Shown: positions 1 through 64,000 of the stretch, in pieces
How positions within the stretch are numbered: the stretch's first letter is position 1
Layout of the letters: every line of letters begins with the position of its first letter
NCBI GenBank assembly: GCA_030272155.1
Contig: CP126199.1
Span: 3,708,501 to 3,772,500, forward strand
Length of the DNA: 64,000 bases
Direction of reading: 5' to 3'
Origin: Tetradesmus obliquus
Taxonomy: Eukaryota > Chlorophyta > Chlorophyceae > Sphaeropleales > Scenedesmaceae
Program-made: the position numbers and the translations under genes
The notes under the pieces: generated by a model
Database searches by the model: none
Seen by the model: only the letters and a program-made list of their open reading frames with translations
Told to the model about the DNA's origin: nothing

Positions 1-407
1 CCTAGCGATTCAGAAACGGCGTCTGAACGTGGCTTTGAAGGGTTTTGGTTCTTACAGCTAGCAAAGTAATGACGGGCTGTGTCAAAGTCCAGCTGTGTAA
101 TCCCATGATTTGGTACAGCACCAAGCAAATAACTCTTAATCTTTTGAATCGTATTCATGGCACGCACGTGCAATGACCAGACGCAAAATGCAGCACAAGA
201 AAGATTCCGGGCAGCTGCAGTATACCAGGCAGTGATGTGCTACGAGGCATGATTACCTGTGTTCAGGATTAATTTGAGCTCTTCGTGAGTTTTGCAGTGA
301 AATAACTGCACGCCACCTCTGGCAAAGTCAAAACCCACGCCTCGAAACACATGCGGCCATTGAACCTGGCATAGCAGCGACCTTGCGGGCTGTAAATCTC
401 CAGACAT
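1..407 (-). CDS. partial gene of unknown function running off the left edge
   Basis: Two coding-like exons join in frame on the minus strand: 257-407 (ATG at 407, 50 codons, donor GTAATC) and 1-214 (acceptor CTGCAG, open to the window edge). The residues read as ordinary protein, for example FRGVGFDFARGG then HGITQLDFDTARHYF, without the low-complexity runs that make shadow frames here. A further block that reads like protein lies just upstream, at about 420-560, in another frame. It has a similar Phe/Val/Arg-rich helical flavour, so the start may be further out or the locus may be partly decayed. I do not recognise the family, and nothing suggests a function. Confidence 0.3.
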
Positions 408-1254
408 GAAACCTTACGTAATTAAATACGCAAAACACAGCGTTCTGGGCCTGCTGCAACGTATCCAGCAACTGTTACTGCCGTTCAACGATTTGCAATG
501 CCAGGCCCCCCCCCGCACTTGAGTTGAGGATATAATGCCGGAAGACAAGTTTAAGCACCTTGGCCACAGGAGCGCCGTCTGAGCCTCAGCGAAACCTGAG
601 CAATTCACGGGATACGAGCAGGTGTAATGCCGAGCCAACTACACCACCCACCCTACCGCGCCCGCAAAAATGTCACCCACCCCTTTCCATGGGTTACAGC
701 AGCGTGCCAAAAAAGTAACGCTGGCCGGAAGGCCACAGTCTCCGTCCTCATTCTATTCGTCCGGGTACAAACGGTGCTTGGCACCTCACACTCAACAACC
801 CTGCAGCTATTGTAAATATCAAGGATCAGAGCAGGCATTGCTGCATTGCTGCAGTCAAGTGCCCTGACGTGTAACCGCAGGTGTACCATCAGAACCTCAG
901 CCATCAGCAGCCACCCGCCAGATGGTGATGCTAATTGAGCCGTGCACTCAAAGACCTGCCAGTGCCCATTACCATGCAATTGACATGAAGTATACGCTGC
1001 GCACAGCACCATGTACAGCTGTTCACATGCACAATGCAATGCCTGCCTGCAGGCATCAACCACCCTGCACTTGATAGCAATCTCACAGCATCCGCCACGG
1101 CTGCACTTGCATCGCACACAGCCTGGCTGCAGTGTGTGCGCTGCTCGCCGCCCACCGCTGCCACTGCCAGCCGCAGTGGCTGTTACCCATCACTAAACAT
1201 TAACTACTAAATTGCTGCTGCTGCTGCTGCGGCTGCCGCCGCCGCTGCTGCTGC
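408..1254. other. gap before CCT2 3' end; no supported gene
   Basis: Apart from the block near 420-560 mentioned with the left-edge gene, I see no coding signal. There is a run of nine C near 507-515 and a CTG/CGG triplet tract at about 1213-1255 that abuts the CCT2 stop codon. This stretch should contain the CCT2 3' UTR, but no polyadenylation signal could be fixed. Confidence 0.5.
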
Positions 1255-4200
1255 TCAGCCGCTTCTTTGCCGCGGTGCGCAGCGGATGATGTCATCCACG
1301 CGCAGGATCATTTCTGCTGCCTCTGTGGCGCTCAGCAGCACCTGCGGCACCAGCACAGCACCAGCAGCACAGTTGTGCGTGAGAACAAGCAGCACAGCAA
1401 CAAGGAACCCAACCCCTACTACACATGTGCTTTGTAAAAAGCAAGCCAGTGGCTCAACGCACCGCGCACATAGTACTACGGCAGGCTGTGGCCCGCGACT
1501 TGCATAGCACGCGAGCAGATGTGTACCCAATGGCATGTTGACATACAGAGACTGCAACCAGGTTTCAGGTGCACGTCAGCATTCTAGCAACAGCGTCTGC
1601 TGATCATGCGTTCAACTACAACAGTGACAAACACCGCATGTGGCCAACCGCCTGTATCATGTCACATGATGTTTGATGCATGTATCGTCAGCCGCCGCAC
1701 CTGCGGCTTGACCTTGAAGCTCTCATAGATGCCCAGCTTTTGATCCCCCAACCAGGCGTGTGTGCTCATGTGATGTGCCTATCAGTTGCACACCCCATGC
1801 CATTCATGATGCCGCACCTGCTGCTTGACCTTGAAGCTCTCGTAAATGCCCAGCTTTTTATGCCCCCAACCAAGTGTGTGTGCTCATGTGATGTGCCTAA
1901 CCCACGCACACCTCATGCCATGCATGATGGCGCACCTGCTGCTTGACCTTGAAACTCTCGTAGATGCCCAGCTTTTGCTGTCCCCAACCAAGAGTGTGTG
2001 CTCATGCATTATGCTTATAGCATGCACACCCCATGCCCAGCTTGTGAACGCCCCAGCTAAGTGTGTGTGCGCATTGTGCCTATAAACATCTGTACCCACG
2101 CCCTTTATCATGCCGCACCTGCTGCTTGACCTTGAAGCTCTCATAGATGCCCAGCTCCCGCATGTCCCCGGCAGCCCCAGCGATCACGTCCACGCCCATG
2201 CGGCTGGCGCCCGGGTCCGCGCCGTGTGCTGCGCGCAGCGTGGCCACAATGTCTGCGCTGTCCAGGCCTGCATTGTCGGCGATGGTGGTGGGCAGCTGCC
2301 GCAGCGCGCGCGCAAACGCCTCCATGGCCAGGCTCTTCTTGCCTGCAGGACAGCGTGGCAACATGACACAACGTGGTGTGGACAGAAGGCAGTGTGATGA
2401 GTGTGACCCTGGTGACGACTGTGCATCTACAACAGCCTCCACGGCCAGGCTCTGCTTGCCTGCAGTGGTTATGCATGGACTCTGAGCAGATATGGAACAA
2501 ATGCAATGAACCGCACGCTCCAGCAGAAGGAGATGCAGCAGCAGTGGTGGCGCACTTGCAGCGCGTGTGCAGATGCCCCCATAGCACAGCTCCCTCATCC
2601 CGCACCTGGCACCTTCCTGGCTGCCTCCTCGATCACACACTTCACCACACACTTCACCAAGGCACTTATGCACAGATACGCGACACACAAGCCCCAATAA
2701 AGCAGCAGCCGCATTCGCCCCGCACCTGGCGTCTTCCTGGCTGCCTCCTCAATCACACACTTCGCCAACGCACTGATAGACAGCACACACAGCCACACTC
2801 AAGCAGCAGCCGCATTCGCCCAGCACCTGGTGTCTTCTTGGCTGCCTCCTTGATCGCACCCTGCACCAGAGCACCAGAGCACAAATGCACAACAAAGCCA
2901 CAGTCAAACAGCAGCCGCAGCCCTCGCCGCACCTGGCGTCTTCTTGGCTGCCTCTCCAACCATTCCCTGCACCAAAGCACAAACGCACAATAAAGCCACG
3001 TTTAACCATCAGTCGCATCCCCCGCCGCACCTGGTGTCTTCTTGGCTGCCTCCTCGATCGCGCGCGCCATGCGCATCTCCGGCCAGCCGCCGCCGTACAG
3101 CACGCGCGGCTCCTTCACCGTCTCGCCCAGCACGCACAGCGCGTCGTGCAGGCTGCGGTCTGCCTCCTCCAGGATGTGGCTGCTGGCGCCACGCAGCACG
3201 ATGGTGCACGCCTCGCCCAGCGCCACGCCTGCACGCCACATAAGTTGAAACATTGCAGCAACGATTGGTTAGAAATGGATCCAATGCCCGCAGCACGGTG
3301 GTGCACGCCTCGCCCAGCGCAACGCCTGCACATGACAGCACATGTGTGGCGACAGAAGCATACTGTAAATGCAGCGTTGTGTGGCAGCAATGCACGCAGC
3401 AGCTGGCGGTGCAGCCGACGCAGCCCATACAGTGACGAACTTACATGAAAGAGAGCGATGAAGGTGCAACAGTGCCGCACCGGGCCTGAGCAGCATCACC
3501 ACCAACGCAGGCCCAAGCAAATCGAGATTACAAGTGTGACAAAATCGTGATAGCTTGGTGCATCGCCCACCAACCACGCACGCCCTCAGCACCCGGTACA
3601 GCTCACTCACCCGAGAAGTGGATGAGCTTATCCTCCCCGATCATGGTCTCCTCGATGAGCTTGCAGCTGCCCAGCTTCACCTCGCCCGGGTGCTCAAAGG
3701 TGGACGCGATCTCGCCGCCCAGCACCAGCGCCAGCCGCTCGATGCCGTCAAAGTCGGCGTGCTCGATAGACATCACGCCTGCAAAGAAGATTCAAATGCG
3801 CAGTGGGGTTGTTTATAACAAGTTCCTGCACGTACAACCAGCCAGCGCCAGCCGCTCGATGCCGTCAAAGTCGGCGTGCTCGATGGACATCACGCCTGCA
3901 AAGAAGATTCAAATGCGCAGTGGGGTCGTTTATAACAAATTCCTGCACGTACGACCAGCCAGCGCCAGCCGCTCGATGCGGTCAAAGTCAGCGTGCTCAA
4001 TGGACATCACGCCTGCAGGTGCAGAGGGCGCAGTTTGTTAACTCATTTTACAGGTGGCTGGGTTGCTGTGAACTGTCATGCACAGCTTGAACATGTTGTG
4101 CACAGCTGCGTCAGGTCAGCACCTGCCACCGCTGCGGCCGTTGTGTGGCGGCCGACAGGTACCTACCAGCCTGCCTGCACATCATCTGTGACACAAAACA

Positions 4201-7200
4201 GCCATGTGCTGGCAATCGGATATCTACCTGCGTCCGCGAAGATCTCCTACAAGTACCTACCAGCCTGCCTGGACATCATGTTGACATATAGTTTACATGT
4301 GTGAAACAAACAGCTGCGTGCTGGCAAGCTGATATTCACCTGCGTCTGCAAAGATCTCCTCGGGGAAGTTGTAGATGAGCTGCCTGTTGATGAAGCAGTT
4401 GATGCCGTGGTCAATGATCTTCTGGCACTTCTCGCGCATCTTGTTCTTCTCCGCAGCCTCAATCTCGCCAACCTGCGGCAGCAGCAGCAGCAGCACTGAG
4501 TGAATGGCCGCGCTTGGCTTTGGTGAGGCGTGTTGGCTTCTTGTGTGAAGCCTTGACAGCCTTGATGGCCTTGCAGCGCAGCAGCCATAAGGGTCTTCAA
4601 GACAGGTGCACCACATGTCTGGCTGCAAACACCCACTCCATCAGCATGCTGTCTAATCAACCCACGCCAGGTCATCCACTACGAGGCTTGCCACTTTTGC
4701 AAAACCAGTAACATAACTTCCAACAATTCTAACAAAAACCGCTGCAGCGTGCCGCACCTTGGCCATGCTGTCCACGCGCACGCGCGCGCCGTAGATCTTG
4801 ATCTTGTCCGTGTCCATGGGCGTGTTGGCGATGAGCACCTTGGCGTCTGTGATGCGCTTGGGCTGGCCCACGCCGATCTTCTTGTCCAGGATGAAGCCCT
4901 CGTCAAGGAACGAGTCCTGCAAGTACAGCGCAGCACAAAACGTTGCGTTTACTGCGTACAAACTTGTCCTGTCACATGACAGCGGTAAAACACAACAGAC
5001 CTTAAGAAAAGACAAAGAAGAGATGAAGAGCTGTTGTCCGGATGAAGCGCTCGTCCAGGTAGGAGTCCTGCAGGGTGCAGCCACAGCACAACGGCACAAA
5101 CCTTTGAACCTGCAGGGTGAATTCACAGTACAACGGCACAAACCTTTGAACATTTTGCACATACCATTCTGACAACAAGCACTTGTGTCCAGAAAGGACT
5201 CCTGCAAGGAACCACAGCAACCACAGCATAACAGCAAAAGCATACCCGCTAGTTCTTACGAACAGGCCCTCACTCCAAGTAGTTAGTTGAGACCCCCATA
5301 GCAACAGCAACAGTGAAAAGGGCAGCAGCAGCAGCAGCAGCGGCGGCAGCAGCAGCGCCGCGCACCTTGAGTGCGCCTCCCGCCTTCTTGATGATGTGGA
5401 TGGCCTCCAGGTTGCCGCTGCCCTTCAGGCGCGTGATGGCGTCCACCGCCAGCTCAGCAAAGTGGTCCTGCAAAGCATGCAGCAGAACAAAACAGATTCA
5501 CAAACTTTCAGCAACTTGTCGACTGTCAGGTCAGGAGAGTGGTCCTGCAATCAGGGCAGTGTGCAACAACGCAGCAGAACAAACAGAGCAGGCAGAGCTG
5601 TCAGCAACTTGTCCCCCGGCAGCTCAGCAAAATTGGTTCAGCATCCACAAGCACAAATGCCTCGGACACGACTCACAGCACTGCCCGGCTGTGCTGTGTG
5701 CAAAACATTCCTTGCACGCACCCCCAGCAAGCAGCCTGCCACCGCATGTTTCCACCAGCTGCCCCCTCCCTGCCGCCAAAGCCCCTGCCTACTCCCCATA
5801 ACACCACCCACCTTGTCTGCTGTCAGGATCTTGCTGCTGAGCGTGGTGCGCGCGATGTTGAGCAGGTCGTTCCTGAAGGCCTCCGGGTGCTCTGCGTTGC
5901 TGAAGGCAGCAGCCGTCAGCTCGGCCTTGGCCACCGCCTCAGCCTCGCGGAAGCCTGCAGGCATGGTGACAAAGTTTCAAAAGGACAGGCATGGCATGCG
6001 TATGTCACCTGCAGGTCTCAGAGGCAGTTCAGCCTTGGCCACCGCCTCAGCCTTGCAGAAGCTTGCAGGCATCGTGGGGCTGTAAAAAAAGGCAGGCAGG
6101 GCATCGCTATAGTGCTGGTATCACTGCCAGCTCGGCCTTGGCCACCGCCTCAGCCTCGCGGAAACCTGCAGGCATTGTCATAGTGCAGTGTTGCAGTGTG
6201 AATGGCTATTGACATGTTGTCAACAGGTCAGGCTGGGCATGAGCGTGTGAATTGCGGGTTTGCAGGGGAGTTGAGCATTGGCCACCGCCTCAGCCTCGCG
6301 GAAGCCTGCAGGCATAGATTGACAACAGGACGGGCAATGCATGTGTGCCGCTTGCAGGTTGCATGAACGGCGCCGTCTGCCACGGTAGTTGCATCTGCTG
6401 GCCTGCCTGCACAGCTGCTGCACACGTAGTGCCTCTGACAGCAGTTGACGGGCACACATGCACCCAGCCGTACAATTCATGCCTCCCCTCCCCACCTGCT
6501 GCACACGCAGTGCCGCAAAAAGCAGTTCAAGCGCACACATGTTGCCCACCTGCAATGTTGGTCATGGGGTGCACCTCCTGCCCCACCGGCTGCTGCACCC
6601 GCCGTGCCTCCAACAGCAGCACATGCGCACACACGCACCCATCCACTACCCTCCCCCAGCCCCACCCTACCCATTCACCTCCCTCACCTGCGATGATGGT
6701 CATGGGGTGCACCTTCTGCCCCACCAGCTGCTCAGCCTCGCGCAGCAGCTCCCCAGCCAGCACCACCACGCTGGTGGTGCCGTCGCCCACCTCGTCATCC
6801 TGCACCTTGCTGATGTCTGCGGCAGCAGCAGCAGCAGCAGCAGCGGCAGCGGCGGCAGCCGTGTCAGTTGCAAGTTTACCATGAGGCACTGCGGTTGCTC
6901 GCTGTGCTGCCGCGCTGTCAACAGTGGTCGTGTTCCATTCAGTCGATGCAAAGAGCAGTGGCGATGCTGTTGGTGCTGTCACCTGCCGCAGCTGCCTTTC
7001 TGTTACTGGTACACATGCGTTACACAATTATCATTGTCTTTGCATGATGCCACAAGGTTCTTGACACTCTGGTTGGCAAACGTCATCGCACACAACGCAG
7101 CAACAGCAACAGCAGCAGCAGCAGCAGTGGCGGCCGCGGCCAAGCGCACACCCACCTTGGAGCACTTTGGCTGCGGGGTTGTCCACGTACACAGACTTCA

Positions 7201-8265
7201 GAATGGTGGCGCCATCGTTGGTGACAGTCACCTCGTGCCCGCGGCCCATGCTCTGCAGGATTTTGTCCTGCAAGCAGCAGAAAACATACAGATATAACTT
7301 ATGTGCCTTTGTCGTGCTACCCGCAGAGCATGCTTGTGGAACAGTGCAGAGCTGTGATGTGATCGTGCTTGACATTGCGGCTGTTCTACAGGTGCAAAGC
7401 AGTGCTGTTCGCTGGTGAACAAGCTGCAGCATGTTCATGGCGCTGATGGTTGCCTGCACAACACACACTAAGAGTGTACATAGTGCAGGCACTGGCATAC
7501 ATTACACAAAAGCCGTACAATTGCCGCTTGCTGCTGCTGCTGCCAGTCTGGACTGCTACCACGACTGTGCCTGCAGCAGCACTCCTTGCTGTCTGCTGTA
7601 GACGCTGTTGCAGAGCAGCTGTTGCTGCGCAGCAGCATGCAGTGATGCGCCTGCCAGCACTAGCAGCAAGGATACCACGAACGGCAGACACCTGGCTATC
7701 CTGCTGCACAAAAGCATAAAGGAGGGAAGCAGGGACCATCTTCAGGGCTGCATCAGCAGCAGCGAGTATGCACTGCTGCTGCAGCTGCTGCTGCTAGTGC
7801 AGCCTCAGCGGCAGCGGGGCTTGCCACTCACCATTCCCTTGGGCCCCAGTGTCGACTTCACTAGGTCTGCCATAGCCACTGCGCCCACAAACGACGCCTG
7901 CAGGTACACAGGCAGCAGCAGAGCCGCCGTGTTCGCAGCAAACAGGGCAGTACAAGTTAAGGTATAGTGTATGCTCCTCCTGCTGTTGTTTGTTTGCTGC
8001 TTGGGTACTAGTGCGGCATGCAAGTCCTGCAGAGCAGCACAGCACGCAGTGCTGCGGCTGATGTGCTGCAGGGCGCAAGCTGCCAGCATGATGAGCTGCT
8101 GCTGATGCAAGCGCTGTAGTCATCGGCGTATGGTACATCAGTTACTTGTGTAAACATGTGTCAGGCTGTTGTGTCACTGCACACTGCTTCGTGCCGCACC
8201 ATCCGCGCGTTTTCTCCCTTCTCTTCCCGGGCTCCCTCCTGCAGCATCCCTTGATTGGGGGCCAT
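1255..8265 (-). CDS. CCT2: T-complex protein 1 subunit beta (cytosolic chaperonin CCT)
   Basis: Beta subunit of the TRiC/CCT ring, which folds actin, tubulin and other cytosolic proteins using ATP. Twelve exons: 8200-8265, 7832-7897, 7156-7267, 6688-6816, 5812-5954, 5366-5467, 4758-4916, 4340-4472, 3611-3778, 3031-3228, 2119-2342, 1255-1341. They join in frame to 528 aa, the usual length for plant CCT2. Seen in order: NDGATILK (about 61-68), the nucleotide-binding [18 protein letters not shown] (from about 92), [28 protein letters not shown], a [11 protein letters not shown] helix, [12 protein letters not shown], and the C-terminal [13 protein letters not shown]. The ATG follows a perfect acceptor (TTTGCAG), so an upstream 5' UTR exon is possible. 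Stop is TGA. Five of 11 donors start GTGCG. Nearly every intron carries extra copies of an exon edge (listed separately). Identity is certain; exon ends rest on phase and consensus. Confidence 0.97.
1690..2163 (-). repeat. four tandem copies of the CCT2 exon 11 donor edge
   Basis: The last ~45 bp of exon 11 plus its GTGCGGC-type donor (true copy about 2111-2160) recur at about 1931-1980, 1811-1862 and 1690-1742, all inside the last intron. Flanking intron sequence is repeated too, giving a unit near 120 bp (the last spacing is longer). All copies keep a GT donor in the same orientation. Confidence 0.9.
2310..2472 (-). repeat. copy of the CCT2 exon 11 acceptor edge
   Basis: The exon 11 start with its TGCAG acceptor (about 2315-2350) is repeated at about 2432-2470 with a few substitutions. 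The copy also keeps CTGCAG in front of a GCAAG exon start. Confidence 0.75.
2594..3066 (-). repeat. five tandem copies of the CCT2 exon 10 donor edge
   Basis: The last ~35 bp of exon 10 with its donor (true copy about 3023-3065) recur near 2927, 2819, 2719 and 2594, about 100-125 bp apart, inside the exon 10/11 intron. Each copy has the GAAG-rich exon end followed by GTGC or a close variant. Confidence 0.9.
3203..3335 (-). repeat. copy of the CCT2 exon 10 acceptor edge
   Basis: The acceptor edge of exon 10 (about 3203-3233) is repeated at 3295-3333 with two or three changes. Both copies have TGCAG before the exon-derived bases. Confidence 0.8.
3727..4022 (-). repeat. three tandem copies of the CCT2 exon 9 acceptor edge
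   Basis: About 55 bp of exon 9 with its TGCAG acceptor and about 60 bp of intron form a ~118-bp unit present three times (about 3727-3844, 3845-3962, then a shorter copy to 4022). The copies are nearly identical, so the array is young or kept uniform. Each acceptor is intact. Confidence 0.92.
4225..4373 (-). repeat. copy of the CCT2 exon 8 donor edge
   Basis: The exon 8 end and donor (about 4334-4372) are partly repeated at 4225-4256, including the GCGTC(T/C)GC(A/G)AAGATCTCC block and a CAG/GTA-type donor. Confidence 0.7.
4885..5210 (-). repeat. copies of the CCT2 exon 7 acceptor edge
   Basis: The exon 7 acceptor edge (about 4885-4925) recurs at 5037-5074, and weakly at about 5181-5207, each with a GACTC-type exon start behind TGCAG. 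Exon 6 has a weaker copy of its own acceptor edge at about 5520-5545. Confidence 0.7.
5929..6318 (-). repeat. four copies of the CCT2 exon 5 acceptor edge
   Basis: The 5' edge of exon 5 (about 5929-5963) is followed upstream in the intron by copies at 6026-6073, 6132-6178 and 6278-6316. All carry the Ala/Glu-rich start and an intact (C/T)TGCAG acceptor. Spacing is about 100-145 bp. Confidence 0.9.
6545..6735 (-). repeat. copy of the CCT2 exon 4 donor edge
   Basis: The end of exon 4 and its donor (about 6680-6735) recur at 6545-6605, with the CCCATGAC block and a CAG/GTGGG donor. Confidence 0.75.
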
Positions 8266-11200
8266 CTGCAAAGCAGAAGCAACCAAAAGCAGCATTAAAG
8301 CGTAAGTACTTTGTTGGGCTGCCAAAACACAGCATGCACAGGCATTTGCCACTGCATGCAGGTTGCGTTGCTGCGGCTGCGCTGTGCTGCTGTGGCTGCA
8401 TTGCATTCTTCGGCCTGCGTCAGCAGATCGTGACCCCTGCGTTACTATGGTTTCTGAACATATAGATCAGCGATTTAAAGGGTGTTCAGGCTGCAGGTGG
8501 AGATCCTTGCTCAAGGTCAGGCGGGTTTGCAGCAGCACAGGTCCTGCCACGGCTGCTGTACATGCAGCTGCAGGCACCACCTACGCCGTCCACTATATTT
8601 ACGCACAAGCGTCGCCATGATGATATAGAGCTCTTGCCGCTTGCTTGCTGTGGCCTTAAGCTGCTTTTAAATGCGTCTGGCGCGTAGCAAATGATGAGCA
8701 GCGGCGACTATCGCAGCATACAAACAAGTACGTCTCGGTCAACAGGTGCGATCTGACTGAGCAAGCTGCTAGGTGACAGGATCATTTGGCGCCAAGAGCA
8801 TGCGAACAATGACACACTTCCAGACGCTTTCATGTAGTCGCTTGCAAGGTTTTTTGAAACCACACCTTAGTTAGTAGTGCATTCTTTGATGCTATGATAT
8901 TGGTCGAGACCTACACATGCCTAAGCGACCCGAGTCCCTGGCAGTGTGTGAAGCAGGGGGCAGAGTCAGGCAGTAGCCAAGCCCATGATTACAAAGTACT
9001 ATCTGCACATTGCCCATCATATAGAGTGACATGCAGTGGATTCACAAAGCAAACTGGGACAATCAATGGTGTCTGCTGCGCCACATGCGTGTGCAAGTCG
9101 TCATCATGACTGATCAGTGGCACCTGCAGCTGCTAGGTGCCACCTGTCAGTGACGGGCATTGAGATTTGAATGAGATGCTCTGCACCCGCTGCAGAACAG
9201 CACACTCGAAGGCAGCCATAGACAGCTTGGTAAAACCTGGTGACAAAACAATCGGCACACCAAGTGAAAGTCGTAACATGACCCAGGCACTGCTCAGCAC
9301 ATCTGCCTCAGCAGCAGATACGATCAGGCTTGCAGCCTGCACCCACAGCCACAGCATAATCACCCCGCTTCTGTGTCTGCAACGATTATGCCCGCATCCC
9401 AAGACTCAGAGCCTACAGAGAATCAACCAGGAGCACAGTGGCAGAAGGCGCCCACTGAAGCGTGAGCCATGAGATATATAGAGCATAACACATATTGGCA
9501 CCTGATTGACACAGCCCAACTGCGCCTCTCAACCTGCTGCAGGCACACACGCTCTGCTGGACAAGACACTGCCAAAGTGCTGCTCTTCATAATCGATCAC
9601 GGATGCATGGAAGGCTCATGGCATGAGTGCCTAGTATACACTGTGACTTGGTCACGAGGTGCAGGGATGTGTAGGGACTGCCCTGCGGCATGTTGATACT
9701 GTATGACTTTGGCGCCTGATGCAGTGGCTGCTGCCACATCACACAACACCACATCAGTACATATCCACGCGAGCCGCCACAGGTCATGTACGCAGGCTCA
9801 GCCGTCATGACACAGCCGTTTGCTGCTTGCAGCGCATCTGTCGCCATGCGGTATCCCCGACTTTGACAGCAGCCACATACGCCTGACTTTGAATCGCTTG
9901 GTATGCGCAACCAAAAGAGCCACAGAAATGCACGCATGCTACATAAAGGCGTGACCAACCATACCGCCTTACATATGCAAGAAACAGTTGAGAAATTCAC
10001 GACGCAATTATTGGCTTCAAGAGGCACACCACGTGTAGTGATCTGCTGTGAGATATTCCTTCTAGATCCACACCAGGCCTGCAAGACATAGCCCGTGTGT
10101 GACGTGACACCTCCTGTCCCAGGCAGCCGCTAATGCCGCATGAAAGTGCTGGTTGATTAAACCTGGTCGCGTTGCAGCACGGCACCTTGCAAGATCCTCG
10201 TGTAGCACACAGCCTATAAACACAAGCACGGCAATGTCATTCCACATCTTACGGATTATTGCGGCCGCAGTCAAGAAAGCCAAGAACTACTCATGTAACA
10301 ACACCTGAAGCAGCTGCTGCAACACAGCTAGCCCCTATGACCTCTCAGTTTGTCGCACACAGTGCAACACAGCGGCAACCACGCACGGATCTGGTGCATG
10401 TGCCCTTGCAGTGCGGTCAGCACACCAGCAGGACACGCACACCCAGCCCACATGCAGAGCATAGGGCATGCAGCCCACTTGCAATGCGCCAAGCTGGAGC
10501 AGGAGCACACATACACAAACCAACGATCTGCGACGGCAGCGCCAAACTGCAGCTGCTGCAGTGGCTAGCCTCCCAGCTCTGCGTGCTCAGGCGTCACATA
10601 ACACACCTGCCGGCACCTAAACCAGGCAACACATGCCGCAGGACAATACAAAGATACTAGCGTCAGCCCTATGTACGAGCGCCGCGACACGCAAACCACA
10701 CCAAAACACCACCACAACACAAGGGTGAGTAGACGACGTTGCACCCTTCATGCTTTTTACCACCAAGACACTGTTATTCAGCAAAGCATGTCGCCATGTC
10801 AACTTTTTTCACACAGAGCAACCTTGCGCGCGACAGCAGGCCCCTGCTGCCCAGGCAGCAAATTCTACCACACAGCACACTCTCAAGAGTGTGCCCACAC
10901 ACGTATGGGCACGCAAACCTCAACGCAGCAAGTGACTACAATGCCACCGCTGTACACTGTTGCAGCAGCAGCAGCAGCTGTAGCCTGAGCCAGATGGAGT
11001 ACCGCATACAGACTGCTGTCATGCGCCCTTCGCAAGCAAGCAGCGCCCCTGCTGGGGACCCAAGCCGGCACAAACACCAGGCGCAGCAGCACGCAAACTG
11101 CCACACACATACTATGCCACACGCAAACTGCCACCAGCTCTCAAGAGCAGCGTAATGATAGCGGCAGCCGAGTGCCGTCGGGTACTGTGCGGACAGGTGC

Positions 11201-12841
11201 ATGTGCTGCTGTGCAGGCACCTGAAATCTCTGCACACAACAACGCCGCACAGCACCACCAGCCACTAGTGGGTATAAGCAGCCACGCAGCCTTGCAGACA
11301 GCTGGAGGAAGAAACCAACTGCCCAAGCCTGCACCAGGCCAGCTAAATCAACAGACAAGCCCTAAAGGATGGACACTAGCCAGGAGGCAGCACAGCTCTT
11401 AAGCTGATGCTGCCACAAGTGCCATGCTGTAAGTAGCAGCAAGTGAAGTACAACCAGTAAGTACCGCAGTGACCAAGTGCAAGTCGCCACACAACATACT
11501 CGTGTGCATGCAACAAGTGGTGAGATGGGTGGCCGGTGAGCTCCCACAGCCAAACTTGCTGCCCTTACCTGGGCATGCAAGTGTGGCAGCCGCAACCCAT
11601 ACACACGCAAGTACTGTCATGGCTTGCTTTGCTAGCAACCACCAATGACCCTCCAGAGCCACTGGAGACACGTCAGCACCGCTGCCAGCTCGCCCGTTGG
11701 CAAGCAAACATCAACCGCAGTTGTTGCACTTTGCGTCCTGCCAGCTGCAAACAGGCACACTGCGGCAGCTGCACACACCAGACGCTGCAGCACTATGCAG
11801 CAGTAAAGCGCATCTGCGACAGGCCAAGAGCCACCAAGCAAAGGAGCACCGATACAGCTACACAGCAGCAGCTGTGAAGGACGTGCACTGCGTCCAGCCC
11901 ACTGCCTCTATCCTGCACAGCATAGCATGCGTTGGCCGCTGTGCCGCATGCGGCATGACCTAAACATAACTCTGCCATTATGACTAACACTGTAAGCACG
12001 GCGCCACCATGCACGTGCCATTCCTGCTCACATCATATCAGGCACATCATGCCCACACAAGGGGACTCCTGGGCGGCTTCCAGCGCTCCGGTACACACCG
12101 CCCACACTTCATCGTGCAAAGCTTATTTGTTATCCACAAGTTCAAACCACAATGCATGCGTTTCATTGCTATCACCAGCCGCGCTAACAACGCGACTGCA
12201 GCAGCGCAGATTGTCCTGCTTTACACAGAACAGCTGTGGTGCATTCAGCAAGCGCGCCACCACATACTGCCACGTGCGCGCAGCAAGCAGCTGCCGTTTG
12301 TGCGGCAGTGTTCCAGCGCGGCCTGAAACTGTCTGCATGCCGCCAGCACAAACACGAATGAGCACCAACGCCATTCCAGACTCCGTCCTGCTGATACCAT
12401 AGCACTCTGAGAAAATGCTCGCAGCAGCCTTCCACCCCACCGTATATGTTCGTAACCAGCCATGGTTGATGACACACCCATCACTCATGGTGCTTCGCGG
12501 CAGCACGAGTACACAGTCCAGCAATCATGGTATGCCGCTGGTGGTATCCAATGCATGCAGCAGCCAAACGGGCACCAGCTGCTGCTCTACATGCCACAGC
12601 ATACACTTCTTGCCCCCTCCCTGACCTGTGTGCAGCCTGCATCTTGACCTGCAAGACACCCCACCCACAACAGCAGGCTTGACACCCCACCTGGCTCACA
12701 ACCCCGCCATGTTTCATCCACCAGGCAGCTGCAAAAGCAGGCTTGCCTCCCCGCTTGGCTTACAGGTACATACCAAGGATGTTCCCTTGCTATTCCGGCC
12801 TTTCTCAACAGCCACTTGGCAAGGGATGCAACAGAGCACGT
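8266..12841. other. long gap between CCT2 and the Gln-rich gene; no supported gene
   Basis: I looked on both strands for exons with splice borders and found none that I trust. Open frames here are short or biased (CA/TG-rich from about 10300 to 12700). The near side should hold the CCT2 promoter, and the far side the 3' UTR of the Gln-rich gene. A 71-codon Cys-containing frame at 8894-9109 (+) and a frame ending at 9133 (-) are the only ones that look faintly protein-like. Confidence 0.5.
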
Positions 12842-15243
12842 CTACGCAGCCAGCAGTGCGGCAGTCAGCTTGCGCACCACATCTGTGTCCCAACCCATCT
12901 GGGCCTGCGCAGCTGCCTGCTGCTGCTGCTGTGGCTGCTGCTGCTTGTTAGACAGTGCATTTGCAAGTGACACCAGAGCGCTGATCGCATCAGATGGCCC
13001 GGCAGGCTGCACTGCCTGCTGCTGCTGCTGCCGCTGCAGCTGTTGCAGCTGCTCTACGGCTGCCAGCGTTGCCTGCTGCTGCTGCTGGTAGGCATCTGCC
13101 ATCTCAACGTCACGGCTTGCAGCCAGCATTGCTGCTGCTGCCTGTGCAGACACAGAGGGCCCGTTCATGCCCATGCCCTGGCTGCCAAGCAGCAGCTCCT
13201 GCTCAAGCGCTTTCACTGCATCTGCAGTAGCAGCAGCAGTGGACGGCGACACTGGCGCTGCCACTGCAGCAGCAGCCTGGCGGTGCGCTGAGAACAGCTG
13301 CCGCTGCTGGCGCAGCTGCTGCTGCAGCACCATCAGCTGCTGCTCCTGCCGAGCCAGTGTGCTCAGCATGGAGTCCACACCAGATGCCTGGCTGGCCAGC
13401 ATGGCAGGCGCTGACGCTGCTGCTGCTGCAGCAGCTGTGCCGGCCGTCATGTGTGCACGCGCCTCGAGCAGGGCCTGCAGTGTGGAGCCTGTGAGTCCGC
13501 TGCTGCTGCCAGTCAACGTGCTGTACTCAGGCTCTGCTGCTGCATGCTGCTCGTAGGCTGGCGCAGACAGCGCTGGAGCCTGCGCTGCCGCCTGCTTGGG
13601 AGCGGGCATCTGCTGCGACACGCTGCTGCCGCTGGACCACAGCATCAGCGGCCGTTTGCGCTGCTTCTTGAACACCTGCTGGGGCTTGGCGAAGCCTGCA
13701 GGAGAGCTTGCTGGCTCGCTGCGCGCCGTCTTGTTGGCGTTGCTGAAGTGCCTGCGCAGAGCAGCACTGGTGGCGGAGCGCCGCTTGAAGATCAGCTGCT
13801 GCGCCTGGCTGCCGCCCGCGTTGCCACGTGCAGGGGCAGCAGCAGCGGCAGCGCCGCCATTCGCCGCTGCAGCTGGTGCGCCGCTGTGCTGATGCTGCAG
13901 TGCTGCCAAGGTCCCTGCGTCAGCAGTCTCCTGGCGCATGCTGTGGTTTGACTGCATGGACTGTGCTGTGTCGTGCCGCAGCAGGCCCAGGCTGATGGCC
14001 CCCTCCAGTGCGCTGTCTTGGCCATGCAGCTGGCTCTGCTGGCCCTGCTGCTGCAGCATAGCCCAGGCCATCGCACACGTCAGCGGGGGTTCGCCACTGC
14101 CAGCAGTTGGCGACAGCTGAGCCTGGGACCCCTGCTGCTGCTGCTGCGCCTGGCTGGCAGATGCTGGTGCTGGTGGTGCTGCTGGCTCAGCGGCTGTGCC
14201 TGCGCTGCCTGCTGCTGCAGCTAGTGCCAGCGCTGCTGACAGAGGTGCATGCTGCATAAGCTCCTGCTTCGGCAGGGCGAGGCCAGCCTCCCTGTCTGTG
14301 CTGCCAGGCGCGGTGCGGGACACAGCGATGGCGGTTGACAGCACACGTGGGTGCAGGTCAGCCAGTGTGCAGGTGCTCTCATCTGCCTGCTCCAGCGTGG
14401 TTGCCGCTGCTGCTGCTGCACCGTAGGTGCCGTGGTTGGCAAAGCTGTGGGGCGCTGGTGATGGACCCTGCTGCTGCTGTTGCTGCTGCTTGCGCTTCAA
14501 CATGCCACTGAGCTGCTGCTGCACGAGGGCCTTGCCAGCATCTGTGGCCAGCAGCGCAGCAAGCTTTGCTGTTTGGTGCTGTGCCTTGGCTGTTGTATCG
14601 TCTTCCTGCGGTTGCATCTGCATCTGCTGCTGCTGCTGCTGTTGCTGCAGGAAAGCCTTGCCGCGCTCAGTAGACAGCAGCGCCGCCACACGTGCTGCTG
14701 CAGCGCTGCGAGCCTGCGCAGCAGTATCTGTGTCCGTCACAGCTGCACCAGTAACGCAGCATGGAGTGATGGACAGGAAGGGCAGGCAAGCAGGCAGCAG
14801 GTCAGTAGCAGCAAAGAGGCAGTCAACTTAAACAGACAGGAAACTTACAGACACATGCACGCACAGGCAGCTAACAGAAGATGCTGTTGTTGGAGTCGCA
14901 ATCTTTGCGGAGGCGTGCAGGCAGGCCTCCGTGACCTTTGCACAGTGAAGCTGGGGAGCAAGTGGAGGCAGGCGGTGTGCGGTATGATATTCGATGTGTG
15001 CAGCACAGGAGACCAAACAGCGGCAGAGCAATCAACGTATGGTCACCTGTATATCTGCGATGCTTCCGCCCCGTGGATGCAGCTAGGAGAACAGGAACCA
15101 CCGAAGGAGCTATGAAAGCGAGCTGCACCTAAGCTGCCAGCCAAGCCATAACATCAGATATGTCCAACTACAGTTGAAGTACACTCACCAGGGCCCATCA
15201 TCTCCCCTGTCGAGCAGGACTCACTGACCGTGAGACTCCCCAT
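12842..15243 (-). CDS. Gln/Ala-rich protein of unknown function, possibly nuclear
   Basis: Two exons: 15189-15243 (ATG at 15243, MGSLTVSESCSTGEMMGP) and 12842-14742. They join at GTGAGT and GTGCAG with matching phase, giving about 651 aa ending in TAG. The second exon is a 1.9-kb uninterrupted frame dominated by Gln, Ala and Ser. Near the N-terminus two similar segments follow each other: AARVAALLSTERGKAFL and TAKLAALLATDAGKALV, each before a Gln run. A weaker echo (KLTAALLAA) ends the protein. A basic stretch about midway (QQVFKKQRKRP) could be a nuclear localisation signal. The composition fits a transcription or RNA-related scaffold, but there is no diagnostic domain. The Gln tracts are encoded by CAG runs and may vary in length between strains. 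Confidence 0.75.
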
Positions 15244-16458
15244 CCGTGCGTGTTACTGACTGCCCTGATGAGAGCCTGCATGCATGCAACACACAGGATC
15301 AATAATTCTATGTCGCAAGAGCGGCATAGAAGTTACAGGGCAAGCCGTGTTGGTCCGTGCAGGTTCGTCAGAGTCGTCCACACCGGCACCACATGCTGCA
15401 TCACCGGATCCAAGCTCCAGAAACGTTGCAATCTGGCGAGCTGCATGTCTTTTGTGGGTTGAGCAGCGTGGCACGAAGCTGGTGTGAAAGTCTCACAGTG
15501 CCCGTACCTGGCCGAGCTTCAATCCCTCCGCCAAAGAGTTTCCTAAACTTGCAGAGCTGCTTCAAAGCTCCTGCTAAGGGTGGACCTGACAAGCGGAACA
15601 CTGGCTTGCAGTCTTTATATAAAAAAGGCTCTTGCTTCAAGTTGGGTCCAACAAACGTCTAAGAAGACTCTAAACTCATAAACGTTTCTCCAAAGCAGTG
15701 CAGGAGTCTGAGCAGGCTCTGTGTGCGAAGCCGTCCAAGAGTTCGCCCATGATTAGTGACAAGATTCACCCTGCCGTTCGCAGTGTGGCACCACACAGAT
15801 CCCGCTGCTGTGTACGATAGGCGTCGGCCGTCCAGTTAACTTGCAATTATCTTGGGTCAACGACCGAGCACAATTCAGTGCTGCGCGGGTTGTGAAGACA
15901 GCAGAGGAGAGGTGGCTTGTGATTACCTGCAATTTGATTACCTGCGACACGTGTGCTGCACAGGACACAATTGGGGTCAACTATTTGACAACAGCGATGT
16001 GCATAGCGACTTGAAGGTTTCTCACGTGTTGGCGGAATTGCTGGTGCGGGCAGATCATGCGGGCTGCATTTGATTCACGGCGACCATGGCCTAGTAAACA
16101 GTCGCTCCTGCCTAGGCGTTGAAGACTAGTGCGAATCCTGCCAGAATCTATAACATCAAGCCGCAGAATGAAGTGTTTCCTGGCTTGACACTGTCGGCAG
16201 CTGGTCAGATGGAGGGATGCTTTAAGTGCCCACCCACCTGATGGGTAAATGCAGTGCTGTCAACGATATGCATGGAACTGTATCACAATCAATCACTGAC
16301 TGGTACAACGTTGTGTGAAGCTTGATTTTGATATTGCACACCTCTCACCCAATCAACCTGCCAGCCTGACCTCAGTCCTGGCAGGAAGAACTTGTGCCCA
16401 CTGCCATGCATAGCCACTTCATATGCAGCTTTGCAAGAAGCGCTTTTGAAATAATGAG
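15244..16458. other. gap between PRXL2 3' end and Gln-rich gene 5' end
   Basis: I see no gene. It holds the upstream region of the Gln-rich gene and the 3' flank of the PRXL2 gene. Confidence 0.5.
15614..15621 (-). promoter_or_regulatory. TATA-like box upstream of the Gln-rich gene
   Basis: The minus strand reads TATATAAA about 370 bp upstream of the ATG at 15243. This would require a long 5' UTR or a leader intron. It is the best TATA match in this flank, but it is unsupported by anything else. Confidence 0.35.
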
Positions 16459-17797
16459 TTACATGGTGGCACCACTGTTGCTGCTGCTACTGCTGCTGGT
16501 TGTGAGCTGCGCCTGCTGCGTGCTGCTGCCCCTGCTGGCGTCAATGGCAGCCATCAGAGCATCAATGTCTGTGTACTTTAGGATACCAGAGTCATTGTGC
16601 CTGAAGATGACGTCCGTGCCCTTAAACACCAATGTACCGCCCTGCTGCACCAGCAGCTTGGTGTCTGGTGGGCTGAGCTCTCCCCCTGCACACACAGCAG
16701 CAGCAGGCACCACAGGTTTCGAGCTGGAACATGCAGCGATGGTTACAGGAACTAAAGCAGGCGCTGGAAAGTAGGATTCGTCATCCCCTGGCCTGGCACA
16801 AGCGTGCCTCACACTTGCAGGCAGCGGCTGCGCGGCATGCCTTTGAAGAAATGTATGTGTTGCCTGCATGCTGCTGATGTATTTAGTGTAGCATGCAGCA
16901 TTTTCATTACATCGTAGAGGTCCACAACACAAGTCACGCTGGTTTGTTGCGAGGTGCGCACTGCCAAAGCTGGTGCCAATCTCAGTAGGAGCTCTCACAC
17001 TTGGGTAGGATGCCAATCATGTTGAACAGCCGCAGCGTAGCCAGCTCAAAGGGGCGCTGGTAGTTCTGGCCCAGGATGTCAAAGGGAGTGGCGGAGTTGA
17101 ACACGGGCTTGGCTGACCTGTCGCCCACATAGCCGCGGATGACCTGCGCATGCGTGGTAGCAAGCAGTGCAGCGCGCCACGTACTTTGCAAACAACGATG
17201 AACACTTGTGAGCACAGATTTGGATATCTGGTGGCGGCTGGTAAACCGCAGCGTGGGGTTCTGACATATCTGATATCTGATATATCTGGTGGCGGCTGGT
17301 AAACCGCTGTCGAACATTGCAATGACCGCACAGAGGCAAGCTCCCAGCACTCCAACAGCACAGTCCCTGCAGTGCTGTGCACCCCAGTAAATTCTTCAGA
17401 AAGCCCCTCTTCCGGCGCTGCTTCAAAAACAGCATTGCAGTCTCTCCGCACTCCTAAGATGCATTGTGTGAACTAACCCTAGGCACTCTATATCTGGCCC
17501 GTGGCATCTCCTGGTCCAGCTTTGCGTAAGATGCGCAGCTGTGCATTGATGCGTACTCAGTCCTTGTACATCTTCTTTGTCTCACCTCCTGCAGCGTGCC
17601 TGGCGAGCCAATGCCTGCCAGCATCGGCAGAAGCTTCAAATAGGGGTTGATGTCAGCGCCAGGCGCAAAGCCGGGCGAGAAGCCCAGAGCGCTATAGGCG
17701 GCCCCTGTGGGGTCGGCATAGAGGCCCTCCAGTGGGAAGTCTAGCGTGGAGGAGAAGAGGCGCGCGTTCTCGGGGCTGCCCAGGCCCACGGTGATTA

Positions 17798-17836
<39 letters not shown>

Positions 17837-19466
17837 GAAAAGGGGAAGTCTGACGTGGAGGAGAAGAGGCGCGCATTCTCGGGGCTGCCCAAGCCCACGG
17901 TGATGACCTGCGGCAGCAGCAGCGGCAGTAGCAGCGGCACCAATGAAAATGGTAAAGTGAAGGGGGACGGGTGCAGGAGAAGACCCGTGCATTCTCGGGC
18001 TGCCCAGACCCACGGTGATGACCTGCAGCAGCGGCAGCAGCAGCAGCAGTGAAAGGGAAAAGTAAAGAAAGAGGGGAAGAGGCGCGCGTTCTCGGGGCTG
18101 CCCAGGCTCACAGTGATGACCTGCGGCGGCGGCGGCAGCAGCAACAGCAGCAGTGTCGGCAGCAGCAGAGTGAAAACAAACATGAGAAAACAGGAGGAAA
18201 GGCAGAAGAGGAGCGGAGGAGAAGCACGCAGCAGACACCAATCGTCAACCACCACATAGCGCAAGCAATGTTGACTGTATGGTTGTGTTGTCGGCTTTGC
18301 TCGGAGCTCTTCAAGCTACCTTGCAGAGCTGCGCAGCAGCAGCAGCATGGTATACAAACACCATGTTGGCTGCTGAGGCACCCTCCAGGCTTGCAGCTGT
18401 TGCGTGCTGGATGAGGGGCTGCTGCTAGAACAACTGATCGGTGCCAACTTGGCTTGAAGCACCAATCAGCTTTGCATATCCACCAGCACTGCATATTTCC
18501 GGTGACACTGCTGTGACCATCACCAGCAGCAGGCAGCAGCAATTTGCAGTCAAGGCAGTGGCTGCTGCAGCAGCTGCTGGTGCCGCACCTGCAGCCCTTG
18601 CTCCCGCAGCTGCGGCAGCACCTTCTGGTTCAGCTTCTGTGCATACTCCCAGCTGCTCAGGTCAGCAAAGTGGGTGAGGAAGGGGATGACTACGCGAGTG
18701 TCTGGGCCAGGCTGCAGCAGCAAGTGACAGTGGCGGTAAGACACAGCCTGTCAGAAGCAAAATCATGGTGTGCGAAGGGAGGGCAGGAATGGCAACCCTG
18801 TAACTGCTGGTGGTGCTCTGGTTGTGCTGCTGCATGCACTGCAGTCGGCTTGGAATGGCATGGATGTTCATGCTGCTTGAAGGAGTGCAGCGGTTTGGGG
18901 TTCTAAGTAGTATGTTGGGTTGCTTGCAGGACAGCCAGACTGAGCTTGCAGGCCGCTGTAAATGTCTGCCAAATACAGTGTGCACACAGCCAACTGCATA
19001 CACTAGCTCGCACCTGCCAGAGTGACAGTAGCTCAACCTCAAAGCCATCTGCAGCACTGAACACCTGCAAAAGTGTAGCAGTCATGACACTGTAAAGTCG
19101 TGTGCTGAGATCAGGACGTGCGACAACTGAGCAACGCATTCGTTGCTGCGGACCATAAGACCTCCAACTGGTGGCAAAGTTTGCCAGACCTGATTAGCAC
19201 CGTGACTTGCTGGACTTCTACTATATTAAATTGGATTCAACTGGTCTTGTTGTGCAGTGCAGCTTCATCAGCACTTGCTGAAGCAGGCGGCATTGCTATC
19301 ACTTCACATGTCATGTGATTCAATGTGCACCCACCTTGACGCCCTTCAGTGCCTCATACTCAGCACTGGCTTGCTGCTGAGCCCTCAAAGCAGTGCAGAG
19401 CTGTCTGGACCTTGCCTTTACCACTAGAGGGCGTTGCTTTGCCCCGAATAGCCGCTGCAGCTGCAT
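16459..19466 (-). CDS. PRXL2/AhpC-TSA_2 family thioredoxin-fold protein, probably organelle-targeted
   Basis: Six exons: 19335-19466, 19014-19064, 18589-18747, 17586-17798, 16999-17143, 16459-16685, joining in frame to 308 aa (TAA stop). The first exon (MQLQRLFGAKQRPLVVKARS...) is basic and hydroxylated, like a chloroplast or mitochondrial presequence. The core has VVIPFLTHFADLSSWEYA, then VITVGLGSPENARLF, a YADPTGAAYSALGF loop, and QQGGTLVFKGTDVIFRHND. This order is typical of the peroxiredoxin-like 2 family found in plants and cyanobacteria. No CXXC pair is seen at the usual thioredoxin active-site position; THFADLSSW stands there, so redox activity is not assured. The codon at the exon 5/6 join gives the expected Trp. 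The tail is Ser-rich. It is head-to-head with the SpoVS gene. Confidence 0.92.
17733..18132 (-). repeat. four copies of the PRXL2 exon 4 acceptor edge with CTG tracts
   Basis: The first ~65 bp of exon 4 (true copy about 17733-17800) with its acceptor and a CTG/CAG run recur at about 17850-17910, 17975-18030 and 18070-18125. Each copy ends in an AG acceptor behind a triplet run. The exon-derived part is well kept, while the intronic spacer varies. Confidence 0.9.
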
Positions 19467-19878
19467 GTCTGCGTTGCTGCTCTGTGTGTGGTGTTGGTGT
19501 GAGTGGGTGAGCGACTGTGAAGCGGGGTACCTGAACACGCTGTGCGCTATTTCCGTGCGGAGGGACTACAGTCTCCGAAAACCACATCGCAAAGCTGAGG
19601 AGGTCAAAGCAGGAGTGTTGGGCGTTGGTGCAAGGCAGAAGACGAGCGGAGCAGTAACAGTCACTTTGAGCTTGACCGACACCCTTGTCGGGTGAGACCG
19701 AGCCCCGACATGCGCAAACATTGAATCAAGGATAGTTTGCGCATTTGAGGGGCGTCGCTGTCCCATCCACAGTCCACGGACTGCGCGTCCTTGTCCCCTA
19801 GCAGGTTGCAAACCCCTCTTTCATTTGCGCTCATTGGCTATAAGTTCAACAGGTTGTTATAATACGACACCATCAAAC
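19467..19878. promoter_or_regulatory. shared divergent promoter, PRXL2 (-) / SpoVS gene (+)
   Basis: Only 412 bp separate the two start codons. On the plus side ATTGG (19833-19837) and TATAAG (19839-19844) lie about 40 bp before the SpoVS ATG. A perfect 10-bp inverted repeat (ATGCGCAAAC at 19710-19719 and its complement at 19735-19744) sits near the middle and could bind a dimeric regulator. Confidence 0.55.
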
Positions 19879-21828
19879 ATGTTGGCAGCTCCTGTTGTCG
19901 GATCGCGCCAGATGGGGCTCCACCGGTGGTCATCAGGTAGCACAGCAACAGTGTCAGGTGGGCACAAGCACGGAACTGCTATTATTCACATAACATATAC
20001 ATACAGTAACAAAGCTGCGTTGAGAGTCCTGCCTGGCAGCTCAGCCACATGGGTAAGGGGCTTGTGCTGACTGTGCTGCTGCTGACCCATGATTCATGTG
20101 CAATTTCTGCTGGCAGGCAAGCAGCGCCTCAGCAGCCACGTGCTACATGCGCCAGTACGCAGTGTATCAGCTGCAGTATCTTCCAGTATTGCCCATCAGC
20201 CTGCAGCACCAGTGCCAAGCAGCAGCACATCCCCTGCACCTGCAGCAACGCCCAAGCCAGCAGTAGCAGCAGCAGGACAGCAGCGGCGATCGCGGCGGCA
20301 GACGCCAACTGACGCTCAGGGCAGCCGCCGGCAGTCAGCAGCGGCAGGTCAGCCGGCAAAACCCAAACCCAAACCCCACGTGGTGCGGGTGGCAGGCCGC
20401 ACCTCGGCAGTGGGGCCAGCAGCTGGTGCCATTGTCAAGCGGCTGCGTAGTGAGGTGCGCAATACAAAACGTTATATGACATGTTTGTTCAGCTGAGACA
20501 CAAGGCTGAGCAGGTGCTGAGCCACATCTCTAACAGCAAAGTGCTGCAGCAACAGTTGCTGTCAGAGGTCAACCTGTATCTTAGTCACTGACAGGCGCCC
20601 TCCCCTGTGCAGTACAGGATACAACACTATAAACCTTATAATGAAACGGCACGGTTGCATGCACAAAAGACGCAAGGCGAAACCAACTTAATGTGCGGAA
20701 ATAAACCACAGTGTGGCTTCTTGTTGCTCCACGTCTGGCCGCAGGACATGGTGCGTGTTGCTGCCATTGACCTTGAGTCGCTTCCCAAGGCGCTCATTGT
20801 GCTGACAGCAGCAAACAACATGGCACAGGCCAACAGTGGCCACATGCTAGTGTTCCAGCCAACAGCCATCAGCAATGAAGCAGCAGCTGAACCGCCAAAG
20901 GTGCCCCTGGGGTCCATGGTGATGTACACCACGCAGATCATGGCAGGTGAGGGGCCGTTAGTAACAAAACTGAACGCTCCGACAGCCCAGTGTGCGTTCC
21001 ATTTCAGTTGCAGGCTTCTCCGTCATACATATAGCTGCATGCTGAACCATCTACCAGTGGGCCGTGCACGTGACTGTGGCGGCATGCCTGCCGCTCCTTC
21101 CAAACGCACCCACTTCGCTGGCGTTATTCCAAGGTCGTTGCTGCATTCGATTCACTGCACTTGCAGGGGAGGTGATGACCTTCAACACGCTGCGAGTGAC
21201 CACATCCACAGACCCCAAGGCCCTGTCCAAGGCCATCATTGCCAGGCTGGCGATCAACAGCCACACAGTTATGGAGTGCTACGGCACGCAGGCGCTTGCA
21301 GTAGCTGTGCAGGTGGGTGGTGAGGGCAGGGCAACAGGCTGCCTGCATGCAGCTAGGCAGCAAGGCTTGCAAGGCGCACAGTGATGGAGTGCTACGGCAC
21401 GCAGGCGCTTGCAGTAGCTGTGCTGGTGGGCAGGGCAGCAGGCAATGAGGCAGGGCAGCAGGCTGCCTGCATGCAGCTCAGCAGCAAGGCTTGCTGGACA
21501 CATGGAAGACCCTCATGCTCGAGTATTGGAAACTGATGGCGGTGCCGCCACTGCTGGAGGAAGCATATCCTGCACGACATACGTAGCATACGTACCGAGA
21601 AGTTGCACACCAGAAAGCTGGACTGAGGCCGCCTGCTTGTGGGCTGCTGCTGCTGCTGCTGCTGCAGGCTGTTGCTCAGGCGCGCAAGGGCTTGCTGGTG
21701 CGGTTGCAGGACTGCGCCTGCATCATCACCTCCTCGCGCAAAGCCATTGGTACGGACACTGCCGCAGCTGCAGCAGAGGACGCACCAGCAGCAGCACCGG
21801 CAGCAGCAGCGGCAGCAGCAACAGCAAA

Positions 21829-21859
<31 letters not shown>

Positions 21860-22254
21860 AAGTACCCGGCAACATGCCACAGGCTGGTGCTGGTGGAGTG
21901 TGAGCCCAGGAATCCGCGCGCACTGCTGGTGAGTCCTGCAAGGCGCTTTTTGCTTTGATGTAGCAGGTCAGCAGCTTTGCCCGCTTGGCCTGTTACGTTC
22001 AATGCTTGTGCGCTGTGTAAGCAGTGATCCTGGGACAGCTGTTTTGTGTGCACTGAGGTGGTCAGCCATGTGATACAGGTGCTGCTGAACACAAAGCGTC
22101 TTACGCATGGCGTGCAGTTTCTTACACTTTGTCTGTGTCCCTGCTGCGCCTGCAGATGCGATCTACTGTTGGCGTGAGCGACCGTGCCGCACAAGGCACA
22201 GCAGCAGCCCCAGCAGCAGCAGCAGCAGCAGCAGCAACAGCGGCGGCTGAGTAA
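19879..22254 (+). CDS. protein with two SpoVS-like domains
   Basis: Exons 19879-19936, 20117-20454, 20745-20946, 21167-21312, 21668-21928, 22156-22254 join in frame to about 367 aa (TAA stop). A further exon at about 20499-20570 (acceptor TTGTTCAG) also keeps frame and may be used. The N-terminus (MLAAPVVGSRQMGLHRWSSG) and the basic Pro/Ala/Gln-rich stretch after it look like an organelle presequence. Domain 1 starts HVVRVAGRTSAVGPAAGAIV and continues VRVAAIDLESLPKALIVL. Domain 2 starts LRVTTSTDPKALSKAI, continues HTVMECYGTQALAVAVQAVA and ARKGLLV, and closes with RLVLVECEP. This is the SpoVS pattern (vkVsa.s.p..vA.al, then a conserved G..A..qavKa.a.Ar block) known from Bacillus stage V sporulation protein S and related bacterial and plant proteins. 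An Ala/Ser insert interrupts domain 2. The molecular role is not known. Confidence 0.85.
21265..21500 (+). repeat. tandem copy of the SpoVS gene exon 5 donor edge
   Basis: The end of exon 5 with its donor and ~70 bp of intron (from about 21271) is repeated starting at about 21382. The second copy keeps a GT (CTG/GTGGGC), so it could serve as an alternative donor. Confidence 0.88.
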
Positions 22255-22581
22255 CGCCCACCCCCTGGTGCAGCAGTTGCTGGTCGGCTGGGGGAGTGTC
22301 AGCGCAGAGGTATAGCTTTGCAGAACATGGAAGTTTGTACACGGTTCACTTGGGTGATATCACCGCAGCATCGATGCTTACTAGCATACAATCACAGGTG
22401 TTTCAGATGGTGCCAGGACCCACATGTAACTATCCTCTCTCTAAAAAAGTGTGAATCTGTGCACGAACATAGCTGATGCATTGCAGTTAAAGCAAACTGG
22501 ATGCACAGCTTGTCCTGGCGTCAGGCAATTGCCTGGCTTGCGGCAGTGACACAGCAGCTGCAGCGGTACCAACGCACTTAC
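22255..22581. other. 3' flank of the SpoVS gene; no gene seen
   Basis: The frame stays open for about 65 codons after the SpoVS stop, but the residues look non-coding. The minus strand may hold further exons of the small gene at 22582-23016; none could be fixed. Confidence 0.4.
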
Positions 22582-23016
22582 ATCCAGCCCCTGCAGCATT
22601 ACGTTGAAGCTTATCGACACCAGCACATGCTTGGTTGTTGGTTTATTGCAGGCAAACAGCTGGCGGATCCCGTCAACATCAAAGTCCAACACTGGTTGAC
22701 CATCTAAGACTCAGCCAAAAAGCGGTGCCGCTTGCATGACAAGCGTCAACTCCTGGCAGCTACTGGTCACCAGACAGAGCAGCGGCTCGCTGGGCATTCA
22801 GCGATGTGCTACAGTTGGGTACCGCCTGCCACAAAAAGCGAAGCAAGCCACTGCTGGCACTTGGTTCAGCAAGATCTGCTCCTCCAAAGTGAGGTTGCCG
22901 CCAGTGATGCGACGGCCCGCGGCGGCAGGAGCTGCACATGCTAATCTGAGGTGCAGCAGCCACGGTGGCCTTTCGGGGGACCACTTCTTGCCATGTGAGT
23001 GTGCATTATGTTGCAT
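22582..23016 (-). CDS. small hypothetical gene, partial model
   Basis: The ATG at 23016 opens MQHNAHSHGKKWSPERPPWL and runs to an ITGGNLTLEEQILLNQ segment at about 22860. A second exon (22582-22703, acceptor GTCTTAG, perfect donor GTAAGT) encodes GQPVLDFDVDGIRQLF and then SISFNVMLQGLD. A TATAAAG box lies 39 bp before the ATG. The exact exon 1 donor and the following exons are unresolved, so the product is incomplete. I do not recognise the family. Confidence 0.4.
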
Positions 23017-23054
23017 GATGCTTATGCTTGTAATGAATGCAATTCGGCACCTTT

Positions 23055-23061
23055 CTTTATA
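23055..23061 (-). promoter_or_regulatory. TATA box for the small gene at 22582-23016
   Basis: The minus strand reads TATAAAG 39 bp upstream of the ATG at 23016. The spacing fits a short leader. Confidence 0.45.
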
Positions 23062-23846
23062 CGGCCCGATTGCTCAGTCTCCGTTGTGCTTGCTGCTCGA
23101 CAGGCGAGCCAAGCCACGGAAAAGCCTTTCAATGCAGTATTGAATAGCTTCAAAGCAAGATAGGAGAATACATGCTGCGCATATGGCTTGATCGGTGTCT
23201 GTCAGTCACGACACGTGTCGCTGTTACGGTAGCCCGCCATCGCCCACCACCGCTGATCAGCACATACTTTGCAGCTTGGTTTAAAACATTTTCAGCTGTA
23301 ATCAACCAAAACAAGCAGCTTGTATTGTGCCGTGCGTTTCGTGCGGAATTGTCGTCACTCCCACCGGAAGGCTGCAGCAAACAAAAAAGCACGCTCCAAG
23401 CACGGGACTCGATCCTCGAACCCACGTCTGCCCTTTACGGCTGCCTGACATCGGTACTCATGCCCGAGCGACAGGTCTTATGCCAGGGAAACCAGACGCA
23501 TCCGAGCCCGTTGCTCCCATGCATGTGCCGACTCTAGAGTCAGATCTGCTGGATATGTACCCGACTTCAAAATTTACACACCTCTAGCACGTTTCTGCAT
23601 CTTGTGGCTTGCTATCGGGTTCTCATGATATGTGAGCTGAAAGAGGGGCAAGTGACTCGCTCTAGGGCGATAGCTTGCCCACCCCTGTAACAGACCTCTC
23701 TCCCCCCCCCCCCCCCCGTTTCTGTAACAGACCTCTTCCTTTTTTTGTTTCAATTTGCTAGGCGGGCAGGAAGGCATTTAAGGCTGCAGACTTGCTGTTC
23801 CGTCGTGATGGTGGTGGCCCCATCATGGCCATGGGGCGCCATGATG
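23062..23846. other. gap left of the hAT-like element; no supported gene
   Basis: Contains a 16-base C homopolymer at 23702-23717 lying between two copies of a CTGTAACAGACCTCT-like direct repeat (about 23685 and 23723). A 121-codon plus-strand frame (23172-23537) has an ATG, but it has no splice or homology support. Confidence 0.45.
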
Positions 23847-24429
23847 AAGGGGGTGTTGACTCCCCTTAACTCCTGTCACACCGCTTGGGGCGGAGGGGTA
23901 AATGGTGGAAGTTAGTGATTCTGCTTGCACAGCTGTGTTGTACGTGGTCTGAAAGGGCCAAAGCAACATAGTGAAAGTTTAGTTTTTTTAACTTCTGCTA
24001 CCTCCCAACTTCCACGAGTATCGGCTGTCCCACTGATTTTTAACTGCTAACTTCCCATAGAGAGCCTCTTCTCTGGGAGTCATGGGAAGTTAGGGCAGCA
24101 GCTAACTCTCCTAAATCCCAGGCTGTCACTCATGCCTCTCTGCACGTGCCTTGCCACTACATCCCGCTAGCCCCCAACTTCCCCAGTTTTTGCTTTGCCC
24201 ACTGAAATGTAACCCCCAACTTCCACTGTTTCACCCCCCGTTTTTGAAAATTAAGATTTTAGTGGATGTTACCATACACACAGCCTTGTGACGCTTCTTA
24301 ATATATTTCTGCCGATTCATAAGTACTCACTTAAGTGATGGTGGAAGCTTCCACCATTTACGTAAATGAAGGGTATACCCTTCTGCCCCAAGGGGTGTGA
24401 CAGGAGTTAAGGGGAGTCAACACCCCCTT
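23847..24429. mobile_element. non-autonomous hAT-like DNA element (MITE), 583 bp
   Basis: The element is bounded by an exact 8-bp target duplication CCATGATG (23839-23846 and 24430-24437). The ends are inverted repeats of about 45 bp starting AAGGGGGTGTTGACTCC. Inside, the motif AACTTCC/GGAAGTT recurs in both orientations (near 23907, 23987, 24004, 24048, 24083, 24172, 24214, 24340), like the subterminal transposase-binding motifs of hAT elements. There is no transposase frame. The 8-bp duplication fits hAT, but the terminal bases are not the classic CAGGG. The target duplications match exactly and the inverted repeats differ at few sites, so it is not very old. Confidence 0.85.
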
Positions 24430-24437
24430 CCATGATG

Positions 24438-25053
24438 GGGGACGGAGTTGAAATTGAAACCCTACCTGTGAAACCAATGTGCAAGCGTTGAGCTGAGCTC
24501 AATGCTGGCATTGACAGCTCTGTCATCAAGGTAGTTCTGCTGGCCAGCGGTCACTCCACTTATCGTGCCAAGTTAAGTACATGGACAACATGTCCCAGCA
24601 CTATCGCTCGATCGAGCATGGCAGCCATGCACAATGTGTCTCAGCCCTCAGCACTGGCAGTGACTGTCTTGCAGGTGAAAAGCGTTGCTAACCCTCTGCC
24701 AAGTAACAGGTCCCATAAAAACGTTTGATGCACATTTGCCATGGCAGCAGAAGCCCAGCTCTCTAAGCAGCATGGGCGATGCATATGCTGCTGGGCTGCT
24801 ACGGTAGCACAGCATTTGTGCCCGTCCGTTTCTTGCCGTGACTGACACAGCCAAGCTAACAAAGTGAGCTGGTCGTGAGCCGTCAGAGATTCTCACCGTC
24901 GCCATCTGCTGCACCTGCCACACTGCAGCCATCATTGCTTGCTTCCTCAGCGCCGCCCAGCTCCATTGAAGCATCTTCCTCATCTGCTATCACAAAGCTG
25001 CGCAGGCAGTCCACGTCTGCTGCATGCTTGGCGCGGCCCTCTTCTGCAGCTCG
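24438..25053. other. 3' flank of the CRAL-TRIO gene, with an open frame after its stop
   Basis: Downstream of the TAG at 25054-25056 the same minus-strand frame stays open for 53 codons, to a TGA near 24890. It encodes an acidic, protein-like stretch (see findings). I see no other gene. Confidence 0.5.
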
Positions 25054-26847
25054 CTACTCCTCTGCCTGCTGCTCAATCTGCTGCTGCAGCCACTCCAGGG
25101 GGTCTGCCTGCTGCAGGCTGCCTCCTAGCTCTGGGGGTAAGTTGGCTAGCGGAATGGCCTCGTGCAGCGCCTGCAAGCAGCACATTGCATATGCAGTGGA
25201 GGCGATACCGCTGGTTGCCGCCCGGCGCTAGCTGCGGCGCATCATGCTGCTCAGGAGCACACATCATCTGCTTTGCCGGCATCGCTCTCACATGCTGCCA
25301 TGCGGCGGACAAAAAAGTATGCTGCTATTGAGCATACACGAGTTTGCTGTCAGCTGCCTCCACAACGTACGCTTTCCAAGCTTGATGCAGTTGACTGCAC
25401 CATTGGTGGCGCTCATTTACATCGCAGCGCAGCCTTGTCCGCATGCATGCAGCACATCACTGCTTGGCGGTGCGTGAATGTGCATGTACTGTGAATAGAT
25501 AACATATCGTCCTTTACGCCATGAAGCCCACCTGCAGGTTGTTGCCCAGGAATCGCACGCGCTTGCGGATCTTGCTGCCCATGAACAGGCTCATCAGGCC
25601 CCACACAATGCCTATGAACTTGGGCTGGTTCACTATGAATATGCCACCAATGCGCGCAGGCGCGCAGGAGCGGATGTAGTGCATCATCAGCCGCAGCCGC
25701 CCGTGCCGCAGCTGCCCTGCCATGAACTTGGCGTCTGTTAATTTGACTGAGTCAAAGTTGCCCACCAGGACCACGCCGTGCACCTGGAAGGCGGGGTCGC
25801 GGGCCAGGCGGCTCATGACAAACACCTGCCACCTGTGCAGGCAAGTTTACAGCAACCAGAGACCCTGGTCAAATCCCTGCAGAAATATGATGTGTTTTCA
25901 TGGCCGTCACGGATCCCTCAGCCATTAGTGGCATGGATTTACTGCAGGAAAATTGTGAAAGCGCACACTGTTGGTGCAGGAGTCTGTTCTGGCGCTGCCG
26001 CTCTGCATAAAGGGCTGCATATGCATCATGCCTTGTCGCAGCCACTGCATGTATCTGAGCTGTTTAAAAAGTAACCTACAGTGTATCAGACAGCATGTCT
26101 ATACAACCCATCTCTCACCTGATGAGCAGAGGATCCACTGGTACTTCTGTCATGTTCGATGGGCGTATGCTGATGATGCGCCTGCCAGCAGCATCCGTGC
26201 CTGGCAGCACACGCACCAGCCCCCTGCCGTAGACTTGCAGGAACTCGCTGCCTGCATGAGCACCAAGACCAGACTCAAAGTGCTCAAGGCGCATGTACTA
26301 CAGCACTGGTGTCTCGGCTGCTGCAGCTGCTGCATGCTGTTATGAAAGCAAAGGCAGCAGCAGGACCCCGCCAGCTCTTGCCTTCCTGATGGGCCTGGCT
26401 AGCATATCTATTGCATCAAACATTTAGCTGTATACCACGAGCACAGCTGTGTTGCACACAAAGCAAAATCTGCTGCAATGCGTGGAACCTGGAGCAATAC
26501 AAAGCGATGCCCCGGCTTGCACAGCACCCACCACACCCACCTGCTACATCCTTGGACAGGTCTGGATACTCCTGCAGGAAAGCTGACCTCAGGCTGAGTG
26601 CTTCAAAAGCCTTGGCCACATTGAACTTGCGTGCACGAAGGTGCTGTAGCAGCACCTCCTCTGTGGTAAGGCCTGTGTCTGCTGTTGCTGCCAAGAGGGC
26701 CTTGATGGCTCCTGCAGGAGCAAGGCCTGCACTGCTGCTGTTTTCTGCCACAAGCTGCTTCAGCTCCGCCAGGCTGGCACTCCTCCGTTCTGCAGTTTCA
26801 CCAAGCTCGGCCTCTGCTGCGTGTTGGAGGTGCTCTGGCAACTCCAT
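25054..26847 (-). CDS. CRAL-TRIO (Sec14-like) lipid-binding protein
   Basis: Four exons: 26541-26847, 26119-26251, 25532-25832, 25054-25170. They give 285 aa, ending in TAG. The N-terminal CRAL-TRIO-N helix bundle is visible as TTEEVLLQHLRARKFNVAKA. The lipid-binding domain shows FLQVYGRGLVRVLPGTDAAG, FQVHGVVLVGNFDSVKL, IGGIFIVNQPKFIGIVWGLM, a basic KIRKRVRFLG and the closing LHEAIPLANLPPELGG. These are family landmarks, since the last strand normally reads LP.E.GG. Such proteins carry hydrophobic ligands (phosphoinositides, tocopherol, retinoids) between membranes; the ligand cannot be told here. A short Gln/Glu helix follows the domain. The ATG chosen is the first one after an in-frame TTG stretch, so an upstream exon is possible. 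Confidence 0.92.
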
Positions 26848-27217
26848 GCTGTGCTGGGTGGGTGCTGCTGTGCCACCCAAGTGCTACTGGCAATACGGTA
26901 GGTGCACTACAAGGCAGCTACGCATGCTCTGTCTGTGATGTTTAATCAAAGAGGGTTCATCTAAGAGATATGTAACAGGGCTGGAGTGGCTGCAGAGCTT
27001 TTCAGGTGAGTTGGGTTGAGTTGAGCGGGACAGTCTGCTGTTTTCCAAAGTATGGGTGTGCTTGCCACAAATCACTCAAACATTGTTGAAGTCATTAATA
27101 TCAGGCTTTAAACATCAGCACCTAGCACCGCGATGTCATTGCAGCGTAACTCATGGAGTCGCACGCCAGCCTGGCAGGCTTTCCTGGTCGAGCAAATACC
27201 GGTAGTTGTTCTAAGCT
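26848..27217. other. upstream flank of the CRAL-TRIO gene
   Basis: I see no gene. The CRAL-TRIO promoter should lie here. Confidence 0.45.
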
Positions 27218-27568
27218 TCACGCTAAAGCTTTGCTAACTTTTAGAAGACGCTTATGTAACAGCTTATTCAGTCGTTGTGCCATGGGTCCAGGCCAAACAT
27301 CTTCCTTGCATACTTTGGACGTGCTCTGGACCAGCTGGTTGGCGGGTGCACCACAGTCTGCCAGCTGCTGACTGGACAAATTTGTGTGCACAGGATTCGT
27401 AAAGCCTGTTGCAGCTGCCGCTTTCAGCACCACTGGCTCAGCCCTATCAGCTTCACATGCCCTCATGGACTCCAGGCTAGTCGCTAGCGCTGTCAGGCCT
27501 GCAAGACATTTGTTGAAAAATTTCCAAACGCCGCTATCACTGCATGCCGCATGAACTACTACTACCAT
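27218..27568 (-). CDS. hypothetical 116-residue ORF
   Basis: A single ATG-started frame (TGA stop) with balanced, protein-like composition: an N-terminal SGVWKFFNKCLAGLTALATS segment, then SSQQLADCGAPANQLVQSTS, and a basic C-terminus (LNKLLHKRLLKVSKALA). An acceptor-like CTTGCAG occurs inside at about 27500, so it may instead be the terminal exon of a spliced gene. The family is not recognised. It lies between the MPV17 3' end and the CRAL-TRIO start. Confidence 0.4.
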   Translation of the reverse strand: MVVVVHAACSDSGVWKFFNKCLAGLTALATSLESMRACEADRAEPVVLKAAAATGFTNPVHTNLSSQQLADCGAPANQLVQSTSKVCKEDVWPGPMAQRLNKLLHKRLLKVSKALA

Positions 27569-27922
27569 TTACCAATCACCAGTCACACCCAGAATGTTGA
27601 TATGTGAATATTGGAATGCTTCCTTGACGATGAATTCGTAGCAGGCTATGCAATGCGTTCCCTCCAGCTGTTCATGGTCACCTCAACAGCTGTTGTTTGG
27701 CAGCGCATGGCACTCTTAGGTTGTGCCTGCTGAGAAGCCAGCCACATCAACTGCTCAAAATCCATACAAATCACTGTCAATTGACAACACCCTGGCTGCC
27801 ACTTTGACATGCAGCAACCGAAGAAGCCACCCCAGGCATTCACACCCTCGCCAGATCACGAAACGCAGCTCAATGCCATGCCATTGACGTGGCCACGTCA
27901 GAGCGCCATGCTGGTGATGACA
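27569..27922. other. 3' flank of the MPV17-family gene
   Basis: A minus-strand frame at 27646-27843 is open, but it has no splice or domain support. I see nothing else. Confidence 0.4.
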
Positions 27923-28179
27923 TCAGCGCTCTTTGCTTTGCTCTTCTGCTGGTGCTGCTGCTGCTGCTGGCCCCGCCGGCTCCCTCATCCCCAGCCTGCC
28001 CATGATCTTGCCCAGCCAGTCCTGCTGATTGCCCACCCACGAGATGAAGGCAGCATCCAGCAGGCTGAACATGTTCACGGCCAGCAGCTGGTGCCGCACA
28101 GGCACACAGGAGAAGTTGGCGGTCTGCACCAGCGGCCAGAATGCCAGCTCAGCCGCATAGGTAGGGATGAAGTCGACCT

Positions 28180-28213
<34 letters not shown>

Positions 28214-28423
28214 TGGCAGCAGGTGGTCAGTTGGGCAACCAAACGGGATGTCACACAGCACAGACTCCCTTCATGGCTGCATGCTGCGAGCCATCTGCAT
28301 ATGTCTTGGTGACAGCATGCTACTGCCTGCTACTGCTGCTGCTGCTGCTGCACCTACCCACGTGCATCTTGCGCATGGACCCAGCCACCCCGCTGCCCTC
28401 CAGCACCAGTCTGCCAAATGCAC

Positions 28424-28462
<39 letters not shown>

Positions 28463-28567
28463 GTACCACCCACCCGCCCACCCACCTGCATCTTCTTCAC
28501 AAAGCCTGCCACCCCGCTGCCCTCCAGCACCAAGCTGCCAAAGGCAAGGAAGGCTGCAACATGCACA

Positions 28568-28611
<44 letters not shown>

Positions 28612-30860
28612 GCTGCCGACCCACCTGCATCTTCTTCACAAAGCCTGCCACCCCGCTGCCCTCCAGCACCAGGCTGCCGAAGGCAAAGAAGGCTGCCACG
28701 TACACGCTGCCCATCACGGCAGAGTCCAGCACCACCTTAGTGGCAAGGAAGCGCCCGCCGCCGCCAGGCACCAGCCACCGGCACACCTTTTCCAGCCCTG
28801 CAGGTCATAACATGTGTAGGGATGTGCGCAACCGTATAAAGCGTAAAATTATACTGCGTAGAAAGCGTATTATATGCCGTAGGGGGCCTTATATGCCTGG
28901 CGTAGGCGTACATAAAACTTGATGTTGGCCTTCCTGGGTCCAGCTGTCAGGCTTTAGTGGTCTGACATGTTCAGTTGAATGTTATTGTTAATTTGATGTG
29001 TTACAGCCACGGGGCCGCCTGCTGTCAAGGCGTTTACACGCTAATATACGTAAGCAGGTTTGTTAGCTCGCATGCAGTGGCACCTGCTGACCACTGTAAA
29101 CAGCCAGTGTGCGCCCCACACCTGCCTACAGCTGTTAACAAGGGCAGAACCACCTTTCCACTGCATATTGCTGGAACCTGCTGGTTGAATTGGGACATTT
29201 TGCCACTCCACAAGCACCCATACTGCTGTTGTGGTCAACGCTGCTGCTGTAAGGCGGCAGGTGTAACAACCAGATCAACACAAGCATGCACGGCAGCTGC
29301 CCCTGCACATGCACACACCATCTGCACTCCACACACAGCCGAACTGCCGCTGTGGCCAACGCTGCTGCTGTGAGGCAGCAGGTTTACTCAACCAGATCAA
29401 CACAAGCCGACAGCACGGCCTGAACAGCGTGAGGTCTATGTGATCAATCAAATAATTGTCTGCAAACAACAAGGTTTTAGGTTTTACGTTTTAGGTTTTA
29501 CTTGACGTGCAGAAACTGGTAGCTCTTCGTCTCTGACAGCTCAAGAACGTCACCACAGGGTTCCTGTACACCCCTAGTACTGCCTGTGGTTCTGAGCTGC
29601 CAGATGCTCCCCCTCACTCGAGACACTTGTCTTGACACACTGCCAGGCATAATGTAAAATAACAAATTATATAGAAAGTCAGGATGCCGAAGTACGCTGG
29701 TCATAATGTCTGGGCACATAGCACCGCGCAAGCTGGCTGTAACTGGCGTGCTGGCGTGGCATTCAGGTTCGCTTGATTACTGTGTATGGCCAGCCAGTAT
29801 AATTTCGCTACCCCTGGTAACAGAAAACAACTGGCGTGCTGTTCCCTGGCAGTGATGACGTCCTGCCGCTGCCGTACAAAGATGATGAGTGGTCGACCTG
29901 CAGTATGTGTTTGGCAGTGCTGACCTGCCTGCAGAGCCTGTGCCGCTGGGTGCACTGGCTGCCTATGTTGCAGCAGCTTCTGTGCCAGTGCAACTGTTTG
30001 ATGTGGATGTTGCGCAGCTGAGTAGCCGCACGCTAGCAGCGCTGCGACTGGCAGTAGGTTGTCAACCCATATGGGTGTCTGTGTGTGCAGCTGTTGCTTA
30101 TCAATCTTTTTATGCTGCATGTGCATTGACAATGCGATTGCGTTGTGGCATAATAGCAGCAGCAGCCAGCTGCGGTGGGGCAACAGCAGCAGCAGCAGCA
30201 GCAGCAGAGGGTTGGCAGTCCTGGTAGCCTCCCAGACGGGCAGAAATGGCTTCATATGGTCCCTAATATGTTTGTGAACTCATCTGGGACGATACCGGGG
30301 CCATACCGCCCTGTTTTGGGCTGTAACAAGCTGACATACGTGTTGATGTACGGCCTGGTCCCGGCTGTACGCCGTATAATACGTCGAATAGACGCCTACG
30401 TTCTAAGGTATACATACGGTTGTCATTATACCTGTTATATATGCCTTTTTTGGCCATATCGTGAAAATACGCGTATAAACGTATGTTATAAAAAAACGAC
30501 GTATAATTCTACGTGTACGCTTGTGCACATCCCTAAACATGTGTCAGTGTTTGTTTTACAGTTAGTAACGCAAGGCTTGGTTGTGAAGAAGAGTGTTGGT
30601 GGCGCGCGATCAAGACTTGTGACACAGCTGGTTTGCTGACAGTTGCTTGAAGGATGTGCTGCGGCTGCATCCGCTGCAAGCATGCCGTTAAATTGCTGCG
30701 CTGCTCTCAATGGTTACACGCTCCTGACTGCCTCACCTGAGTACCAGAACTCCCCAACAGGCCCCACAAATGCAGCGCCAAAGCCTACTCCAGTGAGCAG
30801 TGTGCGCCGCTGGTCTACGGTGAAGCCTTTGCTGCTGGAGTGCTGCAACATCTCAGGAGA

Positions 30861-30894
<34 letters not shown>

Positions 30895-31133
30895 GCTTGC
30901 TGATGTTGCTGTTGCTGCAAGCCTTCACTGCTGGTGCTGTCACCTGGCGGACTGGGTACTGCTGCCTTGCTGCTGCTGCTACTGCTGCTGCCGTACTGCT
31001 GCTCCTCATAATGCTCTATGCGCTGTGCCAGGATGTCTGCAGTGCCCCACAGGAAGCAGCTTGTAGCCATCTGTGTGCGCACAGGATTTGCTGCCAACTG
31101 TGTTTCGTACGCACGCCACAACCCTCGTAACAT
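27923..31133 (-). CDS. Mpv17/PMP22 family membrane protein
   Basis: Three exons: 30737-31133, 28625-28797, 27923-28177, giving 274 aa (TGA stop). Family landmarks: LWRAYETQLAANPVRTQMAT at the N-terminus, GVGFGAAFVGPVGEFWYS before the first intron, KVVLDSAVMGSVYVAAFFAF, and the signature FWPLVQTANFSCVPVRHQ with a final DAAFISW helix. Family members are small four-helix proteins of the mitochondrial inner membrane, peroxisome or plastid. A Ser/Gln-rich insert of about 50 residues (poly-S, then poly-Q from a CAG run) splits helix 1 from helix 2, which is unusual. The tail is Ala/Glu-rich. Intron 1 (28798-30736) is almost entirely a hAT-like element. The gene is divergent from PDH E1-alpha. Confidence 0.93.
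28345..28692 (-). repeat. three copies of the MPV17 exon 2 donor edge with CTG tracts
   Basis: The exon 2 end and donor (true copy about 28617-28690) recur at about 28480-28545 and, more diverged, at 28352-28415. CTG runs of 30-45 bp separate the copies. The middle copy keeps the CAG/GTGGG donor. Confidence 0.88.
29473..29501. repeat. short telomere-like tract
   Basis: GGTTTTA-type heptamers/octamers in a row (GGTTTTA, GGTTTTAC, GTTTTA, GGTTTTAC) resemble the TTTTAGGG/TTTAGGG telomere repeats of green algae. It is only ~30 bp. Confidence 0.45.
29904..30057 (+). pseudogene. possible captured exon inside the hAT-like element
   Basis: A 51-codon block begins just after CTGCAG and ends before GGTTG, as an exon would. 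It reads YVFGSADLPAEPVPLGALAA and later LFDVDVAQLSSRTLAALRLA, with no low-complexity bias. It is on the opposite strand to MPV17 and unrelated to it. Capture of a host gene piece by the element is inferred; the source gene is not in this window. Confidence 0.45.
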
Positions 31134-31502
31134 GGTGCTGATGTTGGTATGCTTGTCTGCCTATGCCCCTGGTGCGCCGGTGATCACTTTAGGATATTTT
31201 GGGTGGTGCTGAAGCTGCTTCTTACACTGTGACAGGCCTAGCTGCTGCCAGCTGGCTTGTTGTGTCACTGCTGTGTCCACTGCTGGTATTACCAGCGTTC
31301 CAGAGATCACAGGCGAAGCAAGCTTAAACGGTTGATCAATGGCGTGCCAGCTGTTGCAGTGCAGGCAGTCAGCAGATTGCGTGCATGGCAATCGACACAC
31401 CAAACCCTGGTCCCTCTGTTACACCAACTCCCTGATCATGACTTGCTGATCAGTCTCAACGTCTGCGTCCATTGTTGTGAGATCGTTTTTCTGTCAACAA
31501 TC
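31134..31502. promoter_or_regulatory. shared divergent promoter, MPV17-like (-) / PDH E1-alpha (+)
   Basis: The two start codons face away from each other across 369 bp. No clear TATA box is seen. Shared regulation of two probably mitochondrial proteins is plausible but inferred. Confidence 0.5.
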
Positions 31503-34500
31503 ATGGCGCTTAGGAGTGCTAGCACCCAGCTGCTGGGCCGTGCTGGCCTGCTGCCAGCAGCAGTATGCAACGCATTTCACCGCTGCATGTCAACGTCTGA
31601 CAAGTTCAGCGTTGAGGTGTGCTATTTGCCCGAAACATGATGCTTCCTCGTGCCCTGGGCAATGACAGACTGGTCCTCAAACATCACGTTTTCTGCGCAG
31701 GTGCTGCCGTTCAAGGCTCACAGGATCGAGCCACCCAACAACGTTGTGGAAACTAGCATCGATGAGCTGGTTGGGATGTATGAGCTGATGTACAAGATGA
31801 GGCGCATGGAGATAGCAGCAGACATGATGTACAAGGCCAAGCTCATTCGTGGCTTCTGCCACTTGTAAGTAGCTCAGCAGGCTGAGATCGCAGTATTGTC
31901 AAGAAGATGCTATGGGAGTACATTTTGCAGTGGCAAGGACAGCGGCAGGCAAACGCAGCAGCAGACAGGCTGGCCATCTGCCAGTACCAGCACAGCGCAA
32001 CTGCAGCACTGTGCATCACCACGAGCACAATGGCAAAGCTCGAGCAAAAAATTGCTGTTACGTAGTGGAGCCAAGCAGGGCAAGTGCGGATCATGCTGCC
32101 GGGCATGGCAGCAGCACCAGCAAAACAGTCCACGCGGCTTTGACGGCTTGCAGCAAGTGCAGTCTGCCCTGCAACGTCATTGCTGCTGTGCCAAATCAAA
32201 TTGCGGGCTGTCATTGCAGCGTACCTGTCACCAGCAGCAGTTGACTCTCACTGCTGCCAGTATGACTGCCAGGAGGCAGTCGTGACAGGCATGTCTCACC
32301 TAATCTGCAATGAACCCTGCGTGCTGCTGCCCCTCTGCTTTTCTATCACACTTCAAACACGCCACTGACTCTCACTGCCGCAGGTACGACGGCCAGGAAG
32401 CTGTCATGACAGGCATTGAGGCAGCGCTCACGAAAGAGGACGCGGTCATCACCAGCTACCGCGACCACTGCCAGCACCTCAGCAGGGGCGGCACCGTGAA
32501 GGAGGTCATGGCGGAGCTCATGGGCAAGCGGGATGGAGCCAGCAAGGGCCTGGGCGGCAGCATGCACATGTGAGGCGGGCGTGTTTTGTGTGGTTGCATG
32601 CTGTAGTTAGGCGTGGTCCTCAGCACAGCAACGAGGTAGGGGATGGGGCAAGCGCAACGGAGCCAGCAAGGGCCTGGGCGGCAGCATGCACATGTGAGCA
32701 CAGCGTGGGTGTTTTGTCACTGCGTTCTGTTTCATGTCGTGGGCTGCAGCACAGCAGCTTTTGGAGGAAGGGGTGGCGCCAGCAAGGGCCTGGGCGGCAG
32801 CATGCACATGTGAGCACGGCAACCGGGATGTGCTGTTTGCTTGTGGTGTGTCGCAATGGGCTGCAGCACAGCAATATGGTTTAGTAGGGGCGGTTGATGG
32901 ACGTACGGTTGCTGAGGACGAGCAGCTTGTGTATGCTGCAGCAGCCGGTGAGGTGCAGATGTGCCTTGGACAATCAATGGGAGGAGTGGGTCATGGCTGA
33001 GCTTATGGGCAAGCGCGATGGAGCCAGCAAGGGCCTAGGCGGCAGCATGCACATGTGAGAGTGGCGGCAGGGATGCGGTTGCGTGCTGTAGTTGGGTGTG
33101 GGCCTCAGCACAGCAGCTTTTGGGGGAAGGGGCACCGCCAGCAAGGGCCTGGGCGGCAGCATGCACATGTGAGCACGGCGGCAGGGGTGTGGTTTGCAGT
33201 GTGCCGGCGCTGCTGGTGGGCTGCAGTGGGATGCAGCACAGCAGAAGGGGTATGTGCTGCGCATGTGGCTCACTGGTGGTTGAGCACGCCCTACATGCTG
33301 CACCAGCTGTATGCTAGCTAGCTTTGCAGTGTAGCCAGCTTGCTCAGCAAGCCAGTGGCAGGGGTATTGCTGTGTATGGGTGGTTTGCATGTATGGGTGG
33401 TTTGCATGATTGGCTCAGGTACTCAGCATACTCACTGGTCACAAGCACAGGGCTGGGTGCAAGATGGTCACGGGAGTAGCAACTACGAACCCTGCAACAT
33501 GAGCATGTCACCGACTTGCAGCAACAACAAGCACATCCCTCGCAGGTTGTCACACTGCAGCAGCAGCAACTGCTGCATGAATGCTAGTACTTGCTTGCGT
33601 CTACGCCACAGTTGCCGCTGCTGCATTATAACAACCAGCGAGGGATGCTGCTTGTTGGTGAGCCAACCAGGAACAGCAATACGATTGCAGAGCTGCTGTC
33701 TGAACAGTTCTGCAGTGCAAATTGCGCACAGCGGTCGACTTTCCAGCGTCTTACAAACACACACCATGCTTACATGTGTGCAGGTACAACCGCCAGGCTA
33801 ACTTCTATGGTGGCAACGGCATCGTGGGTGCGCAGATCCCCCTGGGGGCAGGCCTGGCCTTTGCCCTCAAGTACCAGAAGAAGCCAAATGTGGCAATAGC
33901 CATGTACGGTGCGTTGCGCTTGCGCTGGTGCTGCAGCTGCTGCTTCAGCATGCGATGTTGTTGTGTAGGTGGGGTAGCGCACTATTTGTGAGGTTGCAGG
34001 CCGGCGGCACAGGGGTATGGCAAAGGCAGGGCACTGGCAGCAGCAGCAACAGGACCAAATGCAGCCCTGTCGGGGCTACTATCACCGCGTCAACCGCTCT
34101 ATGCTTCTGTTTTGTTTGCAAACTTTGAGCTGCTGCACGTCCATGCAGGCGATGGTGCTGCCAACCAGGGCCAGAAGTACGAGGCGCTCAACATGGCGGG
34201 CCTGTGGAACCTGCCTGTCATCTTCGTGTGCGAGAACAACCACTACGGCATGGGCACGGCCGAGTGGCGCGCAGCCAAGAGCAGCACCTTCTACACGCGT
34301 GGCGACTACATCCCGGGGCTCAAGGTGGACGGCATGGACGTGCTGGCGGTGAAGAAAGTGAGTGACGCGCAGGGACATGGTTTTGCTCAAATCCGTCTGC
34401 AGCGGACTACAAGTAGGACACCAGTCTTGGCAGTGGCAGCAACAGCAAGTGTTCTTGCCTTGCTTGCTAAAGTGTATTTATGTGTTGTGGTTGCGGCGCA

Positions 34501-36009
34501 TCGCTTCGGTGCAGCTGCTGCTTGTCTGCTGGCATCCTCTCTTCCTGCGTGGTCATTACCTTGTCGCCGTATTGTGCATCAGACATATGACTATCACTGT
34601 GCAGATTTGGTGTTTCGAATAGGCTGAGTCAGCTGGTCCAGCACAACGTGGCTGACTCTGTGCTCACATCATGCTTACTGTGCTGCTGCTGTGCCTTCCC
34701 CCGCAGTCCATGGAGTTTGCCAAGGCGTATGCGCTGGAGCACGGGCCCATCATCATGGAAATGGACACATACAGGTGGGCTGATGCTACTGCTGGCACAG
34801 GATGATGAAACAGGATCATGAACAGGTGGATTTGCACAGCACACTGCTGCAGCTGGGGTGCCTGTAGTGGGGCGCGGGCTCATCATCATGGAAATGGACA
34901 TATACAGGCGGGCTGCATGCACTGAATAGCACTCACATGCGCACGTGCAGCCAGGATACAGCCATGTTCCGCTGGATAAGGCATGCGCAGCAGCTGCCAC
35001 GTGCGCACAACTGTGATGTGGCAACATTCAGTGTGCTATTGTGACGGCTTTGAGTCCCATCCTCATCTTGCTGCCTGCTGCTGGGCTGCGTGGCGCTGTG
35101 CTGCAGGTACCACGGCCACTCCATGTCCGATCCAGGCAGCACGTACCGCACGCGCGACGAGATCAGCACCATGCGCCAGGTGCGGCAGCAGCAACGGGCA
35201 CAGCAGTGCAGACTTGCTGCTCAATTGTGCATGTGTTGAGAGCATGTGTGCGCTCTTATTCGTGATGCTGCATCACTGCTCAGGTGGTGATGGTTATCCT
35301 AAAGCCTCAAGCATGTTGTCAGCGCCACACTGCATCTGCAGACCGCACTGCTGCTGCTGCTGCTGCTGTATCGCTGCAGGAGCGTGACCCCGTGGAGTGT
35401 GTGCGGGTATGCGCTGCTGCTGCTGACTCGACCTGCTTCTGCTGCTGCTGCTGCTCCTGCCTCTGCCTGTCATCACCACTGCAGGAGCGCGACCCCGTGG
35501 AGCGTGTGCGCAAGCTGCTGCTGGCCAAGGGCTACGACGCAGCCGCCATCAAGGCCATGGAGAAGAGCGTGAAGAAGGAGGTGGACACGGCAGTGGAGGA
35601 GAGCAAGGTGCGTGCTGCGATCATGCGGCGTGCTGCTGCGACCATGCGCTGTTGTGACTCCACATACTGTCCTGCTGTGTTGGGCGGCTGTTATGCACAT
35701 GGTGTGGCTGCCTCTATTGGAATCCCAGCTGCTTTCATGCAAGCAGTCACGCATCGAGGCCTCGTGACACTGGTGCTACCCACATGCGCACAAAGGGATG
35801 TGCAGGCGTGTCTGCATGCAATGCTCTGCGCCACCCTACACCTTGTTCCTCATTCTGACCATGCTGCGCTTGCGTGTGTGCAGGCTGCCGCCATCCCTCC
35901 CAACGAGTGGCTGTGGAGGAACGTGTATGTGGCTCCAGCAAACATGGACATGCGCACCGTGGAGGGCACCTACGTGCAGCCGACATACGACCCAACCTAC
36001 TCCAGCTGA
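31503..36009 (+). CDS. PDHA1: pyruvate dehydrogenase E1 component subunit alpha, mitochondrial
   Basis: Catalyses thiamine-diphosphate-dependent decarboxylation of pyruvate with E1-beta. Nine exons: 31503-31616, 31701-31864, 32384-32569, 33784-33908, 34149-34357, 34707-34774, 35107-35179, 35485-35607, 35884-36009, giving 395 aa (TGA stop). The first ~30 residues ([20 protein letters not shown]...) are a mitochondrial presequence. Then come [57 protein letters not shown] with GGSMHMYN, the diphosphate-binding GDGAANQGQ (about 197-205), ENNHYGMGT, and [19 protein letters not shown], which carries the regulatory serines known in this family. Length matches mitochondrial rather than plastid E1-alpha. 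Five edge copies of exon 3 (including the true one) crowd the next intron. Confidence 0.97.
32240..32432 (+). repeat. copy of the PDHA1 exon 3 acceptor edge
   Basis: The start of exon 3 and its upstream intron (about 32365-32417) are repeated at 32240-32295. The copy has TGCCAG before a TATGACTGCCAGGAG exon-like start, so it could act as a weak acceptor. Confidence 0.82.
32515..33182 (+). repeat. five copies of the PDHA1 exon 3 donor edge
   Basis: The exon 3 end (GGCAGCATGCACAT) with GTGAG donor occurs at 32569 (true) and again ending near 32694, 32810, 33055 and 33169. Copies carry 30-60 bp of exon, and that near 33055 reaches back to GAGCTTATGGGCAAGCG. All keep GTGAG. Exon-derived bases differ by only a few changes. 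Confidence 0.95.
34735..34915 (+). repeat. copy of the PDHA1 exon 6 donor edge
   Basis: The end of exon 6 (about 34739-34785) is repeated at 34870-34917. The copy's donor reads GCGGGC instead of GTGGGC, so it is weakened to a GC-type site. Confidence 0.8.
35370..35515 (+). repeat. copy of the PDHA1 exon 8 acceptor edge
   Basis: GCAG followed by the first 24 bp of exon 8 appears at about 35376-35404, ~104 bp before the true edge at 35485. The copy is followed by GTATGC, so it could even form a 27-bp micro-exon that keeps frame. Confidence 0.8.
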
Positions 36010-38691
36010 AGCCGCGGCTGAGCCTAGGGTGTTGAAGCGGTTACTGTGTTGAGGATAGTTGGCAGGTGTGCTTTGGCTGATGGTTCCCAGCTGCTGCATC
36101 ACGCACGGGATTTTGTTGCTAGTGGTGCGCAGCGGGTGCAGCGCAGCTGTGCGTAGGGTGCGTAGCTGAGCCGAGCTGTTTGATGCGCTCTCAGGCCTTT
36201 CGGACGTAACTGCTGTTGCGGAGGCTGGGGTCAAATTTGTGCATCGTGTACAGCTGCGCAGAGTGCAGCGCTTGGCAGCAGCAGCTTCCTGTGGCTGCTG
36301 CAGATGCTGTGGCGAGATGTTGCCTGTGTTGCTTTGATGATGTATGCACGGCGAGTTGCATCTCAGACGACTGCATGAAGTTGTCTTGTGTGGTTTGTCA
36401 GGTCTCAGAGGTCGATTAACAGGAGACAGCTGTCGTTGTGTGAGGGTGCGGGGGTGCTCTTGGCCAAGTTTGCTGCTGCGGCTGACCTGCCTTGGCTCTG
36501 CGCATGCAGCACAAGCCTTGCCCGTACAGCAATGCCTGCTTGCTGCCACATCTGAAGCCAGGCGCCCTATGTGTGGCAGGGGTGCACCCCACACCTGTGG
36601 TGCACACTGGCTGCCCTGCGGGCGCGTTTTCAGGTATACAATGCACGATGCATAGCCTGCCTGAACTGCCACCTGCAGCTGGCCGCCAGCTGGCAGTGCA
36701 TTGGCTTTGTTGTTTGCGCATGCTGCTAGCTGGCCAGCCTCATGGGGCATGTGGACAATGCGTGCTGTGTAGGCACCATTACAACATGCACAGCACGACT
36801 ATTTGTTTGCTCTGGTTGTGGTCTTGAGCACTTTGCGTGCTGCTGAGTGTACAAATGTACACATGCGCCACTGGCATGGCATGTGCGCGCTCAGCAGCAT
36901 CCGGTGCTTCGCTGAGAGCTGCAGCTGTCCGTGGTGTGCATGCGAAATATGAGGGAGGTTTTAATCCTCACAGTAATGCATGCACACTTTGTGTGGTGGC
37001 ACTGCAGCAGTTGCAAGCTACCTGGTACATGGAGGGCCGTGTCCACGCGCCGGCACGAACAGTTTCGAGCTCGTGTGGCGTGGGCCTGCATCTCAGATGC
37101 GTTGATGTGGCCCAGCATGGGCGCCGCCTGCTCTGATGCTACTGCAAACTTGTGCTGGCTTCTAATGTGAGCAGCAGCAACTTGCCTCTTGAAGAGTCTG
37201 GTGGCCACCATGGTCGGCCATGGTCAGCTGCACACTGCCAGGCGGCCATGGTTGGGACCATGGCAGCACCATGTATGTTATATGACAGAATTCACCATCT
37301 ATGTGGTGTATGTTGCACTCTGCTGCAGCAGCTGCCTGCGTTGGCGCCCCGACTATTGTGCTGGTATTACTACACAAGGTGTGTGGCTTGACCGCAACTA
37401 TGTAACACCAGACAGCAGCACTACCGCATCACAAGGAGTTCCCCATACAAAGCAAGGGAGGATCAGAAGACAGTGTCAGGACAGTGCGATGGCAAGATGC
37501 CAGCAGCATTTGGCTTTTGTGCATTCACAGCACTTCCGCTGCTACACGTGCACTTGCACTGCAGCAGCACTGCCTATATGCCGTGCAAAGCCTAGGCCAA
37601 CACTCATCACGTAACGCAGCAACTTGCAACATACTCCGCAGGCACTACCTGGCCTCTGATACGTATGTAGTTCTGGTAAGATAGTGATGGGAACCTGCAT
37701 ACAACTGCGCATTGCTGCTTGCGATGAAGCCAGATGCCCTCCAAGCAATTGAACAGATACTGTGGTGCCAACCATTGCCTCCGTCCGTAGCCGTGTGCCC
37801 TACACACAGCGCAAGTGCGTCATGCGTGATGCAGGTGTGCACACAAATGTGAACAGATTGTATGGCAGGCATGGCTGTGCAGACAGGGCCACCAGCCAGC
37901 CACAATTACACTACTACAATTCAACAGCGAACAGCAGGTGGTGTTGCGCATAAGGCAGGCTTGAGCAGCTGCTGTGTGCCATAAAAGTGGCTAATGCCAT
38001 GCGACATGTGATAGAACCACAAACAGCACCTTCCAGTCATCATGCAGTATGCCGATGCACTGACAACTCGCAGGCAAAGTGCCTGCAACACGTTGAGCAA
38101 AGCATGGACGTGTCAGCGACAGGTAGGGCTACTGCGCAGGCTAACACAGAGAGCTTGAAGCAAACGTGTAACACTGGCAACATCAACACATGGTGCCACA
38201 CTGACAACACATGATGCTACAACTGTTTGAATGACCAACAATATAACACAATACATGACAGTTTCACAGCAACAGTGCTGGACATCAGTACACAAGTTTG
38301 TAACAACATTAATAGATGGAATCTGCTGCTGCACGTATGCATCATACTAAACATGAGGGCTGCTCAGCCAGAACAACCCGATCTCAACGTAAGCAATTGC
38401 ACATGCACACAACCCACAGTATATGCCAAACTCAATGTGTCAGTAGAAAGTTGTACTGGCTTGCCGCAGCTGCAGGCAATGCAAGTGATGTCAGGGCACA
38501 CCGGATGTATGTGCCTCCAGCATGCATCACACAAAAACGGTGAAGTACAATATACAAGTAACAGTACTTGCCATAACTTCAACCATGCTGGCTGTGCACC
38601 ATGTGGTGCTGAATGCTATGTTTGACACATTATGGATCGTGCTGTGGATTACAGAGCGACAGATGGCGTGCACACCTGAAGGCATGTGATC
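36010..38691. other. gap between PDHA1 and the glutamate receptor-like gene
   Basis: I see no supported gene. It should hold the 3' UTRs of two converging genes. A cluster of CCATGG palindromes lies at about 37205-37270, where neighbouring copies could pair. Open frames are short and biased. Confidence 0.5.
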
Positions 38692-41600
38692 TCAACTGGT
38701 GTTCAGTGCCGCTGCAGATCGTGGCGCCTGCTGCAGGTGACTCTCCACAACACCTGGCAGTGCTGCCAGCATGCGGCCATCTACTGCTGGTGATGCTGGA
38801 CCCCCAGCATAGCTCGCCACCCCACCTGGCGGCAGTGTTATTTCAGCAACACAGTCCCCGTGCTGCCCATCACCACTGACAGCAGCACCACCGCTGCTGC
38901 TGAACATGCCCAACGGGCTCGGCTTGTTTGAAGCTGACTGTGCGTGCAGCTGCGCATGTACTTTCTGCTGCCGCCTGCCGTTGAGCGATAGCATCTGCAG
39001 AGGCAGCTCTGCAACTGACGCGCCCCCTGGTGGACTGTCAGGGCTGCAGATCGGTTGGCCTGGGGAGTCTGAAGCAGCCTCCTTGTGCTGCTGCTTTGTA
39101 GCGCGGCGAGCTCTTGCTGCCTTCAACCAGAAATGATACTGAATGCGCTTCACTGCCGTCAGCAGCAGGGCAATGCCGAGGGCAATGCCCTGGATGTACC
39201 ACAGCCCAGCCACCTGCAGGCAAGAAAGAATCAGCAATGCTAACGATTCCTGCTCAATGCAATGATTAAGCACATGCTACAGGCTGATGTGGATGCTGAT
39301 GAACTGCAAGCTGCTGCAGTGGCCACATCACGCCACACTCAAACTGCTACCTACAAGCTGGACACTGTTGAATGTATTTTAACATCCTGGACTGCATGAT
39401 GCCACAGCAGGTCACTTGCAGGAGGTGCAGCAGCCACGGCACTGGTGGGAATGGCCAGCAACAGTTCACTTTCGGTGAGGCCATCCAGCCGCAATTCTCG
39501 TCACATCTCCATATCCATCCGTTTGTAGGTATGATCGTTCCTCAGCAAAGGTGCCATGTAGCCCATGCAGTCGCCAATTGCTGCTGCACAGCCAGCTCAC
39601 CTGATTAAAATGTATCACAGTGTCAGCCATGCGTCCTCCACCAACATCATTTTCAAGCGCATCTGCGCATGTGTGCCCATTTGCTCGATCATCATTGTGC
39701 GAATCAAGCCACAGCTCACCTGTTTGAAGTATATCACAGTGTCAACGCGTTGCCCCCCAGCGGCATCATCTGATAGCGCGTCTGCGCATGTGTGTGCATT
39801 GTCCAGCCCCTTGCCGTAAATGTCTGCCATTTTGCCCACTGTTTCGCCATGCATGAAGACCCTCTCCAGCTCATCCAAGACTGCACCTGCTGTCTGCAAT
39901 CACACATAACAAGCATTGGGGTGCTAGGCAAAATGCCAGGTTGCAGCCAGTGGAAACCACACACAGGTAGCTTGTGCTGTAGCGTGGCGCATAACGGTGG
40001 CTGGCCACTATGGTGCAGCTGCAGACCAAGGGATTTCACCCATCACCCTTCAACAGCGCTGTACAAGGCGCATCCAGTACCGTCACACATGCATTTCACG
40101 AGCTTTCAACAATCACTCCCTTTCCTGGGCATCAGTGTCAAGTGAGCAATGGCAAAGCAGACTAGACACTGCCTGCAACACCACTTGGCTGTCGTGACCT
40201 ACCTGCAGCCGCACCATGGAGGTTGACACGTTGCTGATGAGGCCATCTGGCGCGTCCGGAGGAAACGCAATTGACAAGTCAAACGTTTGAAATGCGCCGC
40301 CGACTGGGAAGAGATCGCAGTGCTCTGCATGTGACGCCATGTCCATTATTGTTGCAGTGTCAAGCACCAGGGCCTGGTAGCGGTGCGAGCGGAGGTTGTC
40401 GACAAAAGCTGCCGTGTCTGCATTGGTGTCCCTGTGGTTCCGTGCAAGATAACAGCACGCGACATCTCAGGCGCTTCAGCACAGCACGCCAATGGTAAGC
40501 GCCCCGCATGTGCAATGCAGCGTGACGCAATTTGTACGGAGTATACACAGCAACCCCAAAACTTTACACTGTGCATCGTACAGGAGACAGCCGCTGCAGC
40601 AAGACAGGACAGGCGTCACTGTTGCTGCTTCCATAACGTGCACCATTGCAATCCAGCTGAGGGTAGGAGGCAGAAGCATACCAAGAGCAGTGACGCCCCT
40701 AAACCATGCAGCATGGCTCTATGCTTGAGCAGTTGCAGTTTGGAGGCTCACCATGGCAGCCCAACAGCATCATACGAGGTGTCCCTGCAGAAGCAGGCAG
40801 GCATTGGCGCATGATGAGAGGTGATTCTCCGCATCTCTTGCAACCAGCCACAAGCCTGTCCCAAGTGTGCCTATCTGCATGTAATCTCGACACATACTGT
40901 CTGCAAAATTCGAGTCCAGCACTAGTTGGCTTGGCACAGGGAGGAAAAGCAGGGCAGCAGCACAGATCCAGATGTGTGTCATGCGCCGTACCTGAGGCTC
41001 GTCATGTAGCCTTCCCAGGTCTGCACTGTCTTGCCCGCCAGGTCATCCACTCCTTTGATGTCATTTGCCAGGTTCTTTGCTGTCATGATGCCGGCAGTGG
41101 ATGCTGCAGTTGCAAAGCGGTGCAACGGCATGCGGTGACTATTGATGATGCCGTCAAAACCCTGCAGCAGGCTGCACCAAAACCTTCGAGCCAACACGCC
41201 AAGCTGACAGTCTTGCACATGCCCTGCCCGCACACAGGAAATGTGCTGCATCACCAAGCTGTCAAGGCCAATTCAGAGGCACGTTCCGTGCGCAACTCAT
41301 GCACTGCACGCATGCATGCAATGTGAGGTTCAGCACTGCCATGCACAGGCTTTCAGTCCAGCACTTGCCTCCAGTCCTGCAAGCGAACCCACCAGTAAAC
41401 AGATGAACCATGACGACAGTAAGGGCCGCATAGCCCAGCACCAGAACTTTGCTTGCCCAGGTGTGGGGGTCGCCCACTTGCACGGTGTTCTGCACCAACT
41501 TGGCAGTTGTGTACCAGCTCCAGCCCCTCAGTCCCCTCTTGTTGACTTTGTTGCCATGCGTCATGCACTCGACGGCGGTTATCAGCAGCGACACACCAAT

Positions 41601-42941
41601 GGCAGTGACACCAAGCAGCAGCCAGACAGACCAATGGAACGCTTGCGTGAAAGACCATACACCGCCATCATCTGCTGCTGCGACAAGGATCTGGTAGCCA
41701 GACTTGTAGATAGGCCAGGAAAACTTGAACCCAAGGTCAATGTTGGCGCTGATGACTTCAACACCTGCACAGCACCATGCAGAGCAATGCTTGCACAAGC
41801 TGCTGATTTGGTGCTTTTTGCAAAGCCTCTACTCATTCACTATGTGTGCTAGATGCCTTCAAAGGTGCCCAACAGTGTGCGAGTAACCCCATCTCGCTTT
41901 GAAGCCCCGTCTCACAGCAGCAACACGTAACACTGTTCACAGCTGCACATACGTGCCCTGGTTGCTGTGCCCTGGTTGCTGTCTCTGTTTACCACTACAG
42001 GATGCTGCTGGTGCACTGTTGATGCAGAAGGTGCTGGCGCAACAGCTCAGCACAGCATAGGCGGGGCATCCAGCAGCTGCGGTTCCACCACTGCACTGCA
42101 CAGCTTGCAGGAACAACGCTCATAGTTCGGCAGTGTTTAGCTCCCACCTGCTGCTCCAAAGCTGCAGCTGCCATTGGCATTTGCCAGATCCTCAAGCATC
42201 ATGTTCCAGTCGACACAGCTGAACACCCAGTCTTTGGTTTCCTGCAAGCCCAGGTCCGTTGCTATCTCTCGCCACAGCGCCACCTGGTATCCAGTGAAGT
42301 CAGCAGGGTCCGACATGCCTTCACACATTACCTGCAGCGGGCAGCTCAGCACAACACAGTTGAGTTGAGCCATTTAATGATGAAATCAGTCATAGCAGCA
42401 AGTCACTGTGCCGTGTGACACAGGCTGATCAAGCCATGCCACATGGCAACGTTGGAGCTGTCAAAACGTGTGCATGCATATCTTCACTGCGCAAGCTTTG
42501 TGCGCGGCATGACTTTACTAGTCTGTCTGCCTTGCTGTGTGACAGCCTGCATGTAGGGTTGCTGCATCTGCAGCGAAGGCAAGTTGCTGCTTCGCTGCTT
42601 TGGTTCTCAAAGTTTGGAAATGGATGTGCAGCAAACTTCAGGTTTTGCAGCTGAAGGAGTTCACCTTCTTGCACGCCTGCACGGCTCACCATTGGGCTCC
42701 AATCGCTGGTGCAGACATTATAGGGCTTTGAGAATCTTGATGCCTGGTCAAGTTCTTTCACGTTTGGTGCTAGAGGTAGCCTGTCGCGTGCTACTGGGAG
42801 TTTAGGAAATACGATGTTTGGCTTTGCAGGTGCTCTGAGCCTCTCAAAGGGCCGATGGGGTGCAGCATGCACCACAGACCTCTGGGCACAGCAGCACCAG
42901 CAGGACAGCAAAAGCCCCACACACAGGATGCAGTGCTGCAT
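38692..42941 (-). CDS. ionotropic glutamate receptor-like ligand-gated channel
   Basis: Seven exons: 42690-42941, 42148-42331, 41393-41764, 40992-41103, 40203-40431, 39720-39893, 38692-39213, giving 614 aa (TGA stop). The N-terminus (MQHCILCVGLLLSCWCCCAQ) is a signal peptide. The ligand-binding half S1 follows (DFTGYQVALWREIATDLGL, then FKFSWPIYKSGYQILV). Next are M1 (HWSVWLLLGVTAIGVSLLIT, about 189-212), a pore segment (WYTTAKLVQNTVQVGD) and M3 (VLGYAALTVVMVHLFTG and STAGIM in place of the SYTANL motif). S2 (GKTVQTWEGYMTSLR, then ALVLDTATIMDMA) and M4 (LWYIQGIALGIALLLTAV) follow, with a 150-residue cytosolic tail. There is no amino-terminal LIVBP domain, so it resembles bacterial GluR0 more than plant GLRs. 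Ion selectivity cannot be told. Confidence 0.92.
39590..39800 (-). repeat. copy of the glutamate receptor exon 6 donor edge
   Basis: About 85 bp of exon 6 end plus donor (true copy about 39711-39797) recur at 39593-39680. The copy keeps the GTGAGCT donor; its exon part has diverged more than in CCT2. Confidence 0.82.
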
Positions 42942-44423
42942 GTTTTACCGTCTCGTCGATAAGAAAATAATGCATGCCCAGTAAGTGTCACGGTAATGCC
43001 AATGATCGGACGCAAGCACGTGGAACCAGCCGGCCAACAGTAACGTGTCTGCTTGACACCGCAAACATGGAGGGTGAAAGAAACAGAATTCAAATCAGTG
43101 TTAACGTGTGGTTGCTGGGCAACACATTGATAGAGCAGCACAGCGGGCACGCAATGGTCAAACCCTAGAGGTCTACTTAATCGGGTCCCGAAGACCTGAC
43201 TGTGTCGCTGCTGTAGAAAACGGTGCGGTGCAGTGAAAAAACTGCTAGTTGATATCTGTTTGTTTCATATCAACGCTGCTCCGTGGTATGATGGAGAACA
43301 GGGATCAAGTGCTGGTTGGTTATGGTGCTGATCATGAGCAGTGCTGATCATCAACAGTGAAGTTCCACCTAGAGCCTACGTGCAAGGAACTGCGACATTG
43401 TTACACTCAATAGTCACGACATAGCTCGCAGCTGCAACGTGCCATACCGATGGAACACAAGCGCGTCACAGTTGAATGTTGCCTTGCTGCTCTCACTGAG
43501 AGGGCTGAGCCCACCACGTTGCACGTGCTGCTAGCAACGGCCACCAAAAGGGCACAGCACCCAGCCCACCGACTCAACCACCTTACCATTATATATTGAA
43601 TGCCTGAGGGCCTGAACAGTACGAGGGGTGCTGTACAATTCAACACATTTTTTTCCACCTTGTCGACACCATGACGCAGCAGTCAACACAACGTGATCCT
43701 TGACTGCGATGCAGCTGCTGAGCAGCTATTAAACACATCTACCCTGCCAACGGAAGTAACATGGACAGGTTCAGCCGCATACTATGTAGGCTACATATAG
43801 TGTACGTACATTACCTTGCCCACACTGCGAGCAGCACGACTGCAGCATTTGCAAATTCACATTTGCCTCAACCCTTCAGCGGTAAAAGTGCGACAGTCAA
43901 TTATGCAGCAGACATGGGGGCGATCGCGCCAATGGCAACTATGTGGTGTGTTGTACGGTGTGCTGCACAAATGGTGGTGTATATACCAGAAGCACACCTG
44001 GTTGTAACGACGCAATTTGCTCATATACTCAATGTTGTTGCATGCTTTGATTGACATGTGCCTTTATTAGGAGTCAACGGTCACCAAAGTACAACAGACG
44101 CAGGGTTAAGACACATGCCAGACCCGCAGGACAACCTGTGCACATCCACAATAACGCTGATATGATGCAATCACAGGGGCATGCATCTGCCTGCAGGCAG
44201 CTGTCGCAGGTATTCCGTGCATTATTTATGCAGCACATACATCACATCAGCATGAGAGGCAAACAGGACTCAGTACCAAGGTTTGGGTGACACCGCCGCA
44301 GGACCCAACAATGCAAGTAGCACCAGGACGCACCATACATGCGCGCATGCGCGTGCTGGCAGCATGGCACCGCACAGCATCAGCACACAGCCCCCCCCCC
44401 CCCCCACCCTGTCAAGATGATGA
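42942..44423. other. gap between the receptor-like gene and the secreted modular protein gene
   Basis: I see no gene. The receptor promoter lies at the left side. A 15-base C homopolymer (44391-44405) sits just past the stop of the next gene. Confidence 0.5.
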
Positions 44424-47400
44424 TCAACCTGTAGCCGGAAAATCGCACTGGCCGGTCACCTCTGTCCACCCTGTGGAGGTGCACCTTGCAGACACAGTGC
44501 CTACAGTGAAGTTGTCCAACCCCACACATACTGTGTTTGTCTTGGAGCAGATCTGGCCCAGTGCTGTGTTGCCGCACTGCGCTATCCACTTGTCAGAGTC
44601 CAGCCAGGGCACGTTTTTCATGCCGGTGATTGTGGCACAGGGAGGAGGTGGGGCAGCTGCAGGCGGCAGCAGAGCATGGTCAAACAGTTCAGTTGCAGGA
44701 GGCAAAGACTGCCATCATTCAATGGCCCAGCCCTTCAACCTTTAGAAAAATGATGCACAGAGTCAAGGCGGGGCAGCAGCAGGCAGCAGACGCAGCACGA
44801 TGTATGCTTGCTAGGCGATGGCCCCAGGCCATCAGGGCCCGTCAGGGCCTGACAGCAGTTGTGGCGTACCATGTTTGCTCGTCATATGCGAGTTGCATGA
44901 CAAATCAACTGATGCGCGCCATTGCAAAGGCACGCAGGGAGCTGTTGGACTGTCGTGTCCTGCCTGGAAATGCTTCTACCCATACACGGCAAGTAGACCT
45001 GCCATGGGGTGGAAACTTACAGAGTTCGTGCATCACAGTTGTGCGCTCGTTTGCTTGTTGCAGTGCTGTGCACCACTCAGTGCTAGCTGTATTCCCGCTC
45101 TCCGCTGCGCCTAATCAATGTCCTGCGCAAGCAGTCACTGCTGGAGCATTACCGTATGGCTCTCGTAAAAAAATCGGCAGCACCTGTACGGCCAGTCTTC
45201 TTACCTTTGAAGCAGCTGCCAGCAATGTTGACCCAGCCGGCAGTGCTGCAAGTGGCACTGACGAAGCCGTCCGGGGTGCACGCGTCAGTGGTGGTGCAGT
45301 TTGACCCAACCTTGGTGTTGCCGCAGATGCTGTTCCAAGCAGCGCTGTTGAACGAGCCTGGGGCGGTGACTGGGACATTGGTGGGTGCAATGGTGCATGT
45401 GTCTGCAGGCGATGTTCAGCGCAGCAGCAGCAATATTCAATACAGCAACACGGATATTAAGCGCAGCCGTGTGCAGCCTGTCCCCTCAGTGTGAGTACCG
45501 TGATCGCGTTCCATCGCTGCGCATTGTATGCTGCTCCTAGCGCACATCCAGTTCTAGGAGTGATACTACACTTGCATGCGGCTTACACGCACATTGCTCT
45601 GTCGACAAGCCTTTCCTGCTGCTAGCCATGACGCATGGCGTGGTGCGGCATGCATAGCACGGCCGACTCCTGCACAACTGCTGCTCTCACCTGTGCAGGC
45701 GTCCTGCCCAGCATTGACCCTCCAGCCGGTTGTAGTGCACAGTGCAGAGATGGTGCCCAGAAAGCCGCTTTTGCATGCGGTGGTCACAACGCATGTCTGG
45801 CCAAACCTTGTGGCGCTGCACTCAAATCTCCACGTGTCCAGGTCCAGATTTGGCACTAGCGTCATGCCATTATTTGTGAAGCACCGGTCAGTGGCAGCTG
45901 CATGATGGCAGCAGGGCCGAACGCCAGAGTTCAGGGCCAGAGCAACATAGTTAAGCTTGGGAAATATTGTAGGTCAATGCATCAGCACCGATCTAGGCAT
46001 ATCAGCGGCGCACGCTGAAGGCGCAGCAGCCGCAACAGGACCATGTCACTTGTTGCAGGTGTGTATAGGTAGTCAAATTGCCAGGCGACAAAACAGCGTT
46101 GTGTGAGCAGCTGGCAGCAGCTTACATTGGAAGCAGCCTCCGGCGAGGTTTGTCCAGCTGCCATCAGCGCCACAGGTGGCACTGACAGAGCCCTCCGGGC
46201 TGCAGGCGTCAGTTGTGCTGCATCTTGATCCCCTCGGTGTGTTGCCGCAGATGCTGTTCCATGCAAAGCTGTTGAACTGGCCTGGAGGGTTGACTGGGGG
46301 GTTTAGCGGTGCAATGCTGCATGTATCTGCGTTGCAGCGATCAGCGCAGCAGCAGCAAGAAGATGGTCAGGTGTCCGTTCAGCACACATGTCAGCTCCAG
46401 CATGCATACGCTGCTAGCAGTGTGCGCCAGCCGCTAGGCAACAATGCAGCATCTGCCTTCACCTTGCACATGCATTGTCTAGATTGATTGCATTATATCC
46501 ATGGCTGACAACAAACCGTGGTGATGGCAGTGCAGCGTAAGGCGCACAAGCATGTCACAACATGCCTGCTGACGCTCATCATCATAGCTTGCTATGCACA
46601 CATGGTGGTGCATCAGATGAAGCACAGCCCTGTTGCTGCAATTCACCCGCCTACCTCCGCAGCGGTCCTGGCCTTGGATCACTTGCCATCCCGCCGCAAA
46701 GCACACTGCAGAGACCGTGCCTACAAAGCCGCCTGCACATATGGTGTTGGTTTTGGAGCAGGTCTGGCCTACTGCTGTGTTGCCGCACTGTGCAATCCAC
46801 TTAGCACTGTCCAGCCATGGCACTGCCTCCAGGCCTTTCGTGTTGGCGCAGGGAGGAGTCGTAGGATCTGCAGCATTGCGGCGGGTTGCAAGCAGGACGA
46901 GCATGATTGTCAGTGCTGCAAAGGGGCAACTGACAATTGGCTTGGGCCCACACATCCTTTGCTGCAGCTAGGCATCTTTTCAAAGACAAATGCATAGCGC
47001 AGGGAACAGACAGTGGCAAGCTTGTGCGAGTTAAGGCAGCACACTACCCCTCATCACGCACCCACCTGCCTGCCAAGCGGCACACTGGCGCAGCTGCCAT
47101 GCATTTGGCTGGTGATGTCCAAAAGTAACCTGTGCCTATCTCGTGCAGCTGCTGCTGATGCTCCACTATCAGCTGCACTACAAATGCGCCTCGGTCCCAG
47201 TCACTGTCAAGCGGCTGCACCTCACACTCAGCACTAGTGTCACTCACTGAGAGAGCAGCCACCAGAAGTGTTGATCCAGGTGCCAGCAGCGCTGCAAGTG
47301 GCGGTGACACTGCCATCGGGGGTGCAGGCGTCACTCGTGGTGCAGTTTGACCCTCTGGGAGTGACGCCACAAATTTGTGTCCAGGCAGCTGTTATAAAAG

Positions 47401-47451
47401 TGGCCCCACCGCTGACTGGAACGTTAGGAGGTGCACCTGCGCAGGTGTTGG
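44424..47451 (-). repeat. three tandem copies of a two-exon (A+B) sushi-like unit
   Basis: Exons 47248-47451, 46126-46326 and 45205-45402 (type A, AWNSICGNT or AWTQICGVT core) alternate with 46655-46867, 45691-45897 and 44424-44656 (type B, KWIAQCGNT core; the middle one is diverged, WRFECSATRFGQ). The pattern points to duplication of an A-B genomic unit of about 1 kb. Confidence 0.85.
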
Positions 47452-49996
47452 CTGCAGCAGCGCACAAGAAGAACACAACGGTGTGGCGATTCAGAGTGCG
47501 GCTGCCTGGCGTCTGTGGGTGCGTTGCATAGATGAAGCCTAATGAACTGCTGTGCATTAGTTGGGGCTGCCTATAGCTGTGGCAATGAGTGTGTCAACAG
47601 GTAGGGCACTGACACCTCAAAGAGACCAGTGCAGCGAGGTGTGTGTTGCAAGGCAGCTGTTATGTACTCGTAAGACCCCCTGCGCTGATGTGGTTTTTCA
47701 TGCAAACCACGCCACCAGCAACTGCTGCAGAAGCAATATGTGGCAGCCAGGGCAGCACGTTTGACGGTAGTTGACTTGATCATCAGAGACAGAGCTTGCC
47801 CTTCCATTGGCATCAGTTCAAATGACACACGCGCAGCACTCACATCTGCACTCGCCGCTCAGCTGTCCCCAAGATCCATCAGCCTGCACCAGCATCAGTG
47901 CAGCAGCAACAGGAGCCTTGTTGAGATGGCCACAGCATCATGCCTCGTTGGCAGCATGTGCCAGCAGGCTGGCTGCTTGGTGGGGTCAGCAGTAGGCAAT
48001 GCAGGACTGGCACGCTAAGTACAACCACTGTGACACATGGCACGACAACGTTCTGCTCAACTCCTTCAAGAAGCAGCGTTAGCTAAGAACGCCTCACCTG
48101 GCAAACAGCGGACAAGTTCCCTTTGAAGCCTTGCCCACATGCTGCTGTGGTGCTGCAGGTCTGCCGCTGGTACTTGTTGCTGCATGCGGCAGCCCAGGCA
48201 GTGGGGTCTAGCGGAGCACCATCGAAGATAAACCAACCAGCAGCTGTCTTAGGAGGCATGGGGCTGGACCCGCAGACGGCGCCTGCAAGTTGCAGCCATT
48301 TTGTTAAATTTTATTTGATGATTCTTTTGTGGCGTGCAGAGGAGCAGTACGGGCCCTGAGCCTCTGCCTACAGCTGCACAGCTACTGCACCAAGGTATGG
48401 AGCAGCAGCTGTTGCTGCAGCTGTAGCAACCACAGCGCGGCACTTCAGATGGTGTCGGCATATGTAACTTGATGCTGCTTGGCATCAAGGGTGCTGAGCA
48501 GGCAAAGTAACTGGTGCTAGCTGAATCTTCTCATTCAAGTATGCACATGTGGTGAGCAGTGCCGCAGCACAGAGTGGAATGCATGCATTCGTCTATGCAG
48601 CTCTGCAGCTGCAAAGACAGGACTAACAAGCCACTAAGCATCTCACCGGTGGTGCCGTCGATGCCAGGCTCAATCCATTTTCCCGTTGCATCACATGTAG
48701 CACTGAGGCTGCAGATCCCATCTGGGCACAGCTCGTTTGCCTGAGCTCTGCATCTGCTGCCGCGCAATGTCTTGCCGCATTTAGTGAGCCAGTTTGTGGC
48801 ATCCACTGTATAGCCAGGCCCTGATATGTTGGCAATGGAGGGGACGCCAGTACATGTGGGCACATCGCAGCTGCCTGTTGGGTTGACCCAGACCGGCACG
48901 ATCGTCGCATCAGTAGCAGACTTGGGTTTGCGGAGGCAAGTCGCTGTAAGTGTGCCACTTGAGGGCTCCGTTCCATTGAACGAGCACGAAGCAATAGCTG
49001 TACAGGTGGTGCCATTTGTTGCGAGGCCGCACTCAAACCGCCAAACGCCGTCGACAACGGTAGCGCCGTTGGTGACGAACGCTGGTAGCGGCGCCTGCCA
49101 GCAAGTTGTGGGTGTGCAGCTGCCCGTGGGGTTTATCCATTTTCCGTCAGTGCCGCATGTGGCGTTGAGCCTTCCTTCGCCTCCTCTGCAAGCTGCGGCT
49201 GAGCAGATGCTAGAGCTGCCGCGGCCGGCTGATACCCTGCTGCAGCGCCTCTGCCATTCAGTCGTGTTGAAGAAGATACCGTCGGGCAACGAAAATAGGG
49301 TACGGGTGGGAGCAGTGCTGCACACGGCTGCAGGCAGCAGCAGCAGCGGCATGGCGGAAAGCGACACCACCAGCGGGTCAGCAGCAGCACGGCAGCATAG
49401 CGCGCACATGCGCCCAGTTGCTGCAGCCGTGACTGCCGCGGAAAGTGCATGCTGCAAATGTGGCGTCACTTGGCGGTGGGTAAGACATGCAGCTACACAC
49501 GTCTGGTATCTGAGACCCGTTTGGATTGAAGAAGACAGGTACTGTAAACAGCGTCAACTTGCATTCATCAGAGAGACTAGTTCACAACTGCAGGTGCTGC
49601 AGTTTCACTACAGTATCTGTGACCGCATATCTATTAGCTGCTCTGTGTTGACTGGCATCATCAGCTGCTGCCGGTTTGCCAGCAGATGATGAGCAAGTCA
49701 CTGACTGATGTGTGCGGCCGGCACGTGCGTGTGTGCATGCGTCCATGTTTGAGTGCCAGCCACCGCTGCACTGTGCCACGGACAGCACAAGACATCTGGT
49801 TTGCAGGGGCATTGCTGCATGTAGAAGCAACTCACCAACTGTGATGTTGCAGGCAGCGCTTGAAGGTGCTCCAGCAGCGGAGGATGTGCCAACAGGGCAG
49901 GGGCGACAGAAAGAGGTTGTTGCGTTTCCTCCTGCCGACCACAAACCTGGGCTACAGGCGGCGCAAGTCAGCCCGGCGGTCCCAGGCGCGCACCCT

Positions 49997-50028
<32 letters not shown>

Positions 50029-51056
50029 TCACAGCAGCAAACAGTGCATCAGCAGGGTGGGTAGCCGTCATCAACTGCTTGTTGCAGCGCTGCCACATGA
50101 GTACAGCTACAACAGCCGCGTCGCCGGCTGCAGCGTACAGCAGCTTGATACCAATGCGTGGTGTTAGTGCAGCCGCTGCCATTGCTGCGGCAGCAAGTGC
50201 AGAGCAGTTCTTCAGCAGTGAGCTGCAGAGACATTGCTGTAGAGGACTTTGTAGCACGCCGTTGCTACACTGCTGGCTGTGCGGTTAAGCGTGTTTTGCC
50301 ATATACTTTTCTGCTGGGAAACAATGCGCACACACTTCTCTCAAAGCAAGCATCCCTTGTCAGGGCTTGTCCGCCCAAGGTGGTGTAGCCAGGAGGGCAT
50401 GCACGGCATGTTGTGGTGGTAAGATTGCCAGCCTGACCTCCCGGTCCCCAGGTGCCCACTGGACAGTCTCGACAGATTCCGACAAGGTTGGGGTTTGAGT
50501 TTATTATGTTGATCCAGCCAAACCCTGCCCTGCAAGCTGCGGCAGCAGCAGCAGCAGTAACACCAAACACGGGATGAACGACAGCACTGGCGATGAGGTA
50601 AAATCACTGAACAAATTGCTGAATGTTTAACAGATTGTTGAATGTTTTGCTAAAACTGTGGAGCAGGTGCTAGAGCAAAAGATCCAGAGGAGTGCAGGGA
50701 TGGATCCAGGTAATAGGCTTGATGTACACCACATGTGCACAAACTGCATGCGCCGTGCTCATAGCCTGGGCCCACACTGCAGCAGGACCTTCATACGCTT
50801 TGCAACATTATGTTTTGGCCGCGCGCGTCCTGCAAATGTTGTACACCTGTCATGCGCTGCGTTTACGCACTCACCATTGCAGTAGGTGCGCTCCTGGCGC
50901 CAGGTGTACCTGCTGCGGTCACAGGACTGACAGCTACGTGTCGCGTTGAAGGGGCCGCCAAGAGACACTGTGCCCTCGCCACATGCGTTGCACCCTGCCG
51001 CAGGGTTGCTTACGTTGACCATCTTGTAGCCAGGTGCACACCCTGAGCAGCAGCAG

Positions 51057-51095
<39 letters not shown>

Positions 51096-51826
51096 CATGT
51101 CAGCCATAGCTAGCGCTTGTGTGGAACCCAGTCGCTGGCTGAATCACCTGTGCTGCTACTGTTGCTGTTGCTGTCGCCTGCCCGACACGCACAGATGGTA
51201 CTACTGCATGCATCAGTGCAAGCTGCATTCAATACAAGTTGTTGAATGGAGTTCACCGGGCCAAGAAGGTGCGTGCAAGGCAAGGTGATACGCCCAGTGG
51301 GCAGGAGTCCGCCACTTTGGCTCTCACTGCAATCTTGAAGTTAAGCTCCAGCACGCAATCGTGCAGTAATCAGTCGCAGGATGAACCCTGGCACACACTC
51401 ACAGTCGCACACACTGCTGCCCTGGGCGCCATTGGTCTGCCCGGTGCGGCACACCGTGCAGACGCTGCTGCCTTCCGTCCTTGAAAACGAGCCGATTGGG
51501 CAGGGCGTGCAGTTCACTGTGTCGTTCGTTGAGAACCTGAAGCCGCGCTTGCAGCAAGCGCATGTTCTTTGGCCATCGGGGTTGGCCTGTTTTGTGCAGG
51601 AGTTGCAGCCAGTGCCGCAGCCAGTGCTGGTGAAGTTGAGGCTATCAGCAGCAGGGTAGCACGTAGGGATGTCAGGGCTGAATAGCAGTGGCCGGACTTG
51701 CAGCCTGCGAGGTGCTGTGCCCTGCTGCTTGTCAGGCGCTGCGTGTACACTGCTGCTGCTGCAGAAAAGCAGCAGCACCAGCAGCAGCATGGCCAGGCCG
51801 CTCCAGACGCCTCTGGCACGCACCAT
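44424..51826 (-). CDS. large secreted Cys-rich modular protein (TNFR/GCC-like plus sushi-like repeats)
   Basis: Thirteen exons: 51403-51826, 50875-51042, 50336-50536, 49836-49994, 48647-49327, 48098-48282, 47844-47883, 47248-47451, 46655-46867, 46126-46326, 45691-45897, 45205-45402, 44424-44656, giving 1037 aa (TGA stop). A signal peptide (GLAMLLLVLLLFCSSSSVHA) leads into about four Cys-rich ephrin-receptor-like/GCC2-type modules (CAPGYK, CRDCPVGTWGPGG, CRPCPVGTSS). About ten sushi-like modules follow, each with W..(I/E)C, G..C, (L/V)SATC and G.W....G.C. The last six alternate A-B-A-B-A-B: type A starts TC.IAP.N.PV, and type B starts C....G...VPWLDS.KW. Except at the exon 6/7 border, all introns are phase 1. 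There is no membrane anchor. A role in the cell wall or surface, or in adhesion, is inferred from architecture only. Confidence 0.88.
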
Positions 51827-53572
51827 ACCTGCACAGGTAACAGCATCGCCGTGGTTCAAATTGAATACATGTCTTACAATGCTACGACGGGGTCTGCAGG
51901 AGAGTCCCCAGACAGAGGGTGGTCGTACGCGCACCGCAATGTACTAGATTTGGTGCAACGATGCCGCTCTCAGCACCAGCTAAGATGTCTCAATGCTTTT
52001 AGGTTCACCAAATGGTATTATTCAGCGGTGGAGGACAAGCGTTACTTCGGCGTACTGTGCTGCTCTCTGTTGATCTGCTGCATTACTCGATGTTTACAGC
52101 GATAACCTGTTCGAGAGCGATTACTTTGTTACAAGAAGGACACAAAGTTTGCCGCATGCGAGGTTAATGAGATCCAAGCTGAGTACTTCAACCGTCACCC
52201 TGGAGTAGCGTGGTTGAAGGTCGGATTTTTTTGGTCCGACACAAAACACTGTTGAGGCAAGTTAAGCACTATGAAAATGTGTTTCTGGTGTTTGGAGACG
52301 ATTTAATATCATGGATCGCTGCGAGGCATGGGCGTACCACACGGCTGAGATGCAGGGAGCTCGAGCACTGCAGTGCTGCAGTACTGTCACGGGCTTCTGC
52401 TAATATCATAGCTTTGTCTTCACAAGAGTGTTGGTGACAAAGAAGCCGAAATTCTGCGAAGTGCAACCCTTGGCATGCACAACACACAGCGTTTGCCTTG
52501 ACTGCCATGCCTCCTTCAAGGCTTGCCACACACAGTGCCACGCACATGTGTGCAAGCTCTTCTTGTTGTAAACAAACTTGAGGACTTTTTGCGCTTGCTA
52601 GCAACCATCTTCCATGTTTGCTGGGATCCCTGGCCTTGCACAGCAACATCTCCGATGTTGCTGCACATGTACTACTGCTAGTAGCGCGGGTGGGAGTGCG
52701 GTCTGTGACATGCCGGGGTGGCAATTGGGTGACCTGCAGCTGCTGGTGACCCATTCACCTGCAGGTGATCGGCTGGTGACGTGTTCACAGTGTGAACATT
52801 TTTACAGTATGAAATTGGCAACGTATGACACACAGCATGGATAGCTCAGGCCCAGCCTTGCAGGCTAAATTGAGCCTATGTACTCTAGCTGCAGCCTGCT
52901 GTGCTGCTGCTGTTGCAAACTGCAACCACTGCTCCGAGCACTGCTCGACTCGAGCCTCAGACTGGCAAGTTGCAACCAGTGAGCCCTCACCTGCAGGGGC
53001 TGTGCCACGTGGCTGCAATACAGCAGCCGTTCCCATGTTAGCAATGCCTAAAAACCTGAACTTGGGAGCTCAGATTAGCCACAGTTGTGGCTGGGCTGGT
53101 GTGACAGTGTTGTAACTAGGCTGACGCATGTGTCAGTGACGCATGTGTCACTGATGGGCTGACGCAGACACACCGTGACCCTTCTAGTAGACGTTGACAT
53201 GGGTCTCCAACCCTAGAGTGCTGTTTTAAACGCCCACATTGCGGTTGATAATGCATGCTGTCATTCTGTAGCGTGGAGGCTGTGCCTGTAAATGCTGTAC
53301 ACTGAGGACACTGAGCAAAGGCTGCCACTGCTGTTGCGCTGTACTCTTTTGTAGCCCAGCTCTGAACTCTTGATACAGAAACAAATATAACCCTTGAGCT
53401 GCGTTCATTAAAGAAGCAAGCAAGCCGTGTGACACGATCCTGCAGCACTCCAGCATTCGGAAGACAGGGAGCTCGAGCTGCTGCTTCAGCTTGTTGCGCT
53501 CATTTTGAGTGAGCCGTTGACTGCGATCGCCACCTGAAGACACGCACAACAACTGGTTAAACCTTTGGTAGC
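51827..53572. promoter_or_regulatory. divergent intergenic region, secreted protein (-) / CFIm25 (+)
   Basis: 1.75 kb with no coding signal. The secreted-protein ATG is preceded by GTGCAG/GT, so a 5' UTR exon may lie here. A small repeated dyad (TGACGCATGTGTCA twice, 53123-53155) sits about 430 bp before the CFIm25 ATG. Confidence 0.45.
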
Positions 53573-56456
<2,884 letters not shown>

Positions 56457-57589
56457 CAGCCTTACAGACGCAGCAGAACCTCTTTAACAAGGCTGTAGCT
56501 GCAGCCGGGCTGCCGTCAGTCCAGCTGCTGTTGCAGCTGGTATGCAGTTGCACCTGCTGCTGCTGGAAAGTCAGACATGGTGCTGACCAAGGAGGGTTTG
56601 TCGGTGGTGCTGTTGCTGCAGCTTCAGCAGTGCTGGTCCATCAACCGCGGCACAGCAGCAGTCTGTGCCGCTGCTTGTGGTTACATGAGCATTGCTGGCG
56701 CTGCCTTCAGCTGGCAGCAGCTGGCCTTTGCCCAAAATGTGTAGATAAGAATGGTGCTCGCATGATGCTGTCGGCGCTGTCACCACAGCAGCAGCAGCTA
56801 CTGCTGTTCTTGTTGCTTTCTGCTGGGACAGCAATCACTGCCCCTGAGGGCTCTGAGTCAGATGACGTGCAGTGGGTTTTGTGCCAACGCTTACATGCTT
56901 GCACGCTAGCGTGTTCCTGCGCCTCAGTGCAATGTACAGTCATGTTGTGGCTGGTTTGCAGCTATGGCAGCTGTCATTTTGCACAGCAGCAGGAAGCTGC
57001 AAGGCCGTCTGTTGTTGCGGGTTGTTTTCGGGGCTGCAGTGGAGCTCTGCATCAACAGCGGCAAGGTTGCCCCTCACCAACACACAGTATTTGTGCATGT
57101 GGTGCCGCTCTGATCCACGAATGGACAGCTTGATGGTCCCTGCATGCATCGACTGCGGCGGTCATCATGGCGGCTGTCATGATGTCCGGCTGACTGCAGT
57201 TGCGCCGCAGCCGGTGGCTGCAGCGAGACCTGCCAACGTTGCACGAGAAAGGCCAACTTGTGTAAAGCGAATCGAGAAGTGTTACCCTGTTACCAACCGA
57301 CAACGTTGTCATGTTAACATGCAGCAGATTCAGCCAATGGTGGCATGTGCAGGCATGCCTAATGGCATTGCAGCAATTGCAGAGCAGCCTGGCATCATGA
57401 TTATGATGATGCCAGTGTGCATAACAAGCAATGCTGTGCATGCTACTGTGCAAGTATATCTTTTCCTGTCTTGAAGCAAACTCTGCTTGAAGCAACAGTT
57501 GTACTGCTTGCTTCAGCGTACACTTAAATCCCCACCAAACTCCCCAAACAAAAGAAAGCACCATCTGTGCACTGGCACTTGCTGCCGAG
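56457..57589 (+). other. downstream of CFIm25; no supported gene
   Basis: A 200-codon frame at 56872-57474 and a short ATG frame at about 56576 (MVLTKEGLSVVLLLQLQQCW) are open but Cys/Leu-rich. They have no splice borders or known motifs. Part is probably CFIm25 3' UTR. Confidence 0.4.
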
Positions 57590-58297
57590 GCGCATTCATC
57601 TGAAAGCAGCCGCTCAATCGGCATCTTCTCAATCACATGGGGTACATCTGTATCCAAGCATAAATAGCGGCCGGTACTTCACCTAGCCGTACCCTTTATG
57701 GTGCCTGACACATCACTCTGTCTGGTCCTGTTGCTCTGCTGCTCGCATGTACTTGCGCACGCGGTTCACAAAATGCATGCAATCCGCCGAAAATGCGCTG
57801 CGACCTGGTCAAGATCAGACCCCTGAGAGCTAGCTGGCATATGCTGACAAGGCAGAAAGAATGCCCTGAGCTTGCCTGCACTGCCAGCTCATACCGCATG
57901 CATACCGCACGTGACACGAGAAATATTCATGAAAAAATATCCATATCATTCCTCTCTGAGGACATAGGAGCCGGGCAACAGTTGAGCCGCTGCCCGGCAT
58001 CATCCAAAGAGGAAATAGTTATGCCGTGAGCGTCATCAATCTCTGAACAAGAACAGAAGAGTACGTACTTATGCCGTAAGCACAACCAATCTCTGCAGTA
58101 GATGACCTGGGCGGCCCTTGACAGACAAGCATCCGCTGAAATGGCTTTGAAACAAATCTGCTGTAGCAGCAGATGCCATAAGCAAAGCATAAGGCATCAA
58201 CGCAGTCGCCAGAGTGATTTGCTCTGACAATTTCAACGTGGTGTACAGGTGCCAGCAGCAGCCAATGCTCTGAGATGGCCAGACATGTCTGGTACAT
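57590..58297 (-). other. coding-like exon blocks of an unidentified minus-strand gene or relic
   Basis: Several blocks read as protein behind acceptor-like AG: 57927-58047 (EIDDAHGITISSLDDAGQRL, TGA stop), 57718-57798 (AFSADCMHFVNRVRKYMRAA, TGA stop) and about 57590-57650 (DVPHVIEKMPIERLLSDE). Farther up, 58200-58297 reads HHVEIVRANHSGDCVDAL. An edge copy of the first block (CAG/AGATTGG...TACGGCATAA) lies at about 58070-58100, as seen for true exons in this window. I could not chain them into one gene. The family is unknown. Confidence 0.35.
57971..57999. repeat. short inverted repeat (hairpin)
   Basis: Arms GCCGGGCA and TGCCCGGC around a 13-base loop. It lies inside the coding-like block, so it may be chance. 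Confidence 0.35.
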
Positions 58298-60559
58298 ACA
58301 GCAGCATCAGCCACACGCACAGGTGGGCCACTCGCGCCAACCCAGCAAAACAGGCAACAGATACCATCAAGCACAATCCCTTGCCCTGGAACAAGCTATG
58401 GGGATGCTGCTGCTGGAGCGCACCCCCCCAAAATGCAGTGATGACGGATCTGTAAGAAACGACATGATCAAAGATGCCCGCACCTTCCAGACAGGTGCAG
58501 GTGGGAGCACAGCTGCTGCGTAGCCAGTGGCAAGAAAGCCAGCTGCGCGCGACATGCGTATGAGTGGAGCAGCGCAAACTGCCACACAAAGCGAAAGGCG
58601 CAAGACACCAAACACACACAAACCAGCTGCCATAGAACAATGCCACACTGCTGCACGGGGCGTGCCATATCTCAAGCCTCGTACACGACAAGCTGCAAAT
58701 ACTTGAACTCGGAAACACACCAGGAGACTGCTTCAAGCAGCAGCCCCATGGGGCGGAATTGGTGCACCTGCAACGCGCTGGACCATGCCTAGCGTGAGCT
58801 GTGCTGCGCTATCAATGGATAGCAATGCAGCAGCAGTGACACAATGCCGAAACAAACATCACAGCATGTGCCTGCAGCAGGAGGGGAATCCCCTGCTGGG
58901 CTATGACAGAAGGCATGCATTCAGCGTGCTACATCAGGACAGGTGCAGCTGCTGGTCGTACTAACCGAGTATGAACAGCGGAATGGGCAACAGAGGAGAC
59001 ACATGCCACCTGAAACGAGACGGTGAGAATGCCTGGGAATATTGGAGACTCAGGAAGCATGGCATTGGTGACGCGTGCTCAAATGCATAGCAGCACCCAC
59101 AGCACAGTTTGAAAGCCGCTGCAGCTGCAAATGCAGCTGCTACAGCAGGCCCCAGCCTACGATAGTGTTCCCAAAATGCGAAGCTGCAGCAACATAGCAC
59201 AGAGACATGCCACTGTAGGCACGGCACTATGCAAGTGACCTGAAACATGAACAAGCAGCTGAAGATGGGATGCTCAGCCTGCAGGAAAGGGCCCAGTCAC
59301 TCGAGTAGCCGCAAAGCTTTCAGACGTGACATAGAAAGAAACGGATGAAAGCACAAAGCCTAAAGACAGTCGTTGGTTCAGAGCAGCAGCACTTCAACAC
59401 TGCACCTCATAGTGCCGCAGGGAATGGGCGGCACCGATGCGAGTTCAGGCGAAATGCCGCCAGCCACCGCAGCAACAACTGTTGAAATACCGCCATACCC
59501 AAAAGGTTCTTCTGTCTAGGGCTACGGAAACATTGCTGAGCACACCTGACTGATGCTGATGGTATGTGTGAGACGTGGGATGGCATAGCACAGAGCGCAC
59601 CGTAAGTATGTATGTATGTGACTGCTGAACAGGGTGACGATCTGCCATGATCTGGGGCCGTTGTATAGACAAATCACAGCCCGACAATGCAAATGCGTAA
59701 AGAGTTATGGTAACGCTGCCGGCAGCGTTACGGCATGTAGCCAGAAGACAGAATGGCTGTCTGCCGGCTGCACCTATTGTTTCACCAACCAGCCTGCTAC
59801 AGCAGGCATTGCTTCGAGGGCAGTTCAGACAGTCCACAGGGAAAAAGAAGACACCCAAACAAGACTGCTGTTTGTTCGACCTTAGACACATGATACAGGC
59901 CGGATGAGGCCCGGTGTGATGGCTGGAACAGCCACACACACAAAAGGCAGCAGGCAACACATACTTGTGGGTGAAAAGCTGGCCACACAGCACAGCCAGC
60001 AATTCAGATGCCCCACAGGGCAGGGCCCACAAGTGCTACCTGGCTTGTTGTTGACCAGAACAGATGTTCAGTTCAAACTAGGCAGTAAGTTGCGGCTGCA
60101 GAGTTGAATAACTCCGGCAGCTGCCGTCCTGCTGTGCTAGCGCTGTTCACCAGAGCTGGTTTCCCTGGTGATCGCCAGCCAGCGTTTTGTTGACACACAA
60201 CACACTAACATACTATTCCGCACGTATCACACCACCAGCATGCACTGCCCAGTGCCAAAAAGGTGAAGTTGCTGCTGCGGCATTGCAGCAGGTGCCTAGA
60301 GCAACCAAGAATAACACAACAAAAGGGCACTGGCTGTCATGTTGGTGATGCATCGACACACGCTGTGCTGCAGGTACACGCACCAACTTTCCAACAGCAC
60401 CTAGCACATCAACCTTTCATACGCAGCACTAACCAGCACAGCACTAGAAAGGGCAGTCATACTTCTAACAAACAGCCAGCAAGCAACCAACACGGCACAA
60501 ACCACACCATACCAAGCTGTCCCAAAGTGTGACTCCGCACCCGTAATCCCGTCCCAGGT
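58298..60559. other. gap downstream of the protease gene; no supported gene
   Basis: Open frames (for example 59445-60032, minus) are Cys/Ser/Leu-rich without splice borders or motifs. The right part should be the protease 3' UTR. It contains a perfect 22-bp palindrome (59710-59731) and a TATG tetranucleotide run near 59606. Confidence 0.45.
59710..59731. repeat. perfect 22-bp palindrome
   Basis: Eleven bases (GTAACGCTGCC) are followed directly by their reverse complement. No transposon ends or gene context explain it. Confidence 0.6.
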
Positions 60560-63004
60560 TTACACCAGATTGGGCTGCACAAGGTTAGCCCACAGCCAGG
60601 GCGTCATCGCGCAGCCGCCATTATACCCTCCCGGACCCAAAACCTCATACGACACAACCCCACCCACATTACCGGAAGCATCAATCAGCGGGCTGCCGCT
60701 TTGGCCCAAAGCTGTACTGCAGCGCTGAAGCTTCAATGTCGCTGCCCTGGGCGTTGTGCCTGGCAGGATCTGTGACTGGCACTTTGTGGTGACCAGGGTC
60801 CCTTGCTCGCGGTCTGCAGGGTACCCCGCAGTGCTCAGCACGCCACGCCAGCTGCTGGTGGGCTCGCTACTGCCAGCCGCCGCCGCTGCTGCTGCTGCCG
60901 AGTTTTGCTGCAGCATCAACTTGCGGCCGCCGCCGGCGGCGGCTTTATTCCCTGCACCATCTGATGCATCCAGCCCGTGCGCGCGCTGCTGCTGTGCTGC
61001 AGCAGTAGGCAGGAAGATGCCGAGGTGACCCAGCTTGCTGGCCATCTTGGTTCCAGGCGCTAGCCTCACAAGCGCCATATCCTTCTCCCACCGATACTGT
61101 GGGTCGCTCACTGCAAAGCCACCCACAATGAAGACCTCTGCGACAGCTGCAGTGCCTGCAGTCGCCTTGACTTTGCCCGCTGCATCCCGGAAACGCGGCA
61201 CAAAGGACAGCGACTTGGCCCAGGTGCCCGACACTGGATCATACACGCAGTGCGCTGCCGTTATTATGGTGCGCTCCGCAACTAACGCTGCAGAGCAGTG
61301 CCACGGCTGGCCCTGTGATACCAGCTGGCCCACAGCAGACAGCGGAAAGCCCGGTGTGTTGCTGACAGCTGTGCGCTCGTCGCTGCCTTTGCGCACAAAC
61401 AGCAGCTTGCGGCCCCCCACGCTGGCACCCGGGCCATCAGGACCTGATGTTGTTGTTTGCGGCGAAGTAGCAGCATTTGAGCTTGGGCTGGGGCTTGGGC
61501 TGGGGCTGGCCTCTGCAGCAGAGGGGGATGCCACAGGAGGCAGTGAGGGTGAAGGTGAAGCTGGGGCCTCACTGCCACCACTCGTTACTGCCGGTGAAGG
61601 GCTGGGGCTGGCATCACTGCTGCTGCTGCTGCTGCCGCCGTTATCTGCATCAGGGCTTGGGCTGGGGCTTGGGCTGCTGCTGTTGCGATGCAGCGGTAGA
61701 TCGATCACGATCTCTGGATTGAGGATGAGCGGGTCATCATCCGTGTCACCGCCGCCGGTGCTGTTGCCGCTGTCACCATTGGTGGCGTTGATACCGCCAG
61801 GCATTGGCGAAGGAGACAGGCCTTGCAGCTGCTGCTGCTGCTGAGACTGCTCAGCTGGATATGTGACACCACCCGGCAGGTGTGAAAAGTCCACCTGCAC
61901 GCCGGAAGGCTTTGCGTTGTACACGGCTCTTGTAGCCACATCATATCGCAGCACTGAATGAGGTTTCACCAGCTGCTGCATGATGTTGGCCCTGCAGCAG
62001 CAGCAGCAGCAGCAGCAGCACAGGCAGGAGGTCAGGCAGTGGCACATGCAAATGGATGCTTGAACCGCACAGCAAAGCGGTACATACAGGAGCTAGCGCT
62101 ACTCGGCTTGAGCCACATATAGCACTGCACCGCCCAAGTTGCGGATCAGCGGTGCCTCGGCTGCTGTGACATCTCACATCTGACATCTGCACAATATCGT
62201 GGCTGCTGCAGTCGCTTGGTTGCTCTTGCTGGAAAAGCGTGTAATTGATAAAATGATTGATTGCAGTCGCTGTATGGACCTGCAATGGCACAACCAGCAG
62301 GCCACGCCAGCTCACCCGACAGCTCGCCTTGCTGTGCGCACTTCAGCAGCAGCTGCTGCTGTTGTGTGCTGCAGCGGGCGCAGCTTTTGTGTCGCTGCAA
62401 AGCCCACGAATATGTAGCCATCAGCTGCATAGCGCAGCAGCACTGCTGGGCTGGCCCTGCGGCTAGCTGCTGTCCTGCCTGCTGCTGCTTCTGGGTTGCC
62501 TGCAGGCAGCAGTAGACACAAGCACATCAACACCCTAGCAGGACAGTAACTAGCCACAACAGCACAGTAATTGAAGAGTAACATGTAAAATGATGGCGAC
62601 GTGCGTGGCACGCACAACAAGCACTCGCTGTGCTGCCCACTGCAACATTGCCTTCCCTGCATCGAGCCTGCTGGAAGGTCGCCCATAAGTCACGCACTCC
62701 ACCCTGATCGTGCGTCGGCAAATTGAGAGTCACTCACCACCACGAACTATAGTTGCTCCATAGCACGCGGCCACGCAGGAGTTGAGGAAGACTTGCCCGT
62801 CAGAAGCCGCGACGGGTGCAAAGGTGGTCACGCAGCCGTTCTCAGGACAACGATCGCCTCGCACAGAGTCAACTGCAGCAACATATCATTATATCAGACG
62901 CTTGGTAGAGATCGGAGACACCTGTCATGGTGCCCGAGCAGCAGCAGCCGCTCACCAGCAAGCAAGACGATTGCAAAAAGCTTCCAGCTCCACCAACTGC
63001 TCAT
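60560..63004 (-). CDS. secreted trypsin-like serine protease with an N-terminal Kazal-like segment
   Basis: Four exons: 62956-63004, 62738-62872, 62316-62499, 60560-61991, giving 599 aa (TAA stop). Exon 1 encodes a signal peptide (MSSWWSWKLFAIVLLA). Exon 2 has a Kazal/follistatin-like pattern (CPENGCVTTFAPVAASDG, then FLNSCVAACYG). Exon 3 is a linker. Exon 4 has a Pro/Ser-rich SPSPSPS hinge like algal cell-wall proteins, then the catalytic domain: WHCSAALVAERTIITAAHCV (His), WEKDMALVRL (Asp) and STALGQSGSPL (Ser). The full S1 triad is present. GRKL motifs before the catalytic domain and in a loop (GRKLLF, GRKLML) may be processing sites. A loop insert after the Asp is Ala/Gln-rich. Substrates are unknown. 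Confidence 0.9.
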
Positions 63005-64000
63005 GAAGCATTCGATTCCAGTCTTATTGGGTGCGATCTACAGCTGAGTAGCCTGCTTCAGGCGAAAGCGGAAGTAGGAGCTTTCGGGGAAGTAGTGACG
63101 GTAAATTGACTGCAAAAACAGCTATTCCATTGCATTTTGGTGTATACAGCTTCTCGTCAGAATACTGGCTTCCCCGGCGCCCCAGCTGTCAAGTCATCGC
63201 AGGCTCACGTCCAAATCGCCCATTTGGCATCTCAGCTGTCAGCTGCACAGCTGTGCGCAAGGCTTCAGCGCACTAACCTGGTGTTTCAGCTTTTAAATGA
63301 TAAGAAAAACATAATACAGCGTCACGAACGCAGTCAGCCGCTCATCTAGCTAGGGGTCTTGACGAGCTCTTGGAAGAAGCTCGTCGGGAATGGCAGTCCA
63401 AGGCCTGCAAGCGGGCCGTTTCATACAAACAGGCAAAATCCAGAAGCTAAATGAAATAGTTGCACTTCTGATTCAAGGCGAAAACGTTGCATCCTGCCCA
63501 GGGCATTCTGGTCATGGGCACTGTCAAAAAGAAGTTCTCGCCGACCAGTTGCACTCGTGAAGGACGTCACACAAGGCGTTTGCGGCCATGTTAGCGAGCC
63601 ATTTCACTATCATCCACTCGTTTTCAGGCTGTACTTGACCGTGCACTTGCACACCCGAAACATGCACTGAGCTGCATGCTGACCGTCAGGCTCAGCCTGT
63701 ACTCTTGGGCATTGAAGAGGCTGCCTGTCGGCCCATGTTCTGACAGAGCTTGTGCTGAGCGCATTCGTTTCACTGGTGCTGATGTACTTTGGTTCTGATG
63801 GTGCTGCAGAGTCCCTGGATCATGAGCAGATGCCAGTAGAAGAGGCAGAGGTGCTGATGGTTAAAGTACCACGCTCCTGACATGCGGGTTCCCAAGCATA
63901 CCCAGAACTCCTGCCTAATTGACAGACCCTTCCCTTCCAAGGCACACTACTAGTACCCTCTAAGCACACCTGCCTGCCGCGTAAAGCGTCAACCCTGACA
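63005..64000. other. right end; upstream of the protease gene, no supported gene
   Basis: It holds the protease promoter at its left. On the plus strand a stretch at about 63330-63450 (AAHLARGLDELLEEARREWQ) and an open frame to about 63645 look faintly coding. I could not place splice sites or recognise a family. Confidence 0.4.

Follow-up and report, generated by a model that had tools for sequence, protein, structure and literature searches.

The minus strand of the window, a 64,000-nucleotide stretch of Tetradesmus obliquus contig CP126199.1, carries CCT2, which encodes CCT-beta in 12 coding exons separated by GT-AG introns. CCT2 maps to a single locus in the assembly, and a scan of viral contigs found no relative of its protein. 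The annotated CCT2 protein has four extra N-terminal residues, MATL, from an additional 5′ exon.

1255-8265, minus strand: CCT2 gene; the spliced translation is a 528-aa protein, 100% identical to P0001 (T. obliquus)
8200-8265, 7832-7897, 7156-7267, 6688-6816, minus strand: CCT2 exons 1-4
5812-5954, 5366-5467, 4758-4916, 4340-4472, minus strand: CCT2 exons 5-8
3611-3778, 3031-3228, 2119-2342, 1255-1341, minus strand: CCT2 exons 9-12
8607-8618, minus strand: extra 5′ exon (MATL), adding an exon and a 341-nt intron

Intronic copies of CCT2 exon edges

A copy was called where it outscored all 200 dinucleotide-shuffled versions of its intron. Eighteen intronic copies were found, at 10 of the 22 tested exon edges and in 7 of the 11 introns (4, 5, 6, 8, 9, 10, and 11). 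The earlier note on this DNA had claimed at least nine duplicated edges with one to four extra copies each, which these counts bear out, the maximum of four occurring at the exon 10 donor. Its donor edges (exons 4, 8, 10, and 11) and acceptor edges (exons 5, 6, 7, 9, 10, and 11) match ours exactly, and the dense duplications that it described in a single-copy gene are real and reach the junctions. The statement that nearly every intron is affected is too strong, because introns 1, 2, 3, and 7 hold no copy above the shuffle maximum. All 18 copies reach to within 12 nt of the junction and none is an exon-interior copy (0/18); AG or GT, supposedly kept in each, is retained in 16, the exceptions being one exon 5 copy (AA) and the exon 6 copy (GA).

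At each of the 10 edges, the edge's own intron outscores every other CCT2 intron, with the narrowest margin at the exon 8 donor (17 vs. 15). The exon 6 and exon 8 copies, each 21 nt long at 90% identity, are weak (score 32 vs. shuffle maxima of 24 and 27), and the 341-nt MATL intron holds no copy of the exon 1 acceptor edge (score 14, shuffle maximum 24). P0001, the one annotated protein inspected, includes no intronic copy.

6550-6594, minus strand: exon 4 donor-edge copy, 45 nt, 91%, GT kept
6128-6163, minus strand: exon 5 acceptor-edge copy, 36 nt, 100%, AG kept
6275-6305, minus strand: exon 5 acceptor-edge copy, 31 nt, 97%, AG kept
6025-6062, minus strand: exon 5 acceptor-edge copy, 38 nt, 89%, AG changed to AA
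5611-5631, minus strand: exon 6 acceptor-edge copy, weak, 21 nt, 90%, AG lost
5518-5550, minus strand: further exon 6 acceptor-edge match
5034-5067, minus strand: exon 7 acceptor-edge copy, 34 nt, 88%, AG kept
near 5183-5205, minus strand: shorter exon 7 acceptor-edge copy, seen by eye only
4228-4248, minus strand: exon 8 donor-edge copy, weak, 21 nt, 90%, GT kept
3842-3895, minus strand: exon 9 acceptor-edge copy, 54 nt, 98%, AG kept; repeats together with its intron part at period 117
3959-4012, minus strand: second exon 9 acceptor-edge copy, 54 nt, 93%, AG kept
3289-3325, minus strand: exon 10 acceptor-edge copy, 37 nt, 95%, AG kept
2933-2954, 2827-2857, 2726-2754, 2613-2634, minus strand: four exon 10 donor-edge copies, 22-31 nt, 90-97%, all GT
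2435-2459, minus strand: exon 11 acceptor-edge copy, 25 nt, 92%, AG kept
1936-1985, 1818-1855, 1701-1738, minus strand: three exon 11 donor-edge copies, 38-50 nt, 90-97%, all GT

The exon 9 (E9) array runs head-to-tail and includes the intron part, at 96-97% identity. By eye, the intron part beside the exon 8 donor-edge copy is repeated too.

Occurrence and position of edge copies in the genome

The pattern, at first taken as peculiar to CCT2, is real and common to more than one T. obliquus gene. Copies are present at 21 of 330 edges in unselected loci (19 stretches of 10 kb) and at 39 of 102 edges in other chaperonin genes. Predicted exons elsewhere in the window have them as well:

32242-33192, plus strand: around predicted exon 32384-32569, an acceptor-edge copy (32242-32292) and donor-edge copies downstream
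54889-55465, plus strand: two acceptor-edge copies and one donor-edge copy flanking predicted exon 55120-55331
28381-28685, minus strand: donor edge of predicted exon 28625-28797 copied
34735-34924, plus strand: predicted exon 34707-34774, its donor edge recurring 133 nt downstream
39593-39800, minus strand: predicted exon 39720-39893, its donor edge recurring 119 nt off, exon part 75% identical

The gene finder was length-aware and missed the exon 4 donor of CCT2; one without length limits had collapsed into tiny exons and was replaced. Chance similarity or low-complexity sequence might be suspected in a region rich in CAG/CTG repeats, where the first lenient scan gave many background hits, but the controls refute this reading and leave it a negligible probability. 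At offsets of 30-400, 226 local pairs were found in 313,848 bp of the genome (threshold 32, stronger mask), where control offsets displaced by 1.5-3.5 kb predict 0-3.8, and reversed introns yielded 0 copies in the unselected, window, and chaperonin sets alike. Early repeat scans, in which gap costs were too cheap and random sequence aligned, had their counts replaced by stricter scoring. One of these early scans had given 26 J and 9 I in unselected loci, with J not above the rotation mean of 23.2, and pointed the same way as the stricter scoring.

In unselected loci, 24/32 of the copied exon segments are within 5 nt of the junction, as are 18/22 in the window including CCT2 and 43/63 in the chaperonin pieces (1.7, 1.1, and 4.4 expected, respectively, if uniform in the exon); 4/32, 0/22, and 5/63 are more than 25 nt away. 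The earlier note had proposed checking whether copies are any commoner at junctions than elsewhere; run here, that check found a junction bias, and the finding stood. Spacing to the live junction is 100-150 nt in 60 of 93 copies. Junction arrays have this spacing in 34/48 cases, with 1 below 80 nt, vs. 4/17 with 7 below 80 nt for intron-interior arrays. J/(J+I) exceeds uniform placement in unselected loci (22/37 vs. 0.43), in the window without CCT2 (6/9 vs. 0.27), and in the chaperonin pieces (33/44 vs. 0.50), a modest excess that could arise if similarity decays more slowly on the exon side.

The copies run on into the intron, whose first five bases match at 0.70-0.91 identity. Farther out, 42 of the 93 nearest copies have a homologous intron side, and in the other 51 it is not recognisably copied. 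Homologous intron sides make up 5/7 of copies whose exon parts differ by less than 3%, 10/19 at 3-6%, 13/31 at 6-10%, 10/24 at 10-15%, and 4/12 above 15%. The youngest copies thus look most like plain tandem duplications, since intron-side homology is highest at the smallest exon difference; even so, 11 of 26 copies below 6% have no detectable homology there. Nearly whole units are found outside predicted genes (L010:4602-4836, 110/125 nt matched; L012:9532-9705, 82/92 nt matched).

Among titles and abstract openings, no report of such copies in Tetradesmus or Scenedesmus was found, though reports in subscription journals are possible, and a term search for “intron” found no instance in the main text of the genome papers PMC7590803 and PMC5552973.

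Splice signals and codon positions in the copies

The suggestion that the copies are decoy or poison exons is not supported, at least as built-in exons, as a second splice site is no commoner in them than in the background. The opposite splice site (PWM score >2) occurs at the inner end vs. nearby in 21% vs. 22% of 73 acceptor-type copies and 40% vs. 37% of 78 donor-type copies, which also gives no support to a mini-exon reading. Of 151 copies, 29 have lost GT or AG, and 15 of these are donor copies in unselected loci; GT survives in just 12 of the 27 donor-type copies there, a sign that some junctions may be misplaced or some matches spurious in those loci.

Differences between CCT2 exons and their copies, counted by codon position, number 9/8/19, consistent with a neutral copy next to an exon that is conserved. 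In five chaperonin pieces the differences are strongly synonymous (e.g., 6/8/59 and 17/14/77), far more so than copies of the neighbouring exon would be if neutral. Across all chaperonin pieces, changes unique to one copy number 26/31/104, and differences between two intronic copies 69/67/302. Third-position changes outside 4-fold sites comprise 84 synonymous vs. 12 non-synonymous, and the high third-position G+C is hardly lower in the chaperonin copies. Mutation bias was rejected as the cause of the third-position pattern in the chaperonin pieces, class-changing differences being commoner per site at A/T (87/259) than at G/C third positions (126/1334). Two other processes, gene conversion linking exon and copy and the preservation of earlier states of the exon as copies, were judged by argument: either should yield at most about 1:1:2 by codon position.

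Age alone fails to separate the two spacer classes, because their exon parts differ alike: 4.8/6.7/13.0% by codon position with homologous spacers (27 pairs) and 6.1/5.7/17.5% with non-homologous spacers (116 pairs). For the synonymous divergence together with the uncopied intron side we favour templates from divergent haplotypes, an unproven explanation. The assembly sizes given in PMC5552973, 208 Mb for DOE0152z vs. about 109 Mb for UTEX393, could by our own inference reflect divergent haplotypes.

Origin of the copies

Our explanation starts from direct observations, namely the copies, their closeness to junctions, their spacing, and their occurrence at many genes. On balance, the copies are probably what is left of short tandem duplications that arose repeatedly across junctions and were tolerated because splicing takes the extra copy out. 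A tandem duplication, with a unit mostly of 90-150 bp and perhaps produced by break repair, would cross the exon-intron junction; the exon body would keep one edge copy, its junction still spliced, and the other copy would become wholly intronic. The protein would be unchanged, and the event would therefore survive. Duplications within an exon or of a whole exon would alter the protein and be lost, while those within an intron would persist and be less noticeable. A splicing filter may remove copies closer than about 90 nt, and in several chaperonin genes the template may have been a haplotype of the exon that by then differed at synonymous sites. The junction location would then be largely survivorship: recognised survivors straddle junctions because exon duplications break the protein and intron ones are harder to see. 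In a plain tandem duplication the intron side should travel along, yet it lacks detectable homology in the 51 of 93 copies noted above.

A bolder reading, possible though improbable, is that exon edges, in chaperonin genes above all, are shadowed by intronic copies that are, or recently were, under coding constraint, a haplotype record or reserve 100-150 nt from the live junction left by a junction-coupled process of haplotype exchange. That the copies are selected as coding-like sequence with codons that matter, serving as exon edges of an alternative, decoy, or poison kind, we think unlikely. The concentration of differences at synonymous sites in several chaperonin genes, also between intronic copies and outside 4-fold sites, and the nearly kept third-position G+C speak for it; against it, the opposite splice site is at background, the splice dinucleotide is missing from 29/151 copies, the copies are truncated exon pieces unable to replace the exon, P0001 includes none of them, and CCT2 itself is close to the neutral pattern. 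It is also doubtful that repair or recombination targets exon-intron junctions, for example via co-transcriptional structures. J/(J+I) is above uniform in all three sets and the 100-150 nt spacing typifies junction arrays and not intron-interior ones, but the excess is 1.4-2.5 fold, similarity fades more slowly on the exon side, splicing selection can purge close copies and so sharpen the spacing, and pairs are not independent. The junction-favouring repair raised in the earlier note is not needed for most of the pattern.

An assembly artefact, with divergent haplotypes placed in series at junctions where similarity ends, would account for synonymous-only differences and non-homologous spacers, and the difference in assembly size could point to such haplotypes (PMC5552973). 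It is nonetheless highly unlikely given up to four intronic copies per edge, an E9 array whose intron part is repeated almost identically, spacing mostly of 100-150 nt, and CCT2 copies without strong synonymous bias. Templated insertions, in which short pieces of nearby exons patch broken introns, would suit the roughly half of copies whose exon part lacks a recognisable spacer; because exon-interior pieces are so seldom copied (0/18 in CCT2 and the few beyond 25 nt given above), we give this origin very little credence.

A genome with copies at such fractions of its unselected and chaperonin edges would be a natural laboratory for intron lengthening, for the tolerance of splicing to duplicated splice sites, and for how close a second site must be to do harm. 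Under haplotype exchange, the copies would be datable records of lost exon alleles; under constraint, introns would hold coding-like sequence with no known role. Each of these readings is directly testable.

Introner elements place one sequence at many sites and are, like the copies described here, recurrent additions to introns, whereas in T. obliquus each exon has its own, locally copied sequence; of these, the E9 unit, the sole one checked genome-wide, has one match in the 104.7 Mb genome. Short head-to-tail duplications in mouse and human cells are explained by fill-in of overhang breaks in PMC8355091, where studies of naturally occurring human and plant insertions are cited; unlike the duplications proposed for T. 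obliquus, they are described as under 100 bp and unconnected with splice junctions. The Rogers/Hellsten model, as outlined in the introduction of PMC4974935, derives intron gain from a duplicated AGGT-bearing exon segment and likewise involves an intragenic tandem duplication whose extra copy is hidden by splicing. Its unit is wholly exonic, whereas the T. obliquus unit lies at the junction, often continues into the intron, and implies no new intron position.

A single junction-crossing duplication is already in print: in the potato RdRp gene, a tandem duplication across one intron-exon boundary turned exonic sequence intronic and a new intron arose (PMC4974935). There, a new intron formed in one gene; in T. 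obliquus, existing introns appear lengthened in many genes, donor and acceptor sides are both hit, and copies recur up to four times. As in potato, the copied segments cross or reach one boundary (24/32, 18/22, and 43/63 within 5 nt). The intron side expected of a head-to-tail unit is homologous in 42/93 nearest copies.

The CCT2 gene and its exon-edge copies

The assembly comprises 104.7 Mb in 17 contigs, with the window on contig C9 at 3,708,501-3,772,500. Joining the minus-strand CCT2 exons gives a 528-amino-acid protein that is 100% identical to P0001, the annotated Tetradesmus obliquus CCT2, and among solved structures it best matches T-complex protein 1 subunit beta chains. The assembly has a single CCT2 locus, the remaining matches showing 34-57% identity, in line with its earlier description as single-copy. 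P0001 begins four residues before the hand-modelled start, and a further exon accommodates them:

8607-8618, minus strand: MATL exon (12 nt), 5′ of the exon previously taken as the first of CCT2; fits the annotated protein

After the MATL exon come GT and an additional CCT2 intron of 341 nt (8266-8606), in which a search detected no copy of the acceptor edge of the exon downstream.

All 22 edges (exon ends at splice junctions) of 11 CCT2 introns were matched against the intron they adjoin, the bar being set by 200 dinucleotide shuffles of that intron. This yielded 18 copies at 10 edges, all extending to within 12 nt of the junction, with an exon part of 21-54 nt at 88-100% identity. The edges are exactly those named as duplicated in the earlier note, and a prior test with different scoring and 100 shuffles returned the identical ten, E6 (exon 6) being marginal (17.5 vs 16.5). 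The note's wider statements hold in part: copies occur in 7 of the 11 introns rather than nearly every one, introns 1, 2, 3 and 7 carrying none above the shuffle bar, and GT or AG is retained in 16 of the 18 copies rather than in each. In intron 6 (window 5067-5151), two repeats of a 42-bp unit adjoin the E7 edge copy.

Position of copied segments in the sampled loci

The unselected set consisted of 20 10-kb stretches at fixed positions on contigs C1-C5 only, of which one reads N and 19 were used; the chaperonin set, containing CCT genes and organellar-type chaperonins, consisted of loci around Cpn60/TCP-1 matches, picked via PF00118 and not via repeats. Outside CCT2, exons were predicted with a length-aware, self-trained gene finder, which called 45 genes and 419 introns. 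Run on CCT2, this finder recovered 21 of 22 splice junctions, the exception being the donor of exon 4; it put the start in the wrong place and called false exons within copies. The CCT2 counts rest on the hand model. The gene finder overlooked at least one gene, in sampled locus L014 near 283-656. Two exon-like edges are duplicated at L014:283-656, where no gene was predicted; the minus strand there resembles what we take to be a mitochondrial carrier.

CAG/CTG microsatellites are abundant in the window and sampled loci and were masked ahead of repeat scans. Banded self-comparison detected 226 local repeat pairs at offsets of 30-400 in 313,848 bp, where shifted offsets predict 0-3.8. With offsets of up to 450 allowed, the pairs formed 120 arrays (50 unselected, 51 chaperonin, 19 window); pairs inside one array are not independent, and most contrasts are given as plain counts.

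The introns flanking exons of 100 nt or more were scanned, over 500 nt at most, for copies of any segment of the exon. Copies were present at 21/330 unselected, 13/63 window (CCT2 included) and 39/102 chaperonin edges, and reversed introns gave none in any set. No more than 5 nt separated the copied segment from the junction in 24/32, 18/22 and 43/63 cases, respectively (uniform expectation 1.7, 1.1 and 4.4), and copies of exon interiors were rare in all three sets. Hand-picked true exons of chaperonin genes, at a slightly lower threshold, had copies at 55 of 126 edges. Tandem duplication together with purifying selection must give copies at junctions and rarely from exon interiors; repair with arbitrary pieces of neighbouring exons would leave a different pattern and is disfavoured. 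The junction share of repeat pairs was 22/37 in the unselected set, 6/9 in the window without CCT2 and 33/44 in the chaperonin set, vs 0.43, 0.27 and 0.50 when the same pairs are placed uniformly in genes. The excess is modest and may stem from similarity fading more slowly on the exon side. GT was retained in just 12 of 27 donor-type copies at unselected loci, where some of the junctions or matches may therefore be false.

Spacing and structure of the copies

Among 93 nearest copies, from which those with spacers below 30 nt were omitted, the distance between live and copied junctions was below 80 nt in none, 80-90 nt in one and 100-150 nt in 60. By array class, spacings below 80 nt occurred in 1/48 junction, 0/26 exon-to-intron and other mixed, and 1/5 exon arrays; they were commoner in intron-interior (7/17) and intergenic arrays (8/24), some of the latter falling in genes missed by the gene finder. 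We infer a splicing filter behind this lower limit, in which a second site too close to the live one would do harm.

Of 60 junction pairs, all required to extend 6 nt or more across the junction, most had a longer exon part than intron part. Homology between the spacer beside the copy and that beside the live junction was seen in 42 of the 93 nearest copies, and most often in young ones: 5/7 at <3% exon difference, 10/19 at 3-6%, 13/31 at 6-10%, 10/24 at 10-15% and 4/12 above. Some copies are therefore probably plain tandem duplications. In the others, either the spacer disappeared more quickly than the exon part or it had never been present. A separate test found homologous spacers in 32 of 60. 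Exon-part differences were alike in pairs with homologous and with non-homologous spacers, which counts against a pure age effect. At the inner ends of copies the opposite splice site showed no excess over nearby positions, so the copies do not look built as mini-exons, and the earlier suggestion of poison exons gains no support.

By eye, one donor edge in a C15 piece (2656956-2661947, at 2074-3138) has five downstream copies that shorten with distance from the exon (~160 to 60 nt). In a C16 piece (4169827-4174794, exon 4580-4750), upstream copies end and the downstream copy starts at about the same inner exon point (ACCAG).

Paired nicks in plants and insertions in rice have reportedly been studied. 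A search judged by titles and abstract openings, with subscription journals thinly covered, turned up no paper describing intronic exon-edge copies across a genome. A tandem duplication across an intron-exon boundary is reported to have created a new intron in one potato gene, in a paper that also lays out the AGGT model (PMC4974935), and small tandem duplications are attributed to fill-in at breaks (PMC8355091).

Codon-position bias and its possible origin

Across the 60 pairs, differences between exon and nearest copy fell on codon positions 1/2/3 as 47/36/160, with one stop codon and indels in 7.

Differences by set (codon positions 1/2/3 unless stated); all-copy counts include false exons and overlapping pairs and are not independent
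Comparison: chaperonin; unselected; window
Exon vs nearest copy: 16/13/100; 18/13/35; 13/10/25
Synonymous:non-synonymous codons, nearest copies: 89:24; 30:26; 16:25
Exon vs all copies: 96/108/515; 74/93/145; 36/26/68
Copy vs copy: 69/67/302; 67/61/99; 15/13/39
In one copy alone: 26/31/104; 25/27/41; 9/7/23
In exon alone: 4/6/63; 5/6/10; 0/0/4
4-fold sites differing: 192/836; 81/540; 35/206
Other third positions, synonymous + non-synonymous: 84 + 12; 30 + 10; 19 + 5

Beside a conserved exon, a neutral copy is expected to reach ~1:1:2 at most. CCT2 (9/8/19 with hand-picked exons) and the unselected loci are near this expectation, whereas five chaperonin pieces are far off: two CCT1 (6/8/59 and 11/9/51) and three that we take to be CCT4 (13/18/47), CCT8 (13/9/54) and CCT5 (17/14/77), all with hand-picked exons. 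Like CCT2, six more chaperonin pieces show weak bias or few differences (4/4/5, 1/1/6, 2/4/10, 4/2/6, 6/8/11 and 2/2/9). At one donor edge of the CCT5 piece, all five differences from the nearest copy are at third positions, four of them synonymous.

We weakly favour a haplotype template: exchange between divergent haplotypes would have supplied, in place of the present exon, an allele whose synonymous sites already differed. Alignment would likewise be difficult for the introns of two such haplotypes. Support comes from assembly sizes of 208 Mb (strain DOE0152z) and about 109 Mb (UTEX393) given in PMC5552973, although the window may be from another strain; the difference may reflect two divergent haplotypes. 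Coding constraint on the copies, now or formerly, would be an alternative source of synonymous-only differences to which their splice architecture lends no support, and assembly error joining haplotypes is countered by arrays with multiple copies and by the nearly identical repeated spacer at E9.

A 114-bp tandem repeat lies entirely inside a predicted coding exon of a sampled locus (L012:7898-8397), perhaps of a repetitive protein. Near the end of C17 (~7800-8930 of G000, L047), a lenient scan alone detected direct repeats spaced 169-180 bp and more, which are perhaps subtelomeric.
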